Below, one piece after another: positions 1-64,000 of a stretch of 64,000 bases of DNA. The position numbers and the translations under genes are program-made. A model generated the notes under the pieces. That model had not been told where the DNA came from and did not search any database. It saw only the letters and a program-made list of their open reading frames with translations. This stretch comes from Cycloclasticus pugetii PS-1 (GTDB lineage: Bacteria; Pseudomonadota; Gammaproteobacteria; Methylococcales; Cycloclasticaceae), in NCBI RefSeq assembly GCF_000384415.1, contig NZ_ARVU01000001.1, forward strand, positions 1,674,001 to 1,738,000, written 5' to 3'. The number at the start of each line of letters is the position of its first letter. Position 1 is the first letter of the stretch.

Positions 1-308
1 GACGCTTGGCGTATTTGGTTTACGACTTTGTGATTGGTCGTAAATGCTGGCACTACCGCGTCAAACTTTGCGTTATTTAAATCAACCACCAACCGAGAGG
101 GGTTATCGAGTGAAAACACTTTATGCACAACCGGTGACGACAAACCAAACACTAAACGCGTATGATCCGGTGCAGTCCAATAACGCAGTGAGTCCACTTT
201 TTTACTTGCAGCGGCGATTGCCGTAGTACTTATTGATAAGGCAAAGACAACCAACATCAGCATTGACACATGCTCTATCAGTTTAAAATTATTCGAGAAT
301 AGTTTCAT
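1..308 (-). CDS. N-acetylmuramoyl-L-alanine amidase, N-terminal part (AmiB/AmiC type)
   Basis: The reverse strand reads from an ATG at 308 off the left edge, giving 102 residues. The first 32 or so look like a cleavable signal peptide (MKLFSNNFK, then a hydrophobic stretch ending AIAA). An AMIN domain follows, recognisable from LRYWTAPDHTRLVFGL and SRLVVDLNN. AMIN domains target periplasmic amidases to peptidoglycan at the division site. The zinc amidase domain would lie outside the window. tsaE just upstream on the same strand matches the usual nnrD-tsaE-amiB order, which supports the call. The family is clear. Whether it is amiB or amiC cannot be told from this part. Confidence 0.8.
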   Translation of the reverse strand, partial: MKLFSNNFKLIEHVSMLMLVVFALSISTTAIAAASKKVDSLRYWTAPDHTRLVFGLSSPVVHKVFSLDNPSRLVVDLNNAKFDAVVPAFTTNHKVVNQIRQA

Positions 309-320
309 AACCAACTGTTT

Positions 321-737
321 TTATGAGTCTTTATAGTTAGATATTAACAGTTCTCTCTCCGTTCCGTAAATATTTATTTTAATCAGTAAATCTGGTTCTG
401 TTAATAAGTCTCCGCCATTAACTGGCCATTCAACAAAACAAATTGATTCGTTATTAAAATAATCACGTATCCCCATGTACTCGAGCTCTTCAGCATCCTT
501 TACTCGATACAAATCAAAATGAAAGACTGGTTGATCGTTGATGATGTAGGGTTCAACTAAATTATACGTCGGGCTTTTAACGGCTCCTTGGTGCCCCAGG
601 CCTTGTAAAACACCTCGAACTAAGGTTGTTTTTCCTGCACCTAAATCACCCTCTAAAAAAACAATCATTCCCGCTTTCAACTTCAATGCCAGCTGCTTTC
701 CCGCTGCTAACATGCCCTGCTCATCTTTAATAATCAT
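321..737 (-). CDS. tsaE: tRNA threonylcarbamoyladenosine biosynthesis ATPase TsaE
   Basis: 138 residues, normal for TsaE. A Walker A loop, GDLGAGKTT, sits at residues 30-38, and the family motifs SPTYNLVEPY, FHFDLYRV and FVEWP follow. TsaE works with TsaB and TsaD in the cytoplasm to make the t6A37 modification on ANN-decoding tRNAs. Its ATPase resets the complex. The start overlaps the end of nnrD by 11 bases, and the amidase gene begins 12 bases after its stop, so the three genes are probably co-transcribed. Confidence 0.95.
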   Translation of the reverse strand: MIIKDEQGMLAAGKQLALKLKAGMIVFLEGDLGAGKTTLVRGVLQGLGHQGAVKSPTYNLVEPYIINDQPVFHFDLYRVKDAEELEYMGIRDYFNNESICFVEWPVNGGDLLTEPDLLIKINIYGTERELLISNYKDS

Positions 738-1602
738 TCACTAACTCACGAATTGGTTGCATCAAATCACTTGCCAACAGGCCTCTTTGACCCTTCTGAG
801 CCGCACAATCGGCTGCCATCGCATGAACCATTACAGCCATTTTTGCGGCGTCTAAAATCGTTAAGCCTTGAGCCATTAAACCTGAAATAACCCCTGTTAA
901 GACATCACCCATACCGCCTGACGCCATGCCTGGGTTACCGGCTTTACACATGTAAATATCATCACCGCCGCCATAAACTAAACTACCAGAACCTTTTAAA
1001 ACAACCACCCCTCCATATTCATTCTGGAGCTCTTTAACAGCTGCTTGCCGATCTAGTTGAATATCCGCAGCTGAACAGCGCAGTAGGCGCGCAGCCTCAC
1101 CGACATGAGGCGTTAATACCCAATTTTTATTTTTCCGAGGTGACCTAGACAATAAATTCAGCCCATCCGCATCAACCACTGCTGCTAGCCCCGTTTCTAA
1201 GGCCGCTTCATAGAGACTGCTTGACCACCGTGTTTGACCAAGCCCTGGACCGATACCAATAACATCACAGGCCGTCGCTATTCGCCTTAATTCTCTTTGA
1301 TCAGCGACCCCATGGCACATTAATTCAGGTCGTGACAAAGTAAGGCTTGCCGCATGTTCTTTTTTTGTCGCAATACTAACTAAACCACTGCCAACTCTTA
1401 GCGCTGCTTCTCCAGCCAACCGTATCGCACCACAAAACCCACGATGACCACCCACTAGCAAAACATGGCCAAAATCACCTTTATGTGATTCCTGTTCACG
1501 AGGCGGCAATAAGGTCATCAGCTCAGCATGTGCCAATACCGATATTTTATTTTGTATTTTTTCGGGCATATGAGGACATTCGAAATTGAGATATAAATTC
1601 AC
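727..1602 (-). CDS. nnrD: ADP-dependent NAD(P)H-hydrate dehydratase (stand-alone C-terminal domain)
   Basis: 291 residues with the ribokinase-like dehydratase fold: KGDFGHVLLVGG near residue 41, a central GPGLG, and the nucleotide motif MASGGMGDVLTG near residue 225. It repairs damaged NAD(P)HX using ADP. In many gammaproteobacteria (E. coli YjeF) this domain is fused behind an epimerase domain of about 210 residues. Here only about 35 residues precede it, so the epimerase must be elsewhere or absent. The first codon at 1602 is GTG; an ATG at 1569 is an alternative start. Only 27 bases separate it from the divergent queG, so the two promoters must overlap or reach into coding sequence. Confidence 0.92.
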   Translation of the reverse strand: MNLYLNFECPHMPEKIQNKISVLAHAELMTLLPPREQESHKGDFGHVLLVGGHRGFCGAIRLAGEAALRVGSGLVSIATKKEHAASLTLSRPELMCHGVADQRELRRIATACDVIGIGPGLGQTRWSSSLYEAALETGLAAVVDADGLNLLSRSPRKNKNWVLTPHVGEAARLLRCSAADIQLDRQAAVKELQNEYGGVVVLKGSGSLVYGGGDDIYMCKAGNPGMASGGMGDVLTGVISGLMAQGLTILDAAKMAVMVHAMAADCAAQKGQRGLLASDLMQPIRELVNDY

Positions 1603-1629
1603 TGATCATTTTAAGGTATCCTACCGCAG

Positions 1630-2712
1630 ATGAACGAAAACAACATCGACTTACAACAATTAGCCAAGGAAATAAAATCACTTGGCCAGTCCCTTGGCTT
1701 TCAACAGGTCGGCATTACTGACACCGAATTATCTAACGCTGAAAAACAGCTAAATCATTGGCTTGAGGCGGGCTTCCATGGCGACATGGATTATATGCAC
1801 AAACACGGTACAAAACGTACACGTCCCAGTGAGTTACATGAAGGCACGATACGTGTTATTTCATGCCGCATGGATTATTTACCAGAGCACATGGAGCGCA
1901 CTAAAGACTTAATGAAAGACCCCGTTCGCGCCTATATTTCACGTTATTCGTTAGGACGAGACTATCACAAACTCATCAGAAAAAGGCTTCAAAAACTGGC
2001 AACCCTCATTGAACAAAAAATAGGCCCTTTTGGCTACCGTGTGTTTGTTGATAGTGCACCAGTTATGGAAAAAGCAATTGCTGAAAAAGCCGGCTTAGGT
2101 TGGATTGGAAAACACAGCAATGTATTAAATAAAGAGGCCGGCTCTTGGTTTTTTTTAGGCGAACTCTACATCGACCTGCCACTGCCCATTGATACAGCCG
2201 CCGAAAAACATTGTGGCCGTTGTATCGACTGCATTGATATTTGCCCAACACAGGCTATCGTCGCCCCTTACACCGTTGACGCTAGGCGCTGCATATCATA
2301 CCTGACTATCGAACTGAAAGGCTCGATCCCAGAAGAATTTCGCGCTCCAATGGGTAATCGAATATATGGTTGTGATGACTGCCAACAAGTTTGCCCATGG
2401 AATCGATTCGCCAGTTTGACGAACGAAGAAGACTTCCTAGCGCGCCAACATTTAGATACCACGTCTCTCATTGACATCTTTCGCTGGGATGAACACACTT
2501 TTTTAAAAAACACCGAGGGCTCTGCTATTCGTAGAATTGGTTATGTCAGCTGGATTAGGAATATTGCCGTTGCCCTAGGTAACGCGCCCCACGATAAGGA
2601 AATCATTAAAACCTTGAGCGAAAAACAACATGACGACAACCCAATTATTCAAGAACATGTGCAGTGGGCCATCACACAACAAAAACAGAAAAAGCCTTTA
2701 AGTAATTGCTAA
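1630..2712 (+). CDS. queG: Epoxyqueuosine reductase QueG
   Basis: 360 residues. QueG makes queuosine in the wobble position of tRNA from epoxyqueuosine, using cobalamin and two [4Fe-4S] clusters. Both cluster motifs are visible: CGRCIDCIDICP at about 196-207 and CDDCQQVCPW at about 249-258. The N-terminal half carries the B12-binding family signatures, such as RVFVDSAPVMEKAIAEKAGLG. The far C-terminus is slightly shorter than in E. coli (379 residues). It is divergent from nnrD, a common arrangement. It is probably monocistronic, because orn reads toward it and ends 10 bases beyond its stop. Confidence 0.95.
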   Translation: MNENNIDLQQLAKEIKSLGQSLGFQQVGITDTELSNAEKQLNHWLEAGFHGDMDYMHKHGTKRTRPSELHEGTIRVISCRMDYLPEHMERTKDLMKDPVRAYISRYSLGRDYHKLIRKRLQKLATLIEQKIGPFGYRVFVDSAPVMEKAIAEKAGLGWIGKHSNVLNKEAGSWFFLGELYIDLPLPIDTAAEKHCGRCIDCIDICPTQAIVAPYTVDARRCISYLTIELKGSIPEEFRAPMGNRIYGCDDCQQVCPWNRFASLTNEEDFLARQHLDTTSLIDIFRWDEHTFLKNTEGSAIRRIGYVSWIRNIAVALGNAPHDKEIIKTLSEKQHDDNPIIQEHVQWAITQQKQKKPLSNC

Positions 2713-2722
2713 GCAAAGTCAC

Positions 2723-3271
2723 TTAGCCAATTTTTATAAAATGCTCTCTGTAGTACTTTAATTCTTCTATTGACTCGATAACATCGTCTAAAGCCTGGTG
2801 CGTCGCTTTTTTCTTAAAGCCCTTCATTATTTCTGGTGCCCAACGGCCTGCCAATTCTTTTAACGTGCTCACGTCCAAATTTCTGTAATGAAAAAATGCC
2901 TCTAGCGTTGGCATATAGTTCGCCATAAAACGCCGGTCTTGGCAAATACTGTTTCCACACATAGGTGAAGCACCTTGTGGGACCCATTTCTCCAAAAAAT
3001 CAATGGTTTGCTGTTCAGCATCGCGTTCTGATAATGAACTTTTTAAAACGCGCTCAATCAAGCCAGACTGGCCATGGTGCTGCTGATTCCAATCATCCAT
3101 TGCATCCATCGTTTGTTTTGTTTGACGTACTGCTAACACCGGCCCTTGTGCAAGCACATTCAGTTCCTTATCGGTGACAATCGTTGCGATTTCAATGATA
3201 GAATCGCTGGCAGGTTCTAAACCCGTCATTTCAAGGTCTATCCATATTAAATTCTGTTTATCTTGAGACAT
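2723..3271 (-). CDS. orn: Oligoribonuclease
   Basis: 182 residues, the standard Orn length. The DEDDh exonuclease residues are visible: [10 protein letters not shown] at 10-19 (first Asp and Glu), the central [13 protein letters not shown], and [14 protein letters not shown] near the C-terminus (His and last Asp). Orn degrades 2-5 nt RNAs, and in many gammaproteobacteria linear pGpG from c-di-GMP turnover. It is convergent with queG and divergent from the M48 protease gene at 3328. Confidence 0.96.
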
Positions 3272-3327
3272 TTTATTACCTTATATAAATTACAAATATT
3301 AATAACACCCAGCATGCTAGTAAAATT

Positions 3328-4581
3328 ATGAATGAGTTTAGCTATATTTTTTTATTTTTCTTAGTCGCCTCAACACTACTAACACTGTGGTTGAATAAAC
3401 GCCAAATAATGCACATCATGCACCACCGGAATAGCGTACCCAGTGATTTCAGTGACAAAATTGATTTAACCGCCCACCAAAAAGCGGCTGATTACACCAT
3501 TGCTAAAACAAAAATAGACAACTTACAAACCCTGCTAAGTGCTGGCATTTTAATCATTCTAACCTTAGGCGGCTTGATTAATGTCATTCTTGAAACAAGC
3601 CAGACTTACCTCTATAGCGATATTTGGGCTGGGGTGAGCTTAGTTCTTTTTGTTTTTGTTCTCTCCCATCTTCTTGGTTTACCTTTGAGCGTCTATCAAA
3701 CCTTCAAGGTCGAACAGTACTTTGGTTTCAATCGTACAACGGTAACGCAGTTTATCAAAGATCAGTTTTTACAACTGAGCTTAATGTTTGTGATCGGCAT
3801 TCCGCTGCTGTACGCGCTGTTATGGGTTATGGATAAAATGGGTACATATTGGTGGCTGTATGCTTGGATACTAACCATCAGTTTTACATTTTTTATGACT
3901 TGGTTAGTTCCTACAGTTATCGCCCCCTTGTTTAATAAGTTCACCCCGCTTGAAGAAGGCGAATTAAAATCAAAAATCACACAACTTTTTGAACGGTGCG
4001 GTTTTAATAGCAAAGGCATTTACATCATGGACGGGTCAAAACGTTCAGGGCACGGTAACGCTTACTTTACAGGCATTGGAAACAACAAGCGTATCGTTTT
4101 TTTTGATACCTTAATTGACGCCCTAAGCCCCGATGAAATAGAGGCCGTACTTGCTCATGAGCTCGGTCATTTTAAATGCAAACATATTCTCAAGCAGATG
4201 CTCACATCAACGCTCATTACCCTGATAGGGTTTGCTATCTTGGGCGTGTTAAAACAACAAAATTGGTTCTTTGAAGGTTTGGGTGTCTTGCAAAATAACA
4301 ACGCTGTCGCGCTACTACTTTTCATCTTAGTGATGCCGGTTTTCACTACTTTTTTACAACCACTTAGCAGTCATCTTCAGCGTAAGTTTGAGTTTGAAGC
4401 AGATGCCTTTGCAAGCACAATGGCTAACCCAGAGCACCTAATTCAGGCCCTTGTGAAGCTCTATCGAGAAAATGCCAGCACACTAACGCCAGATCCACTT
4501 TATTCAAGCTTCCACCATAGCCACCCGCCTGCTGGCGTGAGAATTAATCACTTAAAAGAGCTAGCCCATAAAGCTTATTAA
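3328..4581 (+). CDS. M48 family (Ste24/CAAX-type) membrane metalloprotease
   Basis: 417 residues with several hydrophobic segments before the catalytic site HELGHFKCKH (about residues 276-285; HExxH zinc motif). The third zinc ligand is probably in FEFEADAFA near 355. The N-terminal region and length match the Ste24-like M48 peptidases common next to orn/rsgA in gammaproteobacteria. It is distinct from the shorter HtpX at 48 kb. The bacterial substrates are not known. A role in membrane protein quality control is likely, but this is inference. Confidence 0.88.
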   Translation: MNEFSYIFLFFLVASTLLTLWLNKRQIMHIMHHRNSVPSDFSDKIDLTAHQKAADYTIAKTKIDNLQTLLSAGILIILTLGGLINVILETSQTYLYSDIWAGVSLVLFVFVLSHLLGLPLSVYQTFKVEQYFGFNRTTVTQFIKDQFLQLSLMFVIGIPLLYALLWVMDKMGTYWWLYAWILTISFTFFMTWLVPTVIAPLFNKFTPLEEGELKSKITQLFERCGFNSKGIYIMDGSKRSGHGNAYFTGIGNNKRIVFFDTLIDALSPDEIEAVLAHELGHFKCKHILKQMLTSTLITLIGFAILGVLKQQNWFFEGLGVLQNNNAVALLLFILVMPVFTTFLQPLSSHLQRKFEFEADAFASTMANPEHLIQALVKLYRENASTLTPDPLYSSFHHSHPPAGVRINHLKELAHKAY

Positions 4582-4711
4582 CGCTGCCTATGAACGTAAA
4601 CGCCCGCTGCACGCTGTTTTTGCCTGTTAAGCCTTACTTTGTAAAAATGCTAACAAGCATTCAACGAATTGTTTCGCAAACAGCTTATCATTCACCTAAA
4701 ACCCGTATTCT

Positions 4712-5641
4712 GTGAAGACTAACAAACGCGCGCAACACACTAAAAAGGAGCAACAAAAGCTTCTTAAAGGTCGCATTATTGCTCACTTAGGAAAGGCGTT
4801 AATTATAGAGGACGAGCAAGGTCGAACGGCTCGCTGTAAAAAACGCACACAGCTACAACAGCCTGCTGTTGGCGACTATGTAGAATGGATAAAAACTGAG
4901 GATGATGCGGGGCGCGTTGAAAATGTATTAGAACGTCGTTCACTACTGTCTAGACCTGCAAAAAATGGCCAAACACGGCCTGTCGCTGCTAATCTTGACC
5001 AAATTGTTATTATTATTGCCGTTAAACCTACAATAGATCCGCTGCTACTCGATCAATACTTGATTGTTTGTGAGTTCCAAGAAATAAAACCACTTATTGT
5101 ATTGAATAAAGTTGACCTGCTTGATGAGAGCTCAAGGAAAAGCACTGATGAGCTGATCCTACTTTATCGAAACCTTAGCTATGAAGTTATCGAGGTTAGC
5201 GCTGTAGAAAAAAGCGGGCTAGACAAACTAAGAAAACGGCTGAAAAATGAAACCAGTATCTTAGTTGGACAGTCTGGCGTGGGCAAATCAACCATCACTA
5301 ATTCATTACTACCTGACCTAGACCTTCAAACAAAAGCTCTTTCCACGGCATCAGGCTTGGGCAAACACACAACCACCTCATCCACTTTGTACAAACTACC
5401 TGAGGGTGGTGACATTATTGATAGCCCGGGTGTTAATATTTTTGGTTTAGCGCACATTACCGAACAAAATTTGGCTTATGGCTATCGAGAAATCAAGCAC
5501 TTAGCAGAGCATTGTAAGTACTCAAACTGTCTGCACCTAAAAGAGCCCAAATGTGCCGTTAAAGATGCCGTTGAAACAGGTGATGTTTCAAAAAAACGCT
5601 ACTTACGATATTTGAAATTACGCGATAAACTTGCTTACTAG
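4712..5641 (+). CDS. rsgA: Ribosome small-subunit-dependent GTPase A (RsgA)
   Basis: 309 residues starting at GTG. The GTPase motifs come in the circularly permuted order typical of RsgA: NKVD near residue 130, then the P-loop GQSGVGKST near 188, then DSPG near 237. An OB-fold lies at the N-terminus, and a C-terminal zinc cluster is seen in CKYSNCLHLKEPKC. RsgA checks late maturation of the 30S subunit. In E. coli rsgA is next to orn. Here the M48 protease gene sits between them. The 3' end overlaps the convergent hinT gene by 4 bases. Confidence 0.96.
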   Translation: MKTNKRAQHTKKEQQKLLKGRIIAHLGKALIIEDEQGRTARCKKRTQLQQPAVGDYVEWIKTEDDAGRVENVLERRSLLSRPAKNGQTRPVAANLDQIVIIIAVKPTIDPLLLDQYLIVCEFQEIKPLIVLNKVDLLDESSRKSTDELILLYRNLSYEVIEVSAVEKSGLDKLRKRLKNETSILVGQSGVGKSTITNSLLPDLDLQTKALSTASGLGKHTTTSSTLYKLPEGGDIIDSPGVNIFGLAHITEQNLAYGYREIKHLAEHCKYSNCLHLKEPKCAVKDAVETGDVSKKRYLRYLKLRDKLAY

Positions 5642-5982
5642 CCTGGAGGCCACTGCATTGCTCTTCCACCTAGCACATGCAGGTGAATATGGTAGACCTC
5701 TTGGCCAGCATCTTGTTTACAGTTAAACACGGTTCGATAACCTGACTCCGACAACCCCTCCATCTCAGCCACTTTTTTAGCCGCCTGCATAATTTCACCC
5801 ATTAACAAGGTGTCTTCCTCGCCCATATCTGCCAATGTCGGGATATGCTTTTTAGGAATAACCAATATATGCGTTGGTGCTCGCGGATTAATATCTCTAA
5901 ACGCTAAAACAGACTCGGTTTCATACACAACATCCGGTGTTATTTCACCATTCACCATCTTACAGAATAAACAATCCGTCAT
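5638..5982 (-). CDS. hinT: HIT family nucleotide-binding protein HinT
   Basis: 114 residues with the histidine triad HIHLHVLGG starting at residue 98 and the N-terminal zinc-type pair CLFCKM. HinT proteins are purine nucleoside phosphoramidate hydrolases. The gene lies 11 bases after recR on the same strand, so it is probably the last gene of the dnaX-ybaB-recR cluster. Confidence 0.93.
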   Translation of the reverse strand: MTDCLFCKMVNGEITPDVVYETESVLAFRDINPRAPTHILVIPKKHIPTLADMGEEDTLLMGEIMQAAKKVAEMEGLSESGYRTVFNCKQDAGQEVYHIHLHVLGGRAMQWPPG

Positions 5983-5993
5983 TTATTGCTCCT

Positions 5994-6590
5994 TTAAACT
6001 TCACTACGCCCACTAAACGCGTGAGACAACGTACCACTATCAATATATTCTAACTCGCCGCCAAAAGGCACACCGTGCGCTATACGCGTAGCCCTAACGG
6101 AGTATTTTTTTGCCATCTCACTAATATAATGCGCTGTTGCTTCACCTTCAACCGTTGGATTAGTCGCCAAAATAATTTCTTTAATGACGCCCATTTTCAG
6201 TCTATCAACCAATTTATCCAAACCGATGTCCGCTGGCCCCAAGCCATCGAGCGGAGACAAGCGGCCGTTCAACACAAAATACACCCCTTTAAAAGAGGTT
6301 GCACCGTCTATCGCCATCACATCAGCAGGTGTTTCCACAATACATAATAACTGTTGATCACGGCGATCATCTGAACATAATCCGCAAATATCAGCAGACG
6401 ACAACGTTTGACAAACCGAACAGTGTCCAATTTTATCCACCGCTTCTGCAAGGCTTTGCGCCAATTTAAAGGCGCCCTGACGGTCACGTTCTAGTAGATG
6501 AAACGCCATTCGTTGGGCCGACTTTTGACCGACACCCGGTAAACAGCGCAAGGCCTGAATAAGGTCTTGAAGAATGGGCTCAGATTGCAT
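5994..6590 (-). CDS. recR: Recombination mediator RecR
   Basis: 198 residues, normal for RecR. Order: helix-hairpin-helix near LRCLPGVGQKSAQRMAFHLL, a four-cysteine zinc finger (CSVC ... CGLC, about residues 57-72), then a Toprim domain with CIVETPADVMAID. RecR works with RecF/RecO to load RecA at single-stranded gaps. It starts directly after the ybaB stop, in the conserved dnaX-ybaB-recR order. Confidence 0.97.
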   Translation of the reverse strand: MQSEPILQDLIQALRCLPGVGQKSAQRMAFHLLERDRQGAFKLAQSLAEAVDKIGHCSVCQTLSSADICGLCSDDRRDQQLLCIVETPADVMAIDGATSFKGVYFVLNGRLSPLDGLGPADIGLDKLVDRLKMGVIKEIILATNPTVEGEATAHYISEMAKKYSVRATRIAHGVPFGGELEYIDSGTLSHAFSGRSEV

Positions 6591-6917
6591 TTAAAAAGGT
6601 AATTTGAAGCCAGGAGGTAGTGGAATGCCTGCGGTCATCCCCGCCATACTCTCTTTATTTTCACTTTCAACTTTACGCACCGCATCATTAATCGCTGAGA
6701 CAATTAGATCTTCGAGCATTTCCTGGTCATTATCTGCAATCAAACTTGGGTCTATCGATAACCTTTTGGCTTCGTGTTTTCCTGTCAGTACGACCTTAAC
6801 AAGACCTGCTCCGGACTCGCCCGTCACTTCAAGTTCTGCCAGCTTTTGTTGCGCCTCTTGCATCTTTTCTTGCATTTTTTGCGCTTGTTGCATTAAGTCG
6901 CCTAATTGGTTCTTCAT
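6591..6917 (-). CDS. ybaB: YbaB/EbfC family nucleoid-associated protein
   Basis: 108 residues. A coiled-coil-like helix rich in M, Q, K and E (residues 5-30) is followed by the compact beta core and an ending with PPGFKLPF, all typical of YbaB/EbfC. These are dimeric DNA-binding proteins of uncertain regulatory role. It sits between dnaX (24 bases upstream) and recR (contiguous), its conserved place. Confidence 0.95.
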
Positions 6918-6941
6918 TTCTTTCTCCGTACTATACCGTGG

Positions 6942-8681
6942 TTAATCTATTGGCTTAATTGAGCCCTCTATAATAGTAGCGTCAAACAACTCCATTATTT
7001 TCTTTACTGCGGGGTTGTTTCTTACTTCTTGCTCTGCCTGACGTTGCCTTTCAGCCACTTTATCATTAGCAATACTATTCGGTGTAACAATGTCTTTAGC
7101 CCCTTCGATGAGCTGAAGCTGTAACTTGCGCCCATAATAATCAGACAATGCCTGTTCTAAGTTTAGCTCTGATTTTTTATTTAGAGAAACATGCCCGCCC
7201 ATTAACATCAACTCACAGACGTGCTCGTCCAGTTTCACCAATGTTGCATTATTCGCTAACTGAAGTGTCATGGGATCCAAGCCTAATGTTGGCACCAACT
7301 CATGCCAAGGCAGATCTACATTGGCAGCTGGTTTTACTGTTTCAACAGGTTGTATAAGAGCCGTGGGGGCTGCTTTTTTAGCGACAGGAACCGGTTCTAC
7401 CGGACGCTTTGTTACTGGCGCTATATTTTCAGGTGTTTTTTTTTCAGGAATAATCAGTTTAGGAGCTTTTTTAGCTTTGCCCGTCTCTTTGCTGTCCTCT
7501 ACTGTGACCTTTTTTGGCACCGCTGCTACTTCAGTTAATTTTTGAGCCGCCACTGGTGGCTTTGGCTTAAGGCTAGCTTGTGCGATGGGTTTATCACTCC
7601 TATTAGCAACATCAACCGGTGCAAAGGCTAGCATCCTCAATAACACCATTTCAAACCCAACTTTTGGTGTAGGTGCCAACGGCAAGTCTTTTTGGCCCAT
7701 CAGTGCTATTTGATAATACAGCTGCACATCTTCTTTGCTTAACTGCTGGGCCAACATGGCCAACGCTTTATCTTCTGCGTCAGTTCCAACTATTTGACAG
7801 ACTGCTATTTGATGCAGGTGAATCAATAACGACTGCAACACTTCTGCATAGTCTGGGGCAAATTCATCCAGTGTTTGAATGCTAGCTAGCACTTCTGATC
7901 CTTGCTGAGTTAATAATGCCTTTAGTAAATCTAGTACCGGTTCGCGTGCAACGCTACCCAGCATATCAATTACATCAGCTTCATTCAGCTCACCGTTGCC
8001 GTGAACAATCGCCTGATCTAATAAACTAAGACCATCACGCATACTGCCATCAGCTGCACGTGCCAATAATTCAGTTGCTTGTTGTTGATATGCAATGCCT
8101 TCGCTTTCAAGAATTAGCTTAAATTGACCTTCAATTTGATCTGGCGATAAGCGCTTCAGGTTAAACTGCAAGCAACGAGATAAAACGGTCACTGGCATTT
8201 TTTGTGGATCTGTCGTTGCTAAAAGAAACTTAACATGAGCGGGCGGCTCTTCTAATGTTTTAAGCAGCGCGTTAAAACTACTTTTGGAAAACATGTGCAC
8301 TTCATCGATCAGGTAAACTTTATATTTACCGCGACTCGGCATATATTGAACGTTTTCTAACAGGTCTCGCGTGTCATCGACACCTGTTCTAGACGCCGCA
8401 TCAACTTCAATTAAATCGGGGTAACAACCTTGATCGACTTCTAGGCAAGTTTCACACTCACCACAAGGCTCTGCATTAGTAAGATTAGGGCAATTTAATG
8501 CTTTAGCTAATACGCGGGCAATTGTTGTTTTCCCTACTCCGCGTGTCCCTGTGAAGAGATAGGCATGATGCAAGCGGTCATTTTCTAAGCCATTGACCAA
8601 GGCACGCACGATATGCTCTTGCCCAACCACTTGAGCAAAATTTAACGGGCGCCATTTTCTTGCAAAGACTTTATAACTCAT
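6942..8681 (-). CDS. dnaX: DNA polymerase III subunits tau and gamma
   Basis: 579 residues. AAA+ clamp-loader ATPase with Walker A GTRGVGKTT near residue 45, zinc-binding cysteines (CPN ... CGECETC, about 64-79) and the DEVH box. A Pro/Lys/Ala-rich linker of about 90 residues follows, then the C-terminal tau region that binds polymerase and helicase. In E. coli a ribosomal frameshift in this gene makes the shorter gamma. An A9 run in the matching place is listed separately. The SRP RNA gene lies upstream on the same strand, and ybaB-recR-hinT follow. Confidence 0.97.
   Translation of the reverse strand: MSYKVFARKWRPLNFAQVVGQEHIVRALVNGLENDRLHHAYLFTGTRGVGKTTIARVLAKALNCPNLTNAEPCGECETCLEVDQGCYPDLIEVDAASRTGVDDTRDLLENVQYMPSRGKYKVYLIDEVHMFSKSSFNALLKTLEEPPAHVKFLLATTDPQKMPVTVLSRCLQFNLKRLSPDQIEGQFKLILESEGIAYQQQATELLARAADGSMRDGLSLLDQAIVHGNGELNEADVIDMLGSVAREPVLDLLKALLTQQGSEVLASIQTLDEFAPDYAEVLQSLLIHLHQIAVCQIVGTDAEDKALAMLAQQLSKEDVQLYYQIALMGQKDLPLAPTPKVGFEMVLLRMLAFAPVDVANRSDKPIAQASLKPKPPVAAQKLTEVAAVPKKVTVEDSKETGKAKKAPKLIIPEKKTPENIAPVTKRPVEPVPVAKKAAPTALIQPVETVKPAANVDLPWHELVPTLGLDPMTLQLANNATLVKLDEHVCELMLMGGHVSLNKKSELNLEQALSDYYGRKLQLQLIEGAKDIVTPNSIANDKVAERQRQAEQEVRNNPAVKKIMELFDATIIEGSIKPID
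7436..7445 (-). other. Candidate slippery site in dnaX (gamma production)
   Basis: On the coding strand there is a run of nine A after a G, read as GAA AAA AAA ACA at codons 413-416. A -1 shift (or one extra A in the transcript) would give AAC ACC TGA and so a protein of about 417 residues, close to the 431-residue E. coli gamma. Loss of one A also reaches a stop (TAG) within a few codons. The position, between the clamp-loader core and the tau-specific part, fits programmed or transcriptional slippage. That the site is used is inference. Confidence 0.6.
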
Positions 8682-8766
8682 AAGTTTTTATAGGGTAACA
8701 AAGGCAATGGGATTGTGCGAATTTTTAGCCCTTTAAGCTAAAACTAAAGAAGCCTCTAAAAAATGG

Positions 8767-8880
<114 letters not shown>

Positions 8881-8909
8881 ATTGTTCGTTGCTTTCAATC
8901 AGGGTGGGG

Positions 8910-8938
8910 ATTGTCCATCATTGTGTGCGATCAATCAA
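8910..8938 (-). promoter_or_regulatory. Possible sigma-70 promoter of the SRP RNA
   Basis: Reverse strand: TTGATT (8933-8938), a 17-base spacer, then GACAAT (8910-8915), about 30 bases before the estimated RNA 5' end. The spacing is ideal; the -10 matches only 4 of 6. Transcripts starting here would need 5' trimming, as occurs for 4.5S RNA. Confidence 0.4.
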
Positions 8939-9126
8939 GAAGGGAGAATAAAGTTTATTCATTATTTTTAAACCAGGAAGCCCTTTATGCTAAATATGCT
9001 TAGTAAGAACTTCCCTTAAATGCTAATTTACCGTAGAGTAGAAGTATGCCTTGGCCCAATTCTGCATTATTGCGCATGAAGAACTCGCCAAACTCCCTCT
9101 TATTACAAAATTTAAGCTACAGCACG

Positions 9127-9666
9127 CTAATGCCTAACTGGCCGCTTTGCCAATTTACGCTGCAAGGTTCGCCGATGCATATTAAGTCGCCTTGCTGCTT
9201 CCGAAATATTCCCATCACAGTCCAATAAAATTTTCTGCATATGCTCCCACTCAACGCGTTTAACAGAAAGCGGTTTATCAGATGGTGTGACATCAGAGTC
9301 TGCCTTTTCTTGCGCAAAGGCCGCTAGAATCTCATCCGCATTTGCCGGTTTAGTAATATACTGAATAGCACCCAATTTAACCGCTTCTACTGCTGTCGCA
9401 ATACTTGCATAGCCCGTTAACATCACTATGCTTATGGCCGTGTCTTTTTCTTTCAAGCGCCGAATCAGCTGCAAACCAGAACCGTGCTCTAACCGCAAAT
9501 CCACTACTGCCATATGTGGTTTAAACACCTCTGCCTTATGAATAGCTTGCTCTTTTGTCTGTGCCGATGCCACCTCAAAACCACGACGCGTAAAGGCATC
9601 ACATAATACTGAACAGTAAACTTCGTCATCATCAATAATCAGCATTCGTTTATGAGTGTCTTCCAT
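9127..9666 (-). CDS. regA: RegA/PrrA-type redox response regulator
   Basis: 179 residues. A receiver domain has the acidic pocket IDDDE at 11-15, phospho-acceptor Asp56 (VVDLRLEHGSG), Thr/Ser and Lys106 (ITKPAN). A short linker and a C-terminal Fis-type helix-turn-helix follow (about 140-172: GNISEAARRLNMHRRTLQRKL). This is the compact RegA/ActR/PrrA layout. In other proteobacteria it controls respiration, carbon and nitrogen genes in response to redox state. The cognate kinase gene ends 9 bases upstream, so the two are one operon. Confidence 0.93.
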   Translation of the reverse strand: MEDTHKRMLIIDDDEVYCSVLCDAFTRRGFEVASAQTKEQAIHKAEVFKPHMAVVDLRLEHGSGLQLIRRLKEKDTAISIVMLTGYASIATAVEAVKLGAIQYITKPANADEILAAFAQEKADSDVTPSDKPLSVKRVEWEHMQKILLDCDGNISEAARRLNMHRRTLQRKLAKRPVRH

Positions 9667-9675
9667 GCTCTTTGC

Positions 9676-10956
9676 CTATGCTATTACCGGAATACAAATA
9701 CTCACACAAACACCCTTTGGCTGGTGATTTTCCCATTTAATACTCCCTCCTAATCGTTCTAGAGTTGCCTGCGTAATATAAACACCAAGACCTAACCCTT
9801 TGTCTTTAGAACTCATCATATGTTTGCCTAATTTAAGTAATTGCGCTTCATCTATTCCGCAGCCTCTATCTTCAATACGAATATGTATATTGCTATCAGT
9901 CCAGCTCAATACAAGTTTCACATACTCTGGGGAGACTCTTGCTGCATTGTCTAACACATTGATTAATGCACGCGTTAATGCAAGATCGGTTATCAACTTT
10001 GGGGCGCGCCCAACTCCTTTAACCTTTTCAATTAAAGGCACATTTAAATTAGATATTCGCCATTGGACAACAACATTAGCCAAGTATTCATCAATCGCTA
10101 ATAATTGCCCTGAGTCATATTTTTCAGACGTTGCTCTTTCAGTAATCGTCGACAGAACCTTTTTACAACGTTTGATTTGTCCTTGAAGAATCGATAACTT
10201 AGAGCTCGCAGCCTTATCTCCCGCTGCCTGAAAATCAAGCTCAAGCTCATGTGCCAACACGTCCATTGTCCCTAATGGCGTTCCAAGCTCATGAGCAGCG
10301 CCTGTCGCCAAAGTCCCCAGCGCAATTAAACGCTCATCTCGAAACATGCGTTCCTTCATAGTCGATAACAGCTCGTTTCTCTTACGTAATGATTGTGCCA
10401 TCCCTGCTACAAAATAAGCCAGTAAGAATATAGACAATAAAAACCCTATCCACATACCGATCACATGGTCTTTAAAATGCCCACCTGCTTCCACTTCCAC
10501 GGGGTTATTAATGTGAACAAGTGGCTGATAATAAAACACAATTAAGCTATACGATAGTGATGTCAATAATGCCATTAGCCAAACATAACGTTGTGATAAC
10601 AATGTTGCCGCAATACTGTGGGGGACTAATAAAAACCAAGCAAAGGGGTTTGTCGCACCGCCTGTGAAATACAAAATACCGGTTAGCGCAACCACATCAC
10701 TAATCAATTGGTAGAAAAATGCCTCATCTGTAATTCTTGATGAATCCTTTAATAAAAAAAGAGTCGATACACTCCAAATAACTTGACCTACTAATATCGC
10801 CGCTAACGGTTTAACAGGCAATGCCATTTCTAAATAGTAAATCGTTGTTAAAATAGCAATCAATTGCCCGCTTATATTCAGTGCTCGTAACGATAATAAA
10901 CGCTTTAGGTTCTCACCAGGTGCTGAGGTTGCTGTATTGGCCGACAAAGTAATCAT
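9676..10956 (-). CDS. regB: RegB/PrrB-type membrane sensor histidine kinase
   Basis: 426 residues. About six hydrophobic segments fill the first 200 residues and include the quinone-sensing family motif GGATNPFAWFLLVP. The H-box is GAAHELGTPLG with phospho-His at 222. An N-box (NVLDNAARVSPEYV) and G-boxes (EDRGCGID, GLGLGVYI) form the ATPase domain. A cysteine at about 263 (IKRCKK) lies where Rhodobacter RegB has its redox-active Cys265. It should phosphorylate RegA, encoded just downstream, when the quinone pool or environment is reduced. The family call is strong; the regulon is unknown. Confidence 0.92.
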   Translation of the reverse strand: MITLSANTATSAPGENLKRLLSLRALNISGQLIAILTTIYYLEMALPVKPLAAILVGQVIWSVSTLFLLKDSSRITDEAFFYQLISDVVALTGILYFTGGATNPFAWFLLVPHSIAATLLSQRYVWLMALLTSLSYSLIVFYYQPLVHINNPVEVEAGGHFKDHVIGMWIGFLLSIFLLAYFVAGMAQSLRKRNELLSTMKERMFRDERLIALGTLATGAAHELGTPLGTMDVLAHELELDFQAAGDKAASSKLSILQGQIKRCKKVLSTITERATSEKYDSGQLLAIDEYLANVVVQWRISNLNVPLIEKVKGVGRAPKLITDLALTRALINVLDNAARVSPEYVKLVLSWTDSNIHIRIEDRGCGIDEAQLLKLGKHMMSSKDKGLGLGVYITQATLERLGGSIKWENHQPKGVCVSICIPVIA

Positions 10957-11123
10957 TAAAATATTTAAAAAAATAAGCGCTTCTTACTTTAACAGCTAAA
11001 TCTATTAACGAAGAGTCCTTGCGTCAATTTGACTCAGTTAATCACTCATTATTTTTTCTTTCCCATCTAGTAAATTCTCAATATCCTGCCATCATTAATG
11101 TATTTATATTTGGAACTTAACTT

Positions 11124-11588
11124 ATGACCCTTGATCAACCAGAAAGTCGTTGCTCTATTACTGGCTTGCCCGATGCTGCGACTTTTTCAGAGCAAACAGA
11201 ACAACTACTAGAATTTTGTACCCGTACTCATGCTAACGCCCTTATGCTTTTTATTACTTTTGATACGAGTGTTAGCGAGATCAATGGCCAACAAAATGAC
11301 CTCGCCCTTAAAGCCATTGCAAAGCGATTACTCTCTAAAGCCCGTGATTCAGATATTTACGCCCATTTAGGTGAAATGAACTTCGCTAACCTAACTATTG
11401 AAACCAGTGAAAAACATACGCCGATCTTAATTGAAAAGCTCAAAATAGAACTCGCACAACCGATCACGTTAATGGACGGCTCTTCTATCAAACTAAACAC
11501 TAAAGTGGGCCTTGCCGAGTATCCTAAGCAAGGAAAATCTTATGCAGAGCTGATTGAGGTTGCTAGAAAAAACACTCAAACGTTATAG
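11124..11588 (+). CDS. Degenerate GGDEF-domain protein
   Basis: 154 residues forming little more than one GGDEF-like domain. The family opening TGLPDAATF is present, but the catalytic signature is replaced: HLGEMNFANL stands where RLGGDEFAVL is expected, so the GG(D/E)EF residues are lost. Later elements (KVGLAEYP, SYAELIEVARKN) still fit the fold. It should not make c-di-GMP; a binding or structural role is possible. It is divergent from regB, with about 165 bases between, and ends just before a terminator shared with icd. The hit to this fold is by eye. Confidence 0.7.
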   Translation: MTLDQPESRCSITGLPDAATFSEQTEQLLEFCTRTHANALMLFITFDTSVSEINGQQNDLALKAIAKRLLSKARDSDIYAHLGEMNFANLTIETSEKHTPILIEKLKIELAQPITLMDGSSIKLNTKVGLAEYPKQGKSYAELIEVARKNTQTL

Positions 11589-11612
11589 CTTAGAAAGCAA
11601 CATACCCCAGAT

Positions 11613-11652
11613 ACAAAAAAACCTGGCACCTATTGAATTAGGCGCCAGGTTC
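11613..11652 (-). terminator. Rho-independent terminator of icd
   Basis: The hairpin AACCTGGC ... GCCAGGTT (11620-11651, extended by CCTA/TAGG with one mismatch) is followed on the reverse strand by seven T. It lies between the convergent GGDEF-like gene and icd, and the T run serves icd. Confidence 0.85.
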
Positions 11653-11677
11653 AACTCAATATTAACTACTTAAGTTG

Positions 11678-13936
<2,259 letters not shown>

Positions 13937-14134
13937 TTAAAGATGCCTGATTATACGACATTTTAAAGCCCTTCTAACTGTTTAGAGCACGAAAATTCAG
14001 CAATGACTAGCTGAGTGTATTCCAGCTAGTTTGAACTTAATGCAAAACATCATCATCAAAAACCGCTTAGCTTTCGTATTGTAATTGAAATACGAGTAAC
14101 CTTTTAGAGACACCGTTGTGTTTTAATTCCGACA

Positions 14135-14208
14135 TGGAGGCTGAGAGCGGAATCGAACCGCTGTACACGGCTTTGCAGGCCGCTGCATAACCACTCTGCC
14201 ACTCAGCC
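14135..14208 (-). tRNA. tRNA-Cys (GCA)
   Basis: 74 nt with CCA encoded. It folds as a cloverleaf with acceptor GGCTGAG/CTCAGCC, anticodon loop CTGCAAA (anticodon GCA) and T-loop TTCGATT. It is 48 bases downstream of tRNA-Gly and was probably cleaved from the same transcript. Confidence 0.97.
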
Positions 14209-14256
14209 AGAGAGGACTTTATTGATAAAACCGTGGTGGTATCACGGCTTAAAATT

Positions 14257-14331
14257 TGGAGCGGGAAACGAGATTCGAACTCGCGACCCCAACCTTGGCA
14301 AGGTTGTGCTCTACCACTGAGCTATTCCCGC
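14257..14331 (-). tRNA. tRNA-Gly (GCC)
   Basis: 75 nt with CCA encoded. Acceptor GCGGGAA pairs with TTCCCGC; the anticodon loop TTGCCAA gives GCC; T-loop TTCGAAT. It follows pgsA on the same strand, the same order as pgsA-glyW-cysT in E. coli. Confidence 0.97.
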
Positions 14332-14385
14332 TTTGAGGCCGTGTATTCTATCTTTCGTAGCAACTCTGTCAAGTCAGAATCCCTA

Positions 14386-14940
14386 CTATTTTCTAAATTG
14401 GGGTAAAGCAAGCTGAATATATTGCCACATTGACCAAAGCGTCAGCACTACAGAGATATAAATCAACACCACTCCTAACATCCGAACCGGAATCCCATAA
14501 AGGTCTGCGTTAAATAACAAACACACAATCGAAACCATTTGGAACCCTGTTTTATACTTTCCAATCCATGAAACCTTTACAACAGAGCGTTGCCCAACCT
14601 CTGCCATCCACTCACGTAATGATGCCACTGAAATTTCACGGCCTATAATGATGGCGACTGGTATTGCGATATAAATAGCTGGATCGGCTTGCACAATAAG
14701 CACCAATACAACCACCACCATTAACTTATCAGCCACAGGGTCGAGAAACTCACCAAACGCGGTCTGCAAATTCAACTTTCTGGCTAAAAACCCATCAAAC
14801 CAATCTGTGATGGATGCCACTATAAATATTAGCGCACACCACAATCTAGGCTCTTCAATTGGCAAGTAAAAAATCACCATTATTACCGGTATAGAGGCAA
14901 TACGGAATAAGGTCAAAATGGTTGGAATATTAAGAATCAT
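14386..14940 (-). CDS. pgsA: CDP-diacylglycerol-glycerol-3-phosphate 3-phosphatidyltransferase
   Basis: 184 residues, an integral membrane protein with about five helices. The CDP-alcohol phosphotransferase signature is complete: DWFDGFLARKLN, eight residues, G, then EFLDPVADKL (D-x2-DG-x2-AR-x8-G-x3-D-x3-D, about residues 43-70). It makes phosphatidylglycerol phosphate, the precursor of phosphatidylglycerol and cardiolipin. The following phosphatase PgpA is encoded at 26 kb. It lies 40 bases downstream of uvrC. Confidence 0.96.
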   Translation of the reverse strand: MILNIPTILTLFRIASIPVIMVIFYLPIEEPRLWCALIFIVASITDWFDGFLARKLNLQTAFGEFLDPVADKLMVVVVLVLIVQADPAIYIAIPVAIIIGREISVASLREWMAEVGQRSVVKVSWIGKYKTGFQMVSIVCLLFNADLYGIPVRMLGVVLIYISVVLTLWSMWQYIQLALPQFRK

Positions 14941-14980
14941 TCAACTAAAAAGTATTGATGTAGCCACATATAGTACCACT

Positions 14981-16822
14981 TTATCCAGCTGGTCCGTCAT
15001 GATAGAAGTTATACACTCTTTGCGCTAATGATTTACTGATCCCCTCAACCGTACAAAGGTCTTCCACCCCAGCAGATTGAATTTCACGCAAGCCTCCAAA
15101 CTGTTTAAGTAATTGGCGTCTACGTTTCGGACCTAAGCCATCAATTTGCTCTAGGGTCGACTTTTTCTTCTCTTTACCACGCTGTTGACGATGGCCACTA
15201 ATAGCGAAACGGTGCGCCTCGTCTCTAATTTGCTGAACAACCAATAAGGCCGGTTCATCTGCTGGAAAAATTAGCACCTTACCGTCCTTTGCACGATAAA
15301 TTTTTTCCATCCCAACTTTTCTATCACTACCTTTTGAGATGCCGATAACAAACACTTCAGGGCTATCAATATCGCTTAGTGCTTTTAAAACAGCATTAAC
15401 TTGGCCTTTCCCACCATCAATTATCAGCAAATCGGGCACTACATGTTCATTTTTTTTGGCACGAAGGAAGCGACGTGATACTGCCTGAGACAGTGCAGCA
15501 TAGTCATCACCCGGCGTAACTCCGGTGATATTAAAGCGACGATAATCTGATTTCAAAGGGCCCTCTTCATTTAAAACAACACATGAAGCAACGGTTTGAT
15601 CCCCCTGCAGATGACTAATATCAAAACATTCCATACGCGCAATACCTTTCTCAACGCCTAATAGCATTGATAATTTACTGAGTCTATCCCTTGTATTTTC
15701 TCTACTTTCTAGGCGCTGAGTTAAGGCCGTTATAGCGTTACTTTTCGCCATCTTCAGCCAACGCGCCCTTTCCCCTCTGGGGTTAGTAACTAGACTTACT
15801 TTCCTCTCTGCTTTCTCATTGAATACTTGTTGGATTAATTCTGCTTCAAGCAAGGCATGACTCAAAATAACCGCCTTAGGTAATTTTTTATCTAAATAAA
15901 ACTGCAGCAAGAAAGCATTTAACACCTCTTGCTCTGTTTTTCCCTGCGGAATTTTAGGATAAAACGTACGATTGCCTAAATGTTGACCTTTTCGTATGAA
16001 AAACACTTGAACACAAGCAACATGCTGCTGTATTTCACACGCAACCACGTCAAGGTCCCCATCATTACCACTAACATATTGGCGCTCCATCACCTTTCTT
16101 AACTGAGCAATTTGATCACGGAATTGAGCTGCTTTTTCGAAATTCAACTCATTTGCTGCACTTTCCATTTTCTTAACTAGATCACTGATTAGTTTGCTAT
16201 TTTTGCCCTCAAGAAATAACACCGTGTGAGCCACATCATCATGATAATCTTGCTGGCTAATAAGGCCAACGCAAGGGGCTGTGCAACGTTTAATTTGATG
16301 CTGTAGGCACGGTCTAGACCTATTTTTAAAAAAACTGTCATCACATTGCCTAACGGGGAAAAGTTTCTGCAAGACGTGTAAGCTGTCGCGAACCGCGCCT
16401 GCACTGGGGTAGGGACCAAAATACTGCCCTTGCTTTTTTTTAGCACCCCGATGGAATGTAAGTTTGGGAAACTCTTGATGTGTTGATAAATAAATATAAG
16501 GGTAACTTTTATCATCCCTTAAACAAATATTATATCTAGGCTTCAATTTTTTGATGAGTTGATTTTCTAACAGCAGCGCCTCACCTTCAGTATGCGTAAC
16601 AACTATCTCGATCTGTTGCACATGAGACAACATCATTTTTTTCTTAGCGTCTTTATCTGTTTTATTAAAGTAACTCGACACCCTTTTTTTTAGGTTTTTC
16701 GCTTTACCTACATAAATACACATACCACGATGATCGAGCATTTGATAAACACCCGGTTTTTGGGTCAATGTTTTTAGAAAATGCTCGCTATCAAAAGTCG
16801 TTAATTTGTCCTTACCTTCCAT
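14981..16822 (-). CDS. uvrC: Excinuclease ABC subunit C
   Basis: 613 residues. N-terminal GIY-YIG nuclease (KPGVYQML ... CIYVGKAKNLKKRV, residues 18-48), a cysteine-rich segment (CDDSFFKNRSRPC ... CTAPC), a UVR motif (NFEKAAQFRDQI), the RNase H-like 5' nuclease (ECFDISH, DLLIIDGGKGQ) and C-terminal helix-hairpin-helix motifs (LEQIDGLGPKRRRQLL). It makes the dual incisions in nucleotide excision repair after UvrA/UvrB recognition. It is upstream of pgsA as in E. coli. Confidence 0.97.
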   Translation of the reverse strand: MEGKDKLTTFDSEHFLKTLTQKPGVYQMLDHRGMCIYVGKAKNLKKRVSSYFNKTDKDAKKKMMLSHVQQIEIVVTHTEGEALLLENQLIKKLKPRYNICLRDDKSYPYIYLSTHQEFPKLTFHRGAKKKQGQYFGPYPSAGAVRDSLHVLQKLFPVRQCDDSFFKNRSRPCLQHQIKRCTAPCVGLISQQDYHDDVAHTVLFLEGKNSKLISDLVKKMESAANELNFEKAAQFRDQIAQLRKVMERQYVSGNDGDLDVVACEIQQHVACVQVFFIRKGQHLGNRTFYPKIPQGKTEQEVLNAFLLQFYLDKKLPKAVILSHALLEAELIQQVFNEKAERKVSLVTNPRGERARWLKMAKSNAITALTQRLESRENTRDRLSKLSMLLGVEKGIARMECFDISHLQGDQTVASCVVLNEEGPLKSDYRRFNITGVTPGDDYAALSQAVSRRFLRAKKNEHVVPDLLIIDGGKGQVNAVLKALSDIDSPEVFVIGISKGSDRKVGMEKIYRAKDGKVLIFPADEPALLVVQQIRDEAHRFAISGHRQQRGKEKKKSTLEQIDGLGPKRRRQLLKQFGGLREIQSAGVEDLCTVEGISKSLAQRVYNFYHDGPAG

Positions 16823-16912
16823 AACAATCAGTTTACTTATTTATTCAACTTAAGGGCAGCCATATTCATTTTAAATTAACCCTACAGGGTATTTTTATAC
16901 TAAATGAACAGC

Positions 16913-16942
16913 CAAAAAAAAACCTCGTAAACGAGGTTTTTT
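16913..16942 (-). terminator. Terminator after phaR
   Basis: The stem CCTCG/CGAGG with loop TAAA is flanked by A and T runs on both sides (extended A-T pairs), so it can work in both directions. It lies 19 bases past the phaR stop and separates that operon from uvrC. Confidence 0.85.
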
Positions 16943-16960
16943 CTTTTAGCTATTAACTGC

Positions 16961-17422
16961 TTATTTCTTTTTACTGGCTTTAGCAGGCATCACACTTTTG
17001 AACAGCCCTTCTTGCATTTCTTTAAAAACTTCCATATTTCTATTTGCTAATGAGGTCATCATTGCAAAAGGATCAGCTGCTTGCTCCAGTTTGCTCCTTA
17101 CCTTGGCTCTTTGCTCGGCGATTAACTTCACCGAGTTTTCAAGGTAACTTGCAAAATTATGTTGAAATGGATCACCATAAAAACGAATCAATTGCTCTAA
17201 CATTTCAGCACTCATTATCGGCTCACCATCCTCTTCTTGCTCAAGAATGATTTGCAATAATACGCTTCGAGTTAAATCTTCTTTTGATTTCGCATCAACA
17301 ACTTTAACAGGTTCCCGTTCAATAATAAGCTGACGCACATCATTAAGCGTTACATACTTACTAATCTCTGTGTCATACAAACGACGATTAGGGTACTTTT
17401 TTATGATTCGAGAATTAGCCAT
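16961..17422 (-). CDS. phaR: Polyhydroxyalkanoate synthesis repressor PhaR
   Basis: 153 residues. The N-terminal DNA-binding domain is highly typical (SRIIKKYPNRRLYDTEISKYVTL, split by the family as residues 3-25). A PHB-accumulation regulatory domain follows (FYGDPFQHNFASYLENSV near 95). PhaR represses phasin and PHA genes and is released by binding polymer. No PHA synthase or phasin gene is in this window. It starts 27 bases after pnp ends and reads the same way, so read-through from the pnp operon is likely. Confidence 0.9.
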   Translation of the reverse strand: MANSRIIKKYPNRRLYDTEISKYVTLNDVRQLIIEREPVKVVDAKSKEDLTRSVLLQIILEQEEDGEPIMSAEMLEQLIRFYGDPFQHNFASYLENSVKLIAEQRAKVRSKLEQAADPFAMMTSLANRNMEVFKEMQEGLFKSVMPAKASKKK

Positions 17423-17449
17423 AGTTATTAACCGTGAACTGATGAGTCG

Positions 17450-19516
17450 TTAATCTATTTCCTTCATGCTTAATCTAACACGTCCTTGGCGATCAACCTC
17501 AAGAACTTTCACATTAACAACATCACCTTCAGAAAGCTTGTCACTAACCTTCTCAACACGCTCTTCAGAAATTTGTGAAATATGTACAAGGCCATCTTTG
17601 CCTGGCAAGATCGATACAAATGCACCAAAGTCCATTAAACGAACAACTTTACCTTCGTAAATTTTGCCCACTTCAACTTCTGCAGTAATATCTTCTATGC
17701 GTTTTAACGCTTTTTCGCCAGCTTCACGATCAACTGAAGCAACTTTTACGATGCCTTCATCAGTAATATCAATAGATGCGCCTGTTTCTTCGGTAATTGC
17801 CCGAATAGTGACACCACCTTTACCAATAACATCACGAATTTTTGCTGGGTCAATCTTAAGTGTAAGGATGCGCGGAGCAAAATCAGACATCTCTTCGCGT
17901 GCTTGTGAAAGATCAGAATTCATTTTTTCTAAGATATGCAAGCGGCCTGCCTTTGCTTGCTCCAACGCATTAGACATGATTTCATGCGTAATCCCTTGGA
18001 TTTTGATATCCATTTGAAGTGCAGTCACACCAGAATCTGTACCAGAGACTTTAAAGTCCATATCACCTAAGTGATCTTCATCGCCCAAAATGTCAGACAA
18101 GACCGCAAATTCATCACCTTCTTTGATAAGGCCCATCGCGATACCAGCTACAGGTGATTTAATCGGCACACCTGCATCCATTAGCGCCAAACTAGTACCA
18201 CATGTGCTCGCCATTGAGCTTGAACCATTTGATTCTGTCACTTCGGCTACAACACGTAGTACATAAGAGAAATCTTCTTGGCTTGGTAGAACCGCTTGAA
18301 TACCACGTTTTGCTAAACGACCATGACCAATTTCACGTCTTTTTGGTGAACCAACAAAGCCTGTTTCACCAACACAATATGGAGGGAAGTTATAGTGCAA
18401 CATGAAGTGATCACGGTACTCACCTTCTACTGCATCAATCATTTGTGCATCGCGGTCTGTGCCTAACGTTGCAACAACTAATGCCTGCGTTTCACCGCGA
18501 GTAAATAGCGCCGAACCGTGTGCACGAGGTAAAACCCCTGTACGCACATGGATAGGACGAACAGTTGACAAATCACGTCCATCAATACGTTTTTTAGTCG
18601 ATAGTACTAACTCACGGACATGTTTCTTTTCTAGAGAAGAGAAGATTTCTTTTACTTCTTCAGGGTCTTCGTCTTCAAGTTGGGCTAATACACTTGTACG
18701 TAGCTCTTGTAATTTAACTTGACGATCAAGTTTAACAAGAATCGTATACGCATCTGCAATGCCAGCTGTTGCAAGATCAGCCACTTTTTCAAGTAACGTT
18801 TGATCTTTTTCGGGTGCAACCCATTCCATACGTGGCTTACCCACCTGTTCAGCTAGCTCATTAATGGCCTGAATAGCCGCCTGCATTTGTTCGTGGCCAA
18901 AGGTCACGGCGCCCAACATAATATCTTCAGGCAAACAATCAGCTTCTGATTCAACCATTAAAACAGCATCTTCAGTACCTGCAACAACTAAATCTAATTT
19001 AGACTCAGCCAAAGCATTTTTTGATGGGTTTAATGCATATTCACCATTTATATAACCTACTCGTGCAGCACCAATTGGACCTTCAAACGGTAGACCTGAA
19101 ATAGCCAATGCAGCTGATGCACCTAATAAGGCAGGAATATCTGGATCAACTTCTGGGTTTAGTGAAATAACAGTCGCAATAACCTGAGTTTCGTTTTTGT
19201 ATCCTTTTGGAAACAGTGGACGAATAGGACGGTCGATAAGACGAGAAGTTAGAGTTTCTTTCTCACTTGGTCGCCCTTCTCTCTTAAAAAAACCACCCGG
19301 TATTTTACCTGCAGCATATGTTTTTTCTTGATAGTTTACGGTAAGCGGAAAGAATGAATTATTTTCTCCCCCTTCACGTTTACCTACTGCTGTTACTAAA
19401 ACAATCGTACCGTCTATTTCTACTAGTACTGCTCCGTCTGCTTGACGTGCAATCTCACCTGTTTCAAAAGATACAGTCTGATGACCGAATTGAAACTCTT
19501 TTTTTACTGAATTCAC
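17450..19516 (-). CDS. pnp: Polyribonucleotide nucleotidyltransferase (PNPase)
   Basis: 688 residues. Two RNase PH-like domains (first with [22 protein letters not shown]; second with [15 protein letters not shown] and the catalytic [17 protein letters not shown]) surround an all-alpha linker. KH ([14 protein letters not shown]) and S1 ([15 protein letters not shown]) RNA-binding domains follow. The enzyme degrades RNA 3'-5' by phosphorolysis and joins the RNA degradosome. It lies 27 bases after rpsO, the universal order. Confidence 0.97.
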
Positions 19517-19543
19517 TATTTATGCCTACCTATTATTTATCTT

Positions 19544-19813
19544 TTACTTTCTCAATCCTAAACGCGCAATCAATGCACGGTAACGTTCTACGTCTTTGCC
19601 TTTTAAATAGTCTAATAACTTACGGCGACGGTTAATAATTCTTAATAAACCTTGACGTGAATGGTGATCTTTTTTGTTCTCAGAAAAATGCGGTGTCAAA
19701 TGATTGATTCTCCCCGTTAACAAAGCAACTTGAACCTCTGGAGATCCTGTATCACCTTCTGATAACGCATATTCTTTAACAATTTCTTGCTTTTGTTCTG
19801 TACCGAACGACAT
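19544..19813 (-). CDS. rpsO: 30S ribosomal protein S15
   Basis: 89 residues, exact family length, with [17 protein letters not shown] and [22 protein letters not shown]15 binds the 16S rRNA three-way junction early in 30S assembly. It lies between truB (103 bases upstream) and pnp. In E. coli S15 represses its own mRNA through a pseudoknot in the leader. The matching leader here is 19814-19916, which also has the GCTTAAGC palindrome near 19902, but no pseudoknot was established. Confidence 0.98.
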
Positions 19814-19916
19814 ATTTCTTACTCCACTTTCTATTATATTAATCTTAAGTAACAGTTCATTGTACTCTTCGTAATGTATGCTAACAAGCTTTAAGACAAA
19901 TGCTTAAGCAAGCTTA

Positions 19917-20825
19917 TTATGCAAAAATCCTGATAGGCGCCAAATAGTTACCCTCACTCCACTTACCAAGGCCAAAAATATTTCCCTTTGGGTCATTTAA
20001 ACGAATAATAGGGGAATTTTCTAGACCGTCGACGTATATTTGCCGACCCAAACATAAATCACTCACCGCTTTATCATTACAGTTGATGATAGGGTATTGT
20101 TGAAGCGCCAAATCTAGACTATTCAACTGGCAATCTAAACTAGCCAAATCACCTTTATCAGCCTCTAATTGCTCTATGGTAACCGCATCATTAAGGTCAA
20201 ACGGACCAGTTTTAAGGCGCCTTAAAAAGGTCACGTGAGCCCCACACCCTAACTGCTTACCAATATCTTCTGCCAAAGTGCGAACATACGTACCTTTAGT
20301 ACACGACACTTCAAACGTTAGGGTTTCTTCGGATTGTGACAGCAAGCTCAATGAATTAATCGTCACCTCACGAGCTGGCCGCGGCACTACCTGCCCTGCG
20401 CGTGCTATGTCATACAACCGCCGACCGTTATGTTTAAGCGCCGAATACATTGGAGGGATTTGTTTAATCTTTCCGCTAAATGTTTCCAAGATTAAATTGA
20501 GATCATTTTTATTTATAGATGGCACAGGGCGCTCGGCTAGGACCTCACCCTCAACATCACCTGTAGTGGTGGTTTGCCCCAATCTCATTGTAAATTGATA
20601 GGTTTTATCTGATGCCAATAAATATTGCGACACTTTTGTTGCATGGCCTAAGCATATCGGAAGTACACCAGATGCAAGCGGGTCTAAACTGCCGGTATGC
20701 CCTACTTTTTTTGCACCATATAGACGTTTAATAATTTGAACGGCGCGACTGGATGAAATATGAAGTGGCTTGTCTAAAATTAGAATACCGCTGATATCAC
20801 GGCCTTTCTTTTTTCGTTCTGACAC
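19917..20825 (-). CDS. truB: tRNA pseudouridine-55 synthase TruB
   Basis: 302 residues. Catalytic motif VGHTGSLDPLASGVLP (Asp about residue 44), substrate motifs GQTTTTGDVEGE and CTKGTYVRTLAEDIG, and a short C-terminal PUA-like end. It makes the T-loop pseudouridine 55 and also acts as a tRNA folding chaperone. It starts 3 bases after rbfA, in the conserved infB-rbfA-truB-rpsO run. Confidence 0.97.
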   Translation of the reverse strand: MSERKKKGRDISGILILDKPLHISSSRAVQIIKRLYGAKKVGHTGSLDPLASGVLPICLGHATKVSQYLLASDKTYQFTMRLGQTTTTGDVEGEVLAERPVPSINKNDLNLILETFSGKIKQIPPMYSALKHNGRRLYDIARAGQVVPRPAREVTINSLSLLSQSEETLTFEVSCTKGTYVRTLAEDIGKQLGCGAHVTFLRRLKTGPFDLNDAVTIEQLEADKGDLASLDCQLNSLDLALQQYPIINCNDKAVSDLCLGRQIYVDGLENSPIIRLNDPKGNIFGLGKWSEGNYLAPIRIFA

Positions 20826-20828
20826 TCG

Positions 20829-21194
20829 TTATTTCTCGTTATCTGGGTTTGTTGCTTTCAGCAGCGCATCCATTTTAATACCTTGTTCGATAGACTCATC
20901 TAGAAAAAAACGTAATTCTGGCACCATCCGCATGCGCATCCGCTTTGAAACGATACCGTGGATGTAGTTTGACGCACGATTTAAAGCCGCAACACTAGAC
21001 TGCTTATCTTCTGCTTCTTGCGTTGTTAACACGCTGACAAAAACTTTGGCGACCGCTAAATCTTTCGTGACTTCAACATCACTAACGGTGACAAAGCCAA
21101 CGTCAGGGTCTCTCAAGTCACGCTGAATAATTTCAGCCAACTCTCGTTGAAGTTGGCGTGAAACTCGTTGGAAACGTAAAAACTCTCTAGGCAT
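20829..21194 (-). CDS. rbfA: Ribosome-binding factor A
   Basis: 121 residues, normal for RbfA, with the single KH-like domain: RVSRQLQRELAEIIQRDL, VTVSDVEVTKDLAVAKVFVSVL and the RMRMVPELRFFLDESIEQG end. It binds immature 30S subunits near the decoding site and is needed for cold growth. It lies 10 bases after infB and 3 before truB. Confidence 0.97.
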   Translation of the reverse strand: MPREFLRFQRVSRQLQRELAEIIQRDLRDPDVGFVTVSDVEVTKDLAVAKVFVSVLTTQEAEDKQSSVAALNRASNYIHGIVSKRMRMRMVPELRFFLDESIEQGIKMDALLKATNPDNEK

Positions 21195-21204
21195 TAATCA
21201 CTGC

Positions 21205-23844
21205 TTATAATTTGCGTTTAACTTCTATGCGCTCAAAAACTTCAATTTGATCGCCATCTTGTACGTCATTGTAGTTTTTCACACCAATACCACATTCCAT
21301 ACCCGACTTAACTTCCTGAACATCATCTTTAAAGCGCCTTAATGACTCAAGCTGTCCTTCATAGATAACAACATTGTCACGTAACACACGAATAGGTAAA
21401 TCCCTCTTAACGTAACCTTCTGTCACCATACAGCCTGCAATTGCGCCTAATTTAGGTGATTTAAATACGTCTCGTACGTTTGCAATCCCCACAATTTGCT
21501 CTTTAATGTCTGGAGCTAATAGGCCTGACAATGCATCACGTACATCATCAATCACATCATAAATAATACTGTAATAACGAACCGATACACCTCGGTTTTC
21601 AATCATACGCCTTGCACTTGCATCGGCACGTGTATTGAAGCCGATAATTAGCGCATCTGACGCAGCAGCAAGGTTAACATCACTTTCATTAATACCGCCA
21701 ACACCTGCGGCCACAATTGAAACCTTCACTTCATCTGTTGAAAGATTTGTTAGTGATGATTTAAGTGCCTCTAAACTACCATGTACATCTGTTTTAAGCA
21801 GCACATTAAGTGTAGCGCTATCCCCATCTTCCATTTGTGAGAATGCTTGCTCTAGTTTCGCTGCTTGCTGTTTTGCTTGCCTTGCTTGTTTCGATTTATT
21901 TTGGCGGAATTCCGCAATTTCACGTGCTTTTCGCTCGCTTGGTGCAGCATATACTTCAACGCCAGCTTCAGTTGCACTTGAAAGACCCAGCACTTCAACA
22001 GGTACCGCTGGCGTTGCTGATTTCACTGCTTTAGCATGTTCATCAAACATCGCCTTAACTCGACCATGCGCTTCACCAGCAACTAAATAGTCCCCCATAT
22101 TCAAGGTGCCTTTTTGCACAAGAATAGTTGCCACTGGGCCTCGGCCCTTATCGAGTCGTGACTCAATTACAACGCCTGTAGCTGCCACATCAACTGGTGC
22201 AGACAACTCTAATAATTCAGCTTGTAGCGCAATTGCTTCAAGTAACTCATCAACACCGTCGCCTTTTAATGCTGAAATATTAACAAATTGCGTATCACCA
22301 CCCCAATCTTCAGGTGTCACCTCAAGTTGAGACAACTCATTCCTTACTCGATCAGGCTGCGCCCCTTCTTTGTCCATCTTATTAACAGCAACAATCATCG
22401 GGACACCCGCTGCTCGCGCATGCTCAACGGCTTCTTTTGTTTGCGGCATCACTCCATCATCGGCAGCAACCACTAAAATAACTAAATCGGTTATTTGCGC
22501 ACCCCGTGCACGCATTGCAGTAAACGCGGCATGCCCAGGTGTATCAATGAAAGTCACCATGCTATCGCCTTGTTTAACTCGATAAGCACCAATATGCTGA
22601 GTAATACCACCTGATTCACCCGCTGCTACACGACTTTCGCGAATATAATCTAATAGCGATGTTTTACCATGATCTACGTGCCCCATAATCGTCACGACTG
22701 GGCCACGCGGCTCTTCTTTACCGTCTTTTTCTATGACATCTGCTAATAACTCAGCCTGGATGTCTTCATCGCTGCGTAAAACAACCTTATGACCCATTTC
22801 TTCAACGACAATTACCGCTGTTTCCTGGTCTAATGGTTGATTGATGGTAGCCATAGTGCCTAAGCCCATCAATGTTTTAATAACTTCTCCTGCTTTCACA
22901 TTCATGCGCTGAGCAAGGTCAGAGACAATAATGCTTTCAGGAATTTCTACACTATAAACAATACTTTTTGTTGGTACTTCAAAGCCGTGCTTACCATCGG
23001 ATTCTAGTCGTATATCACGTGTCTTACCGCCACCTTTCTTTTTATTTCGACGTGGTTTCTTGTCTACGTGCAAGATGCCTCCACCGAACTTAGAGCCCGC
23101 CTTCTTCTTGTCTGTCCTGCGGCCCAGTTCTTTTGCTTTTTTAGCGTCAGCTTCTGCCTTCACTCTGGCCATAATCTCAGGTGAGGCTATTTTAATCTTA
23201 GGCTCCTCAACTGGCTCACTTTTTGGTTCTGGTTCTGGCTGCGGCTCTGGTTTTTGCTTTGCTTCTAACTCAGCACGCTTAGCCGCCTCTTCTGCTTCAG
23301 CCGCTGCTTTTTTTGCAGCTTCTTTAGCTTGTTCAGCTTCTAAAATTGCTTTTTCTTCAGCTAACTTAGCCTGTTTTTCAGCTTCAATTTTATCTAAGGC
23401 TTCTTGTTTTTTGCTCGCTCTTTCTTGTTCTTTTTCACGAGCGGCACCTTGTTCCTGCACTAAGTCTTGATGTGCTTGGGCCGCTCTTTTTGCTTCTTCA
23501 AGTTCATCAGAACTCAACCCCGTCGCAATTTCTTCAGCGGAGCGTCCAAGTGTTTTCTTTTTTCTAACCTCGATACTAACCGAACTTGCGCCACGGCCTT
23601 TTGCTTGCTTCAGCTCTGTGACGGTAGTTTTACGTTTAAGAGTCATCTTTTTTGGTGCGGAGATGTCTTTTTTAGCTTTCCCGTGACTCTCACGAAGATA
23701 TGTGAGTAATTTTACTTTATCGTCTTCACTAAGCGTTGAGGTTATTGTCTTACCTTTTACACCAGCATCTTTTAGTTGCTCCACTAGCTTTTCAGCGGAG
23801 GTACCAACTACTTTTGCTAAATGTTGAACTGTAATATCTGCCAT
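21205..23844 (-). CDS. infB: Translation initiation factor IF-2
   Basis: 879 residues, close to full-length E. coli IF2-1 (890). An N-terminal IF2 domain is followed by a long charged stretch of Ala/Glu/Lys repeats (about 100-260) with a Pro-Glu repeat near 200. Then the GTPase: [29 protein letters not shown] and NKMDKE. C-terminal domains end in [13 protein letters not shown] and bind fMet-tRNA. No internal start for a shorter form was established. It is in the operon between nusA and rbfA. Confidence 0.98.
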
Positions 23845-23870
23845 ACTTCTTTCTCCAGAGAGTTTATTGC

Positions 23871-25373
23871 TTACTCAGCGAACCAAGGTTCACGTGCTTT
23901 CATAATTAATGTTGTCGCACGCTCTTCATCAATACTTGCTATTTCGAGTAGTTCATCGGTTGCTAAATTAGCTAAATCTTCCATTGTGACAATTTCTTTG
24001 CTCGCTAATTTAAAGGCTAACTCACGATCCATCCCTTCCATATTAAGAAGGTCTTTGGCTGGCTCATGTTCTTCTAAGACTTCTTCAGAAGCAATTGCTT
24101 TTATTAAGTAAGCATCCTTAGCACGTTGTTGCAGCTCTTCAGCAATATCTTCATCAAATTCTTCAATATCAGTTAGATCATCTAAATCTGCGAAATTTAT
24201 TTCTTCAATTGAGGTGTAACCCTCTTGCACTAAAATGAGTGCAACATCTTCATCAACATCAAGATCAAGCATTAATTGTTGAGCATAACCATCTGCTTCT
24301 GATGAATTTTGCTCATCTGCTTGCGTCTCGCTCATCACATTAAGCTTCCAGCCAGTTAACTCACTTGCCAAACGAACATTTTGTCCACCTCGACCAATTG
24401 CCTGCGAGAGACTATCGTCTTTAACTGACACATCCATGCTGTGCTTATCTTCGTCCACGACAATCGCAACCACTTCAGCTGGCGACATCGCATTAATCAC
24501 GAACTGCGCTTCGTTTTCATCCCAAAGAATAATATCTACACGTTCACCTGCCAGTTCATTTGATACTGCTTGAACTCGTGAACCACGCATCCCAACACAG
24601 GCACCCACAGGGTCTAGACGTTGGTCTCGTGTACGAACGGCTATTTTTGCTCTTGAACCTGGGTCACGCGCAGCCCCCAAAATTTCAATTAAACCGTCTC
24701 CTACTTCAGGCACTTCTAGTTTAAAAAGCGCTGTTAGTAATTCTGGTGCGCTTCTTGAAACCGTCAGCTGCGGACCACGTGTTACTTCTTCTACTGACTT
24801 TAAGTAACCACGAATCCTATCGCCTGTTCTAACGGGCTCCCTTGGAATCATTTCTTCACGTGGAATAATGGCATCCGCTGTCCCTTCTAGGTCTACAAAC
24901 ACATTACCACGCTCAATACGCTTAATAACGCCTGTGACCAGCTCGCCCACTTTATCTTTATAAAGTTCGTATACTTTTCTTCGTTCAGCTTCTCTAACTT
25001 TTTGAACAATCACTTGCTTTGCAGCCTGCGCACCAATTCGGCCAAAGTCAGCCGACTCAATTGGCTCTTCTATAAAGCTACCCACTTCTAAAGTTGGGTC
25101 TTTTTTCTGTGCATCTTCCAGTAGGATTTGAGCATCTGGGTTTTCTAAACCATTTTCAAACTCAGGGTCAGCTTCAACAACCTCCCATTGACGGAAAGAT
25201 TCATAATCCCCACTCACGCGATCAATAGCTACACGCACTGCAATGTCGTCACGGTATAGTTTTTTCGTTGCCATCTCTAAAGCAGCTTCAATTGCTTCAA
25301 AAAGAACACTACGATCAATTTCTTTTTCGTTAGAAACAACGTCTACAACCATTAAAATTTCTTTATTAGCCAT
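23871..25373 (-). CDS. nusA: Transcription termination/antitermination factor NusA
   Basis: 500 residues. N-terminal RNA-polymerase-binding domain, S1 domain ([15 protein letters not shown]), two KH domains ([17 protein letters not shown] and [22 protein letters not shown]) and two acidic C-terminal repeats, as in the E. coli protein (495). It acts in pausing, termination and rRNA antitermination. NusB is encoded at 27.6 kb. Two terminators lie between the tRNA and rimP at the head of this operon, so NusA may tune its own expression, as in E. coli. Confidence 0.98.
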
Positions 25374-25393
25374 CTTTAACCCTGAAATATTTT

Positions 25394-25852
25394 TTAATAA
25401 TTAACTACTAGCCTAGCTTTCTTTATGAGAGAAAACGGAATTTCTATTTCCTCGTCATCAACATGTAAGTGCACTGTCTCACCTTTCACTTCTAGAATTT
25501 CGCCTGTAAACCGACGTTGCCCTTCAAGTGTTGATTGACGCAACTCCAATTTGACTGTTGATCCTTTAAAGCGTTCAAAATGAGCCAACTCAAACAATGG
25601 ACGCTCCAAACCAGGCGATGAAACTTCAAGCCTGTATTGTCCTGTTATTGGGTCTTCAACATCCATAATACCGCTAATTTGATGACTCACTTTAGAACAG
25701 TCATCCACCATAATTCCTTTTTCCGAATCGATATAAACCAATAAAGTCGCCGCCTTACCTTGCCCGGTAAACTCCGCACCAACAAACTCATAACCAAGCC
25801 CAGTAACTGCGGGCCTAATCAACTCTAATATTTTAGCGGGTGCTTGATTCAT
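25394..25852 (-). CDS. rimP: Ribosome maturation factor RimP
   Basis: 152 residues with family motifs GYEFVGAEF, LLVYIDSEKGIMVDDCSKVS and YRLEVSSPGLERPL. It binds the 30S subunit during assembly. It is the first protein gene after the initiator tRNA, 20 bases before nusA, in the conserved metY-rimP-nusA-infB order. Confidence 0.97.
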   Translation of the reverse strand: MNQAPAKILELIRPAVTGLGYEFVGAEFTGQGKAATLLVYIDSEKGIMVDDCSKVSHQISGIMDVEDPITGQYRLEVSSPGLERPLFELAHFERFKGSTVKLELRQSTLEGQRRFTGEILEVKGETVHLHVDDEEIEIPFSLIKKARLVVNY

Positions 25853-25869
25853 CTCTATCCATCACGTAC

Positions 25870-25888
25870 AAAAAAAGGGCCAAAGCCC
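25870..25888 (-). terminator. Terminator or attenuator in the rimP leader
   Basis: Reverse strand: stem GGGC, loop TTTG, stem GCCC, then seven T. It lies only 18 bases before the rimP start codon, so it would control entry into rimP-nusA-infB rather than end a gene. The stem is short but GC-rich. Confidence 0.6.
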
Positions 25889-25952
25889 CATTCAACACTT
25901 TAATTTTTGCCTTAAATCTTTTAGTCTTATTTAGATTCATAAGGGGCCAAAC

Positions 25953-25973
25953 AAAAATACCCCAAATGGGGTA
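25953..25973 (-). terminator. Terminator after initiator tRNA
   Basis: Reverse strand: perfect stem TACCCC/GGGGTA with loop ATTT, then five T, starting 13 bases after the tRNA 3' end. It is the first of two hairpins between the tRNA and rimP. Confidence 0.8.
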
Positions 25974-25985
25974 CCGTATATTCAT

Positions 25986-26062
<77 letters not shown>

Positions 26063-26147
26063 TCCATTTAAGAGAAGAATAATACTGGATTTAGCTTTCT
26101 TTTACAATCACTATTAACGTTTTATTTACTGTTTTTAATTCTTCGTT

Positions 26148-26633
26148 TTAAAGCAAGCCTGTTAATACGTATAAACAGCCGGCAGACATCAGCCCTGCCA
26201 ATAGATCATCGACCATAATACCGAGGCCACCTTTTACTTTTGTATCTAACCAATTAATGGGCCAGGGTTTCGCAATATCAAATAGACGAAATAAAACAAA
26301 CCCCAGTATTACGTTTTGCCAACTAAACGCCACCCAATACATTGTTAGTAAATAACCAGCAATTTCATCCCAGACAATACCACCATGATCATGCACACCA
26401 ATATCATCCGCCGCCTTACCACATATCCACACACCTGAAACAACGACCAATATCAACGCCGCTGCATAACCATTTTCAAAAAACTTGATTAGTACATAAT
26501 AAAAAGGAATCGCCACTAATGTTCCCATCGTGCCGGGTGCTTTTTTAGATAACCCAGAACCAAACCCAAAAGCCAACATTTGCACAGGGTTAGCTAATAA
26601 TTGTTTAAATGACGGGGTTTTATCAGCTCGCAA
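26148..26633 (-). CDS. pgpA: Phosphatidylglycerophosphatase A
   Basis: 161 residues, an inner-membrane protein. Family motifs: FGFGSGLSKKAPGTMGTLVAIP at the N-terminus (read as FGFGSG and KAPGTMGT), VWDEIAGYL in the middle, FRLFDIAKPWPI, and a late GIMVDDLLAG that supplies acidic residues. It removes the phosphate from phosphatidylglycerol phosphate made by PgsA. Its start overlaps the thiL end by 11 bases. Confidence 0.95.
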   Translation of the reverse strand: MRADKTPSFKQLLANPVQMLAFGFGSGLSKKAPGTMGTLVAIPFYYVLIKFFENGYAAALILVVVSGVWICGKAADDIGVHDHGGIVWDEIAGYLLTMYWVAFSWQNVILGFVLFRLFDIAKPWPINWLDTKVKGGLGIMVDDLLAGLMSAGCLYVLTGLL

Positions 26634-27579
26634 AATGATCGTACCCCTTATTAAGCGTAAATATTTTTCCGTTTTTCACTTCGACTCTCAAGCCCGCCTC
26701 TTTCTCAATAACACCAATTTTTGTAATGTCATACTTATGTAATTTACTTAATTCATCAGCATTTAGGTTCGAGGGTAATGTAAAGCATAACTCATAATCA
26801 TCACCTGTCGAATAAGGCCATAAATCGTCACTCAGCTTACTTGCATGTTGGCGAACGGACTCAGTCACAGGTAAGCACTCATCCCATACGCTTGCCCCAA
26901 CACCGCTTGCTTTAAGTAGGTGACTCAAATCTGCAGACAAGCCATCTGAAACATCAATACAAGATGTCGCTACATTGAGCAGCTCGCGCCCTAATGCCAC
27001 TTGAGGATTTGGCTTTAAATATGAACCCAGTTCTGAGTCCATCATGTTGAGATAACCCTGGCGGGCTTTTTCTAAGCCTAAGCCGGCGCTACCAATATGA
27101 CCGGACACATAAATATCATCACCAACGTTTGCGCCTGAACGCATCAATCGTTGCTGTTTAGGTAATAGACCCATCACATTCACTGTAATAGAAAGGGGGC
27201 CTCGAGTAGTATCACCGCCTATTAACTGTAACGAATATCGATCAGCCAATTCAAAAAAACCTTTTGCAAACGATGCAAGCCAAGCTTTATCTATTGCTGG
27301 TAGTGTAATCGCTAACGAGGCCCATGCTGGGGATGCCCCCATCGCGGCTAAATCACTTAGATTAACAGCCAGCACTTTATGCCCTAACAATTCTGGTTCA
27401 CTATTCGCTAAGAAATGTACATTTTCAACCAGCGTATCCGTGCTAACAGCTATTTGTTTATGGCTAGGCACATCGATTACAGCGCAATCATCCCCGATAC
27501 CTAGCACTAAGGATTCGTTAGGGCCACCTGCTCTTGAGGCAAAGAACTCTTCAATAATCGAAAACTCGGGGGACGACAT
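26623..27579 (-). CDS. thiL: Thiamine-monophosphate kinase
   Basis: 318 residues with GIGDDCAVI near residue 26, STDTLVENVHF (metal and substrate binding), GGDTTRGPLSITV and SCIDVSDGLSADL. It phosphorylates thiamine monophosphate to the active diphosphate. It lies in the nusB-thiL-pgpA order, 9 bases after nusB. Confidence 0.96.
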   Translation of the reverse strand: MSSPEFSIIEEFFASRAGGPNESLVLGIGDDCAVIDVPSHKQIAVSTDTLVENVHFLANSEPELLGHKVLAVNLSDLAAMGASPAWASLAITLPAIDKAWLASFAKGFFELADRYSLQLIGGDTTRGPLSITVNVMGLLPKQQRLMRSGANVGDDIYVSGHIGSAGLGLEKARQGYLNMMDSELGSYLKPNPQVALGRELLNVATSCIDVSDGLSADLSHLLKASGVGASVWDECLPVTESVRQHASKLSDDLWPYSTGDDYELCFTLPSNLNADELSKLHKYDITKIGVIEKEAGLRVEVKNGKIFTLNKGYDHFAS

Positions 27580-27588
27580 CTTGCAAGG

Positions 27589-28038
27589 TTAACCGGTTTT
27601 TTTCTTGCCTTTTGATTTTGCGTTTATTTCAACGGCTCGACTTTTTTGCGCTAATTTGTCCATGATGCTATTTACATAAGCATGACTTTTTTCAGAACCA
27701 AATTTTTTCGCCAAGTTTATCGACTCATTAATAGCCACTCGGTACGGTACTTCTGGCTTGTAAAATAGCTCATATGCACCCAAGCGTAAAACAGCCTTTT
27801 CAATGGGATCAATCTTTTCTAAATTTCGCGTAGTGAACTCACTAATTGCTTCGTCTAACTCACCCAGTTTATCAACGACACCGATCAATAGGTGCTCAAA
27901 ATAGGCTGTTTGATATTTAGGCGTTTCTGAGTCTTCTTCAAATTGTTTACAAATTTCATTAAGGTTTTGACCCGTAATTTGCCACTGATACAAAGCTTGT
28001 AACGCGACTAATCTTGCATTGCTTTTTGGTGAACTCAT
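27589..28038 (-). CDS. nusB: Transcription antitermination protein NusB
   Basis: 149 residues, all-helical. Motifs [29 protein letters not shown] and [23 protein letters not shown] (read in parts) are typical. With NusE (S10) it binds boxA RNA for rRNA antitermination. Its start overlaps the ribH stop by 4 bases, so the two are translationally coupled. Confidence 0.97.
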
Positions 28039-28514
28039 TCGGCGTCTATCACCTTAAGCACATTAACCATTTCAATGGCCGCAAGGGCCGCTTCTGCCCC
28101 TTTATTTCCAGCCTTTGTGCCCGCACGTTCTATCGCTTGCTCGATAGAGTCAACTGTTAACACACCAAACGTAACAGGGATATTCGCTTGCAATGACACA
28201 GTGGCTAGGCCTTTGGTGACCTCGGCTGAAACATATTCAAAATGTGGCGTACCACCGCGAATAACCGCGCCCAAACCAATGATTGCATCGTAATTTTGCT
28301 TCGCTGCTAGACGTTGCGCTGCCAAGGGCATTTCAAATGCGCCAGGTACTTTGACAATATCAATGTTTTTAATATCCGCACCATGTCGGACTAATGTATC
28401 AATTGCACCGCCTTCTAGTTGGTCAACAATAAAACTATTAAAACGCCCCACCAATAAGCAGAAACGTGCATCACGCACGACCATATTCCCTTCTATTACC
28501 TTTGCATCTGACAT
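28035..28514 (-). CDS. ribH: 6,7-dimethyl-8-ribityllumazine synthase
   Basis: 159 residues. Motifs: [47 protein letters not shown] (catalytic His in this region) and [18 protein letters not shown]. It condenses the ribB and ribD pathway products and forms large capsids in many bacteria. It is followed by nusB with overlap, and ribBA lies 100 bases upstream. Confidence 0.97.
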
Positions 28515-28614
28515 ATAAAACCCTTGTTATGTGTACGTATAAACTTAAATTTAAAGAACCATTTGTATCGTTCGAAAAGCGCTTAAGCTGCTGCACTCTT
28601 CATTTATCAGCAAC

Positions 28615-29718
28615 TTAATCTAATGGCACATGCTCAACAATCTCAATATCAAAACCAGTCAGTCCTGAATATTTCGTTGGCGTACCAAGCAATTTTAAGT
28701 TTTTAATACCGAGCGCTGTTAAAATTTGACAACCTACACCCACTTCTCTTGAGTCAACCAAGGGTTGTGGCGCCAAATTAGACACCCCTTTTTCTTTTAA
28801 TTCTTGCTCGTGAATAAACTCAACAATCGATTGATTATCTTCTTTATTACGAATTAAAATCAACGCACCTCGCCCTTCAGCAACAATCTTTTGCATCGCA
28901 CTTGGCAAGGGGTAGTGATCACTCTCTTTCGCGTGTAATAAGTCGGCTAATGTGCTTTTTGCATTAATTCGAACCATTACTGGCTCATCTGTGTTGACAT
29001 CACCATACGTTAAGGCCAAATGCAGCTTATTATCTATTTCATCTTGAAAAGCATGAAGTCTGAAATCACCGTATTTAGTCGGATAATGGCAACTACTGAC
29101 AAGCTCTATCGTTTTTTCATTTTGTATACGGTAATGAATTAAGTCGGCAATCGTCCCCATTTTTAATTCATGTTTTTCAGCAAAAACGCTCAAATCTGCT
29201 CGCCTCGCCATCGTGCCATCATCATTTAATATTTCCACAATAACAGCAGCAGGCTCTGCACCTGCCAGACGCGCAAGGTCACAGCCAGCTTCAGTATGCC
29301 CTGTACGATTTAAAACCCCACCCGGTTGCGCCATCAGCGGGAAAATATGCCCCGGCTGAACCACATCGGTTGGCTTTGCAGTTGGATTAACCGCGGCTAA
29401 AATAGTTTTTGCACGATCAGCCGCTGAAATACCGGTAGTTACGCCTTCGGCCGCTTCAATTGACACCGTGAAATTGGTTGAGTAGGCTGCTTGATTATCA
29501 TTAACCATTAACGGCAACCTTAATTGCTGGCAACGCTCACGCGTTAACGTTAAGCAAATCAAACCGCGGCCATAACTCGCCATAAAGTTAATGTCTTGCG
29601 GGCGCACATGCTCAGCAATCATTAGCAAGTCACCTTCATTTTCACGATCTTCATCGTCCATTATGATGACAATTTTGCCTTGCTTTAGGTCATCAATAAT
29701 TTCTTGAGTCGTATTCAT
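28615..29718 (-). CDS. ribBA: 3,4-dihydroxy-2-butanone-4-phosphate synthase with degenerate GTP cyclohydrolase II-like domain
   Basis: 367 residues. The N-terminal half is an intact Rib[14 protein letters not shown] near residue 21, and [17 protein letters not shown] with the expected acidic and His residues near 140. The C-terminal half has the RibA fold, but the GTP cyclohydrolase zinc site is missing: the stretch [15 protein letters not shown] carries none of the three cysteines found where E. coli RibA has CLTGD...RCDC. It is therefore probably a monofunctional RibB, and a true RibA must be encoded elsewhere. Confidence 0.9.
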
Positions 29719-29779
29719 AAGTATTTTTAGTTGGTCAGTGGCACGTATTGTAGCCGATTCAACTCAGTTTCTTTTCAGA

Positions 29780-30433
29780 TTATTTAACAAAGCCACTGCT
29801 TTCAAGTAATTTTTTATAATCAACTGATGACGAATTCTTTGCATCCCCCATCATTAAGCGCTCTAAGTAACGCGCAATAACGTCTACTTCAAGATTCACT
29901 GAATCGCCAATTGTTCGCAGGCCTAATGTTGTCATCTCTAACGTGTGCGGCACAATATTAACGGAAAACGAAGAATCATCCACGCTATTCACCGTTAAGC
30001 TAATACCATCAATACAAATGGAGCCTTTTTGCGCAACATAACGAGCTAATTGTTTAGGCATACTAAAACGAAAACGGACTGAACGTGCATCGGTTTTGCG
30101 CTCAAGCACCTGCCCAACCCCATCAACGTGGCCACTAACCATATGCCCACCTAAGCGAGTGTGTGCTTGCAACGCACATTCTAAATTAACCGCCGTACCG
30201 ACTGTTAGTGCCCCCATCGTTGTTGCCGATAATGTTTCATTTGAAACATCCGCAACAAACTGGCCTGCCGCCAATTCAATGGCCGTTAAACAGACACCAT
30301 TAACAGCAATACTGTCACCAAGCTGTGCATCACTCAAATCTAAATGAGCTGTAGCAACCGTCAAACGCACATCACCTTGCTGTTGCTCAATACGCTTAAT
30401 TTCACCGACTGCTTCGATAATTCCAGTAAACAT
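29780..30433 (-). CDS. ribE: Riboflavin synthase alpha chain
   Basis: 217 residues made of two similar lumazine-binding barrels. The first starts MFTGIIEAVGEI and contains SIAVNGVCLTA; the second contains SICIDGISLTVNSV. It turns two lumazines into riboflavin and the RibD-pathway intermediate. It starts directly after ribD. About 60 bases separate its end from ribBA. Confidence 0.97.
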   Translation of the reverse strand: MFTGIIEAVGEIKRIEQQQGDVRLTVATAHLDLSDAQLGDSIAVNGVCLTAIELAAGQFVADVSNETLSATTMGALTVGTAVNLECALQAHTRLGGHMVSGHVDGVGQVLERKTDARSVRFRFSMPKQLARYVAQKGSICIDGISLTVNSVDDSSFSVNIVPHTLEMTTLGLRTIGDSVNLEVDVIARYLERLMMGDAKNSSSVDYKKLLESSGFVK

Positions 30434-31546
30434 TTAGCCTTCCCTTTTAACCCGATAAGTTAATTTAATATCGTTATCAAGCTCATGCATACCCACATAG
30501 TGTAGTTGAACTCTATCTGACAACGTTGATACTTGAGGCATAGAAAAAGCACCTCTTGCATCCGACCCTAAGGCACTTGGCGCCATATAAATGATTAACT
30601 CATCAATAATACCTGCTTGCAACAGTGCACCATTTAACAATGCACCGGCTTCAACCATTACACTATTAATAGCCTGCGACCTTAGCCACTCATGAACGGC
30701 GTATAAATCAACTTGTCCCTGAGCATCGGCAGCAATCACCTGCACAGTACAGCCAGCTTGCTGCAAAGCCGTCATAGCGTCTTGATTATTACTACAGGTT
30801 AAAATAGTGACCTTAACGTTCGACTTAAAAATACGAGCATTCACTGGGGTTTTTAACTGCGAATCTAGAATAACTCGATGCGGTTGCTCTACCGCTATAT
30901 GCTCCAAACCATCTCTCGCTGTTAACTGGGGGTCATCAGCAAGGATTGTTCCTACCCCTGTTAAGACAATATCACTTTCAGCACGTAGCTGATGTACATC
31001 CTTTCTCGCCGCTGCTCCTGTTATCCATTGGCTTTCGCCCGATGCCATCGCTGTTTTACCGTCCAGACTCATTGCCACTTTACTAAAAATATACGGCTGG
31101 CCTGTAGTCATCCTATGATAGAACGCTTGATTTAGCGCTATTGCTTGCTCTTCAAACAAGCCAACAGCCACCTCAATACCTGCAGCCTGAAGTTTAGCAA
31201 CACCTTGCCCGGACACAATAGGATTAGGGTCTTGCATAGCAATAACCACGCGAGATACCCCCGCGTTAATTAAACCATCAGCACACGGTGGTGTTCTGCC
31301 ATGGTGGCTGCAAGGCTCTAATGTCACATACGCAGTTGCACCTTTCGCTGCTGCAGCAGCACTCTGTAACGCATATACTTCAGCATGTGGTTCGCCAGCT
31401 TTTTTATGCCAACCTTCAGCAATAACGTGCCCCTCGTCAACAATAACACAGCCGACACAAGGGTTTGGTTTTGTGCTGTACCTACCAAGCGCCGCCAGTT
31501 CTAGCGCTCGGTTCATATGGCGTTGATCATTAGACGTAAACGTCAT
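30434..31546 (-). CDS. ribD: Riboflavin biosynthesis deaminase/reductase RibD
   Basis: 370 residues. N-terminal deaminase with the zinc site HAE (in GEPHAEVYAL) and PCSHHGRTPPC; C-terminal reductase starting near PYIFSKVAMSLDGK with VEAGALLNGALLQAG near 307. It does the second and third steps after GTP cyclohydrolase. It lies 9 bases after nrdR and directly before ribE. Confidence 0.97.
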   Translation of the reverse strand: MTFTSNDQRHMNRALELAALGRYSTKPNPCVGCVIVDEGHVIAEGWHKKAGEPHAEVYALQSAAAAAKGATAYVTLEPCSHHGRTPPCADGLINAGVSRVVIAMQDPNPIVSGQGVAKLQAAGIEVAVGLFEEQAIALNQAFYHRMTTGQPYIFSKVAMSLDGKTAMASGESQWITGAAARKDVHQLRAESDIVLTGVGTILADDPQLTARDGLEHIAVEQPHRVILDSQLKTPVNARIFKSNVKVTILTCSNNQDAMTALQQAGCTVQVIAADAQGQVDLYAVHEWLRSQAINSVMVEAGALLNGALLQAGIIDELIIYMAPSALGSDARGAFSMPQVSTLSDRVQLHYVGMHELDNDIKLTYRVKREG

Positions 31547-31555
31547 AGCATCATA

Positions 31556-32053
31556 TTATTTTTTGCTAACAACGGCTGATAACATCAGCTGTTCGCTTTT
31601 ATCTTCTTTTTCAAGCTCATCAATTACTTTTCTAAATTCATTGATGTCTTCAAAACTTTTATACACAGACGCGAAACGAACATAAGCAACATGGTCTAGG
31701 TTTCCTAGTTCTTCCATCACCAGCTCACCAATTTTCATCGAGGGGACTTCGCGCTCGCCCAGTGACAGCAAGCTTTTTTTGATGCGACTCAAAGCAGCAT
31801 CAATATCTTCGCTGCTAACAGGCCGTTTCTCTAACGCACGCAATACCCCGACACTAAGCTTTTCTTCCCAAAAGGGCTCGCGAACACCATTACTCTTCAC
31901 TACCCTCGGCAGATTCAGCTCGGCTGTCTCAAAGGTGGTAAACCGCTCTTTACATGCTTGGCATTCACGACGCCTACGCACACTATCCCCTTCACCCGCT
32001 AAGCGCGAGTCAATAACACGTGTATCACTGTCATTACAAAAGGGGCATTGCAT
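31556..32053 (-). CDS. nrdR: Transcriptional repressor NrdR
   Basis: 165 residues. An N-terminal zinc ribbon (CPFC at 3-6, CQAC at 32-35) is followed by the ATP-cone domain ([24 protein letters not shown] in parts). With dATP bound it represses ribonucleotide reductase genes. No reductase gene or NrdR-box pair was identified in this window. It is between glyA and ribD, the usual place. Confidence 0.97.
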
Positions 32054-32065
32054 ATGGCTTAAACC

Positions 32066-33322
32066 TTAATCTGCGTAAACAGGTAAACGTAAACAAATGG
32101 CCAATACTTTTTCCTTAACCGCTTGTTGAACGCTTTCGTTTTCAATGTCATCAAGAATGTCACACATCCAACCAGCAAGGTCTTTGCTGTCTTGTTCGCT
32201 AAAGCCGCGTGTTGTAATTGCTGGCGCACCTAAACGAATACCACTGGTCACAAAGGGTGACTGAGGGTCATTCGGTACAGAGTTTTTATTAGTCGTGATG
32301 TTTGCCGCTTCTAGGGCTGCTTCAGCTGCTTTACCGGTTAAGCCTTTGTCGATTAAATCAACCAAGAACAAGTGATTGTCTGTACCACCTGACACGATGT
32401 TATAACCACGTGCGATAAAGGTATCGGCCATCGCACTAGCATTGACTTTAACTTGTTTTTGGTAAGCTTTAAATTCAGGTGACAACGCTTCTTTAAAGGC
32501 CACTGCTTTCGCTGCAATCACATGCATCAGTGGGCCGCCTTGAGTACCGGGAAAGACCATTGAGTTTAATTTTTTCTCAATCTCAGGATTGGATTTGGCC
32601 AAAATTAAACCACCACGTGGGCCACGTAATGTTTTATGTGTGGTTGATGTAGTAACATCAGCAATCCCTACTGGGCTTGGGTATTCACCCGCCGCCACTA
32701 AACCGGCAACATGCGCCATATCTACAAATAAATACGCACCAACAGAATCCGCAATATCACGGAATTTTTGCCAGTCCATTACACGAGAATACGCAGAAAA
32801 ACCGGCTACAATCATTTTAGGTTTATGTTCGTTTGCCAGTGCTTGAATTTCTTCATAATCCACCTCGCCGGTTGCTTCATTTAAGCCGTATTGAACGGCA
32901 TTAAATATTTTGCCCGAGAAGTTTACTTTAGCTCCATGCGTGAGGTGCCCACCGTGCGCCAAACTCATCCCTAAAATGGTATCGCCTGCTTGTAAAAGTG
33001 CGAAATAAACTGCTGCATTGGCTTGTGAGCCCGCATGAGGTTGCACATTGGCATAATCTGCACCAAACAACTCTTTAACACGGTCAATAGCTAACTGCTC
33101 AGCAATATCCACATACTCACAACCACCATAATAGCGTTTACCTGGATAGCCTTCTGCATACTTATTAGTCAACATAGAACCCTGCGCCTGCATCACACGA
33201 GGACTCGCGTAGTTTTCAGATGCGATCAGCTCAATATGGTCTTCTTGGCGTTGCTCTTCTTGTTGAATAGACGCCCAAAGTTCGTCATCAAATCCTTCAA
33301 TGGTCATGCGCTTGTTGTACAT
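32066..33322 (-). CDS. glyA: Serine hydroxymethyltransferase
   Basis: 418 residues. The PLP lysine lies in [14 protein letters not shown] near residue 230; other motifs are [28 protein letters not shown] and [12 protein letters not shown]. It interconverts serine and glycine with tetrahydrofolate, supplying one-carbon units to the purine/riboflavin genes downstream. It is the first gene of the long operon running to pgpA. About 205 bases separate it from the divergent deacetylase gene and should contain both promoters. Confidence 0.98.
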
Positions 33323-33528
33323 TTAGTTTCCTCGTGCCGTTTCCAACGTCGTTAATTAAATAAAAAAGCGAATTCTACATCATATTGTGGTTACAAGGCT
33401 ATTTTTAGCAGAAAGCACACAAGAACTTTGAAAAACCAACACCAATTGGCATCCTAAAGCCTGATCAACGCATGCTCAAGTTCTTTAATGTATATTATTA
33501 ACATCATAAACTACCGGACCAATGTTGT

Positions 33529-34461
33529 ATGAGAACGGCCTACATCACGCATGCTGATTTAATTAAACATGACATGGGGGATGGACACCCAGAAAGGTCA
33601 AGTCGCCTATATGCCATTCAAGATCAATTAAAACACCAACAGCTTTGGGACCTTTTAGAGCATATTGAGGCGCCAAATGTCGAGCAAGCCGCTTTATTGC
33701 GAGTTCATAGCCAGCAACACCTTGAATATATAGTTGATAACGCCCCTGGCAGCGGGCAAGCGCTCTTTCAAATCACCCCTGATACGCTAATGAACGAACA
33801 TAGCCTAGACGCTGCGCTAAAAGCTGCAGGCGCAGGCACCACTGCGGTTGACCTTATTATGGACAAGCAAATAGAAAACGCTTTTTGTGCTGTTCGGCCA
33901 CCGGGGCACCATGCGGAAAGGTCCAAATCAATGGGCTTTTGTTTTTTCAACAATATTGCTGTTGCGGCTGCACACGCTCTTGAAAAACACACACTAGATC
34001 GTATTGCCATTGTTGACTTTGATGTCCACCAAGGTAATGGCACACAGGAAATTTTTGAGGCAGATGATCGCGTGCTATTTTGCTCAAGCTATGAGCACCC
34101 TCTGTTTCCATTTTCTAATCGCCCGAGCATCCCCAACAAGCTCATTAACACGCCTTTAAAGTCAGGCTCAACAGGGGCAGAGTTCCGCGCTCAGGTACAA
34201 CAACATTGGTTACCCGCCTTACATGCTTTTAAACCACAGTTTATTTTTATATCGGCCGGCTTTGATGCACACTGGGAAGATGATATCGCGACCCTGTGTT
34301 TTCAAGATCAAGACTTTGCTTGGGTAACACAGGAAATCATAGCGATTGCACGGCGCTACTCGCACAATCGCATTGTTTCTGTACTCGAAGGCGGTTACGC
34401 ACTAAAAGCATTGGGACGTAGTGCCGAACAACACATACGTGCTCTAATGCAATTGAGCTAA
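33529..34461 (+). CDS. Histone deacetylase-superfamily (AcuC/class II-like) deacetylase
   Basis: 310 residues, the size of bacterial class II HDAC-like proteins. Motifs in order: GDGHPERSSRL, RPPGHHAERSKSMGFCFFNN (catalytic His pair; read as RPPGHHAE), IVDFDVHQGNGTQ (zinc Asp and His), ISAGFDAHWED (zinc Asp) and LEGGYAL. It removes acetyl groups from protein lysines, or possibly from polyamines. It ends one base before the convergent Pat-type acetyltransferase, so the pair may be writer and eraser of the same marks. The true substrate is unknown. Confidence 0.88.
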   Translation: MRTAYITHADLIKHDMGDGHPERSSRLYAIQDQLKHQQLWDLLEHIEAPNVEQAALLRVHSQQHLEYIVDNAPGSGQALFQITPDTLMNEHSLDAALKAAGAGTTAVDLIMDKQIENAFCAVRPPGHHAERSKSMGFCFFNNIAVAAAHALEKHTLDRIAIVDFDVHQGNGTQEIFEADDRVLFCSSYEHPLFPFSNRPSIPNKLINTPLKSGSTGAEFRAQVQQHWLPALHAFKPQFIFISAGFDAHWEDDIATLCFQDQDFAWVTQEIIAIARRYSHNRIVSVLEGGYALKALGRSAEQHIRALMQLS

Positions 34462-34462
34462 A

Positions 34463-37165
34463 TCAACTGTTTGACGCTTCGCGATTTAATAACAGCTTCA
34501 CCGTCACCACCCCGGGTTCATTATGCTGACTTTGCATCGTAAAGCCGGCTCTTTTACACAGATCTAGCATGACTTTGTTTTCTGCCAACACTGAACCATA
34601 CACCTCCTTAAGCCCTCTTGATTCGGCGTAATGAATAATCCTCTTCAACAATAACGTACCCAAGCCTTGTCGGCCAACGACATGATTAACAATTAAAGAA
34701 AACTCGGCCCTTGGTTCAAATGCATCTGATATTAAGCGCACCACGGCGTACAGCTTCCAGTTTTTTTGTGTTCTTGGGTCCGTTATAACCAACGCCATTT
34801 CACGGTCATAATCAATTTGCGAAAAACGTGCTGCCATGGGGTGACTCATCGTCTTTATTGCATTAAAAAATCTAAACCGTATCTCTTCTTTGGTTAACTG
34901 ATTAAAGTTTTCTATCAGCGCCGGTTCATCCTCTGGTCTCACCGGTCTCAATTCGTAGGTTTTACCGGACGCAAGCGTTATTTTCTCTTCAAGATCATGT
35001 GGGTAAGGGTGTATAGCCAGCCTGTTCGTCTTCACCTCACTTTTTATAGAAATACGTATGCGGGCATCGAGCGCAACAACACCCTGACTATTAACCAGCA
35101 ACGGATTAACATCCAACTCAACTAAGCGATCAAAATCCACAACTAATTGAGAGAGTTTAATCAGTGTTAACAAAAGCGCATCCATATCAACAGCTTCTCG
35201 ATCACGATAACCTTTTAGCAGATGATAAATTTTCGTCCTCACCACCATATCTTTTGCTAACTTAAGGTTCAATGGAGGCAAGGCTAGCGCTTTATCGTTA
35301 TACACTTCAACCGCTGTACCCCCCTGGCCAAACATTAAAACCGGACCAAATGTTGGGTCATTTAACACACCTAAGATCACCTCATGCGCGTCTTTATAAT
35401 TAGCCATATTTTGAACAAAAAAGCCTTCTATTTGCGCATCTGGCCGACGATGTTGAACCGTATTTTGAATATCTAGCACGGCTTGTTTTACCGCTGCCTC
35501 ACTCGCCAAGTTCAGCGCAACGCCTTGAACATCTGATTTATGAAGAATATCGGGAGAAAATATTTTTACCGCCACTGGGTACCCAAGCTCTGTCGCAAAA
35601 CTGACAGCCTCTTCGGCTGTCGTAGCTAGGCGTGTTGTTACCGTCGGAATACCATAGGCTGCCAACACCTGCTTTGCTTCCATTTCATTAAGCCATTCGC
35701 GCTTTTGCGCTACCGCTTTGTCAACAATAGACTGTGCTGTCTTAACGTCAAACTCTAAATCTTCTGTCAGCGCGGGCGGTGTTTCCATCAAAATTTTCTG
35801 GTTTTGACGATAATGTACTAAATACATAAATGAATTAACCGCCGATTCAGGCGTTGCATAACTCGGAATACCTCGCTCAGCAAACAAGGAACGACTTGCT
35901 TCGGCGGTTGCACTACCCACCCAACTGGTGAGCACACATTTTTTACCTGTTGCAGCAATATCAGCCACAACCTTCGCTATATCAATGCTTGATGAAACAG
36001 CCGTCGGACAATTCAAGACCAATATCGCACCAATATTTTCATCCTCTTGAAGAACACCCAAGGCGGCAGCATAACGGTCTGGTCCAGCATCACCAATAAT
36101 GTCGATAGGGTTTGCACCCGACCATGTTTTTGGCAACACCTTATCAAGCTTTTGTTTGCTGACATCTGACAGCTGCGCTAACACCCCACCTGATTGAACC
36201 AATGCGTCTGTTGCCAATACACCCATACCACCACCATTTGTCAAAATGGCTAAGCCACTCTTATCCAGTGGTTTAACCGATGTCAGTGATGCAGCAGCAT
36301 AAAAAAGCTCACTCATCCCATTGACCCTAAGTAAGCCTGAACGATCAAAAACAGCTTGATAGACATCATCAGAACCTGCCATTGCTCCCGTATGAGACGC
36401 TACTGCTTTACTGCCCGCATCTGAGCGACCCACTTTCAGCACAACAATCGGCTTCGTCCTAGAGGCGGCCCTTGCTGCTGAAATAAAGCGCCTCGCATGC
36501 TGAACCGATTCCATGTAAATAACAATAGCTTCCGTTTCTGAGTCCATTGACATTGCATCTAAGACCTCTCCAAATGTAATATCAGCCATATCCCCCAGTG
36601 ACACTAAATGAGAAAAACCGATACCGCGACCACATGCCCAGTCAATAATCGAGGTTAACATGGCGCCTGATTGAGAAATGACACCAATCTTTCCTTTGTT
36701 AGGCATTAAATGGCTAAAACTCGCATTTAATTTGTTAATCGGTGAGATAACCCCTAAACAATTCGGCCCTATAATTCTCACATTATATTGACGCGCCTCT
36801 TTCAACATTTGCGCCTCAAGATCTTTACCACCGGTGCCATTGCCTTCAGAAAAGCCAGCGGTAATGACAACAACACTTCTTGTCCCTTTTTGCCCTAGTT
36901 CAGCAATTAACCCCGGCACAGTCTTAGGTGGTGAAACAATAACCGCTAAATCCGCTGCAGATTCAAGTTCATCTACCGAGGCACTACAAGGAAGATCGAG
37001 TACACGTTTATACTTAGGGTTAACAATACTGATATTGTCTTTCGCCATACCGCCAGACAATAAGTTTTGAACAATGATCTTACCGAGTGAGCCATCACGT
37101 GAACTGGCGCCGATAACAACAATTGTTTGAGGAGCAATAAAGCTCGACATTCTGTTTTCAGTCAT
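34463..37165 (-). CDS. Pat/PatZ-type protein lysine acetyltransferase (acyl-CoA synthetase domain plus GNAT)
   Basis: 900 residues. A CoA-binding domain (VIGASSRDGSLGKII near 16) and a ligase-like domain (SHTGAMAGSDDVYQA near 255) come first. An ATP-grasp domain follows (FFVQNMANYKDAHEVILG in parts; VELDVNPLLV). The last ~165 residues are a GNAT acetyltransferase (RPVRPEDEPALIENF, GRQGLGTLLLKRII). This is the Salmonella Pat / E. coli PatZ layout. That protein acetylates and inactivates acetyl-CoA synthetase and other enzymes. The His in SHTGA, catalytic in ADP-forming synthetases, is present, so synthetase activity cannot be excluded. Confidence 0.88.
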   Translation of the reverse strand: MTENRMSSFIAPQTIVVIGASSRDGSLGKIIVQNLLSGGMAKDNISIVNPKYKRVLDLPCSASVDELESAADLAVIVSPPKTVPGLIAELGQKGTRSVVVITAGFSEGNGTGGKDLEAQMLKEARQYNVRIIGPNCLGVISPINKLNASFSHLMPNKGKIGVISQSGAMLTSIIDWACGRGIGFSHLVSLGDMADITFGEVLDAMSMDSETEAIVIYMESVQHARRFISAARAASRTKPIVVLKVGRSDAGSKAVASHTGAMAGSDDVYQAVFDRSGLLRVNGMSELFYAAASLTSVKPLDKSGLAILTNGGGMGVLATDALVQSGGVLAQLSDVSKQKLDKVLPKTWSGANPIDIIGDAGPDRYAAALGVLQEDENIGAILVLNCPTAVSSSIDIAKVVADIAATGKKCVLTSWVGSATAEASRSLFAERGIPSYATPESAVNSFMYLVHYRQNQKILMETPPALTEDLEFDVKTAQSIVDKAVAQKREWLNEMEAKQVLAAYGIPTVTTRLATTAEEAVSFATELGYPVAVKIFSPDILHKSDVQGVALNLASEAAVKQAVLDIQNTVQHRRPDAQIEGFFVQNMANYKDAHEVILGVLNDPTFGPVLMFGQGGTAVEVYNDKALALPPLNLKLAKDMVVRTKIYHLLKGYRDREAVDMDALLLTLIKLSQLVVDFDRLVELDVNPLLVNSQGVVALDARIRISIKSEVKTNRLAIHPYPHDLEEKITLASGKTYELRPVRPEDEPALIENFNQLTKEEIRFRFFNAIKTMSHPMAARFSQIDYDREMALVITDPRTQKNWKLYAVVRLISDAFEPRAEFSLIVNHVVGRQGLGTLLLKRIIHYAESRGLKEVYGSVLAENKVMLDLCKRAGFTMQSQHNEPGVVTVKLLLNREASNS

Positions 37166-37435
37166 GTTCCTTCCTTAAAATAAAATTATTTGTGCAATGC
37201 AATATAATAAGATTGTAATACGCATTTATCTAATTTATAAGAAAAAACCACCTATATCGCAGCCTAATCTGATATTTACGCCTATAACACCACCCAATCA
37301 TTGTATAAAATATCTATCAATAACTATGCGCACCAACTCGCCATTAAACGAGCCGCGCCATAAACGATTAATACGCGTTTAACTATGTTTACTACCCTTA
37401 GAAAAAGTCTTATTTAAATAATAAACGGATTACAA

Positions 37436-39103
37436 ATGGCTCAATATATCTACACCATGAACGGCGTTAGTAAAGTCGTTCCCCCTAAACGTAAAATTCT
37501 TACTGATATTTATTTATCGTTTTACCCCGGCGCTAAAATTGGTGTTTTGGGTCTAAATGGCTCAGGTAAATCGACCCTGCTAAAAATTATGGCTGGGTTA
37601 GACACCGAAATAGAGGGCGAAGCGCGCCCACAGCCAGGCATTAAAATTGGCTACCTCGCCCAAGAACCGCAATTAGACGAAAGCAAGGACGTACGCGCTA
37701 ACATTGAAGAAGCGTTAGGTGACCTCACCAATGCTCAAGCTGAATTAGACGCTGTATATGCCGCTTATGCCGAGCCCGATGCTGACTTTGACGCCCTAGC
37801 AAAAAAACAGGCCGAGTTAGAAAACATCCTGCAAGCTGGTGATGGCCACGACACCGATCGCACCATGGAAATTGCCGCAGATGCCCTACGCCTACCGCCA
37901 TGGGATGCCGATGTGAGCAAACTATCAGGGGGTGAAAAACGCCGCGTTGCGCTGTGTAAATTATTACTTTCAAAACCCGATATGTTGCTGCTTGATGAAC
38001 CAACCAACCACTTAGATGCTGAATCTGTGGCATGGTTAGAACGCTTCTTGCACGATTTTACCGGTACCGTAGTTGCCGTTACCCATGACCGTTATTTTTT
38101 AGATAACGTTGCCGGGTGGATTTTAGAACTCGATCGCGGACGCGGCATTCCTTGGGAAGGCAATTACTCATCATGGTTAGAACAAAAAGACGCACGACTA
38201 GAGCAAGAACAAAAAGCCGAAGCTTCACAAAAACGTTCCATTAAAAAAGAACTTGAATGGGTACGTTCAAACCCGAAAGGCCGCCATGCCAAAAGCAAAG
38301 CACGTATGGCACGCTTTGATGACTTGCAATCCAAAGAGTTCCAAAAACGCAGCGAAACACAGGAAATTTACATACCACCCGGCCCACGCTTGGGTGATTC
38401 GGTGATAGAAGCCGTTAACATCAGCAAAGCCTTTGGTGACCGCGTGTTATTCGACAACTTAAACTTTAATCTGCCACAAGGTGGCATCGTGGGGATTATT
38501 GGTGCCAACGGCGCAGGTAAATCCACCCTATTCAAAATGATGGGCGGGTTAGAAGAAGCCACCAGCGGCGACATTAAAATGGGTGAAACCGTAAAACTCG
38601 CCTACGTAGACCAATCACGCGAAAACTTAGACGACAACAAAACCGTATTCGAAGAAATATCAGAAGGTAACGACGTGATTACCGTTGGCACTTACGAAAC
38701 CCCATCACGCGCTTATGTTGGACGCTTTAACTTTAAAGGATCTGACCAACAAAAACGCATGGGCGACCTATCCGGTGGTGAACGTAACCGTGTGCATTTA
38801 GCTAAAGTACTGAAAGAAGGCGGTAATGTATTACTGCTGGATGAACCGACTAATGATTTAGACATTGAAACCCTGCGCGCACTAGAAGAAGCCCTACTCA
38901 GCTTCCCCGGTTGCGCCGTGGTCATCTCGCATGATCGCTGGTTCTTAGACCGCATAGCCACCCACATGCTTGCCTTTGAAGGCGATAGTAATGTAGTCTG
39001 GTTTGAAGGTAATTATGAAGAATATGAAGCCGATTTAAAACGCCGACTGGGTGTAGAAGCAGATCAACCTAAAAGGTTAAAATATAAAAAGTTGGCGGGG
39101 TAG
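37436..39103 (+). CDS. ettA: Energy-dependent translational throttle protein EttA
   Basis: 555 residues, an ABC-F ATPase without membrane domain. First cassette: Walker [10 protein letters not shown] near 40, signature [11 protein letters not shown] near 163, [11 protein letters not shown]. The arm and linker are EKLWVRS-like ([22 protein letters not shown]). Second cassette: GANGAGKST near 359, [22 protein letters not shown]. It binds the ribosomal E site and throttles initiation when ADP is high. A decayed copy of its last 30 codons lies 440 bases downstream. The 270-base gap upstream shows no other gene. Confidence 0.96.
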
Positions 39104-39188
39104 AAAAATTCATTCATGGGGCTATCGAATATCAATTTGATTGCCCCTATGATTTCGCACCATAAACACCATTAAAAAAGGACGATTA

Positions 39189-39536
39189 ATGCTCAACTCA
39201 TCCAAAAGCCGTCAAATAATCTATGCTTTATTTGCTTTAGCGGGCGTCACGTTAACGTCGTACTTTAATATTCAATATATGCTTGAACAGGGTGGGTTTT
39301 CACTTAGTCATTTTATTCATCAGGCCTATATTAACAATGCCTCAAGCTCTTTAACCAATGATGTGCTGGTTATCTGGGGCGCTTTTATTGTTTGGTCATT
39401 TGTTGAAGCTCGCCGCCTCTCAATGGCTCGATGGTGGGTGTATATTCTACTAACGGCTACCGTTGCGGTGGCTTTTGCAGTACCCGTTTTTCTATTAATG
39501 CGCGAGCGACGCTTAGCAGAGATGAATATCGATTGA
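39189..39536 (+). CDS. DUF2834-family small membrane protein
   Basis: 115 residues with three hydrophobic helices (about 10-30, 55-75, 82-104) and the DUF2834-like centre VIWGAFIVWSFVEARRL. Function unknown. AAAAAGGA lies just upstream of the ATG. It sits between the end of ettA and a decayed copy of the ettA 3' end, which suggests it arrived as an insertion or by recombination at that point. Confidence 0.7.
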   Translation: MLNSSKSRQIIYALFALAGVTLTSYFNIQYMLEQGGFSLSHFIHQAYINNASSSLTNDVLVIWGAFIVWSFVEARRLSMARWWVYILLTATVAVAFAVPVFLLMRERRLAEMNID

Positions 39537-39544
39537 TAATGAGT

Positions 39545-39629
39545 GAAGACTACGAGGCTGTTTAAAACGCAGACTAGACGCAGAAACAGCTCAAGCTCGT
39601 CGACTTAAATATTAAATTTGGCGGGGTAA
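39545..39629 (+). pseudogene. Decayed duplicate of the ettA 3' end
   Basis: After allowing for one missing base (GCTGTTTAAAACGC for GCTGATTTAAAACGC), this reads [20 protein letters not shown] then LKY and a stop. It lines up with the true ettA ending [28 protein letters not shown] at 39018-39103. The following bases TTTGGCGGGGTAA also match the real end TTGGCGGGGTAG. The wording differs at many positions, so it is an old or foreign copy rather than a recent duplication. No intact 5' part is present. Confidence 0.8.
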
Positions 39630-39639
39630 AAAAGCTTAT

Positions 39640-39832
39640 TGATATGTGGGATTAAATCCCACCATTTAAATTCAAGAGACCAATGGAATGGAAATAATAT
39701 ATAAATATTACAAAAAGTTAAGCCCCTTTATTTAAATCAACCAAATAAAACTATCGGGATTCCCGGTAATACTGTTTTGTGGGATGCAATCCCATAAAAC
39801 ATACTGTTAACTGTACATGGATGGATTGAATC
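39640..39832 (+). other. Intergenic stretch with short hairpins
   Basis: This AT-rich stretch has no gene. It contains two similar small inverted repeats: GTGGGATTAAATCCCAC (39645-39661) and TTTTGTGGGATGCAATCCCATAAAA around 39775-39799, plus CGGGATTCCCG near 39753. They lack long T runs, so their role is unclear. Confidence 0.5.
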
Positions 39833-40342
39833 TTGGTTGAACAATTTGCAGTAATCGTTGGACTAATTTCAGCCTTCTCAGCAGGAAGGGAACTAAATAA
39901 GGCTACAGATATGGCTGAGTTTCAGTCGTGGTTGATTGAACACAACCATCAAGATATTCTTGCTCTTATCACTGAAAGTAATAAATCAAGCAGATTCGTA
40001 AAAGCCTATCTCAACCAACAGGTTCCTGAGATTCAGGGAAAACTAGATAAGCTAATATATCTAGTAGAGAATTTAGCTGGTGAGGATGGTTCTGATGAGC
40101 TGGAATTTACAGGTCATCATTATTTAAAGGGAATATTAAGGTGTTCGTTTGAAAATATTTTTAATTCTAATCTGTCGTCGAATGACTTTGATATCGCTTA
40201 TACGTATGTTACTGATTGGATAGGTGACAGCGCTCGATATAATGAGTATGTTCTTGAGAAAATGGTTAGAGAGTCTTTGAAAAGAAAAAATACTATTTCA
40301 CAATTGATAGATAAATATTGGTTTGATTTGGTCGGTGGTTAG
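39833..40342 (+). CDS. Hypothetical protein
   Basis: 169 residues, not recognised. The frame opens at TTG with no clear ribosome binding site. The ATG at codon 27 (MAEFQSW) is an alternative start. The first 15 residues are mildly hydrophobic (FAVIVGLISAFSAG); the rest is soluble, acidic and helical in look, ending YWFDLVGG. The AT-rich codon use and the position between the ettA remnant and the duplicated toxin-antitoxin segment suggest an accessory gene. No function is proposed. Confidence 0.5.
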   Translation: MVEQFAVIVGLISAFSAGRELNKATDMAEFQSWLIEHNHQDILALITESNKSSRFVKAYLNQQVPEIQGKLDKLIYLVENLAGEDGSDELEFTGHHYLKGILRCSFENIFNSNLSSNDFDIAYTYVTDWIGDSARYNEYVLEKMVRESLKRKNTISQLIDKYWFDLVGG

Positions 40343-40528
40343 AGCAATTCATAAGACCTTATTGAGAGAAAAAGAGAAAAATAGGGTCAGGTCTTGCAAT
40401 CACACATTTCTGTTTTTCAAGTTACTTGACGAAATCAAGGGGCGGTCAGCTTAGTTTCTTCAAAAATAAGCTCCCCTTTACTCCCAACTTAGCTTTTAAC
40501 GCTTTGATTTTTAAAAGACTTGAATTTA

Positions 40529-40546
40529 CGTACGCTTAGGCGTACG
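40529..40546 (+). promoter_or_regulatory. Likely antitoxin operator, copy A
   Basis: Two CGTACG palindromes separated by CTTAGG, 12 bases centre to centre, 22 bases before the antitoxin ATG. YefM/YoeB repress E. coli yefM through TGTACA palindromes with the same 12-base centre spacing. The GTAC core is shared. Confidence 0.65.
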
Positions 40547-40568
40547 CTTCGCTTGGAGGTAAAATATT

Positions 40569-40811
40569 ATGACCATATTAAACGTTACTGAAGCTAGATC
40601 CAAACTGTACAGTCTTATAGATGAGACTACTGAAACACACCAACCTGTCATCATTACAGGAAAAAGAGGTAATGCCGTTTTAGTGGCAGAAGAAGACTGG
40701 AACGCCATCTCTGAAACGCTTAACTTGTTATCCGTTCCTGGCATGCGAGAGTCTATCCAAGAGGGATTGAAACAAGACCTATCTAAAAGCTCTAAGGAGC
40801 TTGATTGGTGA
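40569..40811 (+). CDS. YefM/Phd-family antitoxin, copy A
   Basis: 80 residues. The N-terminal DNA-binding fold MTILNVTEARSKLYSLID and VIITGKRGNAVLVAEEDW are typical of YefM/Axe antitoxins; the acidic C-terminus would wrap the toxin. The start is preceded by TTGGAGG. It is almost identical to copy B (one residue differs near the C-terminus: Lys for Glu in DLSKSSKELDW). Its partner toxin is truncated, so this copy may act only as extra antitoxin. Confidence 0.88.
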   Translation: MTILNVTEARSKLYSLIDETTETHQPVIITGKRGNAVLVAEEDWNAISETLNLLSVPGMRESIQEGLKQDLSKSSKELDW

Positions 40812-40885
40812 CTTGGGCGCTACTCTATACAAAACAAGCTCAAAAAGATGCCAGGAAGCTTTCTTCTGAACTTAAGAGTAAATAA
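40808..40885 (+). pseudogene. Truncated Txe/YoeB toxin, copy A
   Basis: It starts at GTG overlapping the antitoxin stop by 4 bases (GTGA) and reads MTWALLYTKQAQKDARKLSS, then ELKSK and a TAA. The matching intact toxin in copy B is 86 residues. The break falls exactly where repeat copy B begins, so the tandem duplication cut the gene. The lost part includes the C-terminal catalytic residues. Confidence 0.88.
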
Positions 40886-41031
40886 TAGGGTCAGGTCTTG
40901 CAATCAGGCATTTCTATTTTTCAAATTACTCGACGAAATCAAGGGGCGGTCAGCTTAGTTTCTTCAAAAATAAGCTTCCCTATACCCCCAACTTAGCTTT
41001 AACGCTTTGATTTTTAAAAGACTTGAATTTA

Positions 41032-41049
41032 CGTACGTTTAGGCGTACG
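41032..41049 (+). promoter_or_regulatory. Likely antitoxin operator, copy B
   Basis: CGTACG, six bases (TTTAGG), CGTACG. Same spacing and place as in copy A, with one changed spacer base. Confidence 0.65.
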
Positions 41050-41071
41050 CTTAGCTTGGAGGTAAAATATT

Positions 41072-41314
41072 ATGACCATATTAAATGTTACTGAAGCTAG
41101 ATCTAAACTGTACAGTCTTATAGATGAGACTACTGAAACACACCAACCTGTCATCATTACAGGAAAAAGAGGTAATGCCGTTTTAGTGGCAGAAGAAGAC
41201 TGGAACGCCATCTCTGAAACGCTTAACTTGCTATCCGTTCCTGGCATGAGAGAATCTATCCAAGAGGGATTGAAACAAGACCTATCCGAAAGCTCTAAGG
41301 AGCTTGATTGGTGA
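41072..41314 (+). CDS. YefM/Phd-family antitoxin, copy B
   Basis: 80 residues, nearly identical to copy A, with its own TTGGAGG ribosome site. It neutralises the toxin encoded next, with which it overlaps by 4 bases (GTGA), and should repress the operon by binding the CGTACG palindromes. Complete and probably functional. Confidence 0.9.
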   Translation: MTILNVTEARSKLYSLIDETTETHQPVIITGKRGNAVLVAEEDWNAISETLNLLSVPGMRESIQEGLKQDLSESSKELDW

Positions 41315-41571
41315 CTTGGGAGCTACTCTATACAAAACAAGCTCAAAAAGATGCTAGGAAGCTTTCTTCTGAACTTAAGAATAACGCAAAACCTCTTCTA
41401 GATATAATTCAAAAAGACCCTTACCAAAACCCACCACCCTATGAAAAGTTGGTTGGCGATTTATCCGGTGCATATTCACGTCGCATCAACATTCAGCATA
41501 GGCTTGTTTACCAAATATACGAAAAGGAACATAGTATAAAAGTAATCAGGCTTTGGACTCACTATGAATAA
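41311..41571 (+). CDS. Txe/YoeB-family toxin
   Basis: 86 residues from the GTG at 41311. It is a RelE-superfamily mRNA interferase of the Txe type: FTKQAQKDA-like start (LLYTKQAQKDARKL), central NPPPYEKLVGDL, then GAYSRRINIQHRLVYQI and the ending RLWTHYE, which carries the usual catalytic His/Tyr. It cleaves mRNA in the ribosomal A site when its antitoxin is degraded. It is the only intact toxin of the duplicated locus. Confidence 0.92.
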   Translation: MTWELLYTKQAQKDARKLSSELKNNAKPLLDIIQKDPYQNPPPYEKLVGDLSGAYSRRINIQHRLVYQIYEKEHSIKVIRLWTHYE

Positions 41572-41614
41572 AGGTGAGTTCAAGTTGCAAGCCCAACACT
41601 CTATAAACTAAAAA

Positions 41615-41677
41615 GACATCGCAAGTATCTGATAAATTTAAATCACTACAACTTAAATATCTGGAACTCACGATGTC
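41615..41677. repeat. Imperfect palindrome around an IS30-like start
   Basis: GACATCG at the left end and CGATGTC at the right end; the next ~20 bases of each arm also match imperfectly (ATCTGATAAATTTAA against ATCCAGATATTTAA-type). It could be a decayed insertion-sequence end pair or a small non-autonomous element. The right arm contains the start codon of the IS30-like remnant. Confidence 0.5.
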
Positions 41678-41735
41678 TTATACTCATTTAACAGCAGATG
41701 AGCATTTCAAAGAGACTAACCCAGCAAACCCTTAA
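41673..41735 (+). mobile_element. IS30-like transposase N-terminal remnant
   Basis: Twenty codons, MSYTHLTADEHFKETNPANP, then a stop. The first ten match the usual opening of IS30-family transposases (M-Y-THLT-EER type). Everything after is lost, and the frame runs into the 3' end of the glutathione peroxidase gene. Short, so the family call is tentative. Confidence 0.45.
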
Positions 41736-41795
41736 GCGTTCAACGCTTCCTCAATCGCGTTAATAAGGCTTGCATCATCAGGCTATATCAGGCGC
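41732..41795 (-). pseudogene. Out-of-frame C-terminus of the glutathione peroxidase
   Basis: The reverse strand reads PDDASLINAIEEALNA and TAA directly after the shift point. It fits the usual end of bacterial glutathione peroxidases and restores a length of about 184 residues. Confidence 0.8.
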
Positions 41796-42284
41796 AAACC
41801 GGCCTTTAATTGACCCATCACGTGCCACTAAAAATTTTTCAAAATTCCAGCTGACATCGCTTTCTACCGCTGGCGATAAACCCTTTTCTGCCAGTCGGCT
41901 CATTAACTGACCACCTTCTAGCTGTTTGCTTGTTGGCTGGGCATTAATAAGCCATTCGTATAGCGGGTGTCTTGGGCTGCTATTTATGTTTACTTTACTG
42001 TACAGCGGAAAATTGACGGCATAGTTTGTTGAACAAAATGTTTGTATTTCAGCATCACTGCCCGGTTCTTGCCCTGCAAAATCATTACAAGGCAAACCCA
42101 ATACCACCAAGCCTTTGTCCTGATACGCTTGATAAAGCGCCTCTAAACCTTCATATTGAGGGGTTAAACCGCATTTAGAAGCCACATTAACAATCAGCAT
42201 AACCTTTCCCTGGTAGTCAGAGAGGGTTGATTCGCTACCGTCAATTTTAGTTAGCGCTATGTCGTAAATTGAGTTACTCATCAT
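41778..42284 (-). CDS. Glutathione peroxidase (thiol-dependent, Cys type), 3' end frameshifted
   Basis: 168 residues as read. NVASKCGLTPQYEGLEAL near 34-51 has the catalytic Cys in place of selenocysteine; LGLPCNDFAGQEPG and the SDVSWNFEKFLVARDG region complete the active site (Gln, Trp, Asn). The protein stops at RFAPDIA, where the family normally continues about 15 residues. That missing tail (PDDASLINAIEEALNA) is readable in another frame down to 41732, so two bases have been lost (or one gained) near 41793. The core is intact, so activity is possible. It reduces hydroperoxides. Confidence 0.88.
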   Translation of the reverse strand: MMSNSIYDIALTKIDGSESTLSDYQGKVMLIVNVASKCGLTPQYEGLEALYQAYQDKGLVVLGLPCNDFAGQEPGSDAEIQTFCSTNYAVNFPLYSKVNINSSPRHPLYEWLINAQPTSKQLEGGQLMSRLAEKGLSPAVESDVSWNFEKFLVARDGSIKGRFAPDIA

Positions 42285-42437
42285 CTTTTCCTTGTTCGTT
42301 TAATTGTCGTATCTTAACCATTATTTTGATAACTTGTACCTTATAAATGCAGTTATTCCTAGTACCCTAAAAGAACGTGAATATCACAATAGAGTGAATT
42401 ATGGGGTCAGTCTAGCTAGCGCCCACTCTTAACAAAG

Positions 42438-42467
42438 AACCAATAAGTTCTTTAACGGTTATTGGTT
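42438..42467. repeat. Inverted repeat upstream of a hypothetical gene
   Basis: AACCAATAA and TTATTGGTT, 9 bases each with a 12-base loop, 19 bases before the next start codon. The short sequence GGGGTCAG (42403), related to the start of the toxin-antitoxin repeat units, lies just upstream. Role unknown. Confidence 0.5.
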
Positions 42468-42486
42468 AAAGTAATCATAAAAAAAC

Positions 42487-42762
42487 ATGCAATCAGACCC
42501 CCAAAAACTAATTGAAAAACACCCCAGCCTTACTCACTCAGAATTAATGAAGGTTATGTCACATGTTCAACGCCCTCAAGGCGACTGGATTTTACATACG
42601 TTGATGGTAGAAGGTTGCACTGTGCCCTTTAAATTCAAGCGCAAAGGTCAATACCAGAGCTTAAAAGGCGCCCGAGTAAACATGACGTACTATCCAGCAC
42701 AAGAAACTGTTGCTGGCATTGATTTAGAAATTATGAAAGTAGTGCGTATAAAAAGAGGCTGA
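42487..42762 (+). CDS. Conserved-looking hypothetical protein
   Basis: 91 residues, soluble and basic. An N-terminal helix HPSLTHSELMKVM is followed by a beta-rich part (GDWILHTLMVEGCTVPFKFK, YQSLKGARVNMTYYP) ending KVVRIKRG. Codon use and the compact fold look like a real gene, but I do not recognise the family with confidence. No good ribosome site is seen; the inverted repeat just upstream may matter. It faces the P-type ATPase fragment that follows. Confidence 0.55.
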   Translation: MQSDPQKLIEKHPSLTHSELMKVMSHVQRPQGDWILHTLMVEGCTVPFKFKRKGQYQSLKGARVNMTYYPAQETVAGIDLEIMKVVRIKRG

Positions 42763-42799
42763 CCTACAACTTAAAGAAGGCGCTAGTTTAAGTTCGTGA

Positions 42800-42999
42800 T
42801 TGTTATGCCTAACACGAGTTTTAGCAGAATTGCTTGCAGCTGTACCCAACAGGGCCTGTATCGGTTCTTGATAGGTAAAAAACAGTTGAAAGATAACAAG
42901 AACACCAACGCCAACCAGCACATAACCGTTGCCATTAAACCTTGCCCAGTTAAATACCGAAGCCATGGTATAGATGGGGCAGCCAGTTTGATTTAACTC
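42800..42999 (-). pseudogene. C-terminal fragment of a P-type cation ATPase
   Basis: The reverse strand reads ASVFNWARFNGNGYVLVGVG, VLVIFQLFFTYQEPIQALLG and TAA. This matches the last transmembrane helix pair of class II P-type ATPases (the intact ATPase at 61 kb has ALIAYVPLMNTFFGTAP in the same place). Nothing of the rest of such a gene is present, so it is a leftover of a deleted gene. Similarity was judged by eye. Confidence 0.5.
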
Positions 43000-43001
43000 A
43001 A

Positions 43002-43961
43002 TTAGTCATTTTTTGACGCGACTTTTAACAGGCGATTTTTACTCTTGAGACGATAAAAGAAATTAGGCTCGCTGATGACATAAATATCACCGTCTTTGTC
43101 CATTGTTATACCTTCAGCCTGCGGTACATCATCATGCAAACCAGCATTCCCTCTACTCAAGTCCAATCGGCTGATTTCAATCCCTTCTTTATTGACTTCA
43201 ACCATTTGACGAGATTCGTCACTCAAGAGTATTAGATGGCCTGTTTGATCGTCATAATGCACCCCTGAGTAATCATCACCGCCAAAAGAGGTTTTTTCTA
43301 AAGAAAACGGCGTTGAAATAGCGATATCAGATGATTCAACAAAACCCGACAGCTTTATCAGTTGTCGAGGTGTTTTCTCGTTAATGATAAATAAATCCCC
43401 ACTGTCTTGGTTATAAGTTAACCCTTCAAATCCTTTGTTTTTACCTGATGTAATGGCTAACTGAAGGCTCTTTAAGCCCACCCTATTAACAACCTTTGTT
43501 TGCGAATTAATATCGAACATTACCAAGGTTCTTTTTCGCTCTTCAACCACGGCATATCGTTCGCCGCCGAGATACATCACCCCTTCTGTGTCTTCGAAGC
43601 CAATTAAATCAATACGACGAATTAGCTCACCGTCTTTTGTCAGCTCAAGTAGCATTTCTGGGTTATTAACAACAGCAAATAATGTATTGGTATTGCTGTT
43701 ATAGGTTAGGCCAGATGCATTATCTTTAACACCCGCTATCATCTTAGGCGTTGCGTGAATTTCATAGCCAGTTAAGCCAATTTGCTGTCCAGCAACTATG
43801 GGGGTTTCTTCACCGCTGAAGAGGCCGAATGAAACGACTAATATTAACAAGAGATAGATCAGGTTTTGCTTATTACAAACTTTTAAATCACCAATACGAG
43901 ACTGCTCCAAAACAATTTTTAAGCAATAATCTAAACGAGATATTCGTGTGGTATTCAGCAT
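43002..43961 (-). CDS. SdiA-regulated/YjiK-like beta-propeller protein
   Basis: 319 residues from the ATG at 43961, which has AAGG nine bases upstream. The open frame extends to 44045, but that part overlaps a Pho-box array, so the shorter start is preferred. A hydrophobic anchor (YLLLILVVSFGLF, about 36-48) puts the rest in the periplasm. The body has repeated propeller blades: ASGLTYNSNTNTLFAV, DTEGVMYLGGERYAVVEE, GFEGLTYNQDSGDLFI, YSGVHYDDQTGHLILL and AEGITMDKDGDIYVIS. The family is related to esterase-like phytase propellers. Pho control would suit a phosphate-scavenging role, but this is inference. Confidence 0.8.
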   Translation of the reverse strand: MLNTTRISRLDYCLKIVLEQSRIGDLKVCNKQNLIYLLLILVVSFGLFSGEETPIVAGQQIGLTGYEIHATPKMIAGVKDNASGLTYNSNTNTLFAVVNNPEMLLELTKDGELIRRIDLIGFEDTEGVMYLGGERYAVVEERKRTLVMFDINSQTKVVNRVGLKSLQLAITSGKNKGFEGLTYNQDSGDLFIINEKTPRQLIKLSGFVESSDIAISTPFSLEKTSFGGDDYSGVHYDDQTGHLILLSDESRQMVEVNKEGIEISRLDLSRGNAGLHDDVPQAEGITMDKDGDIYVISEPNFFYRLKSKNRLLKVASKND

Positions 43962-44003
43962 GGCATTCATCCTTAAAATTTGCAGTGAATGTAACCAATG
44001 ATG

Positions 44004-44032
44004 ATGACAACGAAGTGTCAGAACGATGACAA
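44004..44032 (-). promoter_or_regulatory. Pho-box array for the beta-propeller gene
   Basis: Reverse strand: TTGTCAT, CGTT, CTGACAC, TTCG, TTGTCAT. Three 7-base repeats are at exact 11-base spacing, the pattern bound by PhoB (consensus CTGTCAT). A possible -10, TACATT, follows 10 bases downstream (43988-43993). Confidence 0.75.
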
Positions 44033-44117
44033 TATGCAGACGCAAGGCACAAATACCTATCTCAGCCCTTTCCGTGTAACAGGAAAATTTCGCCCCATAA
44101 AACCAAAGGATTAGACA

Positions 44118-44135
44118 CTGTCACGAACCTGTCAT
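44118..44135 (+). promoter_or_regulatory. Pho box for ppk1-ppx
   Basis: CTGTCAC, GAAC, CTGTCAT: two near-perfect PhoB half-sites at 11-base spacing, followed after 10 bases by CATAAT (44146-44151), a likely -10. The ppk1 start is 48 bases beyond the box. Confidence 0.8.
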
Positions 44136-44182
44136 CTTGCCTCTACATAATAAAGTTTTAGTAAACGGCTTAGGTAGGTTAG

Positions 44183-46252
44183 GTGATCAAAAAATTAGAG
44201 GCGAAATATATTGCGAAAGAACTCAGCTGGCTGTCCTTTAACGAGCGCGTGCTACAAGAAGCGGCTGATAAATCCACACCTATTATAGAAAGAGTCCGGT
44301 TTTTAGGCATTTTTTCAAACAACCTAGATGAGTTTTTCAGGGTGCGCGTTGCCAATGTTAAGCGCCGGGTTCTTATTGAGAAAGACCTTGATGAACAAAC
44401 ACCGACCAAAAACTTGTTACGTGATATACAAAAAAAGGTCTTAAAGCTACAAGAAGAATTTGATGTCACTTACCATGAGGTATTGAAAGGGCTCGCGCAT
44501 AAAAACATTTTCTTAATTAATGAAGATCAACTGAGCCCCGAGCAAGGAAACTGGCTACAAAAATACTTTACCAATCATCTACAAGGTTTTATTGAGCCTA
44601 TTATTATCAATAAAAATACTAATTTAGCGGCCTTATTAAAAGATGACCTCAGCTATTTAATTTGTGAAATGCTGGGTGGTAAAAACATACAGTATGCAGC
44701 AATTGCGATACCAACCACAGACTCTCCTCGTTTTATTGAATTACCACGTGAAAAAGGTAAACGACGACGAGATATTATTATGTCCGACAATATTATTCGC
44801 TATTGTATAAACAATATTTTTTCCGCCTATTTTAATTACAAGGTCTGCAATGTTTACGCTATGAAGGTAACGGGAGATGCTGATTTCGGTCTAACCGATG
44901 ATATTGATTTATCGGTTTTAGAAAAATTATCTATCGGTTTAAAGCAGCGCCTACATGCTAAGCCTGTGAGATTTGTGTACGAACGAGCCATGCCCGATCA
45001 TGCTATCGACATGCTGAAATCTAAACTTGGCATTACACGTCATGATAGTGTGGTGCCAGGTGGCCGTTATCATAATTTCCGAGACTTTATTGACTTCCCT
45101 AATGTGGGGCGTAAACACCTTGAAAACCCTCCGTTAACACCTTTGGTTTCTAGGCAATTTTCCCGTCATGCCTGCCCTTTTGATGCAATAAAGCAGCAAG
45201 ACATTTTGCTTTGTTACCCTTATCACAAGTTTGATCACTTTACCGAATTGATACGTCAGGCAGCTTTTGATCCAAATGTATTTGAAATAAAAATCTGCCT
45301 CTACCGTGTAGCCAACAACAGTAGGCTTATCAAGTCACTGATCAATGCGGTTAGAAATGGCAAAGAAGTTTTTGCTGTTATTGAGTTACACGCACGTTTT
45401 GATGAACAAGCCAACATGGAATGGGCGCGTATCTTAACCGAGTCGGGTGTTAAGGTTCACTTTGGCTTACCCTCACTAAAGTGCCACACTAAATTATGTT
45501 TAATTGGCCGACATGAACATAAAAAACAAACCTATTACGCTCACGTTGGCACCGGTAACTTTCACGAAAAAACAGCTAAGGTTTACACCGACTTTAGTTT
45601 ATTTACCAACAAACAAGCGATTACCAAGGAAGTTGCGCTTGTTTTTGACTTTATTGCGCACAGTTATAAAAAAACCACGTTTAAACATTTAATTGTTTCC
45701 CCTATCGGCACAAGAGATTGGATTAATAAATCGATTGAGAATGAAATAAAGATGGCCAAAAAAGGGCATAAGGCTGAAATTCTTATTAAAATGAATAACA
45801 TTGATGATAAGCAAGTTATTGATAAGTTGTACGAGGCCAGTAGTGCCGGTGTGAAAATTAAAATCGTCTTGAGGGGAATGTGCAGTTTAGCTCCTGGGGT
45901 TGTAGGGCTTAGTGACAATATTGAAGTTATTTCTATTGTCGACCGATTTTTAGAACATACACGATTTACGATTTTTCATAATAATGGAGACCCTCGCGTT
46001 ACCATTAGTTCGGCAGACTGGATGACGCGTAATATAGAGCGGCGTGTAGAGGTTGGCTGCCCTATTTATGACCCTGCCATTCAGCAACAAATTATCCATA
46101 TCTTTAACCTCCAATGGTCCGATAAGACAAAGGCCAGAATTATAGATAAGAAACAACATAACAAATATTTGCCACGAGGCAATAAGCGAAAAATTCGCTC
46201 TCAAATATCGGTGTATAACTATCTAAAAGACCTTGAGTCTAACAAGAAATGA
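44183..46252 (+). CDS. ppk1: Polyphosphate kinase 1
   Basis: 689 residues starting at GTG. The N domain opens with KELSWLSFNERVLQEA and NNLDEFFRVRVANVKRRV. Two phospholipase-D-like halves carry the active site: IKICLYRVANNSRLI and ELHARFDEQANM, then YAHVGTGNFHEKTAKVYTD with the autophosphorylated His region, and late SADWMTRNIERRVEVGCP. It reversibly builds polyphosphate from ATP. It overlaps ppx by 4 bases, forming a two-gene operon under a Pho box. Confidence 0.96.
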   Translation: MIKKLEAKYIAKELSWLSFNERVLQEAADKSTPIIERVRFLGIFSNNLDEFFRVRVANVKRRVLIEKDLDEQTPTKNLLRDIQKKVLKLQEEFDVTYHEVLKGLAHKNIFLINEDQLSPEQGNWLQKYFTNHLQGFIEPIIINKNTNLAALLKDDLSYLICEMLGGKNIQYAAIAIPTTDSPRFIELPREKGKRRRDIIMSDNIIRYCINNIFSAYFNYKVCNVYAMKVTGDADFGLTDDIDLSVLEKLSIGLKQRLHAKPVRFVYERAMPDHAIDMLKSKLGITRHDSVVPGGRYHNFRDFIDFPNVGRKHLENPPLTPLVSRQFSRHACPFDAIKQQDILLCYPYHKFDHFTELIRQAAFDPNVFEIKICLYRVANNSRLIKSLINAVRNGKEVFAVIELHARFDEQANMEWARILTESGVKVHFGLPSLKCHTKLCLIGRHEHKKQTYYAHVGTGNFHEKTAKVYTDFSLFTNKQAITKEVALVFDFIAHSYKKTTFKHLIVSPIGTRDWINKSIENEIKMAKKGHKAEILIKMNNIDDKQVIDKLYEASSAGVKIKIVLRGMCSLAPGVVGLSDNIEVISIVDRFLEHTRFTIFHNNGDPRVTISSADWMTRNIERRVEVGCPIYDPAIQQQIIHIFNLQWSDKTKARIIDKKQHNKYLPRGNKRKIRSQISVYNYLKDLESNKK

Positions 46253-47757
46253 CTAGCCTTAACGCCGATACCCAATCAGAATTAATTGCTGCCTTAGATT
46301 TAGGCTCTAATAGTTTTCACTTAATTATTGCTCGCTTAAATGCCGGTAAGCTTGAACCTCTGCATAAGGTAAAACATCGAGTACGCTTACGAGCGGGGTT
46401 AAATAAGGCTAATGAATTAAGTTACGAGGCGATGCTAAGAGCAGCAAGCAGTCTTAAAGAAATGAGCGCTACAATAAAAACATATCAAATTAAAAAATGT
46501 CGTGTCGTGGCCACTCATACCTTGCGAGAAGCTGTTAACCGTAATGCTTTTCTCTCACTGGCTGAGTACTCATTGGGCTTTCCTATTGAAATAATTTCAG
46601 GCTCTGAAGAGGCCAGATTAATCTACCAAGGGGTCGTTCGTAGCGAAGAAATCAAAGACTCATGTTTGGTGGTTGATATAGGTGGTGGCAGTACTGAAAT
46701 AGTGCTGGGTGAAGGCACTGATACTCAATATAGAGACAGCAAAAACATGGGCTGCATCAGCTTTACAGAACGTTACTTCAGTAAAGGCGTGAATCAAAAA
46801 TCATTTAAACGGGCCGAGGTATCCGCACTGCAAAAGCTTGAGCAGTGTTCCCATCATTTTAGGACAAGTCACCCAAATAAGGTCTTTGCAACATCAGGCA
46901 CCGCCAAAGCCCTTTTTAAGGCGATCGGTTTAATCAGCGAAACAACCGACCGTCTAGAATTAAATACCTTACTCAAATTACAACATTTATTATGCCAAAT
47001 AGACGGTGTCTCTAAGCTCTCATTAGTTGGTATTGACGAAGCTAGAGCCATGGTTTTACCTGCTGGCTTAGCCATTATGATTGCCCTTATGAAGAGCCTA
47101 AACCTAACTGCTTTGACATTCTGCTCTGCTGCCTTGCGCGAGGGCGTCTTGTTTGAAATGGAGCAACAAAATAAACAAGGAGATACACGGCTGCGTACTC
47201 GCCAACATTTACAACGTCTTTACAACGTTGACCGTAGGCAGGCCCAACAAATAGCAGAAACTTGCGAGCTATTTTGGCACCAAACTTCAAAAAGCTGGAG
47301 TCTAACCTCAACGAAACTTAAGACTCTATTACTTGAGGCCGCTTATTTATATGAGGTTGGCCAGCAAATTAATGTGACTGACTTTCAGCAACATTCAGCT
47401 TATATTTTGGCTAACAGTGACCTTGCGGGCTATAACCAAGACGAACAGCTTCTGCTTTCAACCATCGTCATTGGGGCTAGAAAACGGTTTAGACGAAGAC
47501 GGCTTCCCGACATTCGAATTATCAGCCATAAAATGTTAACGCGGTTAATTCGCCTATTTCGCTTAGCTGTTATTATAAATAATAGCCGCCAGCCCTTAGT
47601 TATCGATTTATTATCGCTTCAGGTTGATGGGCGCGAAATGATGCTAAGCATTGATAAACAGTTCTTTCTTGAACAAGACGTGACTATGGCTGACTTAAAC
47701 AAAGAGTCCAGTGTTATGGCAAACCTAGGCTACACCCTGTCTTGCCAAATTGTTTAA
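46249..47757 (+). CDS. ppx: Exopolyphosphatase (Ppx/GppA family)
   Basis: 502 residues. The sugar-kinase/actin-fold motifs are ALDLGSNSFHLIIAR at 15-29, EEARLIYQGV near 119, VVDIGGGSTEIVLG near 140 and a C-terminal HD-like helical domain with LEAAYLYEVGQQIN. It removes phosphate from polyphosphate ends and possibly from pppGpp. The ATG overlaps the ppk1 stop (ATGA), so synthesis and breakdown enzymes are co-translated. Confidence 0.95.
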   Translation: MTSLNADTQSELIAALDLGSNSFHLIIARLNAGKLEPLHKVKHRVRLRAGLNKANELSYEAMLRAASSLKEMSATIKTYQIKKCRVVATHTLREAVNRNAFLSLAEYSLGFPIEIISGSEEARLIYQGVVRSEEIKDSCLVVDIGGGSTEIVLGEGTDTQYRDSKNMGCISFTERYFSKGVNQKSFKRAEVSALQKLEQCSHHFRTSHPNKVFATSGTAKALFKAIGLISETTDRLELNTLLKLQHLLCQIDGVSKLSLVGIDEARAMVLPAGLAIMIALMKSLNLTALTFCSAALREGVLFEMEQQNKQGDTRLRTRQHLQRLYNVDRRQAQQIAETCELFWHQTSKSWSLTSTKLKTLLLEAAYLYEVGQQINVTDFQQHSAYILANSDLAGYNQDEQLLLSTIVIGARKRFRRRRLPDIRIISHKMLTRLIRLFRLAVIINNSRQPLVIDLLSLQVDGREMMLSIDKQFFLEQDVTMADLNKESSVMANLGYTLSCQIV

Positions 47758-48014
47758 CTGACTAGTTTAATAGCAAAATTTATTCTGCACGTTACTTAGC
47801 TGGCCTATTCACCCTCTTTCACTTTAATGTTTTATATTTTTTTGCAACGCTGTCTTTTTCCTAACTAGAATCGAACGTTCAAGTAATCAAACTAACCTTC
47901 TCTGTCCTTAAACAAAAACGCTTAACCGTTTAAGCATTAGGTATCAAAAATAGGGTATTTAGATTATTGAGACAAGCAAACGTCGAGTAAGATATTTAGC
48001 TTAAAATACCTAAA
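47758..48014 (+). other. Intergenic region before htpX, no gene seen
   Basis: About 257 AT-rich bases between ppx and the htpX promoter. A repeated TATTTAG (near 47957 and 47994) and CTAAAC is visible; no open frame of note and no strong terminator. Confidence 0.5.
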
Positions 48015-48042
48015 CTTGAATTTACAAAATTCACCCCCAAAT
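48015..48042 (+). promoter_or_regulatory. Sigma-32-type (heat shock) promoter of htpX
   Basis: CTTGAA (48015-48020), 14 bases, CCCCAAAT (48035-48042), against the consensus CTTGAAA and CCCCATNT. It lies about 30 bases before the htpX start. HtpX is a known heat-shock gene in E. coli, which fits. Confidence 0.75.
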
Positions 48043-48073
48043 ACTTTTTATATTGTTTAAGGACATTTTTAAC

Positions 48074-48946
48074 ATGACTCGAATTGCTTTATTTTTAGCC
48101 ACTAATGTAGCCATTATGGTCGTTATCAGCTTGGTATTTAGCCTATTTGGTTTATCAGGTACTTTGCAGGCAAATGGGGTCGATTTAGACCTGAATGCTT
48201 TATTAATTATCTCTCTGATCGTTGGCATGACCGGTTCGGTCATTTCCTTAGCCATGTCAAAATCCATGGCAAAACGTTCCATGGGTGTTCAGGTTATTGA
48301 TCAGCCTAAAAATTCAACAGAGCAATGGCTTGTTTCTGTGGTCTCAAAACAGGCGGAAAAAGCAGGCATTGGTATGCCAGAAGTCGGTATTTTTAATAAC
48401 CCTACACCCAATGCCTTTGCAACTGGGATGAATAAGAATGATGCTTTAGTGGCCGTGAGTACTGGCTTACTTAATGCAATGAACAGAGATGAAGTAGAAG
48501 CCGTGCTTGGGCATGAAGTCAGCCATGTTGCCAATGGTGATATGATCACGATGGCATTGATGCAAGGTGTGGTGAATACTTTTGTATATTTCTTTGCCTC
48601 TGTCATTGGTCATATTGTGGATAGGGTCATTCTTAAAAATGAACGTGGGCATGGCATTGGTTATTTTGTGACCCAAATGTTAGCTCAGGTCGTGTTATCC
48701 TTTTTAGCCTCCATGCTTGTTATGTGGTTCTCGCGCTATCGTGAGTTTCATGCCGATAAAGGCGGCGCCAATTTAGCCGGCAAACAAAAAATGATTAACG
48801 CATTAAAAGCCCTACAGCGTAGTCATGAGCCAACTGATATGCCAGAAGAATTAGCCGCTTTTGGTATTAATGGTGGACAAGTCAAAAAACTCTTTATGTC
48901 TCACCCACCGCTTGAAGAACGCATCGCTGCGCTACAAAGAAACTAA
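48074..48946 (+). CDS. htpX: Membrane zinc protease HtpX
   Basis: 290 residues from the ATG at 48074, which has AAGGA 9-13 bases upstream; a TTG 21 bases earlier is less likely. Two N-terminal hydrophobic helices, the zinc site [10 protein letters not shown] (HExxH near residue 145), further helices, then the third ligand in [14 protein letters not shown]. It degrades damaged inner-membrane proteins together with FtsH. A sigma-32-like promoter stands directly upstream. Confidence 0.95.
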
Positions 48947-49001
48947 GCTATCAAATAGATAAGGCAAACTGTACACATTATTAAACTAGGGAGCACCTTA
49001 A

Positions 49002-49430
49002 ATGGATAGGCGATCTTTTATTAAAAAATCCAGCAGCTTCGCCTTAGCAAGTAGCTGCGGCGCCTCCTTATTAGTGGGCTGCCAAACATCACCCAATATC
49101 AAAACCACTCTTTTAAAAACGCAGCAAAACAATAAAATAATTGCTCATAAAACTGTATTAGAAAACGATGACTTTGCTATTTTGCAGGCCACGACTGTCA
49201 AGGCACCGATCTTTCTACATCAACAAAAAAATGGAAAATATGTTGCCTTGCTCTTAAGCTGTACACACCAAAAGTGCACCGTTTCTGTGGCGCCAGACAA
49301 GCTAGTTTGCCCCTGTCATGGTGCTAAATTTGATAAACAGGGGACGGTTCTTCAAGGGCCCGCTGATAAAAACCTTCTTGCGCTTGAACTTTCTGAACAA
49401 GGCAATGAAATTGTTATCTCACTTCCTTAA
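49002..49430 (+). CDS. Tat-exported Rieske [2Fe-2S] protein
   Basis: 142 residues. A twin-arginine start (DRRSFIKKSS) is followed by a hydrophobic stretch ending LLVGC, a possible lipobox with Cys27. The Rieske cluster motifs are present: CTHQKC near 87 (C-T-H) and CPCHGAKFD near 104 (C-x2-H). The domain is small and stand-alone, not the bc1 subunit. It would carry electrons in the periplasm. It converges with the Fur-type operon, whose last gene ends 9 bases away, and starts 55 bases after htpX. Electron partners are unknown. Confidence 0.85.
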   Translation: MDRRSFIKKSSSFALASSCGASLLVGCQTSPNIKTTLLKTQQNNKIIAHKTVLENDDFAILQATTVKAPIFLHQQKNGKYVALLLSCTHQKCTVSVAPDKLVCPCHGAKFDKQGTVLQGPADKNLLALELSEQGNEIVISLP

Positions 49431-49439
49431 TAACTGCTT

Positions 49440-50069
49440 TTAAAAGGCCAGACTCAACACGATTGCCGATGAGGTTTGCCATTTATCCTTTTGCTTTGCC
49501 ACTATTTTAAAAGATAGTTGCGGCACCACTGTTTTGAATTTATCGAAGGTAACACCCATGTCTACCCGTGTTTGCGATAATTGATGCGCCGTTAAATCAT
49601 AATAATATTCATGGCTCACAAACGGTTTAGCATTAAAAATTCGCTTGGGTAATACAACCTTAGCTCTCACTCGGCTGCGTTTAGAGCGCCCTTTTCCTTC
49701 TCGATCTCTAAATTCTTGGCGAACTCTCAATCTCCAATCAAGCTTATTGTTCCCTTTGAATTTTTGCTCTAATTGAACATAGGGCCTATTTTCTAGCGCC
49801 CAACCATCTTCTTCTAAGCTATAAACCCTTCGATAATGAACACCTAGTGTTAAGTCTTTTATCGCCAAAGGAAGTCTCACGCCAATATCTGCATGCTTTC
49901 TATGCAATATGCCTTTATCTCTTCGGGCTTCTATATCACCTTTAAAAGCCACTCCTTTTATGACGGCTTTTTTATTCACTTTTAACTGGCTTTCAGTTGC
50001 TAAGCAGCTAAAAGAAAAGCACCAAACAACAAGGCTCATTAATATGAATCGATTTAAGTTAACGAACAT
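49440..50069 (-). CDS. Predicted outer-membrane beta-barrel (DUF2490-like)
   Basis: 209 residues. Signal peptide (FILMSLVVWCFSFSCLA), then alternating polar/aromatic strands: LTLGVHYRRVYSLEE, RPYVQLEQKFKGN, LDWRLRVRQEFRDRE, PFVSHEYYYD, and the last strand ends in Phe (AIVLSLAF), the usual barrel end. The family assignment is tentative. It is the last of five same-strand genes, 15 bases after the PepSY gene, and converges with the Rieske gene. Confidence 0.65.
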   Translation of the reverse strand: MFVNLNRFILMSLVVWCFSFSCLATESQLKVNKKAVIKGVAFKGDIEARRDKGILHRKHADIGVRLPLAIKDLTLGVHYRRVYSLEEDGWALENRPYVQLEQKFKGNNKLDWRLRVRQEFRDREGKGRSKRSRVRAKVVLPKRIFNAKPFVSHEYYYDLTAHQLSQTRVDMGVTFDKFKTVVPQLSFKIVAKQKDKWQTSSAIVLSLAF

Positions 50070-50084
50070 ATAAACACCAATCTT

Positions 50085-50630
50085 TTATCCTGCAGGGTGT
50101 GTTATCCGCTTTCTGCTTCTTTTTTTAAAATGCATCGTTAAAAACAAATATAGCCCCGTTACCCACAAAACAAATAAAATCAATGAGCTAGGTAAAAAAA
50201 CCCATAGCTTTACAGCATCATGAAAGAACGTACCATCATGAATTGACTCAATGAAATCTGACCGGCGATGGGCCACTTGCAATATTTCATTAGATTGAGT
50301 GTCTATTTGAATTTCCCAATCGCTCTTCGCTCGAACTTTAACAATGCCTTTATTGGGCCTTACATCCAGTCGGTCAATATCCGCCCAACCGTTAACCTTT
50401 GCTTGTTTTACTGTTTTTGAAGTTGCTAGAATTTCATCAAAAGTAATTGAAGGAACAGAACTCACTCCGCGAGTGCTGGGCGGCTGGATCCAATCTACAT
50501 CTTTTTTGAGCAGCAACAAGACGCCTGAGCCTATAACAACCAAAATAGGTAAGGCACATAAAATTGATCCCCAATAATGCGTTTTCCGATTAAATTTTTT
50601 CCAATTTACTTTCATTATTTCGCTTTTCAT
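50085..50630 (-). CDS. PepSY-associated transmembrane protein
   Basis: 181 residues. An N-terminal RKTHYWGSILCALPILVVIGSGVLL helix (read in parts) carries a His (HYWG) typical of PepSY_TM proteins. A periplasmic PepSY-like domain (VKVRAKSDWEIQIDTQSNEIL) and a second helix pair follow (SLILFVLWVTGLYLFLTMHF), with His in IESIHDGTFFHDAV. Such proteins bind heme and pass electrons across the membrane, and are common in ferric reductases. It overlaps the DUF4405-like gene by 41 bases; the second ATG at 50615 is also possible. Confidence 0.8.
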   Translation of the reverse strand: MKSEIMKVNWKKFNRKTHYWGSILCALPILVVIGSGVLLLLKKDVDWIQPPSTRGVSSVPSITFDEILATSKTVKQAKVNGWADIDRLDVRPNKGIVKVRAKSDWEIQIDTQSNEILQVAHRRSDFIESIHDGTFFHDAVKLWVFLPSSLILFVLWVTGLYLFLTMHFKKRSRKRITHPAG

Positions 50631-51060
50631 TTTTCTGTTTAACTTTCAATAACACATGAAGAGATAAACTGACAGGCAACACGAGACCTATCGCTAAGTG
50701 GGTGTACTCAAGCCATTGTCGAAACGTATCTTCTGCTACGTAATACAATAAATAGCCACTAATTATCAAAAGGCAGGGCATGGTAAGCAGCAAAATACCT
50801 GTCTTTCTTTTCTGTTTTGTTTTCCAACTTTTGGGTAGGTGGGCTCCTATAACAAAGCCCACGCCAATCATCATTAAAAATGCCATTGCACCGTGAACTT
50901 GCAATGCAGGGTATTGCCAAGCATGTTTTACCAGTCCATATTTGCCTTCTTGAAGAAACCAGGTTTTAAGAATAAAAAACCCACTGCCCGAGAACCAACT
51001 TAAGAAAAACAAACTATAAAGGCCGTAACGATATGGTTTAGGAAAATAGACAGTTACCAT
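50590..51060 (-). CDS. DUF4405-like membrane protein (possible cytochrome b)
   Basis: 156 residues with four hydrophobic helices (about 12-30, 52-71, 88-107 and 119-138). Histidines sit in or next to helices: KHAWQYPALQVHGAMAF, IGAHLP, YTHLAIGL and SLSLHVLL, a pattern suited to two hemes b. It is probably an inner-membrane electron carrier between the cytoplasmic or quinone side and the FMN-binding protein. It follows the FMN-binding gene by 51 bases and overlaps the PepSY gene. The family name is by resemblance only. Confidence 0.65.
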   Translation of the reverse strand: MVTVYFPKPYRYGLYSLFFLSWFSGSGFFILKTWFLQEGKYGLVKHAWQYPALQVHGAMAFLMMIGVGFVIGAHLPKSWKTKQKRKTGILLLTMPCLLIISGYLLYYVAEDTFRQWLEYTHLAIGLVLPVSLSLHVLLKVKQKNEKRNNESKLEKI

Positions 51061-51111
51061 GACGTAAATAACTCATATTTATTACTAAATTAATTGTTAA
51101 ACGAGTAGGTA

Positions 51112-51642
51112 TTACAAGTGCTGTAAGACTTGTTGCCAAGTATGCGTCCAACGGTTTACTCCATCGGTAATATGTCGGCACGACAGCGTTGCACCCGAAA
51201 TATTGTCAATCTGCTTATCTAACAATAATTTCTCAGAACTATCCCGACCATTAAACTGATCTAACCATTTAATATATCGAACTTCACTGCCATAACTTTC
51301 AACATAACGCAGTACCCTAAGCCCCTTTATCTTGCCTGAACTATCGATACCCACAGCCATATCAATCATTTCATGCTTACCAATAACTTGGTCTACAAGA
51401 AACCACTCGTTGCTTTGTGTTTTCCATGCATTCAATTTATTACTCAGCACACGCATATCCGACGCATCTTCTATTGCCTCAACTTGAGCGTTAGATAATG
51501 TTAAATCCATTTTTTTCATCGGTGTGTTAGCAAATAACTCACCTTTTGCTTGCTCAACCGTTAAAAAAGTTTCCGCGTGTCCTGTTGAAATCAGGCTTAA
51601 CAGCATAAAGCCGAGTATGTACTTTACGTTTAACGCTTGCAT
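51112..51642 (-). CDS. Periplasmic FMN-binding domain protein
   Basis: 176 residues. Signal peptide (YILGFMLLSLISTGHA). The FMN_bind domain includes GKIKGLRVLRYVESYG and the flavinylation motif DNISGATLS near 146-154, where ApbE would attach FMN to the Thr (D-x-x-S-G-A-T). Such proteins act as covalent flavin electron carriers. Its ATG shares one base with the stop of the barrel gene before it (TAATG), so they are coupled. No ApbE gene is in the window. Confidence 0.88.
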   Translation of the reverse strand: MQALNVKYILGFMLLSLISTGHAETFLTVEQAKGELFANTPMKKMDLTLSNAQVEAIEDASDMRVLSNKLNAWKTQSNEWFLVDQVIGKHEMIDMAVGIDSSGKIKGLRVLRYVESYGSEVRYIKWLDQFNGRDSSEKLLLDKQIDNISGATLSCRHITDGVNRWTHTWQQVLQHL

Positions 51643-52565
51643 TAAAACTCATAACCGAATGATACGCCGGCATGGTATTTCTCATGCTCATCAAAGTTTT
51701 TACCATCTTCACTAAAGCCGCCGCCCCCTTGGAACTGAAACAACACACCGCCTGTTGCCCACCATCGCTGAGTCGCATAATGAAGCGTTGGACCTATGTA
51801 TTGGCCACTTTGATACCTATCGCCTAATCTAAAATCTGTTAAATCAAAACTAGAGCGCTGCACACCTTCTTCGAATTCTCCGTTTTCTTGCACACTTAAA
51901 TAATCAGATTGAGAGCGATACTCAAGGCCGACCGTCCATTTAGGCATAAATCGATATGAAACAGCCGCCATCAACTCTAATGAAATCTCTTCCTCTAATA
52001 CATCGGGGGACTTTCTTCTTTCAAGCTCTACCTTAGGGTTAACAACAAATATAAGTGTGTCATCTAAAAAGTCTTTTTGAAAATAGAATGTCGTTGTTAA
52101 CGAATCTTGATCGATATCTGCGCCATCTAATCTGTACGCATCTCTATGCTCAAAAGCCAAGCCTACAGATAAACCCATGACATCTTTATAAGGGCTCAAA
52201 ATATTATATTTAAGCGCCGCTTCATACCCTGCAAACTGAAATTTATCAAAGCGCTTGCCAGCCCCTCCCTGTGTACTAAACATAGGGTCATTGTCTGAAT
52301 TATTCAGTGAGTAGTTATGATCAAAAAACACCAGCTCAGCGCTTACAGTTAATTTATCCGTTATTCCATACTCAATTTCTGGCCTAATATCATGTGCAAC
52401 ATAATCACCTGAGTTTTTTCCAACTTTAATTGTGTCACTCAGTTTGAACTCATAACTCCCTTGCGGCCTCGTGTCTGTACCTTTTGCATATAGCCATTGG
52501 TTTTCTCCTGCCACTGAAGCACCACTGGCTAACGTCAATAGACTGACTGCATACAACTTTTTCAT
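51642..52565 (-). CDS. Outer-membrane beta-barrel, DUF6662-like, Fur-regulated
   Basis: 307 residues from the ATG at 52565, preceded by GGAGAGGGA; a longer frame to 52664 lacks such a site and would contain the Fur box. Signal peptide MKKLYAVSLLTLASGASVAG. Typical barrel strands follow (YEFKLSDTIKV, PEIEYGITDKLTVSAELVF, WTVGLEYRSQSDYLS) and a C-terminal Phe (GVSFGYEF). First gene of the five-gene operon. Function unknown; a channel or docking barrel for an iron-linked redox system is inferred from context. Confidence 0.75.
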   Translation of the reverse strand: MKKLYAVSLLTLASGASVAGENQWLYAKGTDTRPQGSYEFKLSDTIKVGKNSGDYVAHDIRPEIEYGITDKLTVSAELVFFDHNYSLNNSDNDPMFSTQGGAGKRFDKFQFAGYEAALKYNILSPYKDVMGLSVGLAFEHRDAYRLDGADIDQDSLTTTFYFQKDFLDDTLIFVVNPKVELERRKSPDVLEEEISLELMAAVSYRFMPKWTVGLEYRSQSDYLSVQENGEFEEGVQRSSFDLTDFRLGDRYQSGQYIGPTLHYATQRWWATGGVLFQFQGGGGFSEDGKNFDEHEKYHAGVSFGYEF

Positions 52566-52600
52566 AAAATTAATCCCTCTCCATAATTTTAATGAATAGT

Positions 52601-52620
52601 AATACGAATCATTCTCATTA
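52601..52620 (-). promoter_or_regulatory. Fur-box-like site for the barrel/FMN operon
   Basis: Reverse strand TGAGAAT-G-ATTCGTA inside AATGAGAATGATTCGTATT, a 7-1-7 pattern close to TGATAATGATTATCA. It lies 35 bases upstream of the operon's first start. Confidence 0.65.
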
Positions 52621-52680
52621 GCAATAAGATTATTAAAAGTATTTTCTTGACAGCGCCAATCCATTTGTTTTAAATATTAA

Positions 52681-52695
52681 TGATAATCATTCTCA
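52681..52695 (+). promoter_or_regulatory. Fur box for the divergent small gene
   Basis: TGATAAT-C-ATTCTCA, 13 of 14 half-site positions matching the 7-1-7 consensus, 22 bases before the start at 52717. A second overlapping match starts at AATGAT just upstream. Confidence 0.8.
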
Positions 52696-52716
52696 TTAAC
52701 AAAAAAAGGTATTTGT

Positions 52717-52995
52717 ATGAAATCCAATAGCACACCATTAGACCCTTCATCAAACATTGCAGACATGGCGACAAACATAAGCATTGAAAAACTACAGACG
52801 ACTGTTTTGTTTTTAACAACCAAATATGCACAAACTAGGGAGTTAAAATTTGCTCAAGCAACCTATCAACACCTCTGTATGATTAATGATCACACCGATG
52901 CCAGCCCTGAACTAAAATACTTTGCCCAATCTTTAATTATGAAATGGCGGTTAATCGCATGTAATACTAGTTCACGCTTTTCATCACTTAATTAG
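52717..52995 (+). CDS. Small hypothetical protein under a Fur box
   Basis: 92 residues, not recognised. Soluble and helical, with TVLFLTTKYAQTRELKFAQATYQHLCMINDH near the middle (read in parts) and two Cys. AAAGG precedes the ATG. It is divergent from the barrel/FMN operon and shares its Fur-controlled intergenic region, so it should be made in low iron. It could be a cytoplasmic helper of that system, but no family evidence supports this. Confidence 0.65.
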   Translation: MKSNSTPLDPSSNIADMATNISIEKLQTTVLFLTTKYAQTRELKFAQATYQHLCMINDHTDASPELKYFAQSLIMKWRLIACNTSSRFSSLN

Positions 52996-53230
52996 CCCTG
53001 CTCTACCCTAATACGGTTTGCTTATTTGGGTGCCTATGTCATGCGACTCCAGCTGACCAAGCATTTATTAAGCAGGCCGTATTTAATAGCATTGAACATA
53101 TGATGTAGCGATTTTCTCGGTAGTGCCGGCTGTGTTAGTACAGCTAAACGAAAAGTCTTATCGCTTCACTCTATCGCCGGTTGCTGACAGGTATAATGGA
53201 GGCCTAACCCACCGAATTAAGACAAATATC

Positions 53231-53701
53231 ATGAATGACCCAATTGATTACACAAATAACCCGCTGCATGGCCTTAGTTTAAAGAACCTGCTGCTTGAGA
53301 TCGTCGAGCATTACGGCTTTGAGATTCTCTTTGCTTATTTGAATATTAATTGCTTTAAGACTAACCCGAGTATTGCGTCGAGCCTTAAGTTTCTAAAAAA
53401 GACAACTTGGGCGCGTGAAAAAGTTGAGGCATTTTATCTATATGAATTTAAAAACCTGCCCAAGGTATCATCTAAAGAATTCTCAATACCACCTAGAGAC
53501 CGACTTGTTCCAGCAAATCAAACGCCCGGGAAACCAGCTGAGCTAAGTTTGGAAGACGCGGAACAATTACAGACTAAACGTGTTAATAAAGCCTCTACCT
53601 ATAATAAAGGCCAACACACAACGCACGAGAATAAGCGCCCGCCCGTCGAAGATAGCTATAGCCCTGAAAATACTGAGGATCCTTGGGCAAAATGGCGATA
53701 A
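53231..53701 (+). CDS. VF530-family DNA-binding protein (DUF2132)
   Basis: 156 residues from the ATG at 53231. The N-terminal 75 residues are the VF530 domain: [56 protein letters not shown]. An unusual 80-residue tail follows, polar and low in hydrophobic residues, ending [13 protein letters not shown]. The domain binds DNA in Vibrio fischeri; its cell role is not known. A frame opening at 53123 is less likely because the domain starts here. It is separated from the low-iron genes by about 235 non-coding bases. Confidence 0.82.
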
Positions 53702-53913
53702 AACCCAGCTACGCTATGTCTATTTAGGTGACATAAAATGGGCTGGCTGGCTGCTTTATATTACCCTTAAAGCTCGATGTCTAAACCCATGTGGCGTTGA
53801 ACAGCACTACTCAACTACTAAAAGCGAAATATGCTAATTACACGCCTAGACTAAGGAAACCAGTATCATTATTTGCAACAAACACGCAGCCTGCCAGTGT
53901 GTTTGGGTATCGG

Positions 53914-54108
53914 CTATTCGCTATTTTTTTTAAACGAATCGGAGATGGCTGAACCGTACGCTGTTTCTTGTTCACGGCCTGCAGCCTGTTCTTGCTGGTT
54001 CTCAATGTCACGTGCCTTAGCCCTTAGTGGGTTTGAGCCCATACCATCTTGTCCATCACAACCGATCAAGAAGGAACTTGTTACGATGATAAATAATATC
54101 TTTTTCAT
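53914..54108 (-). CDS. Small predicted lipoprotein
   Basis: 64 residues. Signal KKILFIIVTSSF is followed by the lipobox LIGC (Cys17). The next residue is Asp (CDGQ), which in enterobacteria keeps lipoproteins in the inner membrane. The mature part is short, polar and Gln/Glu-rich (ENQQEQAAGREQE). No domain recognised. The flanks, 53702-53913 and 54109-54289, contain nothing else of note. Confidence 0.7.
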   Translation of the reverse strand: MKKILFIIVTSSFLIGCDGQDGMGSNPLRAKARDIENQQEQAAGREQETAYGSAISDSFKKNSE

Positions 54109-54289
54109 ACTTAAATACAGTTATTGATGAGCCTAATGACCTATTAGTATAACCGTTATTCCCACTAAAATTTTAGCGTGAAGGGCTATTTTAAAAAAAT
54201 ACTTTTTGAGTGGTTCAACTGCTTAAGCGCACAGTATTTTTAAACTACTGCATACACAAAGCAACCAATACTACAAGCTCAGCTGCTTG

Positions 54290-56569
54290 TTATAAGCCTT
54301 GTCTATATTGTGCCATCGTCGAGACAGGAACCATTTGATTAAGCTGTTGTTTTGCTGCCTTTTGACCGCTTATTATTTGCTCAAAAGAATCTATCAATTG
54401 TGTTTTGTTCTGCTCTTCTTTTGACCCTGCACCGATATTGGTTAAATCTATAAAAAATTCATCAAATAAATCAGCCAAATCATTCACTACATCTAGGTTC
54501 AAAAACTGCTCATCATTGTAAATGCTGGGGTAGCCACCTTTTTGCTTATCAATGGCAAACGACACACCTTTTACATTGGTAATAGTCGTTGCCTTTTGAC
54601 ACTTAAGCATGCAGCCATCTTCAATGCTCGGTTTTTTACACCCCACAGTTTGTTGAAAGAAACATTGTCGACTGGTCATCATTAAAATGGGGTGATAAAT
54701 ACTGTAGAGCAATTTGAAATTTTTGGGTCGCGCAATATTTTTAATTTGCATACGATTAATTTCATTAGAAATAAACGCACCCGAACAGTTAAGCGTTTCT
54801 TGCAAGGTTAACAAAGCATATGAATTAGTGGTGTTTAAAAACGGTCCGGCAACCCAATCTATTCCCATTTCAAACGCTTTATAGGCAATACCCGTATTAT
54901 TAGTAACAATACGTTTAGGGCGCACATGTTTTAGGACATTAACGGCTTCTTGGTAATCTTTACCAATTAAAACAGCGGGAAACCACGGTATTAAACGTGG
55001 GTTTTGAAGAAATAAATCAATGTATTTCGTACAGCCTTTTTTAAAGCTTTCTGGCAACTTAAAGTAAATGTCCGCCTGTGTTACCTCACATAAATGCAGG
55101 TCTTTCTCATCCGCTATTAAAATAGACATAGACGGCTTCTTATCTATCGATGAACCTTCTTCTACTTTTGGGTGATTGAGCAGTGGCGGCACATCGACAT
55201 CCCGCAATATCTCAACAGAATCATTCAGCAGGAAAGCGGCTTTATTTTTTAGCCGTGCCAGTTCTTTGAATGGCAGGCTAATATTGTCTGCTAAACGACT
55301 AAAGTCTATGGCTTCAATCGTATATCTCGCCTTATTGAAGCCTTTAAAACGCTTCTTGATCGCATTGGTATCCAGTGTTGACTGTGTTGGGTTTTTCAGT
55401 GGCTCTGCAGATTCGATCACATGTGTTGTCTCATCTTGCCCATTTGCAGTCTTTACCTGAATAGTTAGCACTAATGGCTCACCCACTTGCCCAGAAAAAA
55501 CCAAATTCAATTGCTGCTTATCGATATTTAAGCCTTTAATTTTGTCGGCTAATTCATCACCAATTTTATTTTTATCTTCATACAAATCTTGTTTTGCTTT
55601 ATGAATATGGACAATCGATACAGCCTGGCTTTTCGTCACTGCGTGTTCAACACTGTGATCTCTGGGATTATCAATAAACATGTCTTTGGTCAGATCACCC
55701 TTTAAAAAGGAATTGGTGAAATCACGATTAAAGACCTTATGTAAATTTGAATCGTCTTCTAATAAGCGCCCTGTTTGTTCAAATTTATCCATTTGTTTAC
55801 GCCAGCTATCCACCACCGTATAAACATAATGCGCACCCTTAATACGTCCTTCTATTTTTAACGAGTCGACGCCCGCGTCCACTAATTCAGGTAAATCAAA
55901 ATAGGCTGAATTGTCTTTTAAATTAAGTGGGAAATTATTGCCCGTGGCAGTGGTTTCATACTCATCTCGGCACGCTTGGCTACACCGCCCACGGTTACCA
56001 GAGTTGCCGACACTTACCGAGCTTGAATAACACTGACCAGAAAAAGCTATACAAAGGGAACCGTGTACAAAAACTTCGGTTAATACATCATGATCATGTG
56101 CAAAACGGGTCAGGCTTTTAACCTCGTCAAGGTTTAGTTCGCGCGATAAATTAACCCGAGAAGCGCCAATTTTGCTTAAAAACTGTATTTGCCCTTCATT
56201 GTGCGTCGTTAACTGCGTTGAGGCGTGTAAATCAAGACTTGGAAAATACTTCTTTACTAAATTAAATGTGCCAAGGTCCTGCACAATAATGCCATCCAGA
56301 CCGCTATTCACTAATTTATTCAACAGTTTGATTAGGCTTGGTAATTCTTGCTCCAATATAACGACATTGAGCGTTAAAAATACCTCGCAATCGTGCTGAT
56401 GCGCTAAACGTAATACGCCACACAACTCATCAAAAGAAAGGTTGGTTGCGCGATTACGTGCATTAAAAACATCTAAACCGCAATAAACAGCATTTGCACC
56501 GGCAACAATGGCCCCTTTAATTGCTTCTACATCGCCGCCGGGTGCTAATAACTCTATTTGCTTATTCAT
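54290..56569 (-). CDS. U32-family protein, RlhA-like (rRNA hydroxylation)
   Basis: 759 residues. N-terminal U32 domain: IELLAPGGDVEAIKGAI, GANAVYCGLDVFNAR, LHASTQLTTHN, then FVHGSLCIAFSGQCY and the cysteine cluster RGRCSQACR that binds iron-sulfur in this family. The middle has SLKIEGRIKGAHYVYTVV and a beta domain. A C-terminal half has more cysteines (CFFQQTVGCKK, GCMLKCQKA). RlhA (YdcP, 653 residues) hydroxylates C2501 of 23S rRNA. This protein is about 100 residues longer, so it may be a related subfamily. It is 125 bases after cysK. Confidence 0.75.
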   Translation of the reverse strand: MNKQIELLAPGGDVEAIKGAIVAGANAVYCGLDVFNARNRATNLSFDELCGVLRLAHQHDCEVFLTLNVVILEQELPSLIKLLNKLVNSGLDGIIVQDLGTFNLVKKYFPSLDLHASTQLTTHNEGQIQFLSKIGASRVNLSRELNLDEVKSLTRFAHDHDVLTEVFVHGSLCIAFSGQCYSSSVSVGNSGNRGRCSQACRDEYETTATGNNFPLNLKDNSAYFDLPELVDAGVDSLKIEGRIKGAHYVYTVVDSWRKQMDKFEQTGRLLEDDSNLHKVFNRDFTNSFLKGDLTKDMFIDNPRDHSVEHAVTKSQAVSIVHIHKAKQDLYEDKNKIGDELADKIKGLNIDKQQLNLVFSGQVGEPLVLTIQVKTANGQDETTHVIESAEPLKNPTQSTLDTNAIKKRFKGFNKARYTIEAIDFSRLADNISLPFKELARLKNKAAFLLNDSVEILRDVDVPPLLNHPKVEEGSSIDKKPSMSILIADEKDLHLCEVTQADIYFKLPESFKKGCTKYIDLFLQNPRLIPWFPAVLIGKDYQEAVNVLKHVRPKRIVTNNTGIAYKAFEMGIDWVAGPFLNTTNSYALLTLQETLNCSGAFISNEINRMQIKNIARPKNFKLLYSIYHPILMMTSRQCFFQQTVGCKKPSIEDGCMLKCQKATTITNVKGVSFAIDKQKGGYPSIYNDEQFLNLDVVNDLADLFDEFFIDLTNIGAGSKEEQNKTQLIDSFEQIISGQKAAKQQLNQMVPVSTMAQYRQGL

Positions 56570-56694
56570 TCAATTCATCGTGTCTGACTATAAAAGCTTA
56601 TTCTACTGTATCCAACACTTGCACCGGCTATTAGTCGTCACACTTCAACTCATTGCTCGATAAGCAAAGCCCTAGTCGTGAGACCAATAATGAA

Positions 56695-57723
56695 TTAAAA
56701 CTGATAACCCGGTGTTGACTTAGACACAGCTATTTCATCCTCTGACATCTCAATCGAAATATCATCAAACAAAGGCGTACTTAAATAACGCTCGCCAGTG
56801 TCTGGCAACATACATAAAATATTCGCACCTGACTTCGCTGTTTCGGCTATTTTCAAAGCCCCAGCTAAGGTAGCACCTGCTGAAATACCCACAAAAATAC
56901 CTTCTTGTTGCGCTAAATCTTTCGCACACTGAATGGCCTCTTTGCCATCGATAGATAGCAGTTCATCAATACGTGAGCCAGCATCCACCACTTCTTTTGT
57001 TAACACGGGAATAAAGTCTGGCGTCCAACCTTGTATCGGGTGAGGGTTAAAGCTTGGGTGGCTTTCATTTTCAACTTGCGCAATACCACCACCTAATAAG
57101 GCTGCATTTACCGGCTCACAGACAATAACTTTGGTTGCTGGGCTTTTTTCTTTTAATACGGCTGATACACCGTTTAACGTCCCGCCTGTTCCATAACCGG
57201 TGACCCAATAATCAAGCGTTACATCGGAGAAATCTTCTAGAATTTCTTCTGCCGTCGTTTTCATATGCATTTGCGCATTTGCTGGGTTTTCAAACTGTTT
57301 TGATTGCCACCAGCCATTTTTAGCCGCCAGTTCTTCCGCCTTTTTAACCATGCCCGTGCCTTTTTCATGCGCCGGCGTTAGCACCACTTTTGCGCCTAAA
57401 AAGCGCATCAGTTTTCTGCGTTCTACGCTAAAACTCTCGGCCATGGTTATCACCAATGGGTAGCCTTTTTGTGCACATACCATTGCTAAACCAATACCGG
57501 TATTGCCACTGGTCGCTTCTACAATCGTTTGACCTGGCGTTAGCTCACCTTTACGCTCAGCATCTTCTATAACACCCAAAGCAAGCCGATCTTTAACCGA
57601 CCCCATTGGGTTAAACGCTTCTATTTTGGCAAAAACATTCACCCCTTTTGGGCCAAGCTTATTGATCCGTACAACCGGCGTATGACCTATTGTTTGTAAA
57701 ATATTATCGTAGCGTTGAGCCAT
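56695..57723 (-). CDS. cysK: Cysteine synthase A (O-acetylserine sulfhydrylase)
   Basis: 342 residues, slightly longer than usual (about 323). The PLP Lys is in NPMGSVKDRLA near residue 44; the substrate loop is EATSGNTGIGLAMV; GTGGTLNGVSAVL binds the PLP phosphate; and ISAGATLAGAL follows. It makes cysteine from O-acetylserine and sulfide. The decarboxylase gene ends 36 bases upstream on the same strand, so the two are likely co-transcribed. Confidence 0.94.
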   Translation of the reverse strand: MAQRYDNILQTIGHTPVVRINKLGPKGVNVFAKIEAFNPMGSVKDRLALGVIEDAERKGELTPGQTIVEATSGNTGIGLAMVCAQKGYPLVITMAESFSVERRKLMRFLGAKVVLTPAHEKGTGMVKKAEELAAKNGWWQSKQFENPANAQMHMKTTAEEILEDFSDVTLDYWVTGYGTGGTLNGVSAVLKEKSPATKVIVCEPVNAALLGGGIAQVENESHPSFNPHPIQGWTPDFIPVLTKEVVDAGSRIDELLSIDGKEAIQCAKDLAQQEGIFVGISAGATLAGALKIAETAKSGANILCMLPDTGERYLSTPLFDDISIEMSEDEIAVSKSTPGYQF

Positions 57724-57759
57724 ATCAATCTCCTTATTTAAGAACTACTTTAGTTAGTA

Positions 57760-59202
57760 TTAAATGAGTGCCTGAGCAATTTCAAGCACTTCATTGACCA
57801 AATCATCAGCATGATGCCAATCTGTTCTAGCACCCAAAAAGCACGGCCGGATAACCAGCTTATTATCCACCATGGTGGTGCTCGGAATATTGACACCATT
57901 TTTCATTAGTTGACGGTGAATTTTTTTATTTAAGCCATTTAAATCATCTACTTTTTCATTAACATAACGGAAACAACATACCGATAACGTCGGCTTTAAT
58001 GCTAATTCTAAATGAGGGTGTTTTTCTACACGTTCAGCAACACGTCGCGCCATAGCATTGTGTCGACACACACGCGCCTTCATTCCCTCTACACCAATTT
58101 CACGAATCAAAGCCCATACAATGGCACCTCGAGCAGGTGCAGATAGCTCAACACCTAAATCATGATACGGAAAACCAATGGTATCCATTGAGTTCTCAAT
58201 GTGTTCATTTTTTACCGTTGTTGTTTCTAGGTAAGCTGCTTCGCCTTGGTTAAAGGTTTTATATTGCGCTTGAACATCGCGCACAAAAGTCGCCCCAATA
58301 CCAACCGGTGCACCTAACCATTTATGAGCATCAACAGTAATAGAATCAGCTAATGCCAGCCCCTTATATAATTCATGTACTTGTGGATCTAATGTGCCGG
58401 GTAAACCATAAGCACCATCAACATGAAACCAAATATTATGTTCACGTGCAATTTCGCCAATTTCTTGCAAAGGGTCAATCGAGCCTGTGTTCGTGCTGCC
58501 TGCATTAGCCACAATAGCCACTGGTAATGCATCGGACTTTTTATCTTCTATTAATAAACGTTTAAGCTCTCTCGGTGAAAGCCTCATCATATTATCAACA
58601 GGCACATGCACCATCGCCTTTCGCCCCATACCCAACACAGCAGCTGCACGGTGTATGGTGTGGTGACTATGCTCAGTGGCATACACTTTACAAGCGCGCT
58701 GAACACCGTCATTTGCCGGGTCTAAACCAACTTTTTCAAAGGCAGACTGCCTAGCCGCGCCTAAGCCTATTAAATTAGCCGTAGAGCCGCCACTGCTAAA
58801 AACGCCTTGCATACCCTTTGGCAAATCAAACATTTCAGTTAACCAATTTAAGGCAACCTCTTCTAAATGGTTAAAAGCGGTCATGCCAACACGTTGTGGT
58901 GATGCCACTATTCCAGCCAATGTCGCAATAGACCCCATATCCGTCGCGGCTGTTGTTATATAGGATGTACAACCGGGTTTAGCCAGTTGCGACCCATTCG
59001 GCATCACATGTAAACCCAATTCACTAATCACCTGTTTTGCACCAATACCTTGCGTAGGTACTGGACGATTTAATGCTGTAGTCCAACTGTCCACGGTTGA
59101 CATGGCATCAGGCTGTTCAAATCGCTGGCATTGTTCGATGGCACTGCTTAACTGTTGCAATAACTCAGGCAGGTGATTACATTCTGCTTTTTCTTCAAAC
59201 AT
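57760..59202 (-). CDS. Group II pyridoxal-dependent amino acid decarboxylase
   Basis: 480 residues. PLP motifs: FSSGGSTANLIGL near 134, the stacking His in TEHSHHTIHRAA near 176, WFHVDGAYGLPG near 258 and DAHKWLGAPVG with the PLP Lys near 293. It belongs with aromatic amino acid, glutamate and cysteine-sulfinate decarboxylases. The substrate cannot be read from the sequence. The cysK neighbour hints at a sulfur amino acid or a beta-alanine/taurine-type product, but this is inference. Confidence 0.88.
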   Translation of the reverse strand: MFEEKAECNHLPELLQQLSSAIEQCQRFEQPDAMSTVDSWTTALNRPVPTQGIGAKQVISELGLHVMPNGSQLAKPGCTSYITTAATDMGSIATLAGIVASPQRVGMTAFNHLEEVALNWLTEMFDLPKGMQGVFSSGGSTANLIGLGAARQSAFEKVGLDPANDGVQRACKVYATEHSHHTIHRAAAVLGMGRKAMVHVPVDNMMRLSPRELKRLLIEDKKSDALPVAIVANAGSTNTGSIDPLQEIGEIAREHNIWFHVDGAYGLPGTLDPQVHELYKGLALADSITVDAHKWLGAPVGIGATFVRDVQAQYKTFNQGEAAYLETTTVKNEHIENSMDTIGFPYHDLGVELSAPARGAIVWALIREIGVEGMKARVCRHNAMARRVAERVEKHPHLELALKPTLSVCCFRYVNEKVDDLNGLNKKIHRQLMKNGVNIPSTTMVDNKLVIRPCFLGARTDWHHADDLVNEVLEIAQALI

Positions 59203-59617
59203 TAAAATATCAAACGTTCCGAGTTTTAAAGGGCTACTTTACCATTGCAGCATTCATCGCCAACATAGTTTTTTATTATCAGTTTCGCAAGACATGTTAT
59301 AGCCTTAAATGACCCTTTATCGTCTCCTTTACCGCACTAATGATGTCAACACAGCTGTCCTTTTAGCCCCCACTTAAACCGATACTTGCTCTGCAAACTA
59401 TTTACAAACCTCTTTATGGGATCGTTACTTGAACAAGTGTTATCGCTTGATTATTGAAGTATTCATCAATATTGAGCCCGTTGCTGAATTGGAATACTAG
59501 TATTGATTGGCGTAACCCTAATTAATACCCACGAGCCTATTTATCGTTAAATTCAACTTTAATATGACTTATAGATAGTCTATGGTTATGTGATAAAAAT
59601 AATATCAAAGGAGCCTC
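59203..59617 (+). other. Intergenic region, promoters only
   Basis: 415 bases between divergent genes. No gene is seen. ACTTGAACAAGTG (59427-59439) is a small inverted repeat. AAAGGAG just before 59618 is the ribosome site of the next gene. Confidence 0.5.
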
Positions 59618-60724
59618 ATGAGCACTCAAGCAGCAAACCAGTCACTTTCATCTGCCCTACTATCAGGGAGCATGGGTATCATTGTTGTATTAACCCTAGC
59701 CGCTCTTTGTATTGCACCTTTTGAGCAACACTTTTTTACCGGTTGGGTGGGTATCGCATTTATGTGCGCAACACCCACACAAGTCATTTTAAATTTGTTT
59801 TGGCATAACAACTTACCCAAACGAATCGGCGATATGCCACAGCCACTAAAAGGCATTTGCTTAACCCTTATTACTGTTGCTGCAGGTGCATTCTTCACCT
59901 TGTTATTGTCCGCCTTGGTTGGGCAAAATTATGGCGATACCCCGATGTTTATCCAGTATACGATTCTAACGGTTGTGACTGTTTTATGGCTTATTCCGAT
60001 ATGGCATGCTTGGCCTTTTTCTTTACTGAGTAAAAACCCTGTCATCATTGGGCTTGTTACATTAGTGGCCACGTATGTCTTAGCCTATATTGTCTGGTTT
60101 ATCTTTTTTGACTACAGCGCATTAGCGCATATCCCCACACCCAACGGCGAGATTGTTCACCCGCTTTACCACCCAGAAATTGACCCGAAAGGCTTATTCG
60201 ACTCATGGGTGGCTATGACATTTGCCGTTACAACGGCAGGGGTGATTGTTATTCATTCTTTATTTGACTTTTGGCCTATTAACAAGCTGTCGATGGGCCG
60301 CCCGCAGCCTATTCGCGGCCTTATTGGAACGATCTATGTTTTACTTTTTGCATTCATCGTACGCTGGTTTTTTACTGACTTTATCGGCATGGAACAGGTG
60401 AGCTATATGATTCAAGTGCCTGTCTGCATGCTTTTTGGTGCCTTTTTGGTTAACAATATGATGCAATTTAGCCTCTTCCCTAATTTAAAGCAGCCTTACC
60501 GTGGTTTTGCGCTATTAGCTTGTGCGGTTATAGCAGGCTTAGTTATGTACCGACTCTACAGTTATGCCGGTTATTTATTCGTAGGGCATGAGCTAATATC
60601 AGGCCCAGCAGGTGGCTGGGAGCTTGAACTATGGATAGCCACAGCCATGTTAGGTGTGACCTTTCCTATGGTATTCCTCGTATCCGGTTTTTTTGATTTT
60701 TGGTTACTTAAAAAAGCAAAATAA
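59618..60724 (+). CDS. Membrane protein built of tandem two-helix repeats
   Basis: 368 residues, not recognised. About ten transmembrane helices. After a first helix (17-35) a unit of two helices recurs four times, plus a final half. In each the first helix ends in an aromatic-Pro motif: FWHNNLP 61-67, WHAWPF 129-134, FDFWPI 216-221, FSLFP 284-288, FDFWLL 359-364. A short loop with a Q/NP-x-x-G box opens the second: PQPLKG 74-79, KNPVIIG 139-145, PQPIRG 229-234, KQPYRG 291-296. Such repeats suggest a duplicated channel or transporter. AAAGGAG precedes the ATG. Confidence 0.8.
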   Translation: MSTQAANQSLSSALLSGSMGIIVVLTLAALCIAPFEQHFFTGWVGIAFMCATPTQVILNLFWHNNLPKRIGDMPQPLKGICLTLITVAAGAFFTLLLSALVGQNYGDTPMFIQYTILTVVTVLWLIPIWHAWPFSLLSKNPVIIGLVTLVATYVLAYIVWFIFFDYSALAHIPTPNGEIVHPLYHPEIDPKGLFDSWVAMTFAVTTAGVIVIHSLFDFWPINKLSMGRPQPIRGLIGTIYVLLFAFIVRWFFTDFIGMEQVSYMIQVPVCMLFGAFLVNNMMQFSLFPNLKQPYRGFALLACAVIAGLVMYRLYSYAGYLFVGHELISGPAGGWELELWIATAMLGVTFPMVFLVSGFFDFWLLKKAK

Positions 60725-60764
60725 AACCAGCCTTTAACTAAAAAACAGCGTCACCAAAAGAAAT

Positions 60765-60803
60765 AACAGTGCCTTCTCTCAAGAAGAAAGAAGGCACTGT
60801 TTC
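60765..60803 (+). terminator. Terminator after the repeat membrane protein
   Basis: A long stem AACAGTGCCTTCT / AGAAGGCACTGTT with a loop of about 10 bases and a trailing TTTCTC. Strong stem, weak T run. Confidence 0.75.
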
Positions 60804-61082
60804 TCAACAACTCAACAATCTGGATTCAAGCTTAATTAATTTTATGGCTTAGTTAGTTTATGACTTATTAAGTGGCTATATTATGTACTGGCAGCCCAGC
60901 GAGCTAGATTTCAAATCTCAACATTATTTAATAACATCACCAGCAGCCGAACAAAATCAGTGTTGATACATCAAAATCATCAACTGACCTCAGAACAAAC
61001 GTCATCAATCAAAAACAACCCTAGAGCATGTTAACTCATCACTCTGTTTGATTTTGTACCCATTATTCTTGGCATAGTAGTA
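60804..61082. other. Intergenic region, nothing recognised
   Basis: 279 AT-rich bases between the terminator and the end of the P-type ATPase gene. No open frame or RNA was recognised. Confidence 0.5.
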
Positions 61083-63776
61083 TCACCATGTCAGCCATTT
61101 CAATACAAACCGATTCTCGCGCCTTACAAATACTCGCCGTATTTCATCTGCAATAATAATCGTAATGGCAAACGGAATGCTCAAACTTAACTGCCATAAT
61201 TCCAGCGGCGCGGTACCAAAGAACGTATTCATCAAAGGTACATAGGCAATTAAAGCCAATAAGATCAACTCTGACACAACACCCAGTAACACGAGTTTAT
61301 TGGCAAAAATACCTACCGTTAAGATACTTTGTCGTCGTGTACGACAAATTAATACATCGGCAATTTGGCAGATAATGATGGACGCAAAAAAAGCAGTAAT
61401 CGCTTGTCGATACAGCGGATCGGATACGGCCAACGCCTTGCCCCATTGCCAGCCGCCATCCAGCAGGATATAAAAATAACTAAAAAAGCCGGCAGCCGCT
61501 TGAATCATGCCGACAATGCCATAGCTCATAAACAATAAATTTCGCGTTAAGAGCCGCTCATGTCTGGCACGTGGCGGTTTATTCATCACATCGGTTTCAG
61601 GCTTTTCTGAACCTAAGCCCAGCGCTGGAATAATATCGGTGCCTAAATCAATCGCCAGTATTAACACCACGGTGAGTGGCAGCGGGATATCCAACAAAAC
61701 ATAGGCGATAAAAGGCAGAATTTGAGGAATATTACTGGTTAAAATATAAGCGATAAACTTTTTGATATTATCAAAAATAGTCCGGCCTTCTTCAATCGCC
61801 GTCACAATGGTGGCAAAGTTATCGTCCATTAACACCATATTACTCGCTTCTTTCGCGACATCTGTCCCCATCAAGCCCATTGCTACGCCCATATCTGCAT
61901 TTTTAAGCGCAGGCGCGTCGTTCACCCCATCACCGGTGACCGTGACAATTTGATCTTTCTTTTGCAAGGCTTGGACTATTTGCAACTTTTGAGCTGGTGT
62001 AATACGCGCAAATATCAACTCATTTTCATCCAGCAAGCTCGATAAGCCAGCCTCATCTAATGCTGATAATTCATCACCATTTAGCACCTTGCCTTTATCA
62101 CTAAACAAGCCAATTTGTTTACCTATCGCTTTAGCTGTAGGGCCAAAGTCACCGGTTAGCATAAATACACGTATGCCAGCCTGCCGACATTTTAAGATCG
62201 CCTCAGGAACTTCTACCCGAGGCGGGTCAATCATGCCAACAACCGCAACAAATATGTAATGCGCATCCGGAATGCCATCATTATCAAGATTCCTATAAGC
62301 TAATGCTAAGCCTCGCTCACCTCGTTCAGCCAGCGACATATATTGCGCAACAACCTGCTTTCGATACGCCTCGGTAAACGCCACCTTTTGACCATTTAAA
62401 TGAATCTGATCACACATCGCCATCACCACTTCAGGCGCACCTTTTAAATAGGCATGAAAATGATCGCCCTCTGGTGATTCATTAACGGTCACCATATATT
62501 TATCTTCAGAGGTAAACGATTTTTCAGCTAGGCGTTTAGTCTGCACAATGTCTTTAATTGAGGTTAGCTTTTCTGCGTAAGCCAGCAGCGCCACTTCTGT
62601 TGAATCACCACTGTATTTCAGCTCACTGTCTAGGTGTGCGTTATTACAAAGGGTCATCACTCGACGGGCTATGTGTAATTCCACATCATCAGCAGTCAAC
62701 GATAGCCCCACATCGTATTCACGTTGGTTAGTAATCAAGCTGTTAACACTGATTTTATTCTGCGTTAGGGTGCCAGTTTTATCGGTGCAAATAACGGTGG
62801 TGCTACCCAGTGTTTCAACGCTTTCTAAATTTTTAATCAGCGCATTTTTACGCGCCATTCGTTTACTGGCCATGGTGAGTGCTAATGTGACCGTTGGCAA
62901 TAAGCCTTCGGGTACATTCGCGACGATGATCCCAATCGCAAAAATAAGGCTACTGATCTCCCCTTTCCCAATCGCCACGCTCACGGCAAAAAAGCTAATA
63001 CCAAGCACTATCGCAATACTGCTGATTATTTTTATGAAGTAATTTAGCTCTTTACCAATGGGAGTTTCAACGTTTGAGGTCTGCTTGGTTAACTCAACTA
63101 TTTTACCAATTTGAGTCGCCATACCTGTTTCACAAACCAGCACCTTAGCATTGCCACTTTGTACCAAGGTACCTGAAAACACCATATTTCGGCTTTGATA
63201 TGGGTTCTCGCTATCAGCCTCTAACTGTAAGGTTTCGGGCGTACTTTCACCCGTTAAACTACTCATATCAACTTGCAGTTGATTAACGCGAATTAAGCGC
63301 CCATCTGCCGAGACTTTATCGCCCTCATACAGCAACATAATGTCACCAGGAACCACTTGGCTAGCGGCGATCTGCTTAACCTCACCTTCACGTTCAATAT
63401 TAACCATCGTTGGTAACATTTTCTGAAAGCTTTGCATGATTTTTTCACTTTGATACGCCTGTATAAAGGTGAAAATAGCGTTGAGTAATACCACGCCATA
63501 CAGGGCACAACCAATATAAAAGTTACCTTGACCTGGGTCCAAATAATCAGCAAAGAAAGCTAAACTGCCCCCAACCATCAGCAAGATGGCAAAGAAATTT
63601 TTAAATTGTAAGAGGAATTTTATATAGCCAGGTGTTTGCTGCCGAACGTGTAGTTCATTCGTACCAACAATTTTAAGCCGCCGCTCAGCCTCTTCATCTG
63701 ACAAGCCTGTTTCATGGCTATCAAGTGATTGATAGAGCTCACTAATCGGGCATTGATGAGGCTTTTCCATAATCAC
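61083..63776 (-). CDS. P-type cation ATPase, Na,K-ATPase-like class (IIC-like)
   Basis: 897 residues. Actuator loop TGES, phosphorylation site CTDKTGTLT with Asp332, hinge TGDGVNDAPALK. M4 has VPEGLL. M5-M6 closely resemble animal Na,K-ATPase: YILTSNIPQI then LAIDLGTDIIPALGL, followed by GMIQAAAGFFSYF. The ion residues Ser and Asn of TSN and both Asp of IDLGTD are kept, but the M5 Glu (779 in Na,K-ATPase) is Gln685 here. Probably a Na+ or K+ pump acting without a beta subunit; transport direction and ion are not proven. It begins about 80 bases after the partial gene at the edge. Confidence 0.85.
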   Translation of the reverse strand: MIMEKPHQCPISELYQSLDSHETGLSDEEAERRLKIVGTNELHVRQQTPGYIKFLLQFKNFFAILLMVGGSLAFFADYLDPGQGNFYIGCALYGVVLLNAIFTFIQAYQSEKIMQSFQKMLPTMVNIEREGEVKQIAASQVVPGDIMLLYEGDKVSADGRLIRVNQLQVDMSSLTGESTPETLQLEADSENPYQSRNMVFSGTLVQSGNAKVLVCETGMATQIGKIVELTKQTSNVETPIGKELNYFIKIISSIAIVLGISFFAVSVAIGKGEISSLIFAIGIIVANVPEGLLPTVTLALTMASKRMARKNALIKNLESVETLGSTTVICTDKTGTLTQNKISVNSLITNQREYDVGLSLTADDVELHIARRVMTLCNNAHLDSELKYSGDSTEVALLAYAEKLTSIKDIVQTKRLAEKSFTSEDKYMVTVNESPEGDHFHAYLKGAPEVVMAMCDQIHLNGQKVAFTEAYRKQVVAQYMSLAERGERGLALAYRNLDNDGIPDAHYIFVAVVGMIDPPRVEVPEAILKCRQAGIRVFMLTGDFGPTAKAIGKQIGLFSDKGKVLNGDELSALDEAGLSSLLDENELIFARITPAQKLQIVQALQKKDQIVTVTGDGVNDAPALKNADMGVAMGLMGTDVAKEASNMVLMDDNFATIVTAIEEGRTIFDNIKKFIAYILTSNIPQILPFIAYVLLDIPLPLTVVLILAIDLGTDIIPALGLGSEKPETDVMNKPPRARHERLLTRNLLFMSYGIVGMIQAAAGFFSYFYILLDGGWQWGKALAVSDPLYRQAITAFFASIIICQIADVLICRTRRQSILTVGIFANKLVLLGVVSELILLALIAYVPLMNTFFGTAPLELWQLSLSIPFAITIIIADEIRRVFVRRENRFVLKWLTW

Positions 63777-63853
63777 ACTCTTAGCAATTTACACTCAATT
63801 AGCCGCGAAACTAACAAACCATTATGATTATCTTGGCAGTTTTATCGTTCAAC

Positions 63854-64000
63854 TCAGCCATCAATAAACGTTAACTTAGCTAAATAATCATAGTGCGGCC
63901 CTTGCTGAACTATCTCGCAACTAAAGCCATTTCTGTCAGCTGCATCTTGTAATAATTCCTCAGCAACATATAACCAATTAAATGGCTTTCCAGTAATATC
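63854..64000 (-). CDS. Partial gene, C-terminal 48 residues (possibly a SAM-dependent methyltransferase)
   Basis: The reverse strand enters at 64000 and stops with TGA at 63854. It reads DITGKPFNWLYVAEELLQDA, then ADRNGFSCEIVQQGPHYDYL and AKLTFIDG. The pattern of an alpha helix, a Gly-Phe turn, a strand and a GPHYDYLAKL end resembles the last part of class I methyltransferases. The sample is too short to be sure, and the start is outside the window. Confidence 0.4.
   Translation of the reverse strand, partial: DITGKPFNWLYVAEELLQDAADRNGFSCEIVQQGPHYDYLAKLTFIDG

Follow-up and report, generated by a model that had tools for sequence, protein, structure and literature searches.

This study revealed an intergenic stretch of Cycloclasticus pugetii PS-1 that probably carries two separate PhoB-activated promoters, standing back to back by chance, of which one reads rightward into ppk1-ppx and the other leftward into a propeller protein of the YjiK/CarP type. 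The stretch lies in a window of 64,000 nucleotides, by which we mean the whole length of DNA that was analysed, and the window is part of one contig of 2,383,924 bases. Judged by sequence, Pho control is well supported on both sides; it is an ordinary case for ppk1-ppx, and the propeller gene is the new part. Pho-regulated ppk genes elsewhere differ in nothing notable, PhoB binding being predicted here, and a review describes Ppk as induced by phosphate starvation in most bacteria (PMC4415409). While Pho-controlled ppk is known, the propeller protein seems to be a newly recognised part of the response to phosphate starvation. The open-licence literature yielded no account of a PF06977 protein under Pho control, no paper that joins SdiA-regulated proteins with phosphate starvation and, for Cycloclasticus together with PhoB, no title concerning such a Pho regulon. 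The analysis uses sequence to sketch the core Pho regulon in a marine bacterium that degrades oil, places an obscure propeller family under predicted phosphate control in two families, and offers low phosphate as a concrete condition for finding the function of the propeller.

Table 1. Genes and predicted promoter elements of the ppk1-propeller region (positions in the window)
Feature	Position	Strand	Basis or remarks
PF06977 (SdiA-regulated, YjiK-type) propeller protein	43002..43961, start may be 43970	-	profile and YjiK match
Candidate -10 TACATT, propeller gene	43988..43993	-	10 bases past last box; same in G001 and G003
Predicted triple Pho box, propeller gene	44004..44032	-	TTGTCAT-CGTT-CTGACAC-TTCG-TTGTCAT
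Predicted Pho box, ppk1-ppx	44118..44135	+	CTGTCAC-GAAC-CTGTCAT; matrix rank, exact match, conserved
Candidate -10 CATAAT, ppk1-ppx	44146..44151	+	10 bases past box
ppk1, polyphosphate kinase 1, GTG start	44183..46252	+	TIGR03705 793.6 bits (cut-off 465.85); Pfam PP_kinase domains
ppx/gppA-type exopolyphosphatase	46249..47757	+	Ppx-GppA 232.4 bits; overlaps ppk1 by 4 bases

PhoB bound to direct repeats stands in for a -35 element and recruits RNA polymerase. An earlier note on this DNA had described heptamer repeats and candidate -10 hexamers ahead of both genes, and direct reading found every one of them, exact in position, strand and spacing (Table 1). The minus-strand heptamers TTGTCAT (44032-44026), CTGACAC (44021-44015) and TTGTCAT (44010-44004) keep an exact 11-base register, and the two box sets are separated by 85 bases. 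CTGTCAT-like direct repeats with 11-base spacing, as expected of a Pho promoter, are thus present, and on both sides a candidate -10 lies within the expected 10-11 bases of the last repeat. The one of the propeller gene is weak: TACATT agrees with TATAAT at just 4 of 6 positions, CATAAT on the ppk1 side at 5 of 6. A standard sigma-70 scan called no promoter at either candidate -10, which is expected where PhoB replaces a -35 element. The heptamer register and the distance to the -10 are also those of the PhoB-dependent phoB and pstS promoters, as seen in this genome; the propeller promoter differs from these in having three heptamers, like the porin promoter of the same genome, with the middle one a single base off the consensus.

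The reading of both elements as PhoB-type boxes, also put forward in that note, was borne out at the level of sequence by a matrix for the genus, by near-exact matches across the genome and by conservation between genomes. The Pho-box matrix was built from 33 sites of Cycloclasticus genomes, the best one per upstream region of phoB (11), pstS (11) and the porin gene (11), without any ppk1 or propeller site. Because a seed motif was used to pick these sites, they fit the matrix by design, whereas the test sites are independent of it. Among the 127,966 positions on both strands of the window, the matrix assigned ranks 1 to 3 to the box pairs at 44118 (+, 19.3), 44032 (-, 15.3) and 44021 (-, 11.9), the next-best position scoring 8.9. 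When a whole gene group was left out of the matrix, its sites scored from 5.5 to 25.4, with phoB lowest, so that a score of only about 5 is compatible with a genuine site. Both strands of the window together contain one triple that matches at 20 or more of 21 positions; a simulation of 6.4 Mb of single-strand sequence produced none, its best being two triples with 18 matches. Chance repeats were ruled out as an explanation by the matrix rank, the simulated triples and the conservation across genomes.

The pattern YTGTCAY-N4-YTGTCAY was further searched on both strands of the whole genome, with the reversed pattern as control. Exact matches to YTGTCAYNNNNYTGTCAY were found at 5 places, all of them in four promoters, namely those of phoB, pstS, the porin gene (two overlapping pairs) and ppk1. 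Allowing at most one mismatch gave 18 places against 9 for the control. Two of the 13 one-mismatch places beyond the exact five are the overlapping pairs of the propeller gene; the other 11 lie within a longer ORF (8) or ahead of an ORF (3). No excess over the genome was left at up to two mismatches, where the pattern had 180 places and its reversed form 170. An E. coli-type pattern with up to three mismatches gave 8 matches in the window against 4.2 expected, a number reached by 5 of 100 shuffles. Given that loose patterns show little or no excess, the case depends on the near-exact matches, the genus matrix and the conservation.

With regard to the regulator, the genome encodes a PhoB (310.2 bits against a curated cut-off of 296.2) at the head of a phoB-phoR-pst-phoU-porin cluster, which comprises phoB, phoR, a binding protein, two permeases, an ATPase, phoU, a Porin_5 porin, a DUF47 protein and a PHO4 transporter. 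The porin promoter has a triple design like that of the propeller gene, with all 21 of 21 positions matching. Related OmpR-family regulators can bind similar repeats, and the PhoB model has 31 matches in this genome, mostly other receiver domains. Nevertheless, it is highly improbable that another regulator of this family binds the boxes instead of PhoB, as the same motif stands ahead of phoB, pstS and the porin gene and just one of the 31 matches passes the PhoB cut-off.

Among 18 Cycloclasticus genomes, the window's own included, ppk1 was found in 7, and all seven carry an upstream site by the genus matrix. Five of these sites score 21.7 (G003), 19.3 (G000 and G001), 19.1 (G017) and 18.1 (G008), and two are weaker (11.7 in G009 and 9.2 in G004). 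A site scoring 13.0 also precedes ppk1 in G029, a genome of another family. In an alignment of five of the seven upstream sequences, both halves of the box are conspicuous, as is the -10 region, and four of the five have NATAAT. The adjoining ppx/gppA-type protein matches NCBIfam equivalog models below their cut-offs.

The propeller gene is present in 6 of the 18 Cycloclasticus genomes, and its site is clear in four of them, weak in G009 and not convincing in G004. Its close orthologues in G001 and G003 (83% and 81% identity) keep the triple box, and the candidate -10 TACATT is identical. They share the one-base departure of the middle heptamer and have one more departure, and with these the matrix scores drop to 7.5 and 8.5. 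The upstream sequences align closely from ATTGTCAT onward and poorly beyond about 30 bases upstream of it. Ahead of the distant propellers (34-36% identity), the best sites score 18.6 (G008), 5.4 (G009) and -0.9 (G004), and a TATAAT-like hexamer lies 10 bases past the best site in all three.

The shorter start at 43961 had been favoured in the earlier note. In-frame stops in both close orthologues rule out the long TTG start at 44045 and show that a short start is right, but 43961 is not favoured over the ATG at 43970. The latter is kept in all three genomes, the codon at 43961 being TTG in G001, and a start at 43970 appears at least as likely from the sequences.

Outside the genus, most propeller homologues have no Pho box. 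PF06977 matches were found in 21 of 301 sampled genomes of the order, and 14 of the 15 PF06977 genes from outside Cycloclasticus had no box in an upstream scan: G487 gave 5.3, far upstream of a 1346-residue frame, and the other 13 gave 1.3 at most. The remaining gene belongs to G023, from the family of G029; it is preceded by a triple box that scores 16.6 and stops 49 bases short of the ATG. This gene shifts frame midway, through assembly error or decay, and a search for ppk1 in G023 gave no match. In a class sample, 10 of 370 genomes, the window's own among them, had a PF06977 match; a scan of five genes in four of the other nine (two in G184, one each in G024, G232 and G131) showed no convincing site, the best scoring 2.8, the remaining five genomes with a match being G058, G157, G245, G255 and G375. 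There was likewise no Pho box upstream of yjiK, ytiA and yjiM in E. coli. Missing boxes in distant genomes are weak evidence, as boxes there may differ somewhat.

The idea that the pairing of the two promoters matters in itself, to which the earlier note had given weight, was not supported, as in G001 and G003 the genes are apart, each with its own box. In G001, a stretch of about 8 kb that includes M20 and M14 peptidase genes and an ATP-grasp gene separates the propeller gene from ppk1; in G003, the two genes are found on separate contigs and among other neighbours. The distance is about 21 kb in G004; the genes are far apart on one contig in G008 and on different contigs in G009. The back-to-back promoters therefore occur in the window genome only: divergent pairing was rejected as a conserved feature, since none of the five other Cycloclasticus genomes with both genes keeps it. 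Separate function of the two boxes is best indicated by the fact that each one stays with its own gene when the genes are apart. Alternatively, the two box sets could form a single control region working in both directions and linking the propeller protein to polyphosphate metabolism, as they are 85 bases apart and the genes co-occur in the genus. The propeller gene is found in 6 of the 7 ppk1-positive and none of the 11 ppk1-negative genomes (Fisher p 0.0004, ignoring shared descent), and in 4 of 5 against 0 of 5 among genomes at least 90% complete (p 0.048, again ignoring shared descent). With the pairing absent from all five other carriers, such a region is very unlikely, and the arrangement looks like a local accident.

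In the preferred reading of two separate promoters, PhoR would phosphorylate PhoB under phosphate starvation. PhoB would then bind the direct repeats of 11-base spacing and stand in for the -35 element, and RNA polymerase would be led to the -10 lying 10 bases downstream. Rightward, ppk1-ppx would be raised and polyphosphate laid down and recovered; leftward, the YjiK/CarP-type propeller would be raised.

The propeller protein matches the SdiA-regulated family PF06977 with 281.7 bits (cut-off 21) over residues 60-306, and the structure of YjiK (3qqz) over the whole propeller (E 4.4e-46). This domain was earlier described as NHL-like repeats, likely forming a six-bladed propeller (PMC1084347). 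In contrast to the window gene, neither yjiK of E. coli nor its upstream genes carry a Pho box. In a profile search of solved structures, YjiK was matched at full length; the other matches were short and fell in designed Pizza propellers, PknD and NHL-type proteins, and no phytase was among the 27 matches. A match to PF22701 scored 27.9, and none was found in NCBIfam. A hydrophobic stretch near the N-terminus, read from the sequence, suggests a membrane anchor; attachment to the inner membrane, with the protein facing the periplasm, is probable. Seven acidic residues are invariant among 14 homologues, several of them in an EG...E arrangement, and these could line a channel or bind a metal.

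The earlier note had proposed a phosphate-scavenging enzyme related to esterase-like phytases, an idea which fits poorly with these matches. The Pho box and the seven invariant acidic residues speak for a periplasmic scavenging enzyme, be it phytase-like or another phosphoesterase. The protein does show a partial likeness to PF13449, the family of esterase-like activity of phytase, which passes its cut-off of 27.6 with 39.1 bits. In the cyanobacterium Nodularia, the genes that respond to phosphate limitation with a rise include one for a protein of the PF13449 type (PMC9846622). However, this likeness covers only residues 122-197 and 78 of the 284 profile positions, the SdiA-regulated score is seven times higher, the sole solved relative over the whole propeller is YjiK, and most homologues elsewhere have no Pho box. 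We therefore consider such an enzyme unlikely.

The most useful pointer to a function comes from CarP (PA0327) of Pseudomonas aeruginosa, likened here through the domain name of its homologues. Its mutation lowers calcium export, and its homologues are annotated as SdiA-regulated domain proteins, the domain name shared with the window protein (PMC10574481). CarP itself appears in a listing as a beta-propeller protein of the inner membrane (PMC12802237). It is described in print as a target of the calcium-regulated CarSR system (PMC11559002), whereas the gene studied here is a candidate for Pho control. A CarP-like envelope protein for calcium homeostasis, with phosphate control arising from the interplay of phosphate, polyphosphate and calcium in calcium-rich seawater, is a tentative explanation and on present evidence somewhat doubtful. 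The annotation of the CarP homologues and the conserved acidic residues speak for it; the two PF06977 proteins of G184, at just 34% and 32% identity to the window protein, speak against it. Overall, binding of a ligand or cation in envelope homeostasis is a likelier role for the propeller than that of a phosphatase. It is a speculative possibility that one clade of PF06977 propellers, found in Cycloclasticus and in one or more further families, is a standing effector of the Pho regulon, either as a CarP-like envelope protein that links phosphate starvation and polyphosphate with the handling of calcium in seawater or as a new propeller phosphoesterase. If true, either reading would give this obscure family a physiological setting beyond calcium signalling in Pseudomonas.

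Several minor observations were made alongside. The ppk1 products of the genus are 74-91% identical (full or near-full matches), against 49% for G029 and 32-37% for other full-length PPK1 proteins in the order, and perhaps form a separate PPK1 lineage. In G004, ppx is apparently split (L068:6385-8979) by an ORF resembling a transposase by eye (7349-8371). In G017, ppk1-ppx adjoins the phoB-pst-porin cluster with one EAL/GGDEF gene in between, which speaks for the reading of Pho control. An EAL/GGDEF gene is divergent to, and adjoins, phoB in G000 and G017 (L064:3457-5244, L066:8097-9944), where a link of cyclic-di-GMP with phosphate is possible. G001 has two porin genes (C83, L116 and C11, L125), 100% and 68% identical to that of G000, possibly reflecting a mixed assembly. 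Of the three one-mismatch places ahead of an ORF, one scoring 15.9 lies about 115 bases 5' of one ORF and touches the start of another, and one scoring 12.1 lies about 27 bases 5' of an ORF resembling methionine aminopeptidase by eye. The third, a box scoring 19.8 (G000:C1:765798-765815), is found 46 bases 5' of an ORF resembling pyruvate kinase by eye, and this may be a further member of the regulon or a chance match.
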